The notes under the pieces were generated by a model. It did not search any database, had not been told where the DNA came from, and saw only the letters and a list, made by a program, of their open reading frames with translations. Positions 1 to 64,000 of a stretch of 64,000 nucleotides of DNA are shown here, piece by piece. The stretch comes from an uncultured Succinivibrionaceae bacterium (GTDB lineage Bacteria; Pseudomonadota; Gammaproteobacteria; Enterobacterales; Succinivibrionaceae), in assembly GCA_949286015.1 (NCBI GenBank), contig CASEBB010000001.1, forward strand, positions 1 to 64,000, read 5' to 3'. Every line of letters starts with the position of its first letter. Positions within the stretch are counted from its first letter, which is position 1. The position numbers were made by a program, and so were the translations under genes.

Positions 1-5
1 GAAGA

Positions 6-140
6 ATTCGGAAATTAACGAAGAACCCTTACCCTCAAAATAAGGGCAACAGACATTCATCATGCCTGTCCAATGCCCCTAATTGATCCCATTCATGCGT
101 CTGTACGGCTATGGATGGGGGTCCTCGTTAATTTCCGAAT
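6..140. repeat. Long inverted repeat with inner hairpin
   Basis: A perfect 16-bp inverted repeat has arms at 6-21 and 125-140 and encloses about 100 bases. The inner segment contains a second hairpin, CCCTTA at 26-31 paired with TAAGGG at 41-46. It lies just downstream of the minus-strand gene ending at 147. It has no T-run, so a classical terminator is unlikely. It could be a folded 3' UTR, a small RNA or the end of a small mobile repeat. Confidence 0.6.
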
Positions 141-146
141 CTACCA

Positions 147-764
147 CTAGTCGCGACGGTTAATCAGCTGCTGCAGGCGCTGGTCAATGTTACGCAGCTT
201 CTCCTGCTGTTGCTGGTGCAGATGCTTCTGGCGCAGACGCTCCGTCTCACGCTGCTGGTACTCCTCCCAGAGGTTGCTGTACTTGTAGTAGCTGTTGTGA
301 GGGTTTTGTGGCAGATCCTCGCTCAGAGGAACATGCTTGACCATGAAGCCCAGCTCTAAGCTGCGCGAGTCGTCTTTTGGTTCGACCTTAAAGATCGCCT
401 CACGCTCCACTGAGTTTGGGTACGCCTCCACTTGCAGCTGTTCCAGCAGCTGTGGTGGATTTAAGCGGTGCATGGACTGCCAGTAAGGGTACAGCTCGTG
501 GTTCCAGAAGAATAAGGCACTGGCAGCCATACCAATGAAGTTGACCCAAAAGCAGGCGTCCATGAAGAGTCCCATAGAGATGCCACGCAGCTTCTTGTTG
601 AGACGGCCCATGCGGGTGGTAGTCTCATACTCGCGCTGCATCTCGCGATCGAACGCTTGGAAGTGCACCTCGTTAGGGTAAAAGAGTGGCTCGATCTTGC
701 TGAGGTCAGGCTGATCCATCAGCTTGTGCAGCACCGTCGAGAGGTTGAAGATAAAGTTAGACAT
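147..764 (-). CDS. Hypothetical membrane-anchored protein (205 aa)
   Basis: I do not recognise the family. The chosen ATG at 764 is preceded by GGAGGG; an in-frame extension to 803 exists but looks non-coding. About residues 75-95 form one hydrophobic stretch rich in Met, Phe, Ala and Gly, consistent with a single membrane segment. The C-terminal ~55 residues are rich in Gln, Arg and Glu and probably form a coiled coil. It may be co-oriented with the two large minus-strand genes upstream, although about 760 bases separate it from the nearest. No function can be assigned. Confidence 0.6.
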   Translation of the reverse strand: MSNFIFNLSTVLHKLMDQPDLSKIEPLFYPNEVHFQAFDREMQREYETTTRMGRLNKKLRGISMGLFMDACFWVNFIGMAASALFFWNHELYPYWQSMHRLNPPQLLEQLQVEAYPNSVEREAIFKVEPKDDSRSLELGFMVKHVPLSEDLPQNPHNSYYKYSNLWEEYQQRETERLRQKHLHQQQQEKLRNIDQRLQQLINRRD

Positions 765-1528
765 AACCCTCCAATAACAGGAGAAGGGGACAAAGGCAGG
801 CATGCAGTAAAGCCTGCTTGTCTACAATAGGAGCTTTAGTAAAACCTCACTAAAGCGGGGATAGAGCAAGCGCGTGGCTTGCTGAGTTGGTTTTGCCTAC
901 GAAAAACGAGAGTGACAAGTAAGGGAGTGCGTTCACACAGGAGTGCAAGATGTAACCTGTAGGTTGCCTCGGTGGGAGCGAGTACGATGGGTAAAAGACG
1001 CTATGAGCCACGCCGCAGGCTAGGTCGTAACTACCATCTCCAAAGCAGGCGGTAGTCACCGCTAAAACCCTGAGCGTATAGGGGCAGGTGCTGCCTCTAA
1101 GGCGCACTCTCCCCCTTAGTCGCGGTGTTGTAACCACACCAGCGAGCTCTTAGCCTTAATGTAGAGTCAAGACAGAGCTCCTGCCAAAGGCTCCAGAGCA
1201 CGGCCTCAACTCCAGAGGTAAAAAGAAACAGCTTGGGCCATAGCCATAGCTATAGCCGTCACTCCAGCACAAAGCTCCGTGATGACGGCCATAGCCACAG
1301 TAGGGCCGAGCCAAGCTAAGAACGCTATCAGAGCGGTAGCCACAAATAGGTAGTGCCCGCGCACCAATAAGCGCCACGTCGCGGCAGTCGTAAACTGGGA
1401 GTAGCCCCTACAGGGAAGTGCACCGTAAGGGCTATCACCAGCTTGTGACCAATAAGAGCACTGGCACAAGCTGCTGCTTCAGATGTCGCTACGCCCGCAA
1501 GTGCTGCCGCACTACCAAGCCGCGCGCT
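765..1528. other. Gene-free stretch
   Basis: I see no convincing gene; the open frames here are short and unlike the neighbours in composition. An 8-bp hairpin (GCTTTAGT at 833-840, ACTAAAGC at 849-856) lies just upstream of the 147-764 gene and may belong to its leader. Short CATAGC-type repeats occur around 1238-1300. Confidence 0.5.
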
Positions 1529-3721
1529 TTATCGCTTGCTCTTTTTGTTGTGGCGCTTGCTCGGGCCGTGGCTTTGGTGCCCCAAGATGTGGCCACGACC
1601 AGGGTGATGTGGACGCACCTTGATTTTCTTAGGAGCGCTGTGGCGCTTGGTCGTGACCACCTGTGGTGGCTGCGGTGGTTCCAGCTCAGGTTTAGGCGCC
1701 TCAGGGGTAGAGCTTGGCGCGCTCTGCTCTTGAGACACAGCCTGCTCACCCTTGTCCGGCTCCGCCTTGGCGCCTGCGTCAGTACCCGCACCGGCATCAG
1801 GTGCAGTGGCAGCACCGCCGCTGAGCTTCTGCATCATGAACTCCGCCGTTTGCAGGGCCAGAGCATGAGGCATCCCGCCATTGATGCAGGCCTCGTAGTA
1901 GGAAGACCTAATGATGTCGCTGGCGCACTCCGTGATCTGCTCATCGCTAAAGTGCAGGTCACTACCAACGCCACCGACATTCGCCATTTGCAGCAGAGCC
2001 ATGAGCGACGAGATGTCCCCCACGGCAGAGCCTGCAGCTGGCAGCGCATGCAGCCCTTGCAGGGTAGCCTCCATTGGCAGCTGGCTCTTGCTTAAAGTAA
2101 AGCCAGACACCAGTGGCGCGCCTATTAGTGGGGTGGCCTCTTCCTGCATTGGCATGAAGCGGCGTAACAGCTCAGTGCTGCTGGCCTTTAAGCCCATGGC
2201 GCTCTCCGCACGGTCAGGATCCATGAAGACCGCGACCGGAGTGCTTGGCGCGGCAGGAGTGGTAGGATTAGCAGGAGTTCCCACGGTGCTGGTGCTGGTA
2301 TCGTCAGGGGAGCTCTGCACTACAGGGGGAACAGCATTGGTACTGCTCTCTGGGGTAGCAGCTACTTGCTCGCTGGCAGTGCTGGCAGTAGCAGCAGTTG
2401 CGGTCTTGTCCTCTGGGACGACCTTGCTCTGAGAGTGAGCGCTCTCTGGTGCTGGCTTGTCCGCAGTGACGCTGGTGCTCACTGGGGCGGGCGCTGGAGT
2501 AGGCTCGCTTTCAGTGACTACGCTCTTCTCTGGCGCTGAGCCGGAGCTCTCGCCAGTGGTGCCCGTGCTGGTCTCGACACCAGAGTCAGTGCTGGTCTCA
2601 ACACTGGTCGCAGTGTCCGACTCCACACCGGTGTCAGTGCCCGTTACAGGACAGGACACGTCGCCGGTGCTGTCCTCAGCTGCAGGCTCTGGTATGACCT
2701 CGGCCTCAGCTTCAGGTGCGGTGTCAGCTTTGCCCGCCGCCTTCTTGGCTTGCGCCTGACGGCGCGCCTCCTTCTTGGCCTCGATCTCAGCTAAGCGCTG
2801 ACGGACAAAGGCCGAGCTGTCCTCTGGAGCAAAAGGAGCGCAGATCAGACCATTAGCGTAGCTTGGGTCGTAGTGCTGGCACTGGCGTCTAAACTCCACT
2901 TCGGGATCAAAGAGTGGGTCATGTGGCACCAGATAGACGAGGCCGTCCTTTAACAGTACGCGGCCCACAGCAATAAGACGCTGCAGCAGACGCTCTAAGG
3001 TCTTCTCAGGGTAGATCTCTAAGAGATCTTCCATGCGGCTGCACTTGGCGACCTCCAAGATCATGAGCAGTAAGCACATGTCACGGCCCATGCTGTGGTT
3101 GAATAGCGCCCCCAGTGGTAAGTTGACGCGGTGCTGCTCTTCCTCCTGACGGCGATTGGCCTCGGCGCAAGCGGCGAAGTCAAAAGGCTCCACCGCCTCT
3201 GGCTTAAAGTCAGGGTCAGCAGGAATGAGGTAGGTGTGTTCCTCGTGGGTGCGGACGCAACCTAAGTTCTGCAGCATCAGCAGGTTGTGCGCGAAGCTCT
3301 TGTGGGTTAAGTGCAGGATCTTGCGTAAGACCTCATTGCCTAAACCATTGAAGTGCTTCAGGCCCTCTAAGACTGCATTGGTGGCAGCGGACAGCTTGCC
3401 GGAGGCAAAGGCCGCAAGATGCAGGTTGAAGGAGATGTTGCCGAGCTTGATGTGGCGCACCGCCTTTTGGGTGGTGGCCGAGCTGCTCACAACGCTCTCC
3501 ACAGGTGAGGTGCCAACCTCAGAGGTGGTTGCTCCCTCAGAGGAAGTCGCTACCTCAGAAGAGGTTGTTACCTCAGACGAGGTGCTCACCTCGCTGTGAG
3601 GTGCACCCGCAGGGGCTAAAGACGCAGGGGACGCTGCGGTAGCGTGCTCCACGTCTGGTAAGACGCTGCCAGCGACCGCAGGAGCGGTTGTGGTTGCGTC
3701 TTTGGTGAGAGGATCTGACAT
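1529..3721 (-). CDS. Large hypothetical protein with duplicated winged-helix-like module
   Basis: 730 residues, family not recognised. Residues 1-85 are a Thr/Ser/Glu-rich low-complexity region with five tandem hexapeptides of the form SEVxTS at 43-72. Residues 112-171 and 210-271 look like two copies of one helical module, each ending in a tyrosine-led strand (YLIPADPDF and YLVPHDPLF) followed by Pro-Glu; the pattern resembles a winged helix. A long acidic, Thr/Ser/Pro-rich linker follows (~320-520), then a second helical segment, then a strongly basic His/Lys/Arg tail (690-730). The tail and helical modules suggest nucleic-acid binding, but this is inference. It follows the giant VWA gene on the same strand after 347 bases. 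Confidence 0.65.
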   Translation of the reverse strand: MSDPLTKDATTTAPAVAGSVLPDVEHATAASPASLAPAGAPHSEVSTSSEVTTSSEVATSSEGATTSEVGTSPVESVVSSSATTQKAVRHIKLGNISFNLHLAAFASGKLSAATNAVLEGLKHFNGLGNEVLRKILHLTHKSFAHNLLMLQNLGCVRTHEEHTYLIPADPDFKPEAVEPFDFAACAEANRRQEEEQHRVNLPLGALFNHSMGRDMCLLLMILEVAKCSRMEDLLEIYPEKTLERLLQRLIAVGRVLLKDGLVYLVPHDPLFDPEVEFRRQCQHYDPSYANGLICAPFAPEDSSAFVRQRLAEIEAKKEARRQAQAKKAAGKADTAPEAEAEVIPEPAAEDSTGDVSCPVTGTDTGVESDTATSVETSTDSGVETSTGTTGESSGSAPEKSVVTESEPTPAPAPVSTSVTADKPAPESAHSQSKVVPEDKTATAATASTASEQVAATPESSTNAVPPVVQSSPDDTSTSTVGTPANPTTPAAPSTPVAVFMDPDRAESAMGLKASSTELLRRFMPMQEEATPLIGAPLVSGFTLSKSQLPMEATLQGLHALPAAGSAVGDISSLMALLQMANVGGVGSDLHFSDEQITECASDIIRSSYYEACINGGMPHALALQTAEFMMQKLSGGAATAPDAGAGTDAGAKAEPDKGEQAVSQEQSAPSSTPEAPKPELEPPQPPQVVTTKRHSAPKKIKVRPHHPGRGHILGHQSHGPSKRHNKKSKR
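3506..3595 (-). repeat. Five 18-bp tandem repeats inside a coding region
   Basis: Five consecutive 18-base units encode SEVSTS, SEVTTS, SEVATS, SEGATT and SEVGTS in the N-terminal linker of the 730-residue protein. Copy-number change would keep the reading frame, so length variation between strains is expected. Confidence 0.8.
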
Positions 3722-4068
3722 ATGGCAGATTTCCTTTTACAGGGCAGTTAGCGCGTGTTATCAGGGACAGAAACAAGGTCATGTAGGTGGAGCCCTGTTA
3801 CGCCGCTTAACTGCGTGAGAGGCCATGGCATTTATCGTTAACGGGCCATGGCAGAAGGCTGGTAGGGACTACCAGTCGTTCGTGAATAAACAGGCCGTGC
3901 GGTACGACCGTAAGGTCTGAGGCCTTAAGGCTGACGACACGGTATGGTTTAAAGGTGGAAGAAAACGCTCGGCAGCGCTGAGAAGCGAGGCCTTGTGGGC
4001 ATGGCCTCAGCGGCAGTGGCAACTTACAAGGGAGTGACCAGAAACTCAGGGGAGTGAGTGGTAAAGCC
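3722..4068. other. Intergenic stretch with hairpins
   Basis: No gene is seen. A perfect 7-bp hairpin (CTGGTAG at 3859-3865, CTACCAG at 3869-3875) and two copies of the palindrome GCCATGGC lie between the VWA gene and the downstream 730-residue gene. None has a T-run, so I cannot call a terminator. Confidence 0.5.
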
Positions 4069-7000
4069 CTACGACACCAAGATGTAAGGTGGCGTCAGGA
4101 GCTCGGTGATGAGGCGCGCCAGCACCTCTGGCAGTTGCTGTGGCTGCGGTAGATCCTCGAAGTAACTAAACAGCTTCCTGTTCTCAGGGCAGTTAATGCC
4201 GAGGGTATAGACCTCAACCTGCTGTTGCTGGCAAGCCTCTAAGGCCTTACGGGTTTGCTTGATGTCATCAGGGGCACCGTCGGTTACCAGCAAGATGATG
4301 TTGCGAGCGCAGTTGAGAGTGAGCGCACAGTGCAGAGCAAACCACAGCGCCTGCGCCGTTGGGGTCTCACCATGTGGTGGGTAATAGAAGCGTGAAGCCA
4401 CATGGGACGCCCTCTCGGTAGGGTTGAGCACGTTTAAGCAGGACAGGTTGTCGCTACCTGGGAAAAAGGTCGCCATGGTCTGTACCTGTGGCAGGCCCTC
4501 AAGTGCCATCGCCATGGCTAAGGCCGCTTGGCTGGCTTGATAGGCCCGTGAGTGCAATGGCAGGGGCTCAAAGCTGTTAAGCGGGATGACGTCCTCCGCT
4601 AGCAGGGCGGCGCGCTCTTGTTGCGACATGAGCACCGTGCCTTGGGAGAACGGCGGACGGCTTGGGGTAGAGGCTGCGAGGTGGCGGTAGTCATCAAGGC
4701 TCTGTACTACCTCGGAGCTGTTTAAGAGCTGCGGCTTATTGCCCCATGAGACGGGGCGATAGCCGTGAGGACCCTTGATGTAGTTCTTTTGCACCATCTC
4801 ATTGAGCTCATAGAGCTCCTTTTGCCACGACAGCTGGTTAAGGGAGCTCATGTAGAGCGGGTGGTCAGTAAGTCCCTCCTCACTGTGGGGCTCATTGGCG
4901 ACGCTGCTGCTCGCAAAGCTGCTGCGCCCCGCACCCACAGAGCCAGTGCTGGTAGCAGGGACAGTGGTAGCCAGAGGGTTAAAGATGCCAGTCTCTACCC
5001 CCATGTGATTGACGTCAGTGCGCATCGAAGCGGACATATCAAGCAGCAGGTGTAAGGAAGTGCTGTCGCTACTTTGCATCACCACTGGAGCCATGACATG
5101 ACGCTCACCTAAAGGCGAGAGCACCACGCGCGCTGGGATCACATGCTTGCTCTGTGGGGTGCTATCTTGCTCTAAGCGCTGGCGTAAGCTCTGCCGCACC
5201 GCAGTTGTTTGCTGCTCTACAGCAGAGACAAAGTAGTCATGGGGCTCGTCATAAATGTCCCCACCCTCACGTGGTGAGATCAGCATGGGCTTGCTGCAAT
5301 CCTCAGGATGGTGGAGCGCCATCTTGGTCACGACGTCAGCAATGGTTGGCAGCGCTAGGCGTGGCTGCGGGCGCTCTGACAGCGAGTTGTAGCTGCTGCC
5401 CGCAGTTCCTCCTAAGATAGGCTGGCCACTACCGTCAACATCCAGCGGGTTGACGGGAGTCGACTGATCGAGAGCACGCGTGGCGGCGGAGAATGATGGC
5501 AGTGGCTTTTGGTTGTGCCAAAAGGCCTGTAAGGCATCACTGAAGGTGCACTCCAAGCGTGGGTCGCGGGTGTTGGTTTCAAGCAGCGCGTACTGTCTGC
5601 GCTTGATGTGGTACTCGTTTAAGATGTCCGCAAAGCGTGGTTGCTCAAGCTCTGTAGCCTCATCTTCCACGCTCCCCCATGCTGGTTGGTGCGCTTGCAG
5701 CTTGAGCATGCGCTCACGCTCTTGAGCCAACTTGCCTAAGACCTCTTGCAGGGCGTGCAGCTGCGTTGGAGTAAAGTCCAGCGTGGCAGCAATGGCGCCT
5801 ACCATTTGGCTTATGCGCGCATAGTCCACGTCCCATGGCTGCTTGCCAGTGGGCTCTGGTGGCTCTGTGGGCACGCTTGGCGTAAATATGAATTTAGCAT
5901 CAGTGTTAGAGGTTGTGGCAAATGCAGTGTCATATGCAGAATCAGCAGCATAGCGGCCCCACGACGCTGGCTGCGTCAGTCCCTGCTGTTGCTCTAAGGT
6001 CAGCAGCTTGGCGCACAGCGACATGACGAAGTAGTCCTTGGCGAAGACTTCGCCTTGCGCGCTACGGCAGTAGAAGTGCGGGTCTAACAACGGCAGTACA
6101 CTGATAAAGGATCGTGGCAGTAGCCCTTGCTCCTGCAAGATGCTCTCGGTGCGGACAAAGGCCAGACGCTGGCGCCACATCTCCCGTGTGCGGCGTTGCT
6201 CGCGAAGAATGCTGGTGGTAGGTGGCAACGGCGCGGTGACGAGGTCGCGATCCAGATGGAGTATGGTCAGCTCCTCAGGCTCATGCGCCAGTTGGTAGAT
6301 TGGGAAGTACAAGCCATTGTCCAGCTCTTTTTTGCTGTAGCGCAGCTGAGAAATATCAATGCGCAAAATGAAGCGAGCCAGCTCAGGGGTAAAGTCCTGA
6401 CCAAGACGGCGCTTGATGTAGTCCTTGATATTGGCAAGGTGCGCCAGCTCGTCTGGGCTGAAAAAGGCCGAACCGTCCTGCGCTCTGACATGGCAATAGA
6501 GGACAAAGCGGGCATACTGCTGGATTTGGCTTAAGCCATCGATGTGGGAGAGGAGCTCCATGAGCAGCTGTTGCAGGCTGTGCTGTGTGAGGTTGGCTGA
6601 CAGCTCAAGGGATGTAGGCAGACGCAGTTGAGGAATGCGCCGGTATTCGTTTATGGTCGCAATTTGCGCTTGCTGCGATAGCTGGTCTTTGCGAGCCCCC
6701 ATTTGCAGTGGCGCAGGCAGTTTGTCGACTTCCATTTGCTGCAGTTGTGGCTGCAGATGGATAGGGTTGATGAGGCGCTCGCGGCAGATACGGGTGACCA
6801 GCTCCTCAGTGCTGGAGGTACTCACCAGCAGTGGCTTGGTGCTCTGCCCTAAGTCAAAGGCGTGCAGGGCGTGGCCTGTGGCAGCAGCCGTATGTGGCAG
6901 GGAGAACCCAGAGGACAGGGGCGCCGTGACACCGGTGCTGACAGTGCCATTACCACTACGGGCAGCAGCGTCACCACTGCTGGCAGCAGGCTGTGGCGTA

Positions 7001-8001
7001 ACCACTGGTGCCGCGTCGGTTGCAACCGCAGAGTGAGTTGCGGATGGCAGGGAGTCCATAGCCTTGACGCTAAGCTTGGTCGGCATGCCTTGCGCGGAGC
7101 TTAAGGACAGAGCTGGGCACAGCGCTGGGCTGGCGGCTGGTGGCACGTGCACCTGTGGGGTGAGCGTGTAGTAGTCATGCTGTAATTGCGACAGGGAGAA
7201 AGGGCTGTGCAGAGCGGTGACGATGTCCTCAGCGGCCACAACGGGCTCTGGAGTCTGAGGCTGTGGTGGCTCTAAGCTAAAGTCCTGCTTGTAGATAGCC
7301 GCCAGTTGCTTGCAGTGCTCGTAGTCGCAGCGGCTTTGGGTGTTGTGGTGCTTGGCAAAGGCGGTAAAGTCAGGCACAAAGAAGTCAGCACCCATTAAGG
7401 AGCGGATCTCCTGCGCTAAGTCCACGGTGTCTTGCGTGTTCTGGCACTTGCTGATCTGCATAAGCTTAGCTTGCAGCTGTGGCAGCGCCTGTGGGTTGAT
7501 TAAAGCGGCGACCTCATAGCCAAAGATGGTGGCCATATGGGCGCTTAATGGGTACTCGAGGAGCTGTTGCTGCGTGCAAAAGAGCATGTAGCTTAAGATG
7601 ATTTGCAGCTTGCTGAAGCGGTAGCAGGTGTCAGCTTCGCCTAAGTGATCCTCGTAGAGGTACTGGTTTAAGGCGCTGAGGTTATCGTAAGCGCCAGGGT
7701 AGTTGTCCACGACTTTGCGCTCGACGCGGCTGTCCTCAAGGGCGTTGACGAGGAAGCGGTCGAACTCGCTTGGGAGTTTGTTTAAGAGGTCGAAGTCGCT
7801 GTAGTGGATGTGACCGGCCTCATGCGCGATGTAACCGGAGATGACGCGGGCCTTTTGCGGCGTGGTGAGCTCCACCTCAGGGATGACGATGGTGTCGCGG
7901 GTGGAGTAGGCTTGTTGGCCGTGGATCTCGATGTCCACCTTAAAGCGGTGGGCGTAGTTACGGGCGACGAGTGGCAGGTATTGTTGCCATGAAGAAGGCA
8001 T
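4069..8001 (-). CDS. Giant CobT-like protein: zincin motif plus von Willebrand A domain
   Basis: 1310 residues. The N-terminus has GYIAHEAGHIHYSD with HEAGH at ~60-64, the zinc-protease-like signature found at the start of CobT-like VWA proteins. Residues ~270-390 are low-complexity. The C-terminal third is a VWA domain with the MIDAS sequence DMSAS near 988 and TDGAPDD near 1239. The two parts of the VWA fold are separated by an unusually long insertion, about 200 residues. The ATG at 8001 has AGGAG six bases upstream. Relatives often pair with a MoxR/CobS-type AAA+ ATPase, but none is present here. Cobalamin biosynthesis is unlikely, since no other cob genes occur. Substrate and role are unknown. 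Confidence 0.8.
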   Translation of the reverse strand: MPSSWQQYLPLVARNYAHRFKVDIEIHGQQAYSTRDTIVIPEVELTTPQKARVISGYIAHEAGHIHYSDFDLLNKLPSEFDRFLVNALEDSRVERKVVDNYPGAYDNLSALNQYLYEDHLGEADTCYRFSKLQIILSYMLFCTQQQLLEYPLSAHMATIFGYEVAALINPQALPQLQAKLMQISKCQNTQDTVDLAQEIRSLMGADFFVPDFTAFAKHHNTQSRCDYEHCKQLAAIYKQDFSLEPPQPQTPEPVVAAEDIVTALHSPFSLSQLQHDYYTLTPQVHVPPAASPALCPALSLSSAQGMPTKLSVKAMDSLPSATHSAVATDAAPVVTPQPAASSGDAAARSGNGTVSTGVTAPLSSGFSLPHTAAATGHALHAFDLGQSTKPLLVSTSSTEELVTRICRERLINPIHLQPQLQQMEVDKLPAPLQMGARKDQLSQQAQIATINEYRRIPQLRLPTSLELSANLTQHSLQQLLMELLSHIDGLSQIQQYARFVLYCHVRAQDGSAFFSPDELAHLANIKDYIKRRLGQDFTPELARFILRIDISQLRYSKKELDNGLYFPIYQLAHEPEELTILHLDRDLVTAPLPPTTSILREQRRTREMWRQRLAFVRTESILQEQGLLPRSFISVLPLLDPHFYCRSAQGEVFAKDYFVMSLCAKLLTLEQQQGLTQPASWGRYAADSAYDTAFATTSNTDAKFIFTPSVPTEPPEPTGKQPWDVDYARISQMVGAIAATLDFTPTQLHALQEVLGKLAQERERMLKLQAHQPAWGSVEDEATELEQPRFADILNEYHIKRRQYALLETNTRDPRLECTFSDALQAFWHNQKPLPSFSAATRALDQSTPVNPLDVDGSGQPILGGTAGSSYNSLSERPQPRLALPTIADVVTKMALHHPEDCSKPMLISPREGGDIYDEPHDYFVSAVEQQTTAVRQSLRQRLEQDSTPQSKHVIPARVVLSPLGERHVMAPVVMQSSDSTSLHLLLDMSASMRTDVNHMGVETGIFNPLATTVPATSTGSVGAGRSSFASSSVANEPHSEEGLTDHPLYMSSLNQLSWQKELYELNEMVQKNYIKGPHGYRPVSWGNKPQLLNSSEVVQSLDDYRHLAASTPSRPPFSQGTVLMSQQERAALLAEDVIPLNSFEPLPLHSRAYQASQAALAMAMALEGLPQVQTMATFFPGSDNLSCLNVLNPTERASHVASRFYYPPHGETPTAQALWFALHCALTLNCARNIILLVTDGAPDDIKQTRKALEACQQQQVEVYTLGINCPENRKLFSYFEDLPQPQQLPEVLARLITELLTPPYILVS

Positions 8002-8147
8002 AGGTGACTCCTATGATTAGCAGTTGCGCTTGAGGCGCGGGAGGCAGTGCGGAACCTTGTAGTGGTCTCTAGGGAGGCGAGCGCTAACACGAGGCGGCGC
8101 ACTGCCGATTGCCTTGGGGAGTGGCAGAGGGAGTAGGAGCAAGGCGG

Positions 8148-8429
8148 TTAGTAAGTAAAGTTGCGGCGGGCTTGCAGCTCGTTCTTTACTGAGGACTGGA
8201 TCAGGCGGTGCGAGCCAGAGCGCTGTAAGACGCCGTAAGCAGGGCTGAAGCGGCGGGATGCAGGGCGGTTTGGGTAGTGGTTGCTCGCCAATGCAGGATT
8301 GGCCTGCGGTACAGTCGTGAGCGTAAACGTCAGCAGAAGCAGGAGCAGTGGGGTGCGGGTAAGGTCGCAGTCGGTGGTGGTAGCCACGCTGCTGAGCGCA
8401 GCTTGGTGTTGGTTGTTGTTAGTGGTCAT
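8148..8429 (-). CDS. Possible small secreted protein (93 aa)
   Basis: A short frame starting at an ATG with a good AGGAG nine bases upstream. The N-terminal third ends in a run of six leucines followed by TFTLTTVPQANPALA, which resembles a signal peptide with an Ala-x-Ala cleavage site. The start of the signal lacks the usual basic residues. The rest is rich in Arg, Ser and Asn with no known motif. It lies 146 bases upstream of the VWA gene on the same strand and could be co-transcribed. It may be spurious. Confidence 0.35.
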   Translation of the reverse strand: MTTNNNQHQAALSSVATTTDCDLTRTPLLLLLLTFTLTTVPQANPALASNHYPNRPASRRFSPAYGVLQRSGSHRLIQSSVKNELQARRNFTY

Positions 8430-8659
8430 TGCTGTGATCTCCTGTTGGTGGATGGGGCGCTGTTTGAGCACGGCCTCTTAGCACGGCCTCTGGTCAAGGC
8501 GAGGCTTAGGTAGCGTTGCGGGGGTGAAAGTAGGAAATGCGAGGTACCACCCGCCGCAGTGCGTTGCGCCCGCGTGTACTGTTTTTGAGTTTCTCACCTC
8601 GTCAATGGCGAAATAGGCCTCAGAAGTGACGTCGCGTTTTTTGTAAGTCTGCAAGCCTA

Positions 8660-8799
8660 AAATTTCCCTTATTTATCAGCTTTATGGCGTGTTTGTGGGA
8701 TGTGTGCTAAAAATATCCGTATGTTGTGACTGCACTGTCTTGGTGCTATCGGTTTAGCATTGCATTGGTGAGTAATGGCTTATTTATCGCGTTTAGCAT
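8660..8799. repeat. Diverged direct repeat, left copy
   Basis: The segment beginning around 8520 recurs about 0.95-1.06 kb further right (~9455-9860). Within it a 26-base identity is at 8660-8685 and 9615-9640, and a 19-base identity is at 8771-8789 and 9835-9853. Shorter matches lie around 8575-8635 and 9520-9578. The two copies flank the tandem repeats. Confidence 0.8.
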
Positions 8800-8850
8800 G
8801 GTTTGTTAGCTCACATAGATGGTTGCTAAATGGCATATGTTTTGCTAAAT
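8705..8850. repeat. Cluster of TGCTAAA/TTTAGCA motifs
   Basis: Five octamers occur within 146 bases: TGCTAAAA at 8705, TTTAGCAT at 8753 and 8792, TGCTAAAT at 8824 and 8843. Mixed orientation and irregular spacing suggest protein-binding sites more than a copied unit. Confidence 0.55.
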
Positions 8851-8931
8851 TGGCTGCCTTTTTTCTTGTGAGGTGGTGGCTTGGTTCCGGAGAAAGTGCT
8901 TATTTACGGTGTTTTTAGGGGTAGAGGCGAT

Positions 8932-9330
8932 CTCTCCTTTATATAAGTGGCGTTGAGACCAGCGGTTAGGGCGGGTCAGTGGTGCTACCTTGAGGTGATG
9001 GCTGGGAGTGCCGAGGTGCTGTGCCTTGGTAGTGGTTACTCTCCTTTAAGAGGTAGCGGTGTGACCGGCTGTTAGGTCTGGCCAGAGTCGCTACCTTGAG
9101 GTGGTGGCTGGGAGTGCCGAGGTGCTTGCCTTGGTAGTGGTTGCTCTCCTTTAAGAGGTGGCGGGGTGACCTGCGGTTAGGGCTGGCCAGTGGCGTTACC
9201 TTGAAGGGGTGGCTGTGAGTACCGAGGTGCTGTGCTGTGGTAGTGATTGCTCTCCTTTAAGAGGTGGCGTTGAGACCAGCGGTTAGGGCGGGTCAGTGGT
9301 GCTACCTCGTGGTAATGGCTGTGAGTACCG
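8932..9330. repeat. Four tandem repeats of about 106 bp
   Basis: Units begin with CTCTCCTTTA at 8932, 9039, 9144 and 9250 (spacing 107, 105, 106). Each contains a GGTGGCG or GGTAGCG segment followed ~25 bases later by its approximate complement (CGCTACC, CGTTACC or GTGCTACC). Several differences between copies still allow G-U or Watson-Crick pairing, which suggests a folded RNA. The units have no unique spacers, so this is not a CRISPR array. Confidence 0.85.
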
Positions 9331-9614
9331 CCAAGCAGTGCTCATTTGGTATGAGGCCAAAGCCTCACTCGAGGTAGCGCAGGCACCATGTTGAAAGCTG
9401 CGTTTTGGGCGCAGTTTGGGCACTGCATCTTGTCAAGTCGGGGCTTAAGGTGCTTTTGGGGGCTAAAAGTCGTAAATGAGGGGCACCACCAGCAGCTAGT
9501 GCGGATGTGCTCTCGCGTCCTGTTTTTGAGTTTCGCACCCTGTCAACAGCGAAAGGGGCTTCCGGAGTGACGTCGCGGGGTTTGCCGTTTTGGTCATTTC
9601 CCATCAAAAGCTGG

Positions 9615-9858
9615 AAATTTCCCTTATTTATCAGCTTTATTGATAACTTGTAAGACAAGAAGTAAAAATATTCGCGTTTTGCTGTGTATAAGAATAAAGA
9701 CGTCAAAAGCGGAAAATTGCATTATTTTGGTGAGAAAATGCTCTAAAGCAGTGCAAAAATCCCAGCGGGACTTGTGCAAATGGGATGAGGAGTTTTCACC
9801 GCAGTGGTGGGCATGGTTGAGCTCTGTTAGTGGGAGTAATGGCTTATTTATCGTGTTT
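9615..9858. repeat. Diverged direct repeat, right copy
   Basis: Partner of the segment at about 8520-8800: the 26-base identity is at 9615-9640 and the 19-base identity at 9835-9853. The right copy has different spacing between the two blocks and lacks the TGCTAAA cluster. Confidence 0.8.
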
Positions 9859-10703
9859 TATAGCTTTTTTAGCTCTAATAGATGGTGAGTGTTTGGTACG
9901 ATTATTGGCAAAACAGTCAGGTTGCCAGTGTAGAGCCAGTGCTGCGGGCTGCGAACAAGCGCTCTCTTCATGGGGCAGGCAGAGGAAATGGCTGGCAGAG
10001 TAGTGTGCTATTATCAGTAGCACGTGAAACATAGGGTGCTAGCAAAGGGCTGAAATAAGAGCTTTGGTGAGGGGGTGGTGCGGTAGTAGGGTCGTTAGTA
10101 GAGGCACGCCTCTTCTCTTGCTGCACTAGTAGCTGCGCGTGGCTGTTTGCGGTGTGGGGGCGGTTGGAGCCAAGTGGTGCGGAGTAGGCAAGTGAGGTGA
10201 GCACAAAATGCGTGTGATGGGCACGAGATCTGGCGTAGGGGAGAGGCGATCCCGCCGCGCTGTTGCGGCTTACCATGAGTAGGCTCAGAGCTGTAAGTAA
10301 GAACGGCTACTGGCGCTTACAGCGCAGCGCCACTGACCATTAGGGAACAAAGCGAGCGTCAGACCGGTCTTACCAATGTCGTCCGGCAGTACCGTGCACG
10401 CCGCCTCCAAGGGGCCCTTGAGACATATGTGATAAAATTTCTGGCACAATTGCGCAGATGCAGCTTGTCCTCGGTCTCTTTGCTTTGCGGCCACAACTCT
10501 GCTCTGCAACGCCACCTGTGATTGCTCCTAAGGAGCCAGTAGTGACAGCAAGCTTGAGTAAAAGCACCAGAGCTTCGCCTGCTGCTGCTACTTTGCAGCT
10601 CTTAGGCGGGCGGATAAGGTAGTGTTCTAACCCCTAGCGACGTGCTGATCCTTTTCTTTGGTCGTCACCTTTCCTTGGCGGAAGGCTTGTGAGGCAGGCT
10701 CCC

Positions 10704-12965
10704 ATGAGCGAGAACTTCAATCCCCTGAAGCGTTTCTCTTATAAAGAGCAAGTGTCGCGTGCCATCACTTGGGGCCACTACTTTATCTTTATCAATATCC
10801 TGCTCGCCTGCTTGCTCGGCTTTAGCTACGTCTACGCCGCCCCTCCTACCACCAGTTTCTTAAGCTTCTTTTACCTCATCGTCTCATGGCTCGGCCATAT
10901 GAGCTTTTTGACGGTGGTGGTATACCTCGTTATCTTCTTCCCGCTCGCCTTTATCGGCAACTTTAGGTATTACCGCGTCCTGTGCGTGTGCATCGCCGTT
11001 ATCATGCACACCATCTTGCTCTTTGACATCAAAATTTACCTCCTCGTCAAAGTGCACCTCAGTATGACCGCCATCAACCTCATTGTGCGGGAACTGGACT
11101 TCGATACCGGCCTTAATTACAACTTCCTCTTTATTGCCGTCCCGATCTTAATCGCCCTTGAATGCGTCTTTGCCAAAATCACCACGCACTCGCTGTATCG
11201 GGCCCACCATCCTTACTTTGTGCGCACGGTGCTGATTATTGTCTGCTCCTGCTTTGTGACCTCCCATGTGTTGCACATTTGGGCTGATGCCACTAAGTAC
11301 GATCGTATCACGCTGTTACGCTCGACCTTCCCTGCACACTATCCAATGACGGCGCGCTCGTTCTTAAGTAGTCATGGTTGGCTTAACGAAAAGCAGCTTA
11401 TGGCTAGCGATAGCTTGGGGGCGGAGTACATCAATTACCCTCTGACCAACTTAGAGGTCGATCCGCACTTTGTAAATGAGCGTCCTGCCAATGTGCTCCT
11501 CATTACGCTCAATGGCCTCTCCTATAGCAACTTAAGTAAGGAGACCACGCCGCAGCTTTTAGCGTTTAAGGAGCAGGTGCAAAGCTTTGACTCGCACTAC
11601 CTCTTATATAAGGAGGAGCTCAATAACGTCTTTGCCATGACGTATGGCTTGCCACTGCAGTATCGTCAGGGCTTATTTGCGGGGCAAATGTTGCCAGTGA
11701 CGCTGGAGGAGATGTTTAAGCAGGACTATGTCAGCCGCGTCATTGTCAGTGCCTTAAAGCGCACGCCGCAATCGGTGCTGCCATCGCTAGAGGGCATGAG
11801 CGTCAGTGATGTGGCCATGCAGGCAGCGGCCTATCAGACGGATACAGCGGTAGCGGCAGCTGTAGACGCTGATCCGGCTACGGATAAGCATACGGATACG
11901 GCCGAGGGCACAGCGCCAGAGGCCGCGACGTCCACGACCAATGCCATCAGCGTAGATGCTTCTGCAGATGCTGCAGATGCGGACGCAGCAGCTGCACTTG
12001 CACGTGAGAGCAGCTCTCCGGTCGTGGGTGAAACGGATACTGCCACTGCTAATGCTACTGATACCACAACCACGGCTTCTATGCTGAGGGAGCATGCGGT
12101 GGTTAATGCCACATGGCTGGAAGCGCCAGCGCAGTTTGATCACGCCGATCAGGAAGCACTGCGCCGCTACTTTAGCCTGCTGGTGCAAAACTCCGGTCTG
12201 CGCAGCATGCAATTTAGCCATGTGCACAATGTCCATGAGGTTTTTGCGCAGGCGCTGCAACAAATCCGCGAGTACCGCTTACGGGAGCAACGTCCTTACG
12301 CCCTCTCGCTGGTGATTAATGATTTGCGCGACTTCGATAGCAGTGTGCAGGCGCTGCTGCAATCGCCACAGGGGCCAAAGCTGCAAGCGGCTATGGATGA
12401 GGATTTAACCAGTACGGTTAACCCTATGATGCAGTCGCTGCTCTACTATGAGCTCTCCTTAGAGGATGTCGATCAGGCCTTTGGTAAGTTCATGACGCAG
12501 TTACGCTCCCAAGGCTTGTTAGACCACACGCTGGTTATCGTTACCGCCGCCGAGGGCAATAAGCTCTTAGCCCGTGAGCCACAGATCTTCGATCGCGAGG
12601 TGCAGCATGTACCTTTAATGGTGCTCTGGCCTCAGGAGGTGCGCCAAAAGCCACTGGTGGGCTCAGAGGTGCACAACTTAAGCTCGCCGCAGGATCTGAG
12701 CGCCACGATTGCGCGTGAGATTCTGCACGTCACGACTAGTGTGGGCAACTTTAGTTTAGGTGCCTCCTTAAAGGAGTTACCTGACCGTCCTTATGTGGCT
12801 GTAGATGGCGTCGATGAGCTGATACTGGTAGGCAAAGAGAACAACATTATCTACTCCATGGATGGCTCGTCCTATATTGAGAATAATGGGGAGCGCTTAC
12901 CGGTGCGACCTAATCTCGAGAACCTCATTGAGGCCACGCGCGACTTAAACCGCTTCCTGCGCTAA
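10704..12965 (+). CDS. yejM: YejM/PbgA-type inner-membrane regulator of LPS synthesis
   Basis: 753 residues. Starts like YejM (YKEQVSRAITWGHYFIFINILL), followed by about five membrane segments (residues ~20-195). A periplasmic sulfatase-like domain then starts at RPANVLLITLNGLSYSNL (~260). In E. coli this protein senses LPS and controls LpxC turnover through LapB/FtsH. E. coli YejM has 586 residues; the excess is largely an Ala/Asp/Thr-rich insertion at ~376-462 inside the periplasmic domain. The ATG at 10704 has GAGG nine bases upstream; a GTG at 10689 is an alternative start. The gene stands alone, with the repeat region upstream. Confidence 0.9.
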   Translation: MSENFNPLKRFSYKEQVSRAITWGHYFIFINILLACLLGFSYVYAAPPTTSFLSFFYLIVSWLGHMSFLTVVVYLVIFFPLAFIGNFRYYRVLCVCIAVIMHTILLFDIKIYLLVKVHLSMTAINLIVRELDFDTGLNYNFLFIAVPILIALECVFAKITTHSLYRAHHPYFVRTVLIIVCSCFVTSHVLHIWADATKYDRITLLRSTFPAHYPMTARSFLSSHGWLNEKQLMASDSLGAEYINYPLTNLEVDPHFVNERPANVLLITLNGLSYSNLSKETTPQLLAFKEQVQSFDSHYLLYKEELNNVFAMTYGLPLQYRQGLFAGQMLPVTLEEMFKQDYVSRVIVSALKRTPQSVLPSLEGMSVSDVAMQAAAYQTDTAVAAAVDADPATDKHTDTAEGTAPEAATSTTNAISVDASADAADADAAAALARESSSPVVGETDTATANATDTTTTASMLREHAVVNATWLEAPAQFDHADQEALRRYFSLLVQNSGLRSMQFSHVHNVHEVFAQALQQIREYRLREQRPYALSLVINDLRDFDSSVQALLQSPQGPKLQAAMDEDLTSTVNPMMQSLLYYELSLEDVDQAFGKFMTQLRSQGLLDHTLVIVTAAEGNKLLAREPQIFDREVQHVPLMVLWPQEVRQKPLVGSEVHNLSSPQDLSATIAREILHVTTSVGNFSLGASLKELPDRPYVAVDGVDELILVGKENNIIYSMDGSSYIENNGERLPVRPNLENLIEATRDLNRFLR

Positions 12966-13091
12966 GAAAGACCTAAAGACTTTTACGGCAGTGCCTTAGG
13001 TTTGCACTCTCAGGCGCCGCCTATCCCTGATTTCATTTGCTTTTGACTTTGCACGTGGGGCCAGCCCCCACGTACTGCTTTTGAGAACAAG

Positions 13092-13922
13092 ATGATCGTT
13101 ACGCAAGAAAATATCGAGCAGGTGTTTACCTCCTCGATGAGCAAGCCGCTGTTTTGCCTGTTTTACACTGATGACCCAACTTGCGACACGGCCAAGAACG
13201 CTCTGACCACGGCTATCAGTGACACCAATGAGTATGTGACCTTGGGCCTCTTTAACCTCAAAGAGGAGATTTGCCAAGGCGTGGCCCTGCAGCTGGGTCT
13301 CATGAACGCGCCTGCATTAGTGGTGGTGGATAAGGGCCAGCCAGTGGCTATGGCTGAGGGCAGCGACATCGTGACCCATCTGCCAGAGCTGCTCAAGCAG
13401 TATCTGCCATCTGAGGCGGAGACGCTGATGCGTGCCGCGCTGCAAGCTGAGGCGTCTGGTGACCTCAACACCGCTTGCTCTAAGGCAGCTGAGGCTTATG
13501 CGCAGGATGACAAGAACTTACAGTTTAAGTTTATCTACGCCCGCATGCTCATTGCGCAGAAGAACACTGCTAAGGCGCATGAGCTCTTAGACAACCCAGG
13601 CCGCGAAGAGCAATCCATGCCTGAGTACCAGCAGCTGCTCTCAGCTCTGACCTTAGCCGAGCAGGCGCAGAACAGCCCAGAGCTGTTAGAGCTGGCTAAG
13701 AAGTACGAGCAGGATCCATCTGACGAGAATGCCGTGGCTTATGCGGTGGCGCTGGCGGATGCGGGCAAGAAGGAAGATGCCTTAGTGATTCTGTTTGCTA
13801 AGCTCAAGGCCGACCTCAATAAGGAAGAGGTGAAGAAGACCTTCCTCGATATTCTGAGCACCATGGATGGTGACAAGCTGCAGAGCACCTATCGGCGCAA
13901 GCTTTACACGCTGCTGCACTAA
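13092..13922 (+). CDS. cnoX: CnoX (YbbN) thioredoxin-fold co-chaperone
   Basis: 276 residues, close to E. coli CnoX (284). Residues 1-105 form a thioredoxin-like domain in which the usual CxxC is DPTC (28-31), keeping only the second Cys, much as E. coli CnoX lacks the first. Residues ~110-276 are TPR-like helices. CnoX protects substrates from oxidation and overoxidation and hands them to DnaK and GroEL. It lies 126 bases after yejM on the same strand and converges on perM. Confidence 0.88.
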   Translation: MIVTQENIEQVFTSSMSKPLFCLFYTDDPTCDTAKNALTTAISDTNEYVTLGLFNLKEEICQGVALQLGLMNAPALVVVDKGQPVAMAEGSDIVTHLPELLKQYLPSEAETLMRAALQAEASGDLNTACSKAAEAYAQDDKNLQFKFIYARMLIAQKNTAKAHELLDNPGREEQSMPEYQQLLSALTLAEQAQNSPELLELAKKYEQDPSDENAVAYAVALADAGKKEDALVILFAKLKADLNKEEVKKTFLDILSTMDGDKLQSTYRRKLYTLLH

Positions 13923-14001
13923 GCGTGTCTGCGGGAGTGGCCTTGAGAGCGGTGTAAGCGTAGCCACACAGAGCAGAGCCAGCTCTGCCACTGAAAAGGA
14001 C

Positions 14002-14041
14002 AAGCCCCTGCCGCTACCAACAGATGTGGCGGCTGGGGCTT
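14002..14041. terminator. Bidirectional terminator between cnoX and perM
   Basis: Arms at 14002-14014 and 14029-14041 pair over 13 bases with one central mismatch. They lie between two convergent genes. The U-tract is modest on both strands. Confidence 0.6.
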
Positions 14042-14206
14042 TGTCGCTGAGAGTTATGGCCTTAAGCGCAGCTGTGGCGGCGGAGGCAGCCCACTCCACT
14101 GCATGTTCAAGGGACGCTTCAGCCCATGCTCCCTTAGGGGTAAGGGTAAGAGCAAGGGCGGCGCCCCGTAAGTTCAAGTTTGGCTTAGCTCGGGTGACGC
14201 TTAGAC

Positions 14207-16108
14207 TTAGATACGAGTAGATGACTCGTGGTGGGAAGCGTCGCTGGCGTCGCTGGTGGTAGAAGACGAGTTAGTGGTAACGGGCGCTCTATTGCGGCCT
14301 ATTCTGCGGCGCGGTAGCGGCAGCGGGGTATCAGAGTTTGGCCAGCGCACAATCAGGGTCTTGATAAACGTGGCCAGCGGAATGGCAAAGAACACACCCC
14401 AGAAGCCCCATAAGTTGCCAAAGATCAAGATCGCCGCCAGAATGGAAAAGGCGTCCAGATTCATCGCCTTGGAAAAGAGCATTGGCGTCAGCACGTTACT
14501 GTCTAAGAGCTGAATAATGGTGTAAATCACCAATACCCAGAGCAGTCCTGTACTAAAGCCAAACTGGAAGATAGCCACCAAGACCACGGGTACGGCAATG
14601 ATCACCGCACCCACATATGGGATCACGACCGAGAGGCCTACACCCACACCTAAGAGCATGGCGTAGTTGACGCCTAAGAGCATAAAGGCAAGGGTGTTAG
14701 CAATTGAGATGACAATGATGTGGATGATCTTGCCGCGAATATAGCCGGCAATCTGGCTATGTAGGCTCGGCCAAAACTCCTTCATCAGCACCTGATTGTT
14801 TGGCAAGAGAAAGGTCGCCGCATTGTGCTGTAAGCTCTTTTTGTTGTAGAGCATCAAAAAGGTAAAGATTGGCACAATAATGAGGTAGACCAGCCACGTA
14901 AAGGCGTTTACCACCGATGGCATCAGCTGCGTGCGCATCAGCGAGGCAATTTGATTGGTGGCGGCAATACGAGCATTGCGCACGTACTGCTCCAGCATCG
15001 GCATCGTCACCATGGATGGTATCGGCTCTGGCAGGTTGACAACAAAGTCGTACACCTCTTGGGCGATGCGTAAGTCAAAGTCCGTAACTGTTAGCCTAAA
15101 GGTACCATCACCACCGCTTGGGTTCAGTGTGATATTGCTCAGACGTAGCGCGGGGGTAACCACAGCGTGGTTGACGTTGTGCGGATCGGCCAGCATCTCT
15201 GGTCTTTGCAGCGATTGCTGGGTTAAAACCTGCAGATACTCCGCATTCATGAAGTCCTGCTCATCGTCTGCTGCTACCGCAGTGGTCTCACTCTTGTCTG
15301 TGGATACAGGTGCTGTTTCTTCAGAGGCAGACGCACAGGCACTGACAGCAGAAGCTGCACTGGCAGTTGCCACAGGCGCCGCTGCCACAGGGTCAGCACT
15401 AAGAGTAGCACTGGTGGAGGTCGTGGCAGGAGCCACATTAGAGGCAGTAGTAAGGGCAGTGGTAGCTGTCGCAGTGGTGGCGACTGAGGTAGCAGGGGCA
15501 GCCGTAGTGGTTGTAGTTGGAGGTGTTGTAGCTGTCAGCGTCGCCCCCGCAGCTGAGGCTTGAGCGGGTGCCGTCTCATATGGCGGCAGCATGATGCGCT
15601 GATATTGCGCTGTTGGGGCGGCGAGGCTACGGGGCATTGGCTGCAGCGAGGCATTAGGTGTAGGAGTAGCCGTAGCCGTTGAGCTCGTAGCAGAGGTAGA
15701 GTGAGGAGCCTGTGAGGCGGGGCTGTGTGTGGCAGCCGGTGTGGTGGCTGGGTTAGTGGTGTTAGTGTTTTTACCGTTATCGAGGCTAAAAGCGACAATG
15801 GAGTTATAGAACTCCGCACCTTGCTTAATCACATTTGGCACGATCAGCACCATGGTAAAGACGACCAAGGAGCAAAAGAGGATCATGACCACAATGGAGG
15901 CTAAGTGCCGTCCCATTTTGCAGGTGCGGCTTAAAGCCACAACTGGCCAGTCAAGGCAAAAAGCGAGGCATAAGGCGACAACGAGCGGCCCCACCAGCCA
16001 CATAAAGTAGTAGACGGTGATAAAGGCACCAAGCAGCACCAGCGCAAACTCAATGGTGCCTGGCTGGGAGAAGTGGCGCTGATACCAGCGGCGAAGCAGG
16101 TTTAGCAT
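14207..16108 (-). CDS. perM: PerM, AI-2E-family membrane permease
   Basis: 633 residues against 353 in E. coli PerM. The N-terminus (MLNLLRRWYQRHFSQPG) and the C-terminal half (FGNLWGFWGVFFAIPLATFIK) match PerM closely. Around eight membrane segments are expected. Most of the extra length is a Thr/Ala/Pro/Ser-rich insertion at ~111-285, in what should be a loop after the third membrane segment, followed by a longer than usual folded loop. The transported substrate is not established. It is divergent from bepA, as in E. coli, with a 509-base gap. Confidence 0.92.
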   Translation of the reverse strand: MLNLLRRWYQRHFSQPGTIEFALVLLGAFITVYYFMWLVGPLVVALCLAFCLDWPVVALSRTCKMGRHLASIVVMILFCSLVVFTMVLIVPNVIKQGAEFYNSIVAFSLDNGKNTNTTNPATTPAATHSPASQAPHSTSATSSTATATPTPNASLQPMPRSLAAPTAQYQRIMLPPYETAPAQASAAGATLTATTPPTTTTTAAPATSVATTATATTALTTASNVAPATTSTSATLSADPVAAAPVATASAASAVSACASASEETAPVSTDKSETTAVAADDEQDFMNAEYLQVLTQQSLQRPEMLADPHNVNHAVVTPALRLSNITLNPSGGDGTFRLTVTDFDLRIAQEVYDFVVNLPEPIPSMVTMPMLEQYVRNARIAATNQIASLMRTQLMPSVVNAFTWLVYLIIVPIFTFLMLYNKKSLQHNAATFLLPNNQVLMKEFWPSLHSQIAGYIRGKIIHIIVISIANTLAFMLLGVNYAMLLGVGVGLSVVIPYVGAVIIAVPVVLVAIFQFGFSTGLLWVLVIYTIIQLLDSNVLTPMLFSKAMNLDAFSILAAILIFGNLWGFWGVFFAIPLATFIKTLIVRWPNSDTPLPLPRRRIGRNRAPVTTNSSSTTSDASDASHHESSTRI

Positions 16109-16617
16109 GGCAAACTCGAAGCGAGGGACAGGGGAAAAGTGGCTTTAGATTGCAGACTGCCTCTCGTGAGCGCAGGTAGCAAGCGTCGCTTAGAGCTAAC
16201 ACTTACTGCAAGGGCGGTAGCGACATGCTCGGGAAGTGGTGCTTTAGGAGCTGAGGCTTAAGATGACAGCTTTTGTTTAGGTAAGAATTATAGCAGCTGG
16301 CCATTTGCATATGTGAGGTGCGCCTAAGGCAGGCATAAGGGCATTTTGCTAAACTTAGGGACAAAGCCTCTGCTGCCAAAGTGGCGTCTGCGCTGAGATG
16401 CTGTGCAGCTGCTGACTGGTAGTAAGCAAGAGAGTAGATAGCCCTAAAGGTTCATAAGTGAGCGGTGCCCACCCTAAGTAGGGCGTTACCACGCCATGCT
16501 GTGCCGTGCCACGCCCCTGCATCTGCAAGGGATCTTCAGTACGGTGTGCTTTAGAAGCCGCTGGCCGCAAGCCTTTGAGGTTATTTACGTAGTATCCACG
16601 CGCCGCTGGCTCCTGCT
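16109..16617. other. Divergent perM/bepA control region
   Basis: No gene is seen in this 509-base gap between divergent start codons. It must carry promoters for both, but I cannot identify convincing -35/-10 pairs. Confidence 0.4.
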
Positions 16618-18201
16618 ATGACTCTTACCCTGTCTTCTCTTACGTCATTTTTGCTTGCTGCTAAGCCGCGCACTGTGGCTACCCCTGTAGCAGCCTCCGC
16701 TTGTAATACCTCTAAGCGCTTACGCCGCTTGAGCTTATCTTGTGGTGGTGCCTTGCTCTTAAGCGCGGCCGCCATGCTGGTTACCCCATCAGCTACCGCC
16801 GCTGAATTCTACGATGACAGTAACATTCTCATCCCGCAAATGGGTACGGCAGGTGCCTTAGGCATCAGCGTCCAGCGTGAAAAGGCCATTGGCGATTTCT
16901 TTTTACGTACCGCCCGCGCCAATCTGCCAGTGATCGACGACCCTGTGCTTAATGAGTACGTGACCTCCTTAGGTAACAGACTGCTGGCCCATGCGGACAA
17001 TGTGCAATTTCCTTTTGACTTTTTTGTGGTCAAAAACAACGACCTCAATGCTTCGGCCTTTTTAGGCGGTAAGGTCGTGATCAACACTGGCCTCTTTAAC
17101 TACGCCTCCACCGAGGATGAGTTTGCTTCGGTGCTGGCTCACGAAATTTCGCACGTGACGCAGCGTCACATCGCGCGCTTTGTAGAAAAGATGACCATGG
17201 CCAACCGCCTCTCGACGGCGGGTGTGGTCGGCTCCATTGTCATGGCGATCTTAAACCCAGCGGTGGGCTTAGCGGCCATGTCGACCACCATGGGCGCCTC
17301 CATGCAAAGCGGCATTAACTTTACGCGTGACAACGAGTACGAAGCCGATCGCATTGGTATCACCTTGCTTTATCGCGCGGGCTTAAACCCTCAGGGGATG
17401 GTGGACATGTTCCGCTACTTAAACTCGCAGCAAGGCAATATCAACCCAGCCTTTACGCTTCTGATTGACCACCCTTTGTCTGATGTGCGTATGGCCGAGG
17501 CGCAAAACCGCGTCGCCCAATTTGAGCACCGTCCTGATTCGACCAACCCTGATTATCAGTATGCACGGGCGCGCGTGGCGGTACGCTACACCATGCCGGA
17601 TGATGAAAAGTCCTTACGAGACTTTAAGCAGGGCTTAAAGCACAATGCCCGTGGCTATACTGAGTACTACCAAAACTATGCGCTAGCTTTGGTGTGCTAC
17701 GAGCTAAAGGAATACGATGAGGCGGCGGGCTATTTGCGGCGCTTACCGCAGTCGCAGCAGAGCAATCTCTTTGTGCTCGATCTCTTCACCGACATTGATA
17801 TCGCCCGTGGCCAGCCGCAGCAAGCGGTAGCGCGTTTACAGCCTTTTTATCAGCGCACGCCGCGCAATCAGGTGATTGTGGCTAACTTAGCATCGGCATA
17901 TAACGAGAACGTGCAGTACTCGCGCGCCCGTGAGCTCTTAGTGGGCTATTTGCGTTACAAGCCAAAGGATGTGCTGGCGCTTAATCTGTTAGCGACAACC
18001 TACACGAAGCTGAAGAATCAGTGCGATACCTTACAAACGCGTGGTGAGGTGTATGCGCTGTCGGCGGCCTATCCTCAGGCTATGGGCATGTTTAATCAAG
18101 CTCTGCAGACGTGCACTGATATGCTGACGCGTGAGCGGATTAAGGCCCGTGTCAGTGAGCTGGTGACGCAGCGCTCATTTGATGAGAGCCTCTTGCGCTA
18201 A
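16618..18201 (+). CDS. bepA: BepA (YfgC) periplasmic metalloprotease/chaperone
   Basis: 527 residues (E. coli 487). M48 zinc-protease motif HEISH at 175-179, the EADRIG glutamate downstream, and IDHPLSDVR, which contains the regulatory histidine equivalent to E. coli His246. TPR helices fill the C-terminal half. BepA promotes LptD maturation and degrades misassembled LptD and BamA at the outer membrane. The signal peptide appears to lie at ~34-62, preceded by an unusually long N-terminus. There is no clear ribosome binding site, so the true start may be further in. Divergent from perM. Confidence 0.92.
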   Translation: MTLTLSSLTSFLLAAKPRTVATPVAASACNTSKRLRRLSLSCGGALLLSAAAMLVTPSATAAEFYDDSNILIPQMGTAGALGISVQREKAIGDFFLRTARANLPVIDDPVLNEYVTSLGNRLLAHADNVQFPFDFFVVKNNDLNASAFLGGKVVINTGLFNYASTEDEFASVLAHEISHVTQRHIARFVEKMTMANRLSTAGVVGSIVMAILNPAVGLAAMSTTMGASMQSGINFTRDNEYEADRIGITLLYRAGLNPQGMVDMFRYLNSQQGNINPAFTLLIDHPLSDVRMAEAQNRVAQFEHRPDSTNPDYQYARARVAVRYTMPDDEKSLRDFKQGLKHNARGYTEYYQNYALALVCYELKEYDEAAGYLRRLPQSQQSNLFVLDLFTDIDIARGQPQQAVARLQPFYQRTPRNQVIVANLASAYNENVQYSRARELLVGYLRYKPKDVLALNLLATTYTKLKNQCDTLQTRGEVYALSAAYPQAMGMFNQALQTCTDMLTRERIKARVSELVTQRSFDESLLR

Positions 18202-18542
18202 GCTGAGCAAGGCTAAGCGCGGTCAGTTACTCCTGAGGCAGTGCTCTTTACCCCCAGCGTGTGTAGCGCGTTTGTTTAAGATACACTGTCTTCAGGCAGA
18301 GCTCAGATGCGTCATCCGTATGGCGACAGAACCCGTATTGTGGTGGTTTACTTGAGCGGGGCGCATGCATATCAGCATGTGGTAAAAGGTGCACACCGCT
18401 GGCGTAAGTTATGATGTAAGCTGGGCTGTTTAGATTAACGTAGCTGCACGCCGCCTGTAACCGCGATGGTGTCTGCTCAGCAGCAGCAGCTGCTGCTGCT
18501 GTAGGTGTTTGCTAAGGTTTTGCTTGTGGAGAGAGGAACTGC
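18202..18542. other. Leader region with CAG/CTG palindrome
   Basis: No gene is seen. A perfect 24-base palindrome made of four CAG and four CTG triplets lies at 18478-18501, about 40 bases before the next ATG. In RNA it would form a GC-rich hairpin in the leader. Confidence 0.7.
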
Positions 18543-20831
18543 ATGTCTACCAACGAAAGTAATGATATGGCTGTGTCTGGCGCCTCTCTGGTTGCACCAG
18601 AAGCAGAAGCTGCTGCCAAGAAAGCTACTAGTAGCGCTGCAGAGACACAGGCAGTAGAAGCGCCTGCTCCTGCTATGGCTGCTGTAGCGATGAATCCGGC
18701 AGATGCTTACGCAGAAAAAGAAAGAGTAGTGGTTGGTACCACTGCAGACGGTTATGCCATTACTGAAGATGATACTCCGGTCACTGTAAAAGAAAGTGGT
18801 GGCAGAAGAGTCTTTAGCTCTGTTCCTAACAACACCACAGTGACGCTGGGCTTGAAGCACGATTTACAAGGCTTCTTTGGTAGCGTGGCTTTTGCGAGCT
18901 TTGATGACAACGCCACCGAGGAACAGCGCCGTGACGCCGTGCGTGAGGCAAATGTGTCTCAGGGTAAGGCGGAAAAAACTGCGGTTGAAGCAGAGGTGGG
19001 AGATGCTGCCTCTAATCCGAGAGAGGTGGATACTGCCTCTGTGCCGCAACGAGAGCTTACTGTGAGAGAAATGCTTGCTGCTAAAGCTAAGGCTGCCGCA
19101 CAAGCTAGAGAGCAAGCAGAACGTAGCGCTGCTGCAGCTAGTGCGCGCGAAGAAGCTGCTGCTGCTGCTACGTCAACTGCGCAAGTGGCAGAGACCAGTG
19201 CACCTGTAGGTGCAAGCGAGCCGCTGTCTGTAGCTACCAGCTATTACTTTGGTGAGTCTGTACCAGCATCAGTAGCTGCTGACAACGCCGACGCAGCAGA
19301 TGATGCTGGGGAGCATGATTATGAGGACACTGCTGCTGATGCGGACGATGAGGAAGAGTACGCGGCTCCGCCTTTAGAGGTATTTGCGGCAGCGACGCAA
19401 TCCCCTGCCGCTACAGCGACAGCGCAAGACCCAGTTGCTTCAGCACCAGCTGCAGCTCCAGCAGCGCCAGTGCCAGTGCCAGAGGACAACACCCCATCCT
19501 ATAGCAGCGCGGTCTCTGTCTACGTGCCTTACCCTCAAGATGATGCGGCAGAGGTTGCAGCGTATTCGTCATACGATCGTGATTACGATATTTATGATGA
19601 CGATGAGAACGCCCCCGCTGAGGAAGATGCTCCACCGCTCTATGCTTTTGGTGGTGCTGCTCCGTATGAACCAAGTGGCGCGGTGGTAGAGTCTAGCGCC
19701 GCTGCTGTTGCCGCTGACAGCTATCAGAGAGCTAAGCCTAAGGTCAAACCGCAAAAGACCACGCTGAGCTTAGGCTTGCGTCGTGACTTACATGGCTTCT
19801 TTGGCAATGTGTCTTTAGAGCACAAGGCCGATGAAAGCTATGACCTTATGGAGAGCACAACCCGCTTTGAAAAGAGCAGGCTAGCCTCACGTGAGGCCCG
19901 AGCGCAGGCTAAAGCCGAGGCGCAAAAAGTAGCGCAGGCTGAGGCACGGCAAAAGCTCTTACAGAGCATTCAACAGGGCCAAGATGCTCGTGAGCAAGAT
20001 GCGGTACACAACATTGTTGATCACAATCCGGTCAACGAGGTGACACGTCCTGACTATAGTGAGGATGAGGTCAATGATCTTACCGACATCTACTCGATTA
20101 CGCTGCCAGACAACTGGCATGATGCTGAGGAGTGGTCACCGAAAAATGAAAGGGGGCGTGGACGGCGCCCGCTGTTTCGTCCGATGAGTGACGGCTTTGA
20201 TAAGCTGCCGATTGAGGTACGCGAGCGCTCGCTGAAGGCTGCTTTTGAGTACATCTGCACGAGGTACGCTGCCTTAAAAAAAGCTAAAAGCCTCGAACCA
20301 TTATTAGCGCGTACTCCGCAAAAAAGTGTTCGAGGCTTAATTCGCATGGCGGCGGTGGATGAACTGCGGATGCGCTACCCAACCAGCTTTGTCATGGTGT
20401 TCTTTGACGAGCTCAAGGTGTCTCCTTCGACCTATCAGCGGTACAAAGAGGGCACGCTGCGCATCTTTGTGGAGCGTCCTAAGACCAAGCCACGTCCCGT
20501 GGATCGCTTTGACCTGCCTTTAAATAATGAGCCAGTAGCGCCTGTGACAGCATTGCTGTTGCGTCTGATCTCCGAGTTTGAGAACAAGCTGACACTGCGT
20601 CATTTGCAGATTAAGCTCAAGCGCGCTGGTTTTTACCTGAGCCAGGATAAGATCAAACAACTCATAGCGATCAACCAAGATAGGCTGCAGCGTTTTTCGT
20701 ACTTCCAATCACGCACCAAGCGACATGAGGCTGATAGCAATGACATTGCGGTCTTGGCGGAGCGTCAGCAGAAGCGCCGCAGCCGTGCCAAGAGCACCAA
20801 GAAGGCTGCTGCCGCAGCGGCTGAAGACTAA
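18543..20831 (+). CDS. Large unknown protein with duplicated motif and basic C-terminal domain
   Basis: 762 residues; family not recognised. The ATG at 18543 is preceded by GAGAGG. Two copies of a motif, TVTLGLKHDLQGFFGSV at ~99-115 and TLSLGLRRDLHGFFGNV at ~407-423, are separated by ~290 residues of Ala/Asp/Glu/Tyr-rich disorder. The C-terminal ~250 residues look folded. They include two helical segments that could be helix-turn-helix units (MAAVDELRMRYPTSF and TLRHLQIKLKRAGFYLSQ) and end in a Lys/Arg/Ala tail. The arrangement suggests a scaffold that binds nucleic acid; this is inference only. Confidence 0.7.
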   Translation: MSTNESNDMAVSGASLVAPEAEAAAKKATSSAAETQAVEAPAPAMAAVAMNPADAYAEKERVVVGTTADGYAITEDDTPVTVKESGGRRVFSSVPNNTTVTLGLKHDLQGFFGSVAFASFDDNATEEQRRDAVREANVSQGKAEKTAVEAEVGDAASNPREVDTASVPQRELTVREMLAAKAKAAAQAREQAERSAAAASAREEAAAAATSTAQVAETSAPVGASEPLSVATSYYFGESVPASVAADNADAADDAGEHDYEDTAADADDEEEYAAPPLEVFAAATQSPAATATAQDPVASAPAAAPAAPVPVPEDNTPSYSSAVSVYVPYPQDDAAEVAAYSSYDRDYDIYDDDENAPAEEDAPPLYAFGGAAPYEPSGAVVESSAAAVAADSYQRAKPKVKPQKTTLSLGLRRDLHGFFGNVSLEHKADESYDLMESTTRFEKSRLASREARAQAKAEAQKVAQAEARQKLLQSIQQGQDAREQDAVHNIVDHNPVNEVTRPDYSEDEVNDLTDIYSITLPDNWHDAEEWSPKNERGRGRRPLFRPMSDGFDKLPIEVRERSLKAAFEYICTRYAALKKAKSLEPLLARTPQKSVRGLIRMAAVDELRMRYPTSFVMVFFDELKVSPSTYQRYKEGTLRIFVERPKTKPRPVDRFDLPLNNEPVAPVTALLLRLISEFENKLTLRHLQIKLKRAGFYLSQDKIKQLIAINQDRLQRFSYFQSRTKRHEADSNDIAVLAERQQKRRSRAKSTKKAAAAAAED

Positions 20832-21128
20832 GAGCCTTAGGGGCTACTCTGCTCTAAGTAGGCTCAAAGAGGGGGGCATGATGAAGGGCACAAGCGTGGT
20901 GGCGGCGGTGCTGTGGCATAGCCGCTGGCGTCTGTCTTGAGTAGACAGTGATGAGCAGACAAAGGGGAAGAGAGGCGGGCAGAGTATAGTGTGGCTCGAG
21001 AGAGAGGGTGAGAGGATAGGGCTAACGTGGCGTTATTGAGAGTGGCGGGGAGTGCAACGCCGCAGTGACCATCTGAGATGGCAAAGCACCTGAAGTGGTA
21101 GTCACTGCGTGCAGCGTGCTGCTACAGC

Positions 21129-23183
21129 CTAAAGTAAAGTGGCCTGAGGCTTAGCCGCACTGCGCGTTTGTGATAACTGCGAGTTTGGACGATTAGGATT
21201 GGCAGAGCCAATCTGGCTGTTTACAGGCGTGCGCATTAAGCCATCACCTCTGAAGTTAAACGTCCATGGGGCTAAGTAGGAGAAGTCGCCACTGTGACGC
21301 ATCGATCCCTCTAAGTTGGTGGCGTCAGAGTTAGTGTTGACGTCAATGACAAACTGCCCCTGATCGTAACCCACCACCTGCACATCACCGTCAAAGCCGT
21401 AGGTGACAAAGGCGTTTCGTACCTTTTTAATGTCCTCTAACGAGCGGACATTGCCAATACGTAAGCGGACAAAGCCCTCGCCTGGGCCTAAGAGGTCGAT
21501 ATCCGCACTGTTCACACGAATCTGCGCGGTTTGCGTCTCTTGGGTTAAGGTCTCTTGGAAGGTCATTAAGGCACGAGCAATATCACCAGCACCTAAGGAG
21601 GCCACCTCATCCATTAAGCCCGATAAGGCTGACGAAGCGATGGCAATGCCGTCCTTGTTATAGAGGTTCCACTTTAAGGTGACGCCACTCTCGTTTGGTA
21701 CTGAGCTAATGGCCGCAGCGACAAAGTAGTCCGCACCATAGCGCTTGCTCGCCTGCATGAGCACTTGGTCTTGGTGGTCTAAAACGGTGTTGACGTTAAC
21801 CTGTTGCATGTCCTCAAGATCGAGGATAGGGAACATTAAGCGGTATTTGTAATCAGGAGCAGCTTGCAGGATGGCTTGGGCAAAGGTACTTAAGTTTTGA
21901 CCACTGACAAGGCTTAAGTCTGTGTCGCTCTGCGTGCCATCGAGGCCCACCATCCACACAAGGACAGGATTTGATAAGCCGTCCCATGAGGTGATACCAC
22001 CTTGCTTTAAGATGTTCTCCGCCATTGGCAGGCTAAAGCGCAGGACTAAATTGCCATCAGCATCTGAGCTCAGCGAGCGAATAGACGGGGCAATCTGATC
22101 TAAGGTGAAGTCACTGGTAGAGGAGCCTAAGGTGATGCCGCTCTCTAAGCTCTTAAAGGCCTCTTTAATGGCGTCATCAAAGGAACCTAAGACCGTAACC
22201 GAGACCTCTTGGGTATTGGCTAAGTCAGGATCGTTAGGGTCGGTGGTAGGAGTAAGTGGCTGGCCATCAGGGCCTACCGCGACGGTAGCACCACCTACAG
22301 TGGTGGTTTGGTTAGTAAAGGAGAAGCTTGGCTGGTCAGCAGAAGGAGCCACGTTGTCTGGGGAAAAAGCACCACGGGCGTAGGCGTCATTGCCAGCAGG
22401 GTAGAGCTGGTCAGTGACGTATTGCTGATTTTGGATCTCCTCGGCCGATGGCATTGGGGTATTGAGCTGATCCTCAATGATGTAAGGAGCAGTTGGGGCT
22501 GTGGCCGTAGCCGTAGCTGTAGCCACAGCAGGAGCCGTCGTCTGTGCCGGAGCTGCAGTAGTGGTAGTAGGGGCCAGAGTCTGACCCTGCCCCTGACCAT
22601 AAGTAGTAGGTGTGGCAGTAGTAGCTGCAGGAGCCGTGGTAGTGGTAGTGGTAGTGGTGGTCTGTGTAGTCACCGCTGTGGTGCTGGAGGCTGGCTCAGC
22701 TACAGAGATCTCATAGGCTGGGGCTTCCGTTTGTGGCAGAGGCGCGCGCATCATTGGCTGCTGGCGTGGATGTGGGTAAGCCGACTGTGCTGGCGCTGCT
22801 TGTGGGGCGGGCGCTGTAGCAGTCGTGTTTACCTGCGCTGGCGCTGCATACTGGGGCTGTGCTTGAGCTTGCGTTTGAGCCTGCACTTGCACCTGTGGCG
22901 CGGTCATTTGCGCTAAAGATCCCTGTGGTGCTGGCTGGGCAGCAGCTGGCGTCGCTGTAGTAGCGGCAGGTGCCGTGGTAGCTGCAGGAGCAGGGGCGGG
23001 CGCTGCTACCGGCTGGGCAAATTCCACCGTGTAGTTTGGCTGCGCGCCATTAATGGTGATATTGCTGGCACCCTGTGCAGACTGGGATGCTGGTACAGGT
23101 GTCGGGGCAGCCTCAGCAGCAGCGGTAGAGCCAATTACTACCAAAAGCGATGTCGTAAGGAGCGAAAACTTGGTTGTCTTCAT
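21129..23183 (-). CDS. DUF2066-like exported protein
   Basis: 684 residues. The start chosen is MKTTKFSLLTTSLLVVIG, four residues inside the longest frame, giving a signal peptide of about 23-26 residues ending near AAAEA. Residues ~30-250 are Ala/Gln/Thr/Pro-rich low complexity. The C-terminal ~400 residues (with NPVLVWMVG, YGADYFVAAAIS and RLRIGNVRSLEDIKKV) resemble DUF2066 proteins, which in other gammaproteobacteria also sit next to purM in the opposite orientation. The function of the family is unknown; an envelope location is likely. Confidence 0.72.
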   Translation of the reverse strand: MKTTKFSLLTTSLLVVIGSTAAAEAAPTPVPASQSAQGASNITINGAQPNYTVEFAQPVAAPAPAPAATTAPAATTATPAAAQPAPQGSLAQMTAPQVQVQAQTQAQAQPQYAAPAQVNTTATAPAPQAAPAQSAYPHPRQQPMMRAPLPQTEAPAYEISVAEPASSTTAVTTQTTTTTTTTTAPAATTATPTTYGQGQGQTLAPTTTTAAPAQTTAPAVATATATATAPTAPYIIEDQLNTPMPSAEEIQNQQYVTDQLYPAGNDAYARGAFSPDNVAPSADQPSFSFTNQTTTVGGATVAVGPDGQPLTPTTDPNDPDLANTQEVSVTVLGSFDDAIKEAFKSLESGITLGSSTSDFTLDQIAPSIRSLSSDADGNLVLRFSLPMAENILKQGGITSWDGLSNPVLVWMVGLDGTQSDTDLSLVSGQNLSTFAQAILQAAPDYKYRLMFPILDLEDMQQVNVNTVLDHQDQVLMQASKRYGADYFVAAAISSVPNESGVTLKWNLYNKDGIAIASSALSGLMDEVASLGAGDIARALMTFQETLTQETQTAQIRVNSADIDLLGPGEGFVRLRIGNVRSLEDIKKVRNAFVTYGFDGDVQVVGYDQGQFVIDVNTNSDATNLEGSMRHSGDFSYLAPWTFNFRGDGLMRTPVNSQIGSANPNRPNSQLSQTRSAAKPQATLL

Positions 23184-23421
23184 GACACAGTCCAACGGTA
23201 AGAAAACACAGGTGTTTGGTGGGGACGCTGCAGAAAAATCAGGCGCTTTTTACCACAGACACATTTTGACAATCATAACACAGCCGCCGCGCTTACGCGG
23301 CAGGCGTGCAGGGGCAGGGCGCCGAGCTATTAGTGCAAGGCAGCATAGATGGGGACAGGAAGCAGGAGCTATGTTTGCGGGGTAGGGAGAGTGATAAATA
23401 TGCGCTTACATCAGTGTCATG

Positions 23422-23427
23422 TATAAT
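23422..23427 (+). promoter_or_regulatory. Probable purM -10 box
   Basis: A perfect TATAAT lies 38 bases before the purM ATG. The -35 region is weak. No good PurR operator is visible. Confidence 0.5.
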
Positions 23428-23465
23428 AGGGGCCTAATTTGGCTCATCATGTTGAGAGGCAGTTA

Positions 23466-24518
23466 ATGGCTACCAATTTGACCTACAAAGACGCCGGTGT
23501 TGATATCGATGCAGGCGAGGAATTAGTCGAGAGAATCAAGGCTCCGGTAAAGCGCACCCAACGTCCAGAAGTGATTGGCGGTTTAGGTGGCTTTGGTGCT
23601 TTAACTCGCATTCCACAGGGGTATAAGGAGCCAGTACTGGTTTCTGGTACTGATGGTGTAGGCACTAAGCTGCGCCTTGCGATTGATTTAGCGCGTCACG
23701 GCACTGTGGGGCAGGATCTGGTAGCAATGTGCGTCAATGACCTCATTGTGCAAGGTGCCGAGCCACTGTTCTTCTTAGACTACTATGCCACGGGCAAGCT
23801 TAATGTGGATGTGGCCACTGATGTGGTGACGGGCATTGCTCAGGGTTGCGAGATGGCAGGTTGCGCCTTAGTTGGTGGTGAGACCGCCGAGATGCCTGGC
23901 ATGTATGAGGTCGGTGACTACGACTTAGCTGGCTTTAGCGTGGGTGTGGTTGAGGCTTCTCAGATTATCGACGGTGGCAAGGTTAAGGCTGGTGACACCT
24001 TAGTGGCGTTAGCCTCTAGCGGCCCACACTCCAATGGCTATTCTTTAATCCGCCACATCTTAAAGTTAGCTGACGTCAAGCCAAATGAAGACAAGCTGCC
24101 ATCAGGCAAGACTGTCGCTGATGCGGTGATGGAGCCAACCCGCATTTATGTCAAGCCAATTCTGGCTTTATTAAAGATGGTGGATGTGCACGCCATTGCC
24201 CACATCACGGGTGGTGGTTTCTGGGAGAACATTCCACGCGTCTTACCTGAGGACAATGTGGCGGTGGTTGATGCTGCTACTTGGCAGTGGCCAGAGATCT
24301 TTACCTTCTTACAGCAGAAGGGTGGTGTCTCGACTTACGAGATGTATCGCACCTTTAACTGCGGTGTGGGCATGCTGGTAGTGGTTGATGCCGCTGATGC
24401 GCAGAAGACTGTGGACGTCTTAAATGCGCAGGGTGAGAAGGCATGGATTGCCGGTCACATTGCTGCTAAGAGCAGTGATGACGAGAAGCAAGTGCAGATT
24501 CTCAACATGCAGCCATAG
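23466..24518 (+). CDS. purM: Phosphoribosylformylglycinamidine cyclo-ligase (AIR synthetase)
   Basis: 350 residues, normal length. It makes aminoimidazole ribotide from FGAM with ATP, step five of purine synthesis. Family sequences are clear: [42 protein letters not shown] and [10 protein letters not shown]. The ATG at 23466 follows GAGAGG. purN, which usually follows purM, is not here; a terminator comes directly after. Confidence 0.97.
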
Positions 24519-24550
24519 TCTGTAGTTTTCTCTACAGTCACTAAGCACAG

Positions 24551-24589
24551 GCGCTCTTATCTTGCGGGGTAAGGGCGCTTTTGTTTTTT
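24551..24589 (+). terminator. Terminator of purM
   Basis: An 11-bp stem (24551-24561 with 24568-24578, including two G-U pairs) is followed by TTTTGTTTTTT. Confidence 0.9.
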
Positions 24590-24939
24590 GGGTAGCAGTA
24601 AGGTCTATAAGGGCCTCGGCTGTGAGGCGGTAGCAGCTTGTACGTTTTATTCAGGAGCAGCCAATAGGTCTTTGAGCTTCCTGAGAGGTGTTAGAGGTGA
24701 GGAGCGGGCTTACTTTGGCGTGATGTCAGGAGTGACGTTGGCACAACTAATCTTAAAATATCTTTGCTCTAAGTGTAGAGAGAGGATTGAGAGAGAGGCG
24801 CCTGCCTGTGCCTAATCTCATGGTGCAAGCAGAGGCAAAGATACCCTCCTGAGAGGTGGTAAGACTGCTACAGAGGCGTACTCTACAGTAACGTCAGCAG
24901 AGGTGTCTTAGCAGCCAGCACCCAAAGCCTGCGCTAAGC
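24590..24939. other. Gene-free stretch after purM
   Basis: Apart from the purM terminator just before it I see nothing convincing here. It should carry the promoter of the following unknown membrane-protein gene. Confidence 0.4.
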
Positions 24940-25980
24940 TTGCGGCGCTATACTCTAACTGCTCGTTATGGTCAGCCCTGCTTTTGGGGCGAGGAGTGTT
25001 TTCTGAAGACGATATTGCAGCAAGCCCGCTCGGCTCTGACACGCAGTAAGGACACGGCGGCAGAAAAAGAGGCGTCATCCCCAGATAGCGCCAAGCAGCA
25101 GAGTGCTGTAGCGGCAGCCACGTCAAGTGCTGGCAGTGCGCAGCAAGCCACAGCGCGCCTCAATGCGCTGTTTGGTACGGCTGACAGTGCTGCGCTGCAA
25201 GCGCAAACACCTGAGCAGACGCAGGCCATGCCGGTTGAGTTGTCGCCACAAACGACGGCAGAGTTCGCTGCGTCCTCGAAGCTTAGTGAGAGTGCTGCGC
25301 AAAACGTGAGAGCAACGGCAGATAAGACTGAGCAGGCTACAGTCTCGGTTTGCGCTGACGCTACAATCCCTGAGGGCAAAACAGCTACAGAGAGTGCTGC
25401 TGAACCTCAGGAGATCACGGCTGCTGTTGCTACTGCTGACACTGCTCCTGATACCTCGGAGACAGTCACTACAACCACCTCCCCACAGTTCTACCCAGTG
25501 GTGGTCAGCACGCCAGCTGAACTGGCGGCTGCACATAAAGCTGGTGCTAAAAAGATCCTTGTGAAAGGCGAGCTCGCCTCAAAGCTAGAAACGGCCTTTG
25601 GTGGCTTACGCTCCTTAAGCAGTGCGTCATTGAATGCCTTAGCGCTGGTGCTCAGTGGTGCAGCTCTATTGGCGCCGTTTACTGGTGGCGTTTCCTTAGG
25701 AGCTGCCGGTACCGTAATGGGCACCTTAGGAGCAGCGCTTACAGCTACAGCGATTGCAGCGATTTCTGCGATTGGGCTGTCGCTGGTGGTGGCAGTCTTT
25801 AAGGGCTACGACGAGATTAAGCTGGCAGGTGGTGGCGTGGAGTTACGCCTTAAAAAGCATGTACCCAAGGCGGAAAAGCAGGCTACGGAGACGGACTCGG
25901 CTACTGCTGCTACTGTGGCTGATGCTGAGGTTAAAGCTGATGCCGAAGCTGATGTTAAAGCTAAGGATAAGGCTCACTAG
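24940..25980 (+). CDS. Unknown protein with disordered N-half and two hydrophobic segments
   Basis: Up to 346 residues; family not recognised. The N-terminal ~185 residues are Ala/Thr/Ser/Glu/Gln-rich. A conserved-looking core follows, with PVVVSTPAELAAAHKAGAKKILVKGELASKL, then two hydrophobic, Gly/Ala-rich segments (~225-250 and ~258-288) and a polar segment with GYDEIKLAGGG. The tail is an Ala/Asp/Lys repeat. The first start (TTG at 24940) has no good ribosome binding site. GAGGAG around 24991 points to a start a few codons further in, possibly at a non-ATG codon, so the start is uncertain. Confidence 0.6.
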   Translation: MRRYTLTARYGQPCFWGEECFLKTILQQARSALTRSKDTAAEKEASSPDSAKQQSAVAAATSSAGSAQQATARLNALFGTADSAALQAQTPEQTQAMPVELSPQTTAEFAASSKLSESAAQNVRATADKTEQATVSVCADATIPEGKTATESAAEPQEITAAVATADTAPDTSETVTTTTSPQFYPVVVSTPAELAAAHKAGAKKILVKGELASKLETAFGGLRSLSSASLNALALVLSGAALLAPFTGGVSLGAAGTVMGTLGAALTATAIAAISAIGLSLVVAVFKGYDEIKLAGGGVELRLKKHVPKAEKQATETDSATAATVADAEVKADAEADVKAKDKAH

Positions 25981-26174
25981 TCTAAACCGTCAGCAGCAAA
26001 GCCGTAAGGGCACTGCGCACCGTGCAAGTGGCAACACAAGAACCCTGAGTAGAACCTTAAGCACAGCTATGCGCTAGGCGCAGCAAGCAAAGACTCTTTG
26101 GGTAAGATCTGCGGATGCAAGAGGATAAGCTGGAAGCTGAAAGGACGGGAAAAGCGGGCAGGGAAAAGAATAGG

Positions 26175-26198
26175 GAAGAAGAAGAAGAAGAAGAAGAA
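26175..26198. repeat. (GAA)8 microsatellite
   Basis: Eight uninterrupted GAA triplets lie between two convergent genes. Open frames across it on the minus strand are Ser or Phe homopolymer artefacts. Confidence 0.9.
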
Positions 26199-26250
26199 GC
26201 GGAAGAGCGCGCCTGCACAGAGCAAAGCTTGGCGGCGCGCGTGAGCAACA

Positions 26251-26268
26251 GGGCGGTTTGCACCGCCC
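26251..26268 (-). terminator. Hairpin after the solute-binding protein gene
   Basis: A 7-bp GC stem (GGGCGGT with ACCGCCC) lies about 15 bases past the stop codon of the minus-strand gene. The U-tract is poor, so this may be a pause or stability element. Confidence 0.5.
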
Positions 26269-26282
26269 CGCAAAAGACAAGA

Positions 26283-27554
26283 CTATAAGCCTACTTGCAT
26301 CTCAGCATTGGTCTGAGTGTCTTGTAAGACCTCGTCGATGTCCTCACCTGCTAAGACGCGTTGCAGCGCCTCAGAAACCACGCTCTCAATAGCGTAGGTG
26401 TGTGGGCCATAGTTTAAGGCTGGAATCTGCGTGTTCCAACGGGCAAAGTCAGCGTAGATCTTTTGGTCGCCAAAGAACGCATTAGCCACGTTGTAGTTGG
26501 AGATCTTGGTGGTGTCCTTTAAGGAGTTAACCAGAGAGATCTTGGTGACCAGCTCGTTTAACAGCTGCTCGTCGGTAGCAAAAGTCTCATTTAAGAAGTC
26601 GACCGCGACGTCAGCATTCTTCGAGTAGTTGTTGACGTACCACTGCGAGCCACCTAAGTTCGAGTAGTGGGTGCTCTCCTTGACCGTAGAGAGCTTTGGA
26701 ATAGGGGCAATACGCCAATTGCCGCTGTTCTCGGTGTTTGCTTCCACCGATGGGGTAACCCAGCAGCCTTGCACCACAGTTGCGACCAGACCTTGCTGGA
26801 AGCTAGCGAGCATCTGCGTCCAGCCATTGTAGTAGGTCACTAAGTCCTCATCCTGCATCTTCTTTAAGATCAGCATGGCCTCTTTTAAGGCTGGGTTGCC
26901 AGCAATGGTCACCTTGGTGGCATCGTTGTTGGTGTACCACATGCCCGCAGACTGCATCATGACACGGATGATACCTAAGTCGCTTGGGTCATAACCAAAG
27001 AGGTAAACACCAGTGGTCTCTTTGACCTTTTTGCCCATCTCGATGAACTGATCCCAAGTGATGTCTTGGAAGTCATCTAAGGTGTAACCGGCCTTTTCAA
27101 ATAAATCCTTACGCAGGAAGGTGGCAGTAACGCCAGAGTCAAAAGGCACACCGTAGACCTTACCAGAGGTATCAGAGGAGGCCTTGACCTTGTAATCGAC
27201 GAAGCGCGAGGTATCGATGGTGGAGCCGATTTCCTTTAAGAAATCAGGGTAGCCGATGAGGAAGTTTTGGATGCGGTTGTCTTCGATGAGTACCACATCT
27301 GGCAGGGAGCGCACATTATTGGCGCCTAAAGCTGCATTTAAGCGTTGTACGATATCGGCTTGAGCGATGGACTCGACTTTAACAGTCACACCAGGGTGGC
27401 GAGCTTGATAGCGCTGCGCAGCCATTTTGGCGGCAGGCACATTGAAGTGGTCATCCCAGCACCAGACTTTCAGTTCGGTTTCAGCGGAGGCAGCGGCGGA
27501 GCCGAATAACAGCGCACTGCCAACTAAGGCAGCTAAAGTAGCTTTAAGCTTCAA
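26283..27554 (-). CDS. ABC transporter solute-binding protein, family 1 (sugar type)
   Basis: 423 residues. A signal peptide (1-25, ending ASA) precedes a mature protein typical of extracellular solute-binding family 1: LKVWCWDDHFNVPAAK, GVPFDSGVTATFLRKDLFEKAGY and GGSQWYVNNYSKNADVA. It binds a sugar or similar solute in the periplasm for an ABC importer. The start is a TTG preceded by AGAGGG. No permease or ATPase genes are adjacent, so it is an orphan that must work with components elsewhere. A LacI-type operator lies about 350 bases upstream and could control it. Confidence 0.93.
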   Translation of the reverse strand: MKLKATLAALVGSALLFGSAAASAETELKVWCWDDHFNVPAAKMAAQRYQARHPGVTVKVESIAQADIVQRLNAALGANNVRSLPDVVLIEDNRIQNFLIGYPDFLKEIGSTIDTSRFVDYKVKASSDTSGKVYGVPFDSGVTATFLRKDLFEKAGYTLDDFQDITWDQFIEMGKKVKETTGVYLFGYDPSDLGIIRVMMQSAGMWYTNNDATKVTIAGNPALKEAMLILKKMQDEDLVTYYNGWTQMLASFQQGLVATVVQGCWVTPSVEANTENSGNWRIAPIPKLSTVKESTHYSNLGGSQWYVNNYSKNADVAVDFLNETFATDEQLLNELVTKISLVNSLKDTTKISNYNVANAFFGDQKIYADFARWNTQIPALNYGPHTYAIESVVSEALQRVLAGEDIDEVLQDTQTNAEMQVGL

Positions 27555-27946
27555 TTGTCGATCCCTCTATATTGGCCACGATCGCGCCATAAAGGAGTCA
27601 GAGCCTCTTTAACATGGGGCGGCAAGCGCGTTATTGGCCAGAGCCAAGAGCTAAGCAAGCTACTAGTGCCTATACCTACAGGAAATAGGGCGCGGACAAG
27701 TAGGTGCAGCTCTCGTTATTTATGGTTTAAAGCAGCGCAGTGCAGCAGAGCAAAGCAAGCACAGCTGCGACGATCATGGGGGCAGAAGCAAGGAATATTC
27801 TCACTTTGCTTGCTCATCTTAACAAAAGCAAGAGCCTAATCCGCACGAAGATAGAGAATTGCGACAATGGTTGCATTTTGCCAAGTGCGACGGCAGAGCG
27901 TGGTGCAAACGTTTACATTTGCACCAATAAAGCGGGGCGGAGTCTG
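27555..27946. other. Upstream region of the solute-binding protein gene
   Basis: No gene is seen. The LacI-family operator at 27904-27917 is the main recognisable element. I cannot place a convincing promoter between it and the TTG start. Confidence 0.5.
27904..27917. promoter_or_regulatory. LacI-family operator
   Basis: TGCAAACGTTTACA fits the LacI/GalR-family consensus TGNAANCGNTTNCA at every fixed position. It lies inside a wider inverted repeat (GGTGCAAA at 27902-27909, TTTGCACC at 27918-27925). It lies upstream of the sugar-binding protein gene and just past the stop of the neighbouring gene, so sugar-responsive repression is a reasonable inference. Confidence 0.65.
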
Positions 27947-28651
27947 TTACTTGTTCTCTGGCTTGAGCGTGACTAAACCAAAGTTCTGGAACATGAGGGA
28001 GATGTAGTCACGCTTGAGCATTGGGCTCTGATTTCCGGACTTGCTCTTGGCCTCAGCAGGGGCGGTAGCCTCTTGCTTCGGCAGCGCTACTTGCTGCAGG
28101 TCGGCCACAAAGTGAGTGTCCTCGAGCGTTTTGAGGCAAGCCTCCAGTGCTTCGTTACTCATACGCAAGAGCATCTTATGCAAGCCCTCGTAAGATGGGG
28201 CACGGGCTTTGGTGGGGTCAGCTTTGTCGACAGGTAAGTTGGGGAGTGCCGCGTGGATGAAGGTAGCGATCTCCTGCCAGATTTTAATAGCAGTGCGATA
28301 AGAGCTGGCACCGCAAGCGACACAGAGGGTAAAGGCGACAAAGAGCTCGATGATAGGGTAAGCGTGCTTGCGGTGAAAGCGGATGGTTACCCACTCTACG
28401 TCCAGCTCATAGAGTCTTTGGGTAAGAGCGGTGGTCTTTGCTACAGAGGTGGTAAAGTCCTGCGTAAGCGCTTGTTTGGCTCTGTCAGCGGCGTCTTGAC
28501 GCTCTTTGATGCGGCTCATGATAATGCTCTGTGGTTGCTGCGCTTGAGCGTGGGCTGGGGCAGCATTGTGCGGCGCGGGGCTGTTGTGGCTTGGCGTGGG
28601 CATGGCAAGGATCTTTGTGGACTCAGCGGAAAAGCTGTGGTGAGGTCTCAT
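27947..28651 (-). CDS. Protein with ISAs1-type transposase-associated N-domain, no DDE domain
   Basis: 234 residues at most; the start is uncertain, as none of the Met codons at residues 1, 17 or 45 has a strong ribosome binding site. Residues ~95-175 (RKHAYPIIELFVAFTLCVACGASSY, then APSYEGLHKMLLRMS) resemble the domain that precedes the DDE catalytic domain in ISAs1/H-repeat transposases. The DDE domain is missing, and the C-terminus is a short unrelated tail. It may be a decayed insertion sequence or a domesticated domain. No terminal inverted repeats are seen. Confidence 0.55.
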   Translation of the reverse strand: MRPHHSFSAESTKILAMPTPSHNSPAPHNAAPAHAQAQQPQSIIMSRIKERQDAADRAKQALTQDFTTSVAKTTALTQRLYELDVEWVTIRFHRKHAYPIIELFVAFTLCVACGASSYRTAIKIWQEIATFIHAALPNLPVDKADPTKARAPSYEGLHKMLLRMSNEALEACLKTLEDTHFVADLQQVALPKQEATAPAEAKSKSGNQSPMLKRDYISLMFQNFGLVTLKPENK

Positions 28652-28794
28652 TTGGTGCTTAGACCTGCTGTAGAGATGTGGAGATGTGGAGATGGTGAGA
28701 GGAGGAATGGGAGTGTCACCGCATGCAGCTTAGTAAGGGACGCGGCTTATGGTGATTGCTCGCAGTGAGGAGCGCTCTTTTATCTCAGCTCAGC

Positions 28795-29397
28795 TTAAGC
28801 TTGGGCCTTTGGCACCAGTAAGGCTTCTAAGCCACGGATAAAGATGTGAATAATGGTGGTGTGTACTTCCTGAATGCGGTCGGCATAGCCCATGTGTGGC
28901 ACCACAATTGGCACATCGCAGAGGTTGTCGTGCTTTAACTTACCGCCATCCTTGCCTAAGAGGCAGATAGTCTTCATGCCCTTGTCTTTACTGGCACGGC
29001 AGGCTTCGATGATATTGCGAGAATTACCCGAGGTGGAGATGCCTAAGAAGACATCGCCCTTGGCGCCTACGCCCTCGATAAAGCGCGAGAAGATGTAATC
29101 AAAGCCGTAGTCATTGCCGACGCAGGTGAGGTGGCTCGGATCGCAGATGGCAATGGCGGCTAAGGCGGGGCGGTCATCACGGTAGCGGCCGGAGAGCTCT
29201 TCGGCAAAGTGGAGGGCGTCGCACATGCTGCCGCCGTTACCGGCACTAATGACTTTGCCACCGGCGCGCATGCTGTCTGCCATGATGGCGATGGCTTCTT
29301 CGATAAGTTCTTTGGTGCGTGGTGCGGCGATAAAGGCATCAAAGGTCTGACGGGACTCTTGCAAGTCGGCCATTACATCAAAAGGAAGCAGGGCCAT
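28795..29397 (-). CDS. gmhA: Phosphoheptose isomerase
   Basis: 200 residues (E. coli 192). Converts sedoheptulose 7-phosphate to D-glycero-D-manno-heptose 7-phosphate, the first step of heptose synthesis for the LPS inner core. SIS-fold motifs are clear: GGKVISAGNGGSMCDALHF, CVGNDYGFDYIFSR, GISTSGNSRNIIEA and YADRIQEVHTTIIHIFI, with the catalytic Glu and His. ATG at 29397 follows AAGGAG. In E. coli gmhA lies in the same chromosomal area as dnaQ, rnhA and mltD. Confidence 0.97.
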   Translation of the reverse strand: MALLPFDVMADLQESRQTFDAFIAAPRTKELIEEAIAIMADSMRAGGKVISAGNGGSMCDALHFAEELSGRYRDDRPALAAIAICDPSHLTCVGNDYGFDYIFSRFIEGVGAKGDVFLGISTSGNSRNIIEACRASKDKGMKTICLLGKDGGKLKHDNLCDVPIVVPHMGYADRIQEVHTTIIHIFIRGLEALLVPKAQA

Positions 29398-29563
29398 GGA
29401 GACTCCTTAAGCTGAGTGAGAACAGATGGGGGAGTGGTTGGGGAGTGGTTGGGGAATGGTTTGGTGTGGTGGCAGTGGCAGCAAGTGCGTGCTGAGAAAG
29501 CTGCGGGTAGGCCAAAAGACAAGGTTTTGAGGTGATCAAAGTGCGGGAGATGCGTGCGTCCGC

Positions 29564-30499
29564 TTACTCCTGTTTATTGCGGCCTAAGACGCGATCTTCC
29601 CACACCTGATGGGCATGCTTGTGCTCATCTAAGGTGAGGTCTAAAGCAGCACACTCCTCACGGTTTAATAAGCGGTAGCTCTGCTCAAAGAGCTGCGCTT
29701 GCAGGCGCTTTTTAAAGTCGCCCTTACTTTCTTCAGGGCCCTTTTGCAGCATCGGGAAGTAGAAGTTTGCGCCCCACATGCTGCCCGCAAAAGGCTGGTC
29801 ATTTTCGCTGCCAATCTGCTGCGTCTGGCCTAAAGCCACCATGTTATACACATGCTCGGCATGGCGCTCCGGCTCCACGCGCATCAGCGGTAAGCACATG
29901 CTTGGCTGTCTCTGCCAGCGACGGGTCTCGGTGGTGGTAGTGTCAACCTTAAGATCAAAGTCGCGCTGGCCACCGGTCATGGCCAGATAGACTTCTGCGA
30001 GTAAGCGCGCGTCGAGCAAAGCGCCGTGTTGCACACGATGCTTATTGTTGATACCAAAGATGTTACAGAGGTTATCGAGGTTAACTTGGTGGCCTGGGTG
30101 TAACTTTAAGGCTACGCCAATGGTATCCGTGACCTTGGCCATGTCTGCGACATGCTCATTAAGGCCCATGCGGTCAAATTCCATGTCGAGGAAGGAGACG
30201 TCGAACTTGGCATTGTGGATGAGCAGCTCGCTGCCACGGATAAAGTCGATAAATTCAGCGGCGATTTGCGGGAAGGTTGGGCAGTCACGCAGTTGTGCCC
30301 ATGTCATACCGTGCACACGGGTCGCTTCTTCGTCGATTTCGCGCTGTGGGTTGAGGTAGATATGCAGTTCGCGTGAGGTGATTTTGCGGTCGATGATTTC
30401 CACGCAGCCGATTTCGATGATGCGGTGGTCGCCAGGGGTACCATCATCAGTTTTACCGGTGGTTTCGGTGTCCAGAGCAATTTGACGCAGACTAGGCAT
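29564..30499 (-). CDS. dnaQ: DNA polymerase III epsilon subunit (proofreading exonuclease)
   Basis: 311 residues (E. coli 243). 3'-5' exonuclease of the replicative polymerase. DEDDh motifs: Exo I ALDTETTG with Asp10 and Glu12, Exo II HNAKFDVSFLD, Exo III HGALLDARLLAEVYLAMTGGQ. The ~120 residues after the catalytic domain, which contact the alpha subunit in E. coli, are longer than usual and diverged. The ATG at 30499 has GAGGG upstream; a start five codons earlier is less likely. Divergent from rnhA, a conserved arrangement. Confidence 0.96.
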   Translation of the reverse strand: MPSLRQIALDTETTGKTDDGTPGDHRIIEIGCVEIIDRKITSRELHIYLNPQREIDEEATRVHGMTWAQLRDCPTFPQIAAEFIDFIRGSELLIHNAKFDVSFLDMEFDRMGLNEHVADMAKVTDTIGVALKLHPGHQVNLDNLCNIFGINNKHRVQHGALLDARLLAEVYLAMTGGQRDFDLKVDTTTTETRRWQRQPSMCLPLMRVEPERHAEHVYNMVALGQTQQIGSENDQPFAGSMWGANFYFPMLQKGPEESKGDFKKRLQAQLFEQSYRLLNREECAALDLTLDEHKHAHQVWEDRVLGRNKQE

Positions 30500-31339
30500 G
30501 GGGGCCGCCCTCACAAAAGAAAAGTCTGGGGAGAATTTTACCGCATTCTGGCTCTACTAAGAGTTTGGTGGCGACCACAACGTAGCCACACACCAAAAGG
30601 AGTGATAGAGGAGTGAGCACACATGGTCATACTCTCGCTGGAGCACCGTGCGCGTCAGAGCAGTAACAGCAGCTACTTTAAAGGTTCCAGACTCTGCACA
30701 GTCTCGTCGCAGCGGAGCATAGCATTAAGGCAGTACTCACCCTGTACCTGTGTGTGCAGCCCAGAAATAGGCTGTTTTCGCCAGCAAAAGCCTCTCGCTA
30801 CGCCCGCATAGAGGTCACGTGGGACAGCATGTTACAGGCACAGAGTGCAGCTCCGTGCACTTTGCCTGTTTTGCGATAAATAAGCGCTTTGTGCTGGCAC
30901 CAACGCTTGTTACGGGATACAAATGATCGGGTAGTGATAGATAGTCGCAACATACAAGTATGTTCATGCGTATATGGCTTATATAAGCTGTTTATCGTGG
31001 GCTTGTATGACAACTACCCTGCTTTTTTCTGTTTTGGCAGTGGCCTTTTTGCTATAATAGATCCTGTCAAAAGGGGGGGATTTAGCCCTCTACCGGCCCG
31101 CACGGTGAGTACGATTTTTTGTTCAGTGAGACAGCCGCACCCAGCGGGGTACAGACTGCGCTTAGCGCAGTGTGACAGGGTGGAGTCATAAGGGGCCAGC
31201 GTCAGCTGGTCTGCATGCTGCGGCAGTAATGCTGTGGCTCTGCGGTCAAAGCCAACCAGCTTTTAGGGTAATACGCGCAAGCGTGATGCTCTGAGCCGTT
31301 TTCCGCAAGGATAAGCAGACTCGCAAAGGAGGGAAGGCG
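30500..31339. other. Divergent dnaQ/rnhA control region
   Basis: 840 bases without a gene, far longer than the overlapping-promoter region of E. coli. It contains a GATAAATAAGC motif (30875-30885), a strong rnhA-side promoter (31050-31058) and a leader with several hairpins. Confidence 0.6.
31050..31058 (+). promoter_or_regulatory. Extended -10 promoter upstream of rnhA
   Basis: TGCTATAAT is a perfect extended -10 element. The -35 region is weak, as expected for this class. It implies a leader of about 275 bases before rnhA. The leader has a 7-bp hairpin (ACTGCGC 31156-31162, GCGCAGT 31166-31172) and two GCAA-loop hairpins (31273-31284, 31302-31311). Confidence 0.65.
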
Positions 31340-31804
31340 ATGAAAGAAGTGCAGATCTTTACTGATGGCTCTTGCTTGCGCAATCCAGGTCCTGGCGGTT
31401 ATGCCGCTATACTGAAATATCAGGAGCATGAACTGGAGTTAAGCCAAGGCTATAGCATGACGACCAACAACCGCATGGAACTCATGGCAGTGATTGCGGC
31501 CTTAAGTCGTTTGACTGAGCCTTGTGCCGTCACCTTGACGAGCGACAGCATGTACGTCAAGAACGGTATTAACTCTTGGATTCATACGTGGAAAAGCAAC
31601 GGTTGGTTAACAGCTACCAAGCAGCCAGTGAAAAATGAAGACCTGTGGCGCTTACTAGATTTACTCTGTGCGCGTCATCAGATCAACTGGCGCTGGGTCA
31701 AAGGGCACTCTGGACACGCAGAGAATGAGCGCTGCGATACCTTAGCGCGCAACGCGGCCCAAGGCCTAAGCGGTGAGCTGCTTCCGCAAGATAATCGGTG
31801 GTAA
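31340..31804 (+). CDS. rnhA: Ribonuclease HI
   Basis: 154 residues, same length class as E. coli (155). Degrades RNA in RNA-DNA hybrids, removing R-loops and primer remnants. Catalytic residues Asp9 ([14 protein letters not shown]), Glu47 (NNRMELMA), Asp69 (LTSDSMYV) and Asp133 are present, as is His123 (VKGHSGH). Good GGAGGG ahead of the ATG. Divergent from dnaQ. Confidence 0.97.
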
Positions 31805-32681
31805 GTGCGTACAAGCAAGAAGACGACGCACGATGCCCTGTGTATTGTCCCGTAGGTAGTACAGACAAGTGAACCCTATACTTGTCGCTACGGTGATCCT
31901 TCCCCTAACTACTGCCAAAGGTGCAGAGCTTACAAAGAAAAGAGCTGTCCTCTGGCAACATCTCGCGCATGAGGCGCGTTTTCTCTCCTAAATGCCGCGC
32001 AGCAAGGATGTGCGCGGGACTACCGCTAGGCTTTTTGGGGTAAACAACACAAACCTAAGGCACAAACGCGGTAGTGGCTGGGCTTTGGTATTGGCTGTCG
32101 CAAGCTTTACGTGTGGCAACGAGGGGCTTAAGACATTCCTTAGACAGGGCACGGCCAAAAAAGTTTCGTCGGCATTTGGCTTTGAGCGTTTTTGTGCACC
32201 ACGGCCTTACATAAGCCCTTAGTGCTTATGAAGGCAGCAGTCCGCAAGGACTTAAAAGCGCCAGTGAACGCCAAAGTACATCCTGACGGTGGAGACGCTG
32301 CACCAAGACTCCGTAAGACGGTAAGACCCAGCAAAAGCTACTCTCTGGGGTAACCCAAGGAAGCTTAAGCTAGGAAGCCCGTCAGAGCGCGTAAGCGCTT
32401 GCCTCACAGCAGAAGCTGTTGGGGTAGGGGGTTTTTGGTTTTTTCCTTTGCTGCAAACGATTACGAAAGCACGCAACTCTGGCGCTAACTCTTGCTGTAA
32501 GAGCGCAGAGAAAAGGACTGGCAGCGTAAGCACATCTCCTCTGAAGTAGGTACTCCCATACATAGCCTACATCCCAGCCACCAAAAAACAGTTGGTGGTG
32601 CAAGCATCTTTCACCTGAGGGTGGGTGCTGGGCAGGGCAGGTGCTGCGATTGATTGCTGGCCGCAGGCCGTTTGTTGTGGA
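31805..32681. other. Gene-free stretch with candidate structured RNA
   Basis: No credible protein gene in 877 bases. The segment 32230-32450 holds several GNRA-loop hairpins and is listed separately. Confidence 0.5.
32230..32450 (+). ncRNA. Candidate structured RNA (unidentified)
   Basis: Several hairpins with GNRA-type loops lie close together: AGTCC-GCAA-GGACT (32239-32252), TGGG-GTAA-CCCA (32346-32357) and AGCGC-GTAA-GCGCT (32386-32399). A 7-bp stem (32283-32289 with 32379-32385) encloses about 90 bases. A final hairpin (32406-32419) is followed by a T-rich tract (32431-32444), which could terminate transcription. It lacks the conserved sequences of RNase P, tmRNA, SRP and 6S RNA as I know them. 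The strand is inferred from the T tract. Confidence 0.35.
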
Positions 32682-33839
32682 ATGATTAAGAGAACATTTG
32701 TAGTTTTTCTCAGTACTTTACTGCTGGTGTTAGGTCTGGTTGGTTGCTCCAGTGAAAACGCGGGGCAGAAGCTGGCGCTGTCCTCGACGGTAACAGCGGC
32801 TACGGACGCACAAGAGGGTACTGAGGACAGCGAGCAGCAGGTTGATACGTTGACCTCTGCGCAAGCTGCCGCAACCACAGAGAGCTCAGAGACCACTGCC
32901 CAGAATACCGCTGCTGTTGACGGCATGAGTGGCGCTGCTGCCCTTAACCCAGAGGCACAGGCTCGTCCACAGAAGCTTAAGGAGTATGGCTCCTTATGGC
33001 AGAGCGACTTGTTTGCTGACAGTCGTTTCCAGCTCAACATTAAGCTGACCCCTTCGGAAAAGAAGGAGGCCAAGATCTTAGCGCGTTCCTTTGAGAGTCA
33101 TATGGAGCGTGCCAAGCCATTTATGCACTACCTGCTCACGGAACTTAAGGCACGCAATCTCCCAGTGGAGTTAGCAGCTATTCCTTTGGTGGAAAGTGGC
33201 TTTGACTTACGTGCGCGTTCGCATGCTGGTGCTCATGGCCCATGGCAGTTTACCCGTCAGACGGGTAAGAGCTTTGGCTTAGAGGTGAGCGCCAACTACG
33301 ACGAGTTCTATGACTTTGTCGCCTCGACGCAAGCTTCGCTTGACTACTTAACCCACCTGCACAAGGAGCTGAAGCGCTGGGACTTTGCCTTGATTGCTTA
33401 CAACCAAGGTGAGTTTGGTGTAAAGCGTGTGATTCGTCGCGCTAAGGCCGCTGGTATTACGGACTTAAATGTCGACAAGTTAAGCTTTTCTCGCATGGGC
33501 CGCCTGTACTTAAAGCGCGTGCGTGCTTATGCTGACATCATGCATCACCCAGAGAAGTATGGTGTGGAGTACCCTGAGGTTGAAGACCGTGAGGTCTTTA
33601 AGCAGGTACAGGTTGCTGGTCGCGTGAACTCGATGAAGAAGGTCGCGGAGCTGTCAGGTGCTGACTTAAAGCTGTTAAAGACCTTAAATGCGGGCTACTT
33701 AAGCGACAGACTGGTAAGCAAGAAGCAGCGTAGCATCTTAGTGCCAGTGGAGAATGTGGCGGCTTTGGAAAAGGCCTTAGGCATTAGACCAGAGGTGCCA
33801 TTTAGTGGCGAGGGCGTGGCGGCATTAGCTACGCGCTAA
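32682..33839 (+). CDS. mltD: Membrane-bound lytic murein transglycosylase D-like lipoprotein
   Basis: 385 residues. Lipobox LVGC with Cys22, Ser at +2, so probably outer-membrane anchored. Residues ~25-95 are a Thr/Ala/Glu-rich linker. The SLT domain has the catalytic Glu in PLVESGFDLRARSHAGAHGPWQF and AYNQGEFGVKRVI. It cleaves peptidoglycan glycan strands with 1,6-anhydro formation. E. coli MltD ends in LysM repeats; this one stops soon after the domain with no recognisable LysM. Lies near dnaQ/rnhA, as in E. coli; gloB is absent. The ATG at 32682 starts right before the signal sequence. Confidence 0.93.
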   Translation: MIKRTFVVFLSTLLLVLGLVGCSSENAGQKLALSSTVTAATDAQEGTEDSEQQVDTLTSAQAAATTESSETTAQNTAAVDGMSGAAALNPEAQARPQKLKEYGSLWQSDLFADSRFQLNIKLTPSEKKEAKILARSFESHMERAKPFMHYLLTELKARNLPVELAAIPLVESGFDLRARSHAGAHGPWQFTRQTGKSFGLEVSANYDEFYDFVASTQASLDYLTHLHKELKRWDFALIAYNQGEFGVKRVIRRAKAAGITDLNVDKLSFSRMGRLYLKRVRAYADIMHHPEKYGVEYPEVEDREVFKQVQVAGRVNSMKKVAELSGADLKLLKTLNAGYLSDRLVSKKQRSILVPVENVAALEKALGIRPEVPFSGEGVAALATR

Positions 33840-34036
33840 AGCGCAAACCTCTAGGCACAAGAGAGCAGGAGGCAAGGCTTCCTGAGCTCAAGCTCTTGTA
33901 GATGACAAAAGCATTGCTGGGGCGGAGGCAACACCGCTTGAGCAGTGCTTTTGTTGTTTTTGGGCGGGACAAAGTGTACGCAGGTGCTGGAGGTGTGCGC
34001 TGGGCGCTGACTGGCCTCACGCCGGTGGGAACGGCT

Positions 34037-34042
34037 TATAAT
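34037..34042 (+). promoter_or_regulatory. Probable -10 box
   Basis: A TATAAT lies 31 bases before the ATG at 34073. The -35 is not clear. Confidence 0.45.
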
Positions 34043-34072
34043 GACCGTAAAGCTTTTTGCAGAGGAGGCGGT

Positions 34073-34471
34073 ATGTACAAGCGTGAATTTACCCCTGAGC
34101 GCATTGAGTCCTTACAGCCACAGGAGATCTTTGTCTTTGGCTCCAATTTAGGCGGCTATCATGGTGGTGGCGCGGCGGCCATTGCCATGCGTAAGTTTGG
34201 GGCTATCTGGGGGCAGGGCGTCGGTCTGCAAGGTCAGAGCTACGCTATTCCGACCATGCAGGGCGGTGTCGAGACCATTAAGCCTTACGTCGACGAGTTT
34301 ATCGCCTTTGCCACAGAGCATCCGGAGCTTAAGTTTTACGTGACGCGTATAGGCTGTGGCATTGCGGGCTTTAGGGATGAGGAGATTGCCCCGCTGTTTG
34401 CAGCGGCGCTGAAGCTGCCGCAGGTGATACTGCCAGAGAGCTTTGTGCGGCTGCTGGAGCAGGGGAAGTAA
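34073..34471 (+). CDS. Macro-like protein of the A1S_2505 type
   Basis: 132 residues. Sequence IFVFGSNLGGYHGGGAAAIAMRKFGAIWGQGVGLQGQSYAIPT and YVTRIGCGIAGFRDEEIAPLF match the small A1S_2505-like family, often annotated as a phage non-structural protein, with features of an ADP-ribose-binding macro-type fold. Biochemical role is not established. The start at 34073 follows AGAGGAGG; the longer frame upstream is non-coding. Stands alone between mltD and a LysR gene, with no other phage genes nearby. Confidence 0.82.
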   Translation: MYKREFTPERIESLQPQEIFVFGSNLGGYHGGGAAAIAMRKFGAIWGQGVGLQGQSYAIPTMQGGVETIKPYVDEFIAFATEHPELKFYVTRIGCGIAGFRDEEIAPLFAAALKLPQVILPESFVRLLEQGK

Positions 34472-34566
34472 GGCGGCAGAGGTGGGGTTCGCGCTCTGTC
34501 AGCAGCAGAGTAGCCTCAACGCGTATTTCCAAGAGCACTTTAGAGGCGCTTACCAGTAGGCTGTGG

Positions 34567-35640
34567 TTAGTAGATAAGCTTCTGGTGCGTGTAGCTGCTG
34601 CTCACACTGTCTGTAGTAGGCGGTGTAGGCGTGCTCTTAAAGTCTGCAGACGTAGTGTTGTCAGACTCCGTGACTGTAGCTGTAAGCGCCGAGAGCAGCT
34701 TGCTATCGAGCTTAAGCTGCTTGGTGCCAATATCTCTTAAGGCTGCACACAGCTCCTCAATAGCGATCTTTGGCTCAATGTTTTTGCGCACAAAGAGGCT
34801 CAGTGGACGACGCAGCGGCTGACCATTTTTGGTAAGCGTAAAGCGGTTGAGCTTAGTGTGCGTGGTATTGTCACCACGCATCAGACTGCGATCAAAGATT
34901 AAGGCCGCGCCTGTGCTCTGCGCTACCGCACGGCGGCCCTCACTGAGGCTACTCACCGCATGCATAGGGCAAGTAAAGCCCAGTAGCTGCGTCAGCTGCC
35001 GCCGCTCCTCATTAAACTGGCTAACCTCAGTGATAATGTAGATCTCAAGCTGCCGCTCATTGATGGTGGCTACGTCCAGCTTGCGCTTGTTTTTACCCTT
35101 GTAGGGGACATCCAGAGCCCGTGGCAGCTCACATTGCAGCTTTGGGGAAAAGAGCGCAAATTTGCCTAAGGTCTCGCTCTCGCCTAAGCGCGTGCTGTCA
35201 GAGATAAAGGCGTTTATGATGCCGTTACTAAAGTTCTCGTAGAGCTCGTCAGGCGTGCCGTAGGCAAAGCTAACCTCACAGCCCGCTGAGTAGAAAATGA
35301 TGCGCTTCAGGGCCTCATTCAGGGCCTCGGTCTTGTCCATAGAGGAGAGCAGGCCTAAGCGCAGATTGAAGTTTTGGTTGTGGTGTACCCGCTGCACATG
35401 GGCAAAGAGATCATCAATTTGCAGGAGCAGGGGCTTGATACGGTGGTATAAGAGGGTACCGGCGGGAGTAAGGGTAAAGGAGCGGCCTTGGCGGGCAAAG
35501 ATCTTGATCTCGAGGGCTTGCTCCAGATTTTTCATTTGCTGGGAGAGCGCAGACTGAGAGATAAAGCATTGCTCAGCAGCCGTGGTAAAGCTGTGTTTAT
35601 CAGCTATGGTCACAAAGTTCTGGAGATGCTTTAATTCCAT
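34567..35640 (-). CDS. LysR-family transcriptional regulator
   Basis: 357 residues. N-terminal winged helix-turn-helix MELKHLQNFVTIADKHSFTTAAEQCFISQSALSQQMKNLEQALEIKIFARQGRSFTLTPAG is typical LysR. The effector-binding domain (90-300) is diverged, and the C-terminal ~45 residues are a Thr/Ser-rich tail not usual for the family. The start at 35640 matches the family; the ribosome binding site is weak. Its target is unknown: the gene lies downstream of ligA on the same strand, so there is no divergently transcribed partner to suggest one. Confidence 0.93.
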   Translation of the reverse strand: MELKHLQNFVTIADKHSFTTAAEQCFISQSALSQQMKNLEQALEIKIFARQGRSFTLTPAGTLLYHRIKPLLLQIDDLFAHVQRVHHNQNFNLRLGLLSSMDKTEALNEALKRIIFYSAGCEVSFAYGTPDELYENFSNGIINAFISDSTRLGESETLGKFALFSPKLQCELPRALDVPYKGKNKRKLDVATINERQLEIYIITEVSQFNEERRQLTQLLGFTCPMHAVSSLSEGRRAVAQSTGAALIFDRSLMRGDNTTHTKLNRFTLTKNGQPLRRPLSLFVRKNIEPKIAIEELCAALRDIGTKQLKLDSKLLSALTATVTESDNTTSADFKSTPTPPTTDSVSSSYTHQKLIY

Positions 35641-35840
35641 AGACAATCTGCGCGGCGGCACCATGTATTTGTAGTCGTTTTGGTGGCAGCCGCACAGCCT
35701 CTGCTGCTGTGCTCTAAGAGCAAATGGGACATGGCGCTGCGCACTGGTCTTAAGGCCATGGCAAGGGCAGTAAGCTCAAGGCAGGTGTGGGTGGAGAGTG
35801 GTGATTTAGTGCCAGCGGCGCTATGCCCTTAGATTAGCAG

Positions 35841-38950
<3,110 letters not shown>

Positions 38951-39922
38951 TTACTGCTGGCCTGCTGGGATGTTATCGTAGTTTTGCAGCTCTAAAGCCA
39001 GAGCGTTGAGCTCCTCGGCGCCAATTATGCGGCGCTGCTGATCCTCCATATGACCACCCAGCTGCTTAATAAAGATCTCGGTGGCCATACGCAGGGCATT
39101 GAAGTAGGCAAAGGCCTTACCCCGCTCTGGCAGCGTCATGTACAGAGCAATAGCCGAGGTCTGGTAGCCATGCATGTTCTCAGGGAAGTAGAACGGTGGC
39201 TCCATGGAGCAGATGCGGAAGACCTCGTTGGTCTTTTCACGGGCGTTTTCGTAGACGAAGTAGATCTTGAGGTTGTCCTTGATGAAGCCCTGAATAAAGC
39301 CGTAGTGGTTGCACAGCTCCTCAATATCCTCACCTAAGTAAGGCTTGTCCTTATCGGCGGCAATGATGATCTCATAGACCTCACGGTGGGACATGCTAGC
39401 AGCGCTGCTTGCCGCAGCGTTAGCCTCATTGCTATAAGCATCAGCACTAAGCTTAGTAGTGTCAGACGGCGTTGCCACTGTAGTTGGGGCGGCTTGGCCT
39501 GCCATAGCGGCTGCAGGAGTGGCGGCGGTAGTGGCGTGCGCTGGTGCATTACCCGCATCATGACGTAAGCCATGAGTTTGGGGGTTAACGCTAATCGAGG
39601 CGTTATTGCTTAAGTCAGCAAAGCCATCATCAAAGTCATGAGGCAGCGTGGCGCGCGCATGGCGAGCACTTTTGGTCGCTGGAGCTGCTTCGCTCTCGGC
39701 TTGTTCTTCGGCGTGAGCGTGTGGGTTTAAGGAATCAGGGGTAACGATGCGCACCTTACCAATTTGATTAGAGCGAGAGAGCTCTTGGTCGCGCTGGTCG
39801 TTTTTCTTGAGACGGCGGTTTTGCGGCTTATTGGAAAACCAGAGTCCATGGACGATAAAGACGAGGATGCAGATTGCACCAACGATCAGCACAATGGAAC
39901 TGGGATCGGAAAAAGAGGACAT
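38951..39922 (-). CDS. zipA: Cell division protein ZipA
   Basis: 323 residues (E. coli 328). N-terminal membrane anchor (SIVLIVGAICILVFIVHGLWF, ~8-28), basic stretch, long Ala/Thr/Pro-rich linker (~60-175), and the C-terminal FtsZ-binding domain (~185-320, VYEIIIAADKDKPYLGEDIEELC, then IFIKQLGGHMEDQQR). Tethers FtsZ to the inner membrane and helps recruit the divisome. Neighbours ligA and cysZ match E. coli. Ribosome binding site weak at the chosen start. Confidence 0.93.
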   Translation of the reverse strand: MSSFSDPSSIVLIVGAICILVFIVHGLWFSNKPQNRRLKKNDQRDQELSRSNQIGKVRIVTPDSLNPHAHAEEQAESEAAPATKSARHARATLPHDFDDGFADLSNNASISVNPQTHGLRHDAGNAPAHATTAATPAAAMAGQAAPTTVATPSDTTKLSADAYSNEANAAASSAASMSHREVYEIIIAADKDKPYLGEDIEELCNHYGFIQGFIKDNLKIYFVYENAREKTNEVFRICSMEPPFYFPENMHGYQTSAIALYMTLPERGKAFAYFNALRMATEIFIKQLGGHMEDQQRRIIGAEELNALALELQNYDNIPAGQQ

Positions 39923-40503
39923 GGCAGGTGATCTCAAAGGCCGCTGGTGCGGTCAGTTCTCTTTGCGGGTCTCTTGGCGTGTTTCTTGGCCTGTGCACAG
40001 AGCTTACAGGCAGTGCTGGGTGCGACCTTTGTGGGGAGAGCGTCAGACTAGGAGCTGCTGTGGCTTGTGCGTGGTGCTGAAGAGAAACAAAACAAGGACG
40101 AAACAGAAGCTTTGTGGGGTGGAACCGCAGCCGTGCTTAGAGCTAAAACTGTAAGCTTGCTGGTGGCGTCGACACCAAGGGCAGCTAAGACTTTTTGCAG
40201 GTCTCAGTTGATGGCGAAAATTATACTCAAAGCCCCCATAAAGTCGCAATTGAGCACGGTAAACATAAGCTCAGATGAATGGGGGAGAGGCAAGAGCGCA
40301 ATGCAGCACAAGTGGGGTATTTTTGGTTTTTGTCTGCAGGGGTTTGCGGTATGATGAGAGCTAGGTTTTGCTCTTTACTCCGTGCGCACTCGCATCCACC
40401 TGCGTCAGGGCACTTCCAGCGCCCACCAGCAAAAGGGCACTCCCAGCGCTGCGCAGCGTAAGGCGCGCCTTTCTTGTTTCACCCATCGCTCTTGGCCTTA
40501 AGC
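39923..40503. other. Divergent zipA/cysZ region
   Basis: No gene is seen. Two near-identical 16-base segments (AGGGCACTTCCAGCGC and AGGGCACTCCCAGCGC) lie at about 40407 and 40434, just before cysZ. Confidence 0.5.
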
Positions 40504-41286
40504 ATGATCAAAGACAGTTCTAACCAAGAAATCTCAATCTGGAATATGGTTGGCTACCTCGGATCCGGCCTGCAATTAGCCCTCTCCAAAGAGTGCCGCC
40601 TCTATGTGGTCATACCAATCATTATCAACTTTTTGGTGCTGGCCCTTGGTGGCTATCTGGTCGTTCAGACCATTTCGGGCTTTTTACAGCAGTACCTTGA
40701 TCTGCTGCCAGAGTGGCTTAACTTCTTAAGCTACGTGCTGTGGATCTTTCTCGCGCTGACCATGGGCTTTGTCTTTTGCTACATCTTCTCCACAGTCGCG
40801 ACCATTATTGCTTCACCTTTTTACGGCATGCTGGCCGAGAAGGCCGAGGGCGTGATTCGTGGGGCGCCATTTGCGGCAGGCAGTGATGATGGCTTTGCCG
40901 CTGTCATCAAAGACGTGCCACGCGTGATTAAGCGTGAGTTACGCAAGATGGCTTACTACCTGCCACGCGTGATTGCCTGCCTGATCATCTCCTTTATTCC
41001 GGTCATTAACGTCATCTCCCCAATCTTATGGTTTTTACTGGCGGCATGGATGATGTGCATTCAGTACGTCGACTATCCATATGACAACCACAAGATCTCC
41101 TTTGATGACATGAAGAAGGACTTGCAGAACCAGCGCTTAGCCTCGTTTGTGATGGGGGCAGTGATTTCGCTGGCGATGACGGTGCCTATTTTGAACTTGG
41201 TGATTCCACCTGCTGCGGTGTGTGCTGGCACCAAGTACTATGTAGAGATGCAAAAGCGCTATACCATTGATGTGGCGCTGCGCTAA
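40504..41286 (+). CDS. cysZ: CysZ sulfate permease
   Basis: 260 residues (E. coli 253). Inner-membrane sulfate uptake protein, with membrane segments near 25-50, 65-100, 150-185 and 210-240. Matches include SYVLWIFLALTMGFVFCYIFSTVATIIASPFYG and AWMMCIQYVDYPYDNHK. Divergent from zipA, as in E. coli. There cysK and ptsH follow; here ptsI-like comes next and both are missing. The ATG at 40504 is chosen by homology; no strong ribosome binding site. Confidence 0.93.
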   Translation: MIKDSSNQEISIWNMVGYLGSGLQLALSKECRLYVVIPIIINFLVLALGGYLVVQTISGFLQQYLDLLPEWLNFLSYVLWIFLALTMGFVFCYIFSTVATIIASPFYGMLAEKAEGVIRGAPFAAGSDDGFAAVIKDVPRVIKRELRKMAYYLPRVIACLIISFIPVINVISPILWFLLAAWMMCIQYVDYPYDNHKISFDDMKKDLQNQRLASFVMGAVISLAMTVPILNLVIPPAAVCAGTKYYVEMQKRYTIDVALR

Positions 41287-41539
41287 GAAACGCTCAAAGC
41301 TACTGCAACCAACTACAGCCACAGCCATAGAGCTAAGCCAACAGTGAGTGAGTGAGAACTAAGCCAGCTGTGCTAAGCAACAGAGATAAAACTGCGGCCG
41401 CTTTCCTTACGGGAATCGCTCAAGCGGCCAGCAGAGCACAGAGGAAGCGTTACGCTCCGCTGTTGCCAGCGGTGTGATCTTGGCGCTGTGGTCGTGGTGA
41501 CAAAAGGTGCTGCTCAGCGTGTGAGGCGAGGAGGATGTA

Positions 41540-43240
41540 ATGTACACCATGTCAGGAATCACTGTCTCTGAAGGCGTCAGTGAGGGCTTTGCCTTTTTAC
41601 TGCTGCCGCAGACGGTGTCCACTGAGACCGAAGCTACGCGGGCTCTTAGTCCTAGCGATGAGCGCTTAAAGTACCTCAAGGCCAGTCGTGAGTTTGCCAA
41701 CAAACTCAATAACGCCATGTCAGGCACTGTCCCTGATAAGGTGCGTGACCTCTTTGGGGCGGTGGCCTCGTATATCACCAACTCTGGCAACATTAACGCG
41801 ATTGATGAGCTCATTGCGCAAGGACAAAGTGCAGTTGAGGCTGCGCAAAACGTGCTCCTACCAAAGATTGCACGCTTTTCCCACGACGCCGATGCTGAGG
41901 ATGGTGATGATGACGACCCAGAAATGCAGGTCGTAGCCTCAGAGCTCAGCTCCCTGATGCGTGACTTTATTGCCACTATCAACTCCACCGGTACCGATGA
42001 TGAGGCGGAGGTGCCTCAGCTCAATCGCCCGTGTGTCATCATTGCCTCTGATCTCACCCCCGCCCGTTTTCTCTCTTTGCACACCGAGCTCGTGCGCGCG
42101 GTGGTGTTAGAGGGTGGTCAAGCCTCAGGGCACTTAGGCACGGTCTTACGTGACCTGTGCATCCCTGCCATTTACGGGGTAAAGGGCGCGCTGACCATTA
42201 AAAATGGTGAGCATGTGCTGGTGGATGCCACACGGGGCACTATCCTTGTCGAGCCACCACAGGACACGGCGCGAGCGCTGATTGCCCAGCAGGATCTCTT
42301 TAATAGCAATAGCGATGATGACGACCCACCTGATAGCGACTTACAGGTGACGGTGGCTGGCTCGATGGGAGCTATTGGTGAAATTGACCGCTTAGCGCGC
42401 TACTTAAACCACGGCTTAGGCCTGCTGCGCTCGGAGTTTCTCTTTTTAAACTACCACCATGAGCCTAGCGTCGAGGAAATGGTGCGCACCTTTACCTCGA
42501 TCTTCTCTAAGATTCCCAAGACCGCGCCGCTCACCGCACGTACCTTTGATTTTGCGGGTGATAAGAAGCCACTCTTTACTGTGGAGTTAGACCACGAGGG
42601 CCCTCTTTACAGCTACGGTGCGCAGGTAGGCTCGGCACTGCTCAAAAAGGAATTACGGGCGCTGTTGCTCGCGTCGGCCGGACGGGAGATTCACATCGTA
42701 TTTCCGCTCATTACTCGCATTAGTGAGGCGAAGGCCCTGACCACAATGCTGGCACGGGTGATTGAGGAGCTGGAAAGTGATAATGTGCCTTATGGCAAGT
42801 CGCATGTGGCGGTGATGATTGAGACGCCTGCGGCGGTGCTCTCGGCAAAGGCCTTTGCCGCGTATGGCGAGATGTTTTTAATCGGCACCAGCTCGCTTGC
42901 TGAGTACGCTTCGGCTCCACGTCCACCTGAGGACTACTTTACGCCTGCGCTCTCAAAGATGATTGCCATTGCCTGCAAGGGCGCGCATGATAGCCATGTG
43001 CAGGTGGGTATCGCGGGGCGCTTTGCGATGCGCACGGAGTTGCTGCCGTTTTTCTTATCACTGGGAGCCAGCTATATCACCACGGATGCAACGTCGATTG
43101 CTAAGGTGCGTAAGGAGCTGCAGCAACTTGCAGATCAGGGCGTAGTACCGCACTTTGATCAGAAGCTGTACAACAGCTTAATGGAGGTGGCCTCCAGTGA
43201 CGATCTCCAGCGCTTGCTCTTTGCAGACGATTTTGCGTAG
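41540..43240 (+). CDS. ptsI: Enzyme I-like PTS protein lacking catalytic residues
   Basis: 566 residues, about E. coli Enzyme I length (575), recognisable throughout. The phosphohistidine segment is GGQASGHLGTVLRDLCIPAI (192-211), with one extra residue so that His198 is offset from the usual GGRTSH pattern. PEP-domain residues partly remain: Arg297 in LLRSEF, Arg334 and Asp341-Lys342 in ARTFDFAGDK, Glu428 in IETPAA. The GTNDLTQY signature is GTSSLAEY, so the Mg-binding Asp is Ser452. The catalytic Cys in GMCGELAGD is Ala492 (GIAGRFAMR). The Arg in FLGWRAIR is also lost. It probably cannot transfer phosphate from PEP. Good AGGAGG before the ATG. Confidence 0.9.
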   Translation: MYTMSGITVSEGVSEGFAFLLLPQTVSTETEATRALSPSDERLKYLKASREFANKLNNAMSGTVPDKVRDLFGAVASYITNSGNINAIDELIAQGQSAVEAAQNVLLPKIARFSHDADAEDGDDDDPEMQVVASELSSLMRDFIATINSTGTDDEAEVPQLNRPCVIIASDLTPARFLSLHTELVRAVVLEGGQASGHLGTVLRDLCIPAIYGVKGALTIKNGEHVLVDATRGTILVEPPQDTARALIAQQDLFNSNSDDDDPPDSDLQVTVAGSMGAIGEIDRLARYLNHGLGLLRSEFLFLNYHHEPSVEEMVRTFTSIFSKIPKTAPLTARTFDFAGDKKPLFTVELDHEGPLYSYGAQVGSALLKKELRALLLASAGREIHIVFPLITRISEAKALTTMLARVIEELESDNVPYGKSHVAVMIETPAAVLSAKAFAAYGEMFLIGTSSLAEYASAPRPPEDYFTPALSKMIAIACKGAHDSHVQVGIAGRFAMRTELLPFFLSLGASYITTDATSIAKVRKELQQLADQGVVPHFDQKLYNSLMEVASSDDLQRLLFADDFA

Positions 43241-43334
43241 CAGGTGACGTAAACTACTCTAAAGCTGGTACTGGGGAGAGCTTGCTGCCTGAGTACTGGC
43301 GCATCATTCCCTTGGGCAACACGAGGACAAGGTC

Positions 43335-43892
43335 ATGGGCTTCTTTTCTGGTTTATTCAAGCACGTGACAAAGACCGATGAGGCGGCGCCGTCGGTCGCT
43401 GAGGTCAAGAACATTAACGCTGACGTGACCTTATATGCACCGGTTACGGGCACGCTTTTACCTCTAGAGGAGGTGCCGGATATCGTGATCTCAGAAAAGG
43501 TCATGGGTGATGGCGTGGCGGTAGTACCAGAGAGCGAGTCGATTGTGGCGCCGTGTGATGGCGTGATCTCGCGTTTACTGCCGACAAAGAATGCCTTTGC
43601 GGTGCGCATGGCTGAGGGCTTGGAGGTGTATGTCACCTTTGGTGTAGAAGCGATGGAGCTTAAGGGCGATGGCTTTACCACCAAGGTGAATTTGGGCGAT
43701 GAGGTGAAGAAGGGCGATCCGATCATTATGACGGAGCCGCGCTTATTGAGCTCGAAGCTCAAGTCGACCATTACCTCGATGATTGTGATTAAGAGCACGG
43801 GCGATATTGATAAGATCTTTGCGGCGACGGGCAAGTGCCATGCAGGGGTGACGCCGGTGCTGTGGATTACGCTGCACAATAAGGCGCAATAG
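43335..43892 (+). CDS. crr: EIIA-Glc-like protein lacking both phospho-histidines
   Basis: 185 residues (E. coli 169). Full EIIA-Glc fold: TLYAPVTGTLLPLEEVPDIVISEKVMGDGVAV, VAPCDGVISRLLPT, ELKGDGF, KSTITSMIV, GVTPVLWITL. His75 of E. coli (NHAFS) is Asn86 (KNAFA), and His90 (FVHFGI) is Thr101 (YVTFGV). Without them phosphate cannot be accepted. EIIA-Glc also binds permeases, glycerol kinase and adenylate cyclase, so a regulatory role independent of phosphate is possible. It lies 94 bases after ptsI-like and is followed by a terminator; AGGA precedes the ATG. Confidence 0.9.
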   Translation: MGFFSGLFKHVTKTDEAAPSVAEVKNINADVTLYAPVTGTLLPLEEVPDIVISEKVMGDGVAVVPESESIVAPCDGVISRLLPTKNAFAVRMAEGLEVYVTFGVEAMELKGDGFTTKVNLGDEVKKGDPIIMTEPRLLSSKLKSTITSMIVIKSTGDIDKIFAATGKCHAGVTPVLWITLHNKAQ

Positions 43893-43911
43893 GGGAGCTC
43901 AGAGATGAGGC

Positions 43912-43942
43912 AGGGGACAGCAGAGGCTGTCCCTTTTGTTTT
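43912..43942 (+). terminator. Terminator after crr-like
   Basis: 8-bp stem GGGACAGC (43914-43921) with GCTGTCCC (43926-43933), then TTTTGTTTT. Confidence 0.9.
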
Positions 43943-44317
43943 GGGGCGAGCAAAATGGCTCTACTCAGAGTTTGGGGGATAAGGAACCAGCACTCCAATC
44001 CACTACCAGTAAGGACGGTCACACCAAAGGCAATGACACCGGTACAACTGACATCTGGTAGTTGGTACGCATTTATTTTTCCTGATAAATAAGCTGTTTC
44101 TGCTTTAAGACTCTAAACAATAGCCACCACACAGAAGCTTGAGATGGTGAGCACTCTCAGCTTTAAGGCTATCGCCTTACCCTTGAGGGGCAGTCGTCGG
44201 TATATCCACTCTAAGGTAAAAGCCGTATCTTCGCGGTTTTGGGAAAATCAGTCACCACTTCCCGACCTCAGGTTGGCGACAAAGCGTCGCTTCCTTTAGC
44301 TCTCACACACAACAACG
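43943..44317. other. Convergent region between crr-like and pntB
   Basis: No gene. Contains one GATAAATAAGC motif (44084-44094). Confidence 0.5.
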
Positions 44318-44352
44318 AAAAAAGCCCAGCAGATCACTCCGCTGGGCTTTTC
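44318..44352 (-). terminator. Terminator of pntAB
   Basis: 11-bp stem (44320-44330 with 44341-44351) about 85 bases past the pntB stop, with a run of U on the minus strand. It also has some U on the plus side. Confidence 0.9.
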
Positions 44353-44433
44353 TCTGGAATCAGCTTGCACCGTGCTCAAGCTAAGCTGGGGGCCCTCTTG
44401 GCAGAGGAGAGCTTAGCTTAGAGCATGATCAGC

Positions 44434-45945
44434 TTAGATGCCGGCCACAATCTCTTCAACCGACTTCTTCGCATCGCCGAAGCACATGTAGGTGTTGTCC
44501 TTGAAGAACAGTGGGTTCTGCACACCGGCATAGCCCGCGTTCATCGAACGCTTGAAGACCACCACATTGTGAGCCTTCCACACCTCAAGCACTGGCATGC
44601 CAGCAATTGGGCTGTTTGGATTCTCTAACGCAGCTGGGTTCACGGTGTCGTTAGCACCAATAACCAGTACGGTGTCGGTGTTCTCGAAGTCGTCATTGAT
44701 CTCATCCATCTCAAAGACGATATCGTATGGCACCTTGGCCTCAGCTAACAGCACATTCATGTGACCTGGCAGACGGCCAGCCACTGGGTGAATGGCAAAA
44801 CGCACTTGGCAGCCACGAGCTTGTAACTTCTCAGTTAACTGCGCCACTGCATTCTGCGCTTGCGATACAGCCATACCATAGCCTGGGGCGATGATGACCG
44901 AGGAAGAGTTCTTTAAGAGCTCTGCCACATCGGCGGTCTTCATCTCGTGGTACTCGCCCATCTCCTCGTCAGCATCAGTAGCAGCACCCTCGTTACCGAA
45001 GCCACCCATGATCACCGACATGAAGGAGCGGTTCATAGCCTTACACATGATGTAAGACAGAATAGCACCGGAGGAGCCTACTAACGCACCGGTCACGATC
45101 AGCAGATCGTTCGAGAGCATGAAGCCAGATGCCGCTGCTGCCCAACCTGAGTAGGAGTTCAGCATCGAGATCACCACTGGCATGTCAGCACCACCAATGG
45201 CCGCCACTAAGTGCACACCAAAGGCAAAGGCGATCAGAGTCATCACCACTAATGGGAAGAGTGGTGGGGTATCTGCTGCCATGAACCAGATCAGTAAGAG
45301 GAACGACACGATCAGGGCGGCTAAGTTTAAGAGGTGACCGCCAGGGATCATTAAAGGCGCAGACTTGAATACGCGCAGCTTGTAAGTGCCGTTTAACTTA
45401 CCATAGGCCACGATGGAACCAGTGAAGGTCACCGCACCAATGAAGATGCCTAAGAAGATCTCAACTAAGTGGGTGTTGAGCTCGGCAGCACTCATGGAAG
45501 TGCCAGCAGCTGCGACCGCAGCAGCGTTGGCCTTAGCAGCCTCATCCAGCAACGCGATAATGGTGGCTGGAGAGTCACCAACCGACACTAAGATGCTCTC
45601 TTGCACCGTTGGGCCTAACTCTAAGAAGGAGTTGTAACCCACCAGCACCGCAGCTAAACCCACAAAGGAGTGTAAGCATGCGATCATCTCTGGCATCTGG
45701 GTCATCGCCACGCGACGGGCAACGAAGATACCAATGGCACCGCCAATAACCATGGCGACAATGATTAAGAGGAAGCCTGAGCCAGACTCAACCTGCACGA
45801 AGGTAGCTACCAGAGCGATAGCCATACCTACCATGCCAGATAAGCAGCCGTACTTAGCCGTTTCCTGCTTCGATAAGCCCGCTAGGGCCATAATAAAGAG
45901 CAGTGCGGCCAAGATATAGGCCATGTGTATAGGTCCTGCTACCAT
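44434..45945 (-). CDS. pntB: NAD(P) transhydrogenase subunit beta
   Basis: 503 residues (E. coli 462). Membrane segments fill the first ~290 residues; the NADP-binding domain III is C-terminal ([62 protein letters not shown]). With PntA it couples hydride transfer from NADH to NADP to proton entry. Part of the extra length is an Ala-rich insertion ([17 protein letters not shown], around 135-160) between membrane segments. AGGAG before the ATG; 26 bases after pntA, so an operon. Confidence 0.97.
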
Positions 45946-45971
45946 TTGCTATTTCTCCTGATCCCTGATCC

Positions 45972-47510
45972 TTACTGCTGTTTCTTGAACATGGCCAGCA
46001 TACGGCGTGTCACCGCAAAGCCACCGAAGATGTTAATCGAGGCAATGAGGACACCGATGAAGGCGAAGGCACCAATCACAAATGAGCCGGAGCTGATCTG
46101 TAAAATAGCACCCACAACGATAATGCCCGAAATAGCATTGGTAACCGACATCAGTGGGGTGTGCAGAGAGTGGGTAACGTTCCAAACCACGTAGTAACCG
46201 ACCACGCAGGCTAAGACGAAGACGGTGAAGTGTGGTAAGAACTTCTCTGGAGCGAAAATGCCAATCAGCGCAAAAGCGATGAGAACAATGGCAAGTAAGG
46301 TGACCTTGAAGGTCTTGGAGACCTGATGCTGCTCGATCTTCTTTGGTGGCTCCGCACTCTTTGGCGCAGCTGGAGCAGCAGAGACGCTGATCTTTGGTGG
46401 TGGGAAGGTCACTTCGCCATCACGGGTTACGCACATGTTGCGTAAGATCACGTCCTCAAAGTCGACGTTGATGTTGCCATCCTTGTTCTTGCACAGGAGC
46501 TTAGCTAAGTTGACTAAGTTCGTAGAGTACAGTTGCGAGGATTGTGCAGGCAGACGGCAGGCTAAGTCAGAGTAGCCAATGATCTTGACACCATTTGGCG
46601 TGGTGGTGATCTTGCCCTCGACCGTCAGTTCACAGTTACCACCGGTGGCAGCAGCTAAGTCCACGATCACAGAGCCTGGCTTCATGCTCTCGACCATTTC
46701 CTTAGAAATCAGGCGTGGAGCTGGCTTGCCTAGAATCGCAGCGGTGGTGATGATGATGTCCACGTCCTTGGCTTGAGCAGCAAAAAGCTCCATCTCAGCC
46801 TTGATGAACTCATCAGACATGACCTTGGCGTAGCCGTCGGAGGAACCGCCGTCTTCAGTCTTAAAGTCTAACTTTAAGAACTCACCGCCCATGGACTTGA
46901 TTTGGTCGGCCACTTCAAGACGGGTATCGAAAGCACGCACGATAGCGCCTAACGAGTGGGCAGCACCAATAGCAGCAAGGCCAGCCACACCAGCACCGAT
47001 CACCAGTACCTTGGCAGGTGGAACCTTACCTGCGGCCGTCACTTGACCAGTGAAGAAACGACCAAAGGTGTGCGCAGCCTCGATCACGGCGCGGTAGCCG
47101 GAGATGTTGGCGGTAGAGGACAGGGCGTCTAAAGCCTGAGCACGAGAAATACGTGGCACCATGTCCATAGCAAGGACGGTGACCTTCTTCTCGTTTAACT
47201 TGGCGACTAAGTCAGGATTTTGTGCTGGGCGCACAAAGCTGACTAAAGTTTGACCCTCGTGGAGGAGTTTGATTTCCTCATCGCTAGGGGCATTGACCTT
47301 AAAGATGATGTCGCTTTGCCAAACCTCACGACCACGTAAAACCTTCGCACCGGCGGCGGTATAGGCGGCGTCGTCAAAGCTGGCGTCAGCGCCGGCGTTG
47401 CTTTGCACCGCCACTTCAAAGCCTAACTTGATGAGCTTGGTTACGGTGTCAGGAGTGGCAGCCACTCTTGTTTCGCCTTTCAAGCTTTCTTTTGGAATAC
47501 CTATCAGCAT
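45972..47510 (-). CDS. pntA: NAD(P) transhydrogenase subunit alpha
   Basis: 512 residues, as in E. coli (510). N-terminal NAD-binding domain ([55 protein letters not shown]) followed by C-terminal membrane segments (~405-500). First gene of pntAB; AGGAAG before the ATG. Confidence 0.98.
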
Positions 47511-47991
47511 GGCTTCTTCCTGTAAGATTAGAAATAGAACTCGCCAACAGTCGATGCACTGAGCGAAGGGCTTTACCTGAACGCCTTGCGCTGCCTAAAA
47601 ACAGCTTACGGCTGGGACAGTTTCTTATCGTGGCTGCGTCTTAGAGCTGTCTGGCTTTGCTTAAGCCATAGCAGAGCCCACCAACACCTCAATGAGGTTG
47701 GTGTGACAGGGAACACAGCTGACTATAAGAGAGGTAAAGCTTGCGCTGTCTACATGAGTAAGCATGTGGGGCTTGGCAAGCTGATTCGACCTTAGATCAT
47801 GCAATATTTATGGTCTGAGGCGCAATGATTTTCCTGTGACTTTTAGATTAAGCACACAAAATATCGCGCCGCAGAGCAGCTTACGCACAGTAGAAGCCAC
47901 TGGTGGTGCTGGGCTGGTGAAGACTAAAGGTGTACTTTTGCCCTCACAGCAGAGTGCAAGCACAGAGCAAAGTGACGCCGTTGACCCAAAA

Positions 47992-48051
47992 CCTGACAGA
48001 GAACATGACAGAGCTCCTGACAGTGATTCTGACTGTGATCCTGACAGTGAT
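47992..48051. repeat. Five 12-bp tandem repeats
   Basis: Five consecutive 12-base units resemble CCTGACAGTGAT (47992, 48004, 48016, 48028, 48040). In one frame they read PDRE, HDRA, PDSD, SDCD, PDSD. Confidence 0.8.
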
Positions 48052-48451
48052 TTTGCGGGCACGCTAGGGTGCTTTGTGGAGGCCACAAGGCAGTGCGCGT
48101 AAGGAGTGGTGCTCTTAAAGTCGAATGCGGGCTATCATACAGAAATTGCGCCCTAGCAAACCAACAAAAAAGAGCAGGTTGCCACTAATGCTGCATTTTT
48201 TTGCGGTGGCGCACATTTGTTTGCCATTACTCTTGGGCTGTTGGGTAAGCGTTAGAGAGAGTACGGGACAGTCATGGCTCTGTGGCAGAGCGCTGCGACA
48301 GCGCGTTGCGGCAGTGCGCAGCGGTAGTGGTTAGAGCGTGGTAAAGCACGGTGGGGCGTGACTTAGCGTGATGGGACATGATTGAGGTTAGCAGGGGGGA
48401 TCGGGAGCGGCAGACAGATGCTCTTTTGCTGCCTAACAGGGCACCAAAAGA

Positions 48452-48460
48452 TGATAAAAT
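48452..48460 (+). promoter_or_regulatory. Possible extended -10 promoter for queA
   Basis: TGATAAAAT matches an extended -10 element about 170 bases ahead of queA. No clear -35. Confidence 0.4.
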
Positions 48461-48631
48461 GGCGAGTTTGGTGCGCTGCACCATGGTGCTTTTACCGCCT
48501 CAAGTTGCTAGCAGTTTGCGCTTGCTGCACTGCCTAAAGTTGCTACTGCGCACTGGGGCTGTACTTGGAAGTAAAAGCTGTGATTTTTCAGGAAAGGACT
48601 GTTTCTCCTTTGCCTTTTGCCGGTGCTTGTT

Positions 48632-49804
48632 GTGCTTCGTAGCGATTTTCATTTCGACCTGCCACCTGAACTTATTGCCTCTTTTCCTGCAAAAGAGCGC
48701 ACCTCCTGCCGCATGCTCTGCCTTGATGGTAATAGCGGCGCGTTGCAGGACAAGATCTTTTCTGACTTAAAGCAGTTTTTACAGCCAGGCGACCTCTTGG
48801 TGTTTAACGACACCAAGGTGATTCCCGCTCGTATTTATGGCCATAAAGACACCGGTGGCAAGTGTGAGTTCTTAATCGAGCGTCTGCTGACCCCACAGCA
48901 AGCCCTGACTCACATCAAGGCCTCTAAGGCGCCAAAAGCAGGCTCACTGATCTTTGTTGGTCCTGTGGCACCACATGATGCCGTAAAGGCCGCAGCCGGT
49001 GATGAGAGCGTCGAGGCTAGCAGTGAGAAGCGCTACTTAATCAAGGTCTTAGGCCGTCAGGGTGACCTCTTCCATATCGAATGCGAAGCGGGGCACGAGA
49101 TCTTAGAGATCCTCAATGATATTGGTCATATCCCGCTGCCTCCTTACATCAACCGTCCTGATGAGGAGTTAGACCGCGAGCGCTATCAGACGGTGTACTC
49201 CCGTGAGCCTGGTGCTGTTGCAGCTCCAACGGCCGGTCTACACTTTGATCAGGCGCAGCTTGATGACCTAAAGGCTTACGGTGTGAACTTCGCCTTTGTG
49301 ACCTTACACGTGGGTGCTGGTACCTTCCAGCCAGTGCGTGAGGATGATGTGCTGAAGCACCACATGCACAGTGAGTATGTGCAGCTTTCCCCAGAGGTCG
49401 CACAGCAGGTGATTGCTACCCATGAGAGCGGCCATCGCGTGATTGCCGTGGGTACGACCGCAGTGCGCTCTTTAGAGAGTGCCGCTACGGCCGCCAAGAA
49501 AAAGGGCCTTAGTGCGGAGATCGCGCCTTTCTATGATGACACCTCGATCTTTATCTACCCTGGCTACAAGTATCAAGTGGTCGATGCGCTGATCACAAAC
49601 TTCCACTTGCCAGAGTCGACGCTCATTATGCTGGTGTGCGCTTTTGCAGGCTACCACAACACCATGCAGGCTTATCAGCATGCGGTAGCAGAGCGCTATA
49701 AGTTCTTTAGCTACGGCGACTGCATGTTTATTACTAAGCGCACCGAGGAGATGGACTTACCTCCTTCAGCGCAGCGTGATGCGGCCGAGGCTCAGGAGGC
49801 CTAA
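48632..49804 (+). CDS. queA: S-adenosylmethionine:tRNA ribosyltransferase-isomerase
   Basis: 390 residues (E. coli 356). Adds the ribosyl unit of SAM to preQ1 in tRNA, forming epoxyqueuosine. Signature regions: [80 protein letters not shown] ~25-residue Ala/Glu/Ser-rich insertion follows GSLIFVG. The GTG at 48632 is chosen because it aligns with the normal N-terminus (xLRSDF); a TTG at 48617 is an alternative. Neither has a strong ribosome binding site. Confidence 0.95.
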
Positions 49805-51307
<1,503 letters not shown>

Positions 51308-51308
<1 letters not shown>

Positions 51309-51334
51309 CGCTTAATTACTCGTAATTAAGGGCG
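51308..51334 (+). terminator. Hairpin after tgt
   Basis: GCGCTTAATTAC pairs with GTAATTAAGGGCGC (one bulge). It overlaps the last base of the stop codon. No U-tract, so it may stabilise the 3' end instead of terminating. Confidence 0.5.
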
Positions 51335-51552
51335 CTGCCGCAGCACCTTGTGACTCTTAAGGTTCAAGCTAATCCTAAGTTTAGAGCGGTAAGATGATCA
51401 CAGTGGTGCTGGGCTAAGCTGTAGCTGCCTGATGGCGCCTTAAGCTTTGCTCAAGCAAAGGCTCTTTACTGCTGTCACCTGCAAATGGGGGCAGGAGTGA
51501 GTAGCCTGTGTTGTAGTTTGTTTTGTTGTCTTAAATAGGATCGGACATAAAA

Positions 51553-51885
51553 ATGGATATCATTTCTGTTGCCCATGCTGCTGAAGGAGCTCCGGCCGCC
51601 GGTGGCGATATGAGCATGCTCATTATCTTGGTAGTGTGCATGGTCGCGGTCTACTTCTTTGTGATGCGCCCAAACAACAAGAAGCGCAAGGAAATGCAGA
51701 AGCTGTTAGATGGCTTAGCTGTGGGTGACGAGGTTCTGACCAATGGTGGCATCGCTGGTAAGGTGGTGAAGCTGCCAGACAACAAGGACTACGTGATGAT
51801 CAGCGTTGGTAAGGACGTGATCTTACAGATGAAGCGTAACTACGTGGTGGCCGTGTTGCCAAAGGGCACTTTAGAGGCGGTCTAA
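51553..51885 (+). CDS. yajC: Sec translocase accessory subunit YajC
   Basis: 110 residues (E. coli 110). One membrane segment (MLIILVVCMVAVYFFVM, ~22-38), then RPNNKKRKEMQKLLDGLAVGDEVLTNGGIAGKV, typical of YajC. It associates with SecDF and SecYEG. Preceded by AGGA and followed closely by a terminator, so it may be partly uncoupled from secD. Confidence 0.96.
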   Translation: MDIISVAHAAEGAPAAGGDMSMLIILVVCMVAVYFFVMRPNNKKRKEMQKLLDGLAVGDEVLTNGGIAGKVVKLPDNKDYVMISVGKDVILQMKRNYVVAVLPKGTLEAV

Positions 51886-52848
51886 GCGTAGAGCGTAAGG
51901 GGAAAGGCTAAGGGCTTGGTTCTTAGCCTTTTCTTTTGTGGTGCCTTAGTGCCAAGCTGCGCCCCAACCAAAAGCGTAGCAGGGAGACGCGCCCAGAAGA
52001 CCACATCCTTAAAGAGCCTCGCGGGTGGTAAACAGCCACAACTGAAACTTAAGATGCGGCGCTGTAGCGCTTGCCTACAAGGCGTGGCGATGGAGGATGG
52101 TTCTTTTTGTAGCGTTTACCAGAATTTAGTGTGTGCTGCCAAAGGCTTACTCTCAAGCCCTTACTTAAGGGCTCACTTAAGGTTAAGGTCAAGCTGTGAG
52201 GCCTTGCCTAAGATATTTCCTCAGGCAGAGCCGTGAGTCTTTGCCAGCACATATTAGAAGGGCACAGGCAGGAGCAAACTGCCGCGTGCCACTCCTCGTT
52301 TGCCTCAGCGTCAAGGCTGTGCTGATGCTCTGCTTTGCGCTCTGGCTCTGGCCGCGAGGCCTTTTTCCTGAACGGTTTTTGCTGCGGCCCGAGATGGGGT
52401 GGGGTATGGTGTCTTCCCATGCCGTGCTTCGTTTCGAGCCGTTGTTGCTTTTAGCAGCTCATGTCTAAGCAGTGTTGCCCGCAGCCACGGGCGCGCTGTC
52501 AGATCTCACCACCAGCGAGTCTGGCGAAGCTCCCCTTTGTTAAGGGGCGCTGGCGCTAAGCCTCGTCGCGATCTGAAGTAGCTGTAGTAAGACCACAACA
52601 GGATAGGAAGAGAAAAGGCGTCGTGCGTCTATGTCCGTGAGGACAAAGGCTCCAGCGAGGACTTCTTGTAGGTGTAGGTGGTGAATGGACGTGTCATGAG
52701 GTGCGCCGGTCCAGGGCTGAGTCTTTGAGTCGGGTGGTGCAAGGGAAGCGCTTGAGCTTTTCTTGAGGCCTTTTTGCTTTTACTGGGGCCGCTACTGCCG
52801 TGGGTGTGCTTAATGAGACGTGAAATAGGTAAAGTTGTGGAATAGACC
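51886..52848. other. yajC-secD spacer with terminator
   Basis: 963 bases without a credible gene, where E. coli has a very short gap. Short plus-strand frames have no family features. It must contain a secDF promoter. Confidence 0.5.
51903..51937 (+). terminator. Terminator after yajC
   Basis: 10-bp stem AAAGGCTAAG (51903-51912) with CTTAGCCTTT (51922-51931), then TCTTTT. Confidence 0.88.
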
Positions 52849-54729
52849 GTGATTAATAAATTTCCGTGGTGGAAAAACCTCTTGGTGGCCGTGGTCATCT
52901 TGATCGGCTTTTTTTACGCCTTACCAAATCTCTATGGTGAAGACCCTGCCTTACAGGTGTCCGGTACTAACGGCAACCCTGTATCGCAAGAGGTGGCTAC
53001 GCAAGTAGAAAACCTCTTAAACAGCAAGGGGATCACTGGCCAATACGAGCTCGACGAGCAAGGTCAATTGCTGGTGCGTTTTAAGACGCTGGACGAGCAG
53101 ATTATGGCTAAGGATTTGGTGCAGGCGTACCTGGGTGATCGCTATATCACCGCATTGAACCTTGCGCCAGCAACCCCTGAGTTTATGCGCAAGCTGGGTA
53201 TGCACCCATTAAAGTTGGGTCTGGATTTACGTGGCGGTGTGCACTTCCTCATGGAAGTGGACATGGAAGAAGCCATGAAGAAAATGCGCACCCAGCTGGT
53301 ATCGGACTTACGTACCGAGCTCAGACAAAATGATCTGCGCTTGTCCGGTGCCCGCTCTGAGGGTAATGACGTGGTGATCTCATTCCGCGACAGCGAGACC
53401 CGCGATGCGGCCATGTCCTTACTGCAACGTAATCATCGTGATTTCACCTTCCAAGATTACGATGACGGCGGTCACTACTACATTCGTGCGGCGATGACGG
53501 AAGCCCGTTTATCGCAGATTCGCACTAGTGCCGTCGATCAGAACATCAACATTTTACGTAACCGTGTCAATGAATTAGGTGTGGCTGAGCCTTTAATTCA
53601 ACGTCAGGGCGCCGACCGTGTGGTTGTGGAGCTGCCTGGCGTGCAAGACACCGCCCGTGCTAAGGAGATCTTAGGCGCCACGGCTACGCTGGAATTCCGC
53701 TTAGTCGATTCCAACGCGGACTTAGGTGCGGCGATGCAGGGTCGTATTCCACCAGGAACCGAGCTGCACTATGACCGTAACGGCGCTCCTGTGGTCTTAG
53801 AAAAGCGCGTGATCTTAACCGGTGACCACATCGTGGATGCTTCCTCCTCCACTGATGAGAATGGCCGTCCTCAAGTAAACATCTCGCTGGATTCGCGCGG
53901 CGGCTCCATCATGTCCGAGTTTACTAAGGACAACATCGGTAAGCCGATGGCCACTAACTTCATCGAGTTTAAGGTGGTGGAGAATACTGATCCAAACGCC
54001 CCTAAGGTCGGTGAGCCAGGTTACAAGCCAAAGTTTAAGAAAGTAGAGCAGGTGATTAACGTCGCCACCATTCAGTCACGTCTGGGCTCTAACTTCCGTA
54101 TTACTGGTATCGATTCCTCGCGTGAGGCTCACAACTTAGCGCTGCTCTTACGTGCGGGTGCCTTAATCGCGCCTATCCAGATCGTTGAAGAGCGTACCAT
54201 TGGCCCTTCCTTAGGTCAGGAAAACATCGAAAATAGTATGCGCGCCATGCTCTACGGCTTCACGGCCTTAGGTCTGTTCATGGTGATCTACTATAAGGCC
54301 TTTGGTCTGGTGGCCAATCTGGCACTGTTCTTTAACCTCGTGCTCATTGTGGGCGTGGTGTCGATGATTCCAGGCGCGACTATGACCTTGCCTGGTATAG
54401 CCGGTATCGTGCTGACCATTGGTATGGCCGTGGATGCGAACGTGCTTATTTACGAGCGCATACGTGAGGAGCTCAGGCATGGTAGGTCGGTACAGCTAGC
54501 CATTAACGAAGGTTATGCCCGCGCCTTTGCCACCATTGCTGACTCGAACATTACATCCTTTATTACGGCATTTATCCTGTTCATGGTCGGTACAGGTGCG
54601 GTGAAGGGCTTTGCGCTGGTGCTGATGGTGGGCCTCGCCTCGTCGATGTTTACCGCAGTGACGGCCTGCCGCGCCATTGTGAATATCATTTGGGGTGGTC
54701 GCCCTAACCTCAAGACCTTAAGCATTTAA
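52849..54729 (+). CDS. secD: Protein translocase subunit SecD
   Basis: 626 residues (E. coli 615). Uses proton motive force with SecF to complete export. N-terminal membrane segment (~8-27), large periplasmic domain with [20 protein letters not shown]-like ([19 protein letters not shown]), then five C-terminal membrane segments with [19 protein letters not shown]. Starts with GTG, as does the Val/GTG start in some relatives. 13 bases before secF. Confidence 0.98.
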
Positions 54730-54742
54730 GGAGCGGCCGCAG

Positions 54743-55690
54743 ATGTTACAGTTTATTAAGGACACCACCGTCATCCCTTTCATGAAGATCAAGGGCACGG
54801 TGGAAATCTTGTGCATATGCCTTGTGCTCGCTTCGATTGCCTCGATGGTGGTCAAGGGCATGAACTGGGGCCTCGACTTTACCGGCGGTATTGTGGTGGA
54901 AACCCATTACTCGCACTCCATAGCCTTGGAGGATGTGCGTAAAGCATATGCTGCCGAGGGTATTGAGGGTACAGTGCAGAACTTTGGTTCGACGCAGGAT
55001 GTGATGATCCGTGTGGCCCCAAAGGATGACCTCAATCAGCAGATCGTAACGGAGAAGATCCGCGACGCCGCCACCAAGCTCGATCCCCAGTCGCACATTA
55101 CGCGCTCTGAGTACGTGGGCCCTGCTGTAGGTGCGGAGCTGGTACAAAGCGGTATCATCGCCATTGTGGTGTCGCTGATTGCCATCTTGATCTACATTGC
55201 CTTCCGCTTTGAGTGGCGTATGGCCACGGGTGCTGTGATCTCGCTGGCTTACGACGTGATCGTGGTGCTGGGCGTGTTCTCGTTTTGGCAGATTGAGTAC
55301 GACTTAACGGTGTTGGCCGCCGTGCTGACGGTGTTAGGTTACTCTCTGAACGATAAGATCGTGGTGTTCGATCGTATTCGTGAAAACGCGAGCAAGCTGC
55401 CACGTGACTTTACGATGGATCACCTCTTTGACGTGTCGTTAACGCAGACGCTGGCTCGTACTATAATCACCTCGGGTACGACGCTGATCACCGTGTTATC
55501 GCTGTTAATCTTTGGCGGTGACATGATTTTCGGCTTCTCGCTGGCGCTGACGATTGGTATCGTCTTTGGTACGATCTCCTCGATTTACGTGGCATCGACA
55601 TGGGCTCTGCTGCTGAAGATCGAGCGTAAGAATCTGATTCCAAAGAAGATCGACAAAAAGGAAATCGAGATGGAGAGCATGGAGGACTAA
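54743..55690 (+). CDS. secF: Protein translocase subunit SecF
   Basis: 315 residues (E. coli 323). Six membrane segments; GLDFTGGIVVETHYS, LTVLGYSLNDKIVVFDRIREN and the TSGTTLITVLSLLIFGG stretch are typical. Forms the SecDF complex with SecD. Preceded by AAGGAG; a terminator follows. Confidence 0.98.
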   Translation: MLQFIKDTTVIPFMKIKGTVEILCICLVLASIASMVVKGMNWGLDFTGGIVVETHYSHSIALEDVRKAYAAEGIEGTVQNFGSTQDVMIRVAPKDDLNQQIVTEKIRDAATKLDPQSHITRSEYVGPAVGAELVQSGIIAIVVSLIAILIYIAFRFEWRMATGAVISLAYDVIVVLGVFSFWQIEYDLTVLAAVLTVLGYSLNDKIVVFDRIRENASKLPRDFTMDHLFDVSLTQTLARTIITSGTTLITVLSLLIFGGDMIFGFSLALTIGIVFGTISSIYVASTWALLLKIERKNLIPKKIDKKEIEMESMED

Positions 55691-55773
55691 GCCCTCTGTT
55701 AGCTCCATACAGATTGAGGCTAAGCGCGATTACGCCGCCGCACGGCTTAGAGCGTAGCCGCGCTGGCCTGTGC

Positions 55774-55817
55774 AAAATCCCAGACTTGCAGCGATGCAGG
55801 TGCTGGGATTTTTTGTT
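55774..55817 (+). terminator. Terminator of secDF
   Basis: 10-bp stem AAAATCCCAG (55774-55783) with CTGGGATTTT (55803-55812), then TTGTTTT. Confidence 0.92.
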
Positions 55818-56217
55818 TTGCGGGAGAAGAGATGCGGCCTAAAGAGGTGTGGGCGCATGGTGAGAGATATCAAGAGTAGGTAGCCTCAAAGCGCCTCGGT
55901 GCCTTATCTCGAGAGTAGCGCCTGAGCAAACTACTCTCAGGGTAAGACACCTGCTTGTAGGCAGTTACCACCGTTGAGATTTGCTGTTTTGGATACTCAA
56001 GAGCAAGATGCAGCGCCACGGCATGAGGGGAACGGTAAGGACAATAGAGCTCAGGGTACAGATGCGGGCTGCGGCCAGATGGTGTTGCGGAGGCGGCGGC
56101 TAAAGGCAGAAGAAAAGGTAGGGTAGGGTATGGTAGGGAAGAGTAAGGAGGGGTAGGGGGAAGCGTAGAGCTTGGTTGGGCAAAGGAATGAGCAACCACT
56201 TAGGTTCTGGCGCCCAG
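55818..56217. other. Convergent secF/smpB region
   Basis: No gene. Carries a G-run segment at 56117-56160. Confidence 0.5.
56117..56160 (+). other. Possible G-quadruplex
   Basis: Five runs of three or more G (GGG, GGG, GGG, GGGG, GGGGG) are separated by 2, 7, 11 and 2 bases in TAGGG-like repeats. Four runs could form an intramolecular quadruplex. Confidence 0.45.
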
Positions 56218-56269
56218 AAAAAATCCCAAAGCCCACCACGTCTTTTGCCCGTGGCGGACTTCGGGATTT
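56218..56269 (-). terminator. Terminator of smpB
   Basis: 20-base arms at 56221-56240 and 56250-56269 pair nearly perfectly, followed on the minus strand by a run of U. About 57 bases past the smpB stop. Confidence 0.92.
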
Positions 56270-56325
56270 GCGATTGAAGAGGACAGTCGTGTGTGCAGGT
56301 CGAGGCAAACAACACGATCTACGCA

Positions 56326-56808
56326 TTAAATCGCCTTTTTCATGACGCGCTCTTTCTCGCGCTGCCACTGACGCTCTTTAATGGCATCACGCTTGTCGTG
56401 CTCTTGCTTACCACGAGCAAGACCAATCTCAAGCTTGGCCCATGAGCCCTTCCAATAGAGCTTGAGCGGCATAATGGTATAGCCTGAGCGCTGCGATTGA
56501 CCCATGAGCTTGTTAATCTCACGGCGATTCATAAGCAGCGTGCGGGTGCGCGTTGGATCGGCCACCACAAAGGCACAAGAGGTCTTGAGGGGATTAATGG
56601 TCGCACCCAAGAGTAAAAGCTGACTGTCCTTGACCGTAACGTAAGCTTCGGAGATGTTAGCCTTACCAGCACGCAGGGACTTTACTTCCCAGCCCTGTAA
56701 GGACAAACCAGCTTCGTAGCGGTCTTCAATAAAGTAGTCGTGGGTGGCACGGCGGTTAACCGCGATGACCGACCCAGTGTTGGTCTTTTTCTTGTTCTTA
56801 CCAGCCAT
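56326..56808 (-). CDS. smpB: SsrA-binding protein SmpB
   Basis: 160 residues (E. coli 160). Binds tmRNA and brings it to stalled ribosomes for trans-translation. NRRATHDYFIEDRYEAGLSLQGWEVKSLRAGKANI and YTIMPLKLYWKGSWAKLEIGLARGK are typical, with a basic C-terminal tail. ATG at 56808 follows GAGGAAC; a ten-codon extension is unlikely. The tmRNA gene, often adjacent, is not found here. Confidence 0.98.
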   Translation of the reverse strand: MAGKNKKKTNTGSVIAVNRRATHDYFIEDRYEAGLSLQGWEVKSLRAGKANISEAYVTVKDSQLLLLGATINPLKTSCAFVVADPTRTRTLLMNRREINKLMGQSQRSGYTIMPLKLYWKGSWAKLEIGLARGKQEHDKRDAIKERQWQREKERVMKKAI

Positions 56809-57632
56809 ATGTTCCTCAAAAAAGGCAAGAAGAGACAAAACCCCAGTGGAAGGTGCCTAAAAGCAGGTGCCTTAGAGCAAGTGCTGAAAAGCAGGAGCTT
56901 CCTTTGGTGAGGACACTAAGTGAGTTTCACCCACTGCGGTGCAGATGTTAGCAGAGGCTCTGGGGAAAAGCCACAGAGAAGCAGAGGCAAAGAGGGTAAC
57001 ACTTTTGGTATTGTGCAGTAAGATTCTCGGTGTGCGTCTGCGCCATAAAGGCGGCTCTGTGTTGCTATTTTGCTGATTTAATGGCACGCAAAATGCGAAG
57101 TCCAAGGGATTTTGCGTGGGTGCTCTGTCCTGCAAAAGGCACTTTGCAGTCCCCTTGCGCCGTAGCTTTCCTTGCTACCAATGCCGTATTTGCCGCATTG
57201 CTGACAGCTTCTTGCTAAGATTTTTTAGCTAGTGCTCAGGATTAGGGAAGCAGGGTGCTAATATGGCGCATACATAGCAGTGGTCGCTCCTTAGCATCTA
57301 AGTCAACTACGTGCTAAGTTTGCGCAAAGCGAAGCGAGCTCACAACAGCTAAGCTTGCAGCCCGCGAAGCTAGCAAACCGCTAAGTTAGCGGAGTGTTAG
57401 TGGTCACTGCCACAACTTCACTTACAGATTACGCTCACCACTTCCCAAAGTAATCACTTCTGCAAGGCTCACCCTCACTACCATTGCTGCTACTTGCTGT
57501 AGGCACCGTGGTGGGTAGCCCTTGGTGATAACTCCCCTTTCTTCATCGTAGCTTTGGCTGTATATCGCAGTTTGTGCTCATCAAAAGCACCTGCATATAA
57601 GCAGCTTGGGGCCACACGTTTAGGGCTTGAGA
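56809..57632. other. Divergent smpB/receptor region
   Basis: 824 bases with no gene. A perfect small hairpin (CCGCTAA/TTAGCGG region at ~57379-57393) is present. I searched for a sigma-28 promoter for the chemoreceptor gene and saw none that convinces. Confidence 0.45.
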
Positions 57633-59441
57633 ATGGATACTAACGCACCAGCAGCATCTGAGCAGAACATAGCTCCTAACCCTGCTTCTGCTTCGCAGTC
57701 AGCGCAGCAGCAAGCGAGTGGTGGTGTGCACGACATGTCCCCAGACGTGGACTTAGCACGGCCGCACATGCCGTTCTTCTCCTCGCTGTTTAAGCTGCGC
57801 TTCCGCGACATGTCGATCATACACCGTCTCTACCTGTGTGTCGGCATCAGCTTTTTGCTCTTCTTTATTGCCACTTTTGCGGTCTTCTTTATTACGCAAT
57901 CGCAGGTGGACTCTACTTTAACCTCGCGCTCGACCTTAAGCAGCGTGTTAAAGCAGTCTGACCACTTAAGCGATGACATCCTCGTTTTAGAGGATAGCGT
58001 GCACCGTCTCTTAGTCGCGCAGAAGTCAAGCCCTGCCCAAGAGAACGAGGTCAATAACGTCCTCAAAAAGCTGCAAACAGATTTCGCCGATCTGCGTACC
58101 TTAGTGCAGGGGCTGGATAATGGTCAGTTAAAGACCGACCTGCAAAGCAAGTATTTCCCTGAGATCTCTACCTTCTTAAACAACATGCAGCGCACGTCCT
58201 CGGAGCTTTTAAACTGCTACGTGGGCGATCACGATCGTGCGGTGAAGCTGGCTTACGAGCAATCGACCTCCTATAGCATCCCTGCCTTATATGACATGCG
58301 GCAGATGATCAATGAGGTGGGTGACCGCTTAATGGTCAAGCAAAATGCTACCAATCAAGTGCTGCGTTGGGTGCAGTACCTGCTCTTTATTGGTCTGGGC
58401 ATTTCCTTGTGCGTCATCGTGCTCACCAATATCACCATTCGTCATTCGCTGCGCCAAGATACGGGCGTGCTGATTAAGCGCCTGCTGTCGATGGCTAAGG
58501 GTGACTTAAGTACCAAGGTTGCACTGCAAGCCAAGGATGAGATTGGTTCCATTGGTCGCTTAGTTGACTACGTGGTCGATAACACCAGTGGCACGCTCCT
58601 CATGATGAAGAACGACGTCGATAAGCTCTACGAGATGGTCAACACCAATCGTAAGTCGATTGATGCCACTAATGAGGCTATTTCGGTACAGCGTAATACG
58701 GCGCAGAATGTGGCCGAGGCTACCTCAGAGATGGAGAACTCAGTAGAAAAGGTTACTGAGTTTGCCAAGTCGACCTTAAGCGAGGTGAAGAACGCCGAAG
58801 AGGCCTCTGATACCTGCCGTCGCACTATGCAGGACAACATCACCACCACGCACACCCTCTCTGACCGTCTGCGTGCCTCCTCTGAGGCCATTAACAAGAT
58901 TCACATGATGAGCTCGCAAATCGAGTCCATTGTGAAGACCATTGCGGACATTGCCGATCAGACTAACTTGCTGGCCTTAAACGCCACCATTGAGTCGGCC
59001 CGTGCCGGTGAGTCCGGTCGTGGCTTTGCCATTGTGGCAGATGAGATTCGTGAGCTGGCCATTAAGACAGCTAAGTCCACGCAAGAGGTGAGCAACACCA
59101 TTAGCTTGCTGGAGAAGGCCGTGACCAACTCCGTGAACGTGATGGCGGCGTGCGAGGGCGAAATGGACAACTCGCTGCAACAGAGCTCGCGTGCTAACTC
59201 CTCGATTGAGGAGATTATGGGCATTATTGCCACCATTTCGGACATGTCTGAGCAGATTGTGCAGTCCTGCCAGATGCAGACGAGCTCGGCCTCAGAGATC
59301 AACCAGAGTATTGCTCACATCTCGCGCCTTGCTGAGGACAGCTACGACCAGATGTCCGAGCTGCAATCTAACATGCACGCCTTAAACGACTTAGCGACGA
59401 ATCAGGCTGCGGTGTTAGGCAAGTTCCAGCTTAAGCAATAG
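57633..59441 (+). CDS. Methyl-accepting chemotaxis protein
   Basis: 602 residues. A polar N-terminal extension of ~60 residues precedes the first membrane segment (~64-88). A ~155-residue periplasmic domain, probably a helical bundle, follows, then a second membrane segment (~245-268), HAMP and a long signalling coiled coil. The tip, [35 protein letters not shown], is the CheA/CheW contact. There is no C-terminal CheR-binding pentapeptide. Ligand unknown. The ATG at 57633 is chosen over a TTG two codons earlier. No other chemotaxis genes are in the window. Confidence 0.95.
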
Positions 59442-59774
59442 GCCGTAGGGCAGGTAGCACTGTCCATACAGTGCTGCGTTCCCTGACAAGTTTAGACAAA
59501 AACCGAAGCGGCAAAGGGGCTGCGTGGTAAGTGTCTGTCACTTTCTGCCAGCCCCTTAGTCTTGAGGTAATGGCAAGATAGCGGGGGGACGCCATGACCA
59601 TGACCACGATAGCGGTAACGCCACGATGCTGCGAGTAGGGCCGCCGCACCACGGCTCCACAGCATAAAATCAGCCTTGCACCGCCCCCTCTTTTGTGGCA
59701 AAATTCTCCACCGCGTTTACCCCCGCTGAGTTTGTGATCGGCGTTGGGCGCATTTCTTTCACAAAGGATTTATC
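59442..59774. other. rpsO upstream region
   Basis: No gene seen. It should contain the rpsO promoter, but no clear hexamers are recognisable. Confidence 0.4.
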
Positions 59775-60041
59775 ATGTTAACTACCGAGCAAAAGGCTAA
59801 GATCGTCGCCGAATTCGGCCGTGGCCAAAACGACACTGGCTCCCCAGAGGTGCAAATCGCTTTACTGACCTACCGTATCGCTGATTTACAGCCTCACTTC
59901 CAGCAAAATAAGAAGGATCACCACTCTCGTCGTGGCCTCTTACGCATGGTTGCTCAGCGTCGTAATCTCTTAGACTACTTAAAGTCCAAGGATCACGAGC
60001 GCTACTTAGCCATTGTGGATAAGTTAAAGCTCCGTCGCTAG
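59775..60041 (+). CDS. rpsO: 30S ribosomal protein S15
   Basis: 88 residues (E. coli 89). Binds the three-way junction of 16S r[24 protein letters not shown] and [25 protein letters not shown] are typical. AAAGGA precedes the ATG. Followed by a terminator and then pnp, as in E. coli. Confidence 0.99.
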
Positions 60042-60082
60042 GCTTTATTAGCGGCAAGACCAGCCATCACCATGGCTGGCAT

Positions 60083-60112
60083 AAAAAGGGCGACTTTGAG
60101 GTCGCCTTTTTT
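60083..60112 (+). terminator. Terminator of rpsO
   Basis: Stem AAAAGG(G)CGAC with GTCGCCTTTT, one bulged G, followed by Ts. A further hairpin (CCAGCCAT/ATGGCTGG, 60060-60079) sits just before. Confidence 0.88.
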
Positions 60113-60196
60113 ATTGGTCGCAAGTAAAACGTAAGAGCTCACCACTCTTGGGGGTTTTTGCGCTGCTATCCCCTGCCTTTTAGTACGCATATCGCA

Positions 60197-60202
60197 TATA
60201 AT
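60197..60202 (+). promoter_or_regulatory. Possible pnp promoter (-10)
   Basis: TATAAT with TGCCTT 17 bases upstream (60174-60179). It would give pnp a leader of about 700 bases. Confidence 0.45.
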
Positions 60203-60226
60203 TAGCGATTAGCCTGTGCACACCAG

Positions 60227-60522
60227 CTTTAATTGCAAGCAATTAAAGTTGTGAAAGAAGCTGATAAATATCGGCTTTTTGCTGAGGCACAGACGTAGAT
60301 CAGCGTCAGCTTGAGAAGCTTGGTGCTCTCAAGCGGAGAAGAATCCTAGCCATCTGCTAGGGGCGAACTTATAAGCTCTCGCTCATGGTGCTGTCTTGTA
60401 CCACAAGCTTTAAGGGACGCGCCTTAAGGCCTCAATCCCTGCGCATGGTCTACAATACCGGTTTCTTTATTGATGATGTTTAGGTCCAAAAATCAAACAG
60501 CGCCACGCTAAAAAAGCGTGGC
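60227..60522 (+). promoter_or_regulatory. Hairpin-rich pnp leader
   Basis: Several perfect stems: CTTTAATTGC/GCAATTAAAG with a two-base loop (60227-60248), CCTAGC/GCTAGG (60346-60362) and GCCACGCT/AGCGTGGC with an A5 loop (60502-60522). In E. coli, RNase III cuts a leader stem and PNPase then represses its own mRNA. An equivalent system is plausible here. Confidence 0.5.
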
Positions 60523-60907
60523 TGGCAGCGGATACTAAGCCCGCGTAAGTCCCTCCTGCCTTTTTGACGCAGGTGCGTGCTCTGAAGATAGTGCGCTACT
60601 TACGATGGCGTAGATCCTTTACACCTCTAAGGCCAATAAGGCCAATGCAATGCCCTCCTTACCCAGAGTCCAGCAGGTGCTGGTAGGTAAGTGACCGCAC
60701 TAAAGATCAGCTTTCTTTTGGTACGAGGTTATACGCTGCGCGCTGTGCTGTTTGCTGCTGCACGGGTGTTAGGCTCTGGCGTCAAAGGCCAACGTAAGTT
60801 TTAAGCACTTGCGTTGCGCTCATGGCTGCCGCTGGTCTCCCTCTCCCTGCTTGAGGCTTTGCGGAACTTACACGTCACGTTGCAGTAATTTAGGGACGGA
60901 GATCTTA

Positions 60908-63199
60908 ATGAATTTAACGCCTATCACCCGCACCTTTAAGTATGGTCGTCATACCGTTACTTTAGAAACAGGTGCTATTGGTCGTCAGGCAGACTCGGCG
61001 GTACTCGCTTCCATGGACGACACCACGGTGCTGGCCACGGTGGTGTGCAATCGTAAGGAGCCAGACGAGAGCCGTGATTTCTTCCCGCTTACCGTTAATT
61101 ACCAAGAGCGTGCTTACGCTGCTGGTAAGATCCCAGTAAGCTTCTTCCGTCGTGAGGGCCGCGCCAGCGAGGGTGAGACCTTAATCGCTCGCCTCATTGA
61201 CCGTCCAATGCGCCCTCTGTTCCCTGATGGCTTCTATCACGATGTGCAGGTCGTGGTGACCGTGATGTCGGCTAACCCAGAGGTGCCAACAGACATCATC
61301 TCCATTATTGCGGCGTCGGCGGCTTTAGCTACCTCCGGTCTGCCATGGGGCGGCCCATTAGGTGCCGCACGTGTCGGTTACATCGACAATCAGTACGTCT
61401 TAAACCCAATCACCTCCGAGCAAGCTCGCTCTGACTTAGACCTCGTGGTCGCCGGTACCGATAAGGCCGTGGTCATGGTGGAGTCTGAGGCTAATATCCT
61501 GCCTGAGGACGTGATGCTGGGCGCCGTGATGTACGGCTATGAGCAACAGCAGAGCGTGATCAATGAGATCAAGGCCTTTAAGGAGCAGGTCAATCGCCCA
61601 GTGTGGGATTGGCACAAGGCTCCAGAGGACGAAGAGCTCTTACAGACTGTGCAGGACTTAGCCCGCGAGGACATCGGTCAGGCTTTCTACATCGTCGATA
61701 AGCTCGAGCGTCAAGAACGCTTAGAGAGCATCAAAGACACCGTCACCGAGAAGGTGACTGCGATGAAGGAAGAGTGGGCGGAAAAGCAAAACAAGATCGC
61801 CAACATCCTCTTTGAGTTAGAGCGCACCACCGTCCGTGAGCGTATCTTAGCCGGTGAAAAGCGTATCGACGGCCGTACCTTACGTATGATCCGTCCTATC
61901 ACCGTCGCTACGGGCATCCTGCCACGTGTGCACGGCTCAGCTTTATTCACTCGTGGTGAGACGCAGGCTATTGCCACCTGCACCTTAGGCTCTGAGCGTG
62001 ATGCCCAGACCTTGGAGGATATGACCGGCACCCGTACCGATCGCTTCATTCTGCACTACAACTTCCCACCATACTGTGTGGGTGAGACCGGCATCATTGG
62101 TTCGCCAAAGCGTCGTGAGATTGGTCACGGCCGTTTAGCGAAGCGTGCTTTACGTGCGGTGCTGCCAGATCAGGATAAGTTCCCATACACCATCCGTGTG
62201 GTCTCGGAGATCACTGAGTCCAATGGCTCGTCCTCGATGGCCTCTGTCTGCGGTGGTTCCTTAGCTTTATTTGCTGCCGGTGTGCCTTGCAAGGCTGCGG
62301 TTGCTGGTATCGCTATGGGCTTGGTGAAGGAAGGCGATCGCGTCGCCGTCTTAACCGACATCATGGGCGATGAGGATCACTTAGGTGATATGGACTTTAA
62401 GGTTGCTGGTACCGCTGAAGGCGTCACTGCCTTACAGATGGATATCAAGACCGACGGTATCACCCGTGAGATCATGCAGCAGGCCTTAACTGATGCCCAC
62501 GCTGCTCGTATCCACCTCTTAAAGATCATGTGCTCGGCTATGCCAGAGCCAGCTGCTGAGCTGTCGCCATTTGCCCCACGCGTGGTGGTGATCCACATCA
62601 AGCCAGAGAAGGTGAAGGATGTGATTGGTAAGGGTGGTGCGAACATTCGCAGCATCCAAACTGACACCAACACCTCCATTGAGTTAAACGATGACGGCGC
62701 GGTGAGCATCGCCGCTATTTCTGAGGCTGATGCCAAGGCTGCGATCAAGCGCATTCAGGACTTAACGGCTGAAGTTGAGGTCAATCAGGACTACACGGGT
62801 ACCGTAGTGCGTATCACTGATTTTGGTGCCTTTGTGAACATCCTGCCAGGCCGTGACGGCTTAGTGCACGTTTCCGAGATTGCTAACGAGCGTGTTGACC
62901 ACGTGTCTGACTACCTGCGCGTGGGTGATACCGTGCGTGTGCGCTGCTTAGCTGTGGATAAGGACACGGGCCGTATCCGCTTATCGATTCGTGCGTGCTT
63001 AAACGAGGAAGCTGAGCAGGAAGCGGCGGCTAAGGCGGCTAAGCAGGCTGCTGCGGAGCAAGAGGAGCAGGAGGCTTTAGCTGAGGACTCCTACGATACC
63101 GCCAGCGAGAATGAGGAGTACAGCGCTAATGAGGAGCGCGCTGAGCGCGCTGAGCGTAGCGATGAGGATGAGGGCCCATACGCCCACAGCCCACGCTAA
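60908..63199 (+). CDS. pnp: Polyribonucleotide nucleotidyltransferase (PNPase)
   Basis: 763 residues (E. coli 711). Phosphorolytic 3'-5' exoribonuclease of the degradosome. Two RNase PH domains (with [28 protein letters not shown] and [17 protein letters not shown]), KH domain ([21 protein letters not shown], ~560-580) and S1 domain ([30 protein letters not shown], ~628-658). The C-terminal ~65 residues are an Ala/Glu-rich acidic extension. ATG at 60908 follows GGAG; an upstream 33-codon extension is non-coding. Confidence 0.98.
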
Positions 63200-63242
63200 T
63201 AGCGACCTGACTCTATCTTAAGTGCGGCCTTGGGCCGCGCTC

Positions 63243-63297
63243 ACCCCAGCTGTGTCATCACCTTAATGTGAGGATGCACTGGGGTTTGTTGTTTTTG
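63243..63297 (+). terminator. Terminator of pnp
   Basis: ACCCCAG (63243-63249) pairs with CTGGGGT (63279-63285) around a partly paired inner stem, followed by TTGTTGTTTTT. A small hairpin GCGGCC/GGCCGC precedes it. Confidence 0.85.
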
Positions 63298-63363
63298 CTC
63301 TCGCAGCGGCAGCTGCAGCGCCGCTTGTTTAGGGGCTAAAGCGATCAGCTCATAATTATATTT

Positions 63364-63379
63364 TATTTCACGTGAAACA
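63364..63379. promoter_or_regulatory. parS-like site
   Basis: TATTTCACGTGAAACA matches the ParB-binding consensus TGTTTCACGTGAAACA at 15 of 16 positions. Intergenic. Such sites usually lie in the origin-proximal part of the chromosome and serve segregation. Confidence 0.7.
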
Positions 63380-63860
63380 GAGAAAAACGTGCACTACGAT
63401 TGGCGGAGCGTAGCAAAGCGCTCCGCTTGCGCTAAAATAGTCAGTTTTGGTGCAAATTTGTGCAGAACCGTGCTATGGCATGGTGCTGTGCGTTGCATGT
63501 CGAGCTTAATGTGTTTTTGCTGTGAGCGCCAGCCGAGGCTAAGCGTGCTGTGCTTTTGCGGGACAAGGCGCTGCGGCGCAGCTGTCCCTCAGCAACAACA
63601 CACCACACAAAGGCAGTAAGTGCATAAGCTCTTTACTTGCAGCCCTCTCAGGGCGCGGGTAGGGGAGACTATTCTTATTGCAGCTTAACTCTACTTCGCT
63701 CTCTGGCAAGCTCCGCCTGCGGTGCTGTAACCCAGCAGGTTACGCAAAGCAGCGCTACCGCGCGGCAACTGTTCAGAAGTAGAGGGCAGCGTGAACTGGT
63801 GTTCTTGTTGGCGCCCCCGCGCTAAAGAAGACATCTGTCTTAGTTTCGGAGTTTAGGGTC

Positions 63861-64000
63861 ATGTCAACCCGTGAACATTTTGCGACACGTCTGGGCTTCC
63901 TGCTCATTACCGCCGGTTGTGCCATCGGCTTAGGTAATGTCTGGCGCTTTCCATACATCGTGGGTCAGTATGGCGGCGCATTCTTCGTCTTAATCTACAT
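63861..64000 (+). CDS. Neurotransmitter:sodium symporter family transporter (partial)
   Basis: Only the first ~46 codons are in the window, running off its end. MSTREHFATRLGFLLITAGCAIGLGNVWRFPYIVGQYGGAFF is the highly conserved first membrane segment of the SNF/NSS family, with the unwound GNVWRFPY sodium- and substrate-binding stretch. It likely imports an amino acid with sodium. GGAG lies nine bases before the ATG. Confidence 0.9.
   Translation, partial: MSTREHFATRLGFLLITAGCAIGLGNVWRFPYIVGQYGGAFFVLIY

Follow-up and report, generated by a model that had tools for sequence, protein, structure and literature searches.

A cysZ-linked Enzyme I-like and EIIA-Glc-like pair that has lost phosphotransfer residues is conserved in Succinivibrionaceae

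Background

Regulation by the PTS is a form of phospho-signalling, in which Enzyme I and EIIA-Glc act by the phosphate that they do or do not carry. In Enzyme I (E. coli numbering), E431 and D455 are Mg2+ ligands, C502 is the proton donor and H189 is the phospho-acceptor; R296, R332, K340 and E431 are taken here to be the PEP-binding residues, and H76, M78 and R126 presumably face HPr in the E. coli complex. The E. coli genes are arranged in the order ligA-zipA|cysZ-cysK-ptsH-ptsI-crr.

The locus described here encodes an Enzyme I-like pseudoenzyme (pEI) and an EIIA-Glc-like protein without a phospho-His (pEIIA), which may be compared with two regulatory systems. The PTS-Ntr (PtsP-PtsO-PtsN) offers the parallel of a regulatory PTS without sugar transport, but it uses phosphotransfer, and a PtsP with intact residues is encoded separately in the host genome. 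The EIIA-Glc H91A protein of Vibrio cholerae is likewise an EIIA without its phospho-His, and works as a dephospho-mimic, regulating its partner as the dephospho form (PMC6877527), which indicates that an EIIA lacking the His can regulate. By contrast with pEIIA, whose state is natural, fixed and selected, H91A is a laboratory mutant and is accompanied by no Enzyme I relic. Within the open-licence literature on dead Enzyme I/EIIA pairs, the PTS of Succinivibrionaceae and CysZ with EIIA-Glc, nothing relevant was found, and the pair appears novel within that scope.

Organization of the locus

The window, the whole stretch of 64,000 nucleotides that was analysed, comes from a genome whose relatives by sequence are Succinivibrionaceae, and the nearest of these bear the name Anaerobiospirillum; the host is a member of the family resembling Anaerobiospirillum. 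A conserved trio of genes on the plus strand starts with cysZ (40474..41286; NCBIfam CysZ, 282 bits against a cut-off of 140) and continues with pEI (41540..43240, 566 aa; assigned by Pfam, NCBIfam, PDB alignment and AF2 model) and pEIIA (43335..43892, 185 aa; assigned by Pfam, alignment and AF2 model). An earlier note, made from the letters of this DNA, had described the last two frames as full length, with ribosome binding sites and a terminator, and these features are found: both frames are complete, a GGAGG at 41530..41534 (+), whose last base lies 5 nt ahead of the pEI start, is a probable ribosome binding site, and 3' of pEIIA a stem of 10 bp followed by T-rich sequence (43912..43935, +) is a probable intrinsic terminator of the trio.

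In the window, ligA and zipA lie on the minus strand upstream of cysZ, and pntB and pntA lie on the minus strand past pEIIA. This arrangement matches the E. coli gene order, and the trio thus sits at the ancestral position, minus cysK and ptsH. The proposed descent from a cysZ-(cysK-ptsH)-ptsI-crr locus therefore stands as far as the zipA-cysZ-ptsI-crr placement goes, but cysK and ptsH themselves are absent from the locus, and no remnant of HPr was found in the 253 bp that separate the ptsI-like gene from cysZ.

Enzyme I-like protein pEI

Pfam matches of pEI cover the PEP-utilisers N, mobile and C domains, so that the domain architecture and order of Enzyme I are present, and an AF2 model (mean pLDDT 82) matches the fold of E. 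coli Enzyme I (2hwg). The score of pEI against NCBIfam TIGR01417 is 178 bits, under the curated cut-off of 341.7, which marks it as a strongly diverged Enzyme I. In E. coli numbering, His189, R296, R332, D335, K340 and E431 are kept, whereas N454S, D455S, C502A and E504R are substituted, R465 is displaced and replaced, and the HPr surface is replaced. The GTNDLTQY motif reads GTSSLAEY, with Ser451 and Ser452 (codons at 42890..42895, +) at the N454 and D455 positions of the Mg2+/PEP site; the reported change of the Mg-binding Asp to Ser452 is thus confirmed, and the neighbouring N454 is also Ser. Ala492 (43013..43015, +) aligns with the proton donor C502, as the earlier note had it, and Arg494 (43019..43021, +) aligns with E504, reversing its charge. 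These replacements are fixed or nearly so in the family: Ser-Ser occurs in 39/39 pEI sequences, Ala for Cys in 38/39 (Val once) and Arg for Glu504 in 36/39. At the HPr-facing positions, H76 is changed to Ala or Val, M78 to Gly and R126 to Gln, Asp or Glu; the putatively acquired Enzyme I found elsewhere in the host genome (see below) retains the residues of this face.

Two further claims about pEI fared less well. The phospho-His segment had been read as rearranged, but His198 (codon 42131..42133, +) aligns with E. coli His189 in the PDB alignment, and this position is His in all 38 pEI sequences that cover it. The Arg of FLGWRAIR is missing from pEI, as observed, but its loss was rejected as a mark of inactivity, since sister genera with otherwise intact catalytic residues also lack it.

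EIIA-Glc-like protein pEIIA

pEIIA matches PTS_EIIA_1 (Pfam) at 126 bits, and its AF2 model (mean pLDDT 82) matches the EIIA-Glc structures 3our, 2mp0 and 1f3g. It shares with E. coli (1f3g) and Vibrio (3our) EIIA-Glc the fold (TM 0.91), the EVPDVV-ISEK face segment and an N-terminus of the membrane-binding type, a short hydrophobic segment that resembles the E. coli membrane anchor. The folds of both proteins are thus kept, as had been supposed. Both phospho-accepting histidines are changed, again in agreement with the earlier reading: Asn86 (43590..43592, +) occupies the His75 position, and Thr101 (43635..43637, +) that of the phosphorylated His90, which is lost in 40/40 members. The partner face of EIIA-Glc is kept only in part: V40 and E43 are retained and F41I and F88Y are fixed, each in 40/40, K69R is fixed or nearly fixed, and D94 and V96 vary.

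Conservation and selection

In a survey of 57 genomes from 14 genera of Succinivibrionaceae, mostly draft assemblies, about 40 species belonging to 8 genera (g1, g2, g3, g4, g5, g7, g9 and g11) were seen to carry the trio in the same order and at the ligA-zipA-cysZ position, which gave sets of 39 pEI and 40 pEIIA sequences, window included. The pair is carried by the type strains Anaerobiospirillum succiniciproducens DSM 6400, Succinatimonas hippei YIT 12066 and Succinivibrio dextrinosolvens DSM 3072. cysZ lies immediately 5' of pEI in 35 relatives, and outside genus g1 the intergenic gaps within the trio are mostly -1 to 26 bp. Identity is at least 43% inside the family and falls to 24-29% outside it, where, among the matches listed, the proteins are other Enzyme I-like proteins. 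Sequencing error or chance was rejected as a source of the residue changes, the same ones recurring in about 40 species represented by isolates and MAGs.

Several measures point to selection on both proteins. Against the closest relative (L080, dS about 0.2), dN/dS is 0.014 for pEI and 0.033 for pEIIA, compared with 0.040 for cysZ, and the frames are intact in about 40 species, which bears out the view that selection has maintained both; a check of relatives gave no sign of frame decay or relaxed selection. The description of the genes as vestigial is accordingly apt for catalysis, but not if it means decay. Columns of pEI that lie no more than two residues from one of 13 active-site positions show 93% conservation, compared with 63% for the remainder of the two C-terminal domains, and none of 10000 random sets in a permutation test was as high. 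The serine codons at the two replaced sites are divided into 34 AGY/5 TCN and 3 AGY/36 TCN; a switch between AGY and TCN needs an intermediate residue or a double change, suggesting that serine itself is selected. In one genome (G044; L115:3063-4449, minus strand), pEIIA directly follows cysZ and pEI is missing, so that the pair is not strictly inseparable and pEIIA can persist without pEI. In another (G047), neither gene was detected at this locus.

Origin of the pair and the PTS of sister genera

Contig C3 of the host genome encodes another Enzyme I, in which no catalytic residue is missing. The genome also has the intact PtsP, two HPr proteins that contain HARPAG, an EIIA that retains both His (contig C28), an EIIBCA (C128) and an EIIBC (C135); a short contig (C221) carries an Enzyme I C-terminus, an HPr and an EIIC. 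In the host genus, this intact Enzyme I (L017:4280-6838, G000:C3) has about 300 low-complexity Ala/Thr/Pro/Gln residues before the Enzyme I domains. Across the family, PF02378-type EIIC is absent from 34/57 genomes.

In the Enzyme I tree, the pEI sequences fall into one clade (SH-aLRT 100), which has a long stem and whose sister group (99) consists of Enzyme I from genera g6, g8 and g10, with catalytic residues intact; pEIIA is likewise one clade. The tree indicates that the pair in the window is the vertically inherited locus and not a duplicate. The earlier note had allowed that a second intact ptsI/crr/ptsH set might make these genes diverged paralogues; Enzyme I, HPr, EIIA and EIIBC/EIIBCA are indeed present, but by the tree the pair is not a duplicate of them, and a recent duplication of the intact set was rejected, because pEI does not group with the intact Enzyme I of the host. 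The complete, intact Enzyme I of the pEI genomes groups instead with Bacillota sequences in a quick tree whose deep placements are provisional, and it looks acquired. This Bacillota-type Enzyme I occurs in 8/8 pEI genera and 0/6 other genera, a co-occurrence that may count as a single event, since pEI is one clade. A tidy reading would be the acquisition of a new PTS core that released the old pair from phosphotransfer.

The old locus of the sister genera keeps the catalytic residues, but its ptsH is lost or lacks the His. Immediately 5' of ptsI, g6 and g14 have HPr-like genes (L120:5687-5950 and L129:5541-5825, both on the minus strand; PTS-HPr well above the Pfam cut-off) whose phospho-His is lost (GLVTRKV and GIDVKNL), while a separate NPr-like protein keeps its His. 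In g8 and g10, a ptsH adjacent to ptsI was not found, and in g6 and g8 an extra gene lies between cysZ and ptsI. The ptsI of one g14 genome (G056; L129:3753-5461, minus strand) is split over several frames and is broken or misassembled. In g12 and g13 (L130-L134), EIIA-Glc has both His, except for one with His75 changed to Asn, and the sole Enzyme I match is PtsP-sized; HPr domains with HARPA in g12 (L286, L287 and L288) lie in open frames of about 400-443 aa and are possibly fusions. The missing or His-less ptsH of the sister genera may represent intermediate states of the same process.

Candidate partners

No CysD- or CysH-type proteins were found in the pEI clade, where PF01507 gave four strong matches, in frames of 581-782 aa, of which the two that were read start unlike CysD or CysH; in a g8 genome, by comparison, a CysD-like gene precedes a CysN-like one. 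This absence suggests that cysZ is kept for another reason, and its retention with the pair and no evident sulfate activation makes it likelier that CysZ is functionally connected with the pair than that it simply feeds in sulfate. Co-evolution of pEI with CysZ, measured from distance matrices (0.59), at first pointed to a special link but was dropped as evidence: the neighbouring zipA, used as a control, scored higher (0.74), so that the value does not tell a partner from a neighbour.

Class I adenylate cyclase (CyaA) is found in all 14 genera (55/57 genomes), and all 57 genomes have EIIA_1 proteins. In the window's genus (G000:C4:4615-6609), the class I adenylate cyclase lies in frames of about 1300-2300 aa, compared with about 830 aa elsewhere in the family, and several members have insertions within the Pfam domain.

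Function of the pair

The explanation favoured here, with a rough probability of one half, is that the trio is a vertically inherited ptsI-crr locus turned into a conserved, non-phosphotransferring regulatory unit, in line with the earlier note's suggestion of a fixed or differently sensed regulatory pair. pEI, probably no longer phosphorylating HPr, would serve as a metabolite-responsive scaffold, binding PEP or another small anion in the invariant rebuilt pocket, together with R296, R332, K340, E431 and His189. pEIIA, presumably locked in a dephospho-like state, would be the effector, acting on a membrane target through its partial EIIA-Glc face and membrane-binding N-terminus. CysZ would be the first candidate target, being co-encoded without an evident sulfate-activation pathway, followed by adenylate cyclase or sugar permeases. 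The recurring gene order and residue changes, the low dN/dS, the conserved pocket, the mostly tight spacing, the Bacillota-like Enzyme I of the same genomes, the loss of the HPr face, the capacity of an EIIA without its His to regulate, and the retention of cysZ favour such a unit. The retained His189 leaves room for phosphorylation of pEI and counts against it, as do the partial conservation of the EIIA partner face, the loss of pEI alone in G044 and the failure of the co-evolution measure to single out CysZ.

Other explanations share parts of this evidence. pEIIA could act mainly on the classical targets of EIIA-Glc (class I adenylate cyclase, sugar permeases and glycerol kinase) as a permanent dephospho form, the link to cysZ being only inherited gene order. 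This is not very likely: the cysZ-ptsI neighbourhood is ancestral and the near-universal CyaA and EIIA_1 proteins would suit it, but CyaA is just as present in genera with a normal EIIA, E. coli CyaA activation requires EIIA~P, which pEIIA cannot form, and members of the pEI clade keep the pair close to cysZ, compared with the intervening gene in g6 and g8. The invariant His189, and the normal HPr with HARPAG in these genomes, would also accommodate a pEI that reads the intact PTS as a phosphate acceptor, with HPr~P passing phosphate to His189 in the Mg2+-independent reverse reaction and pEI~P altering the binding of pEIIA or CysZ; the replacement of H76, M78 and R126, and a downstream EIIA that cannot take phosphate, make this unlikely.

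That the rebuilt pocket is the most conserved part of pEI, with the replacement residues themselves fixed, might even mean that pEI has gained a new activity and turns over an anionic substrate, by means of Ser-Ser-Ala-Arg with R296, R332, K340, E431 and His189. Such an activity is improbable, the Mg2+ ligand and general acid being lost and no new known catalytic motif having been recognised. Pseudogenes in progress, still unbroken, would explain the lost catalytic residues, the absence of pEI in G044 and the failure to detect either gene at the locus in G047. This reading deserves hardly any credence and, judged from sequence, is already refuted, the frames being intact across 8 genera with low dN/dS and fixed replacements.

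Significance

A clade of gut succinate producers has thus retained, over a long evolutionary time and with strong selection, two proteins whose residues for the chemistry are gone, with intact Bacillota-like PTS proteins encoded elsewhere, and this suggests that the present role of the old pair is purely regulatory or ligand-sensing. The natural separation of the proteins from their chemistry offers a direct test of which functions of Enzyme I and EIIA-Glc depend on phosphotransfer. A warning for annotation follows as well, since genes labelled ptsI and crr would be taken to provide a phosphotransfer route for which the residues give no support. A more tentative and less likely idea is that CysZ, pEI and pEIIA form one device, a membrane channel under the control of a two-protein PTS relic: the rebuilt PEP pocket of pEI would sense a central metabolite with no chemistry involved, and pEIIA would relay its state to the channel. 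If true, this would be a PTS-derived ligand sensor without phosphate transfer, conserved over much of a bacterial family.
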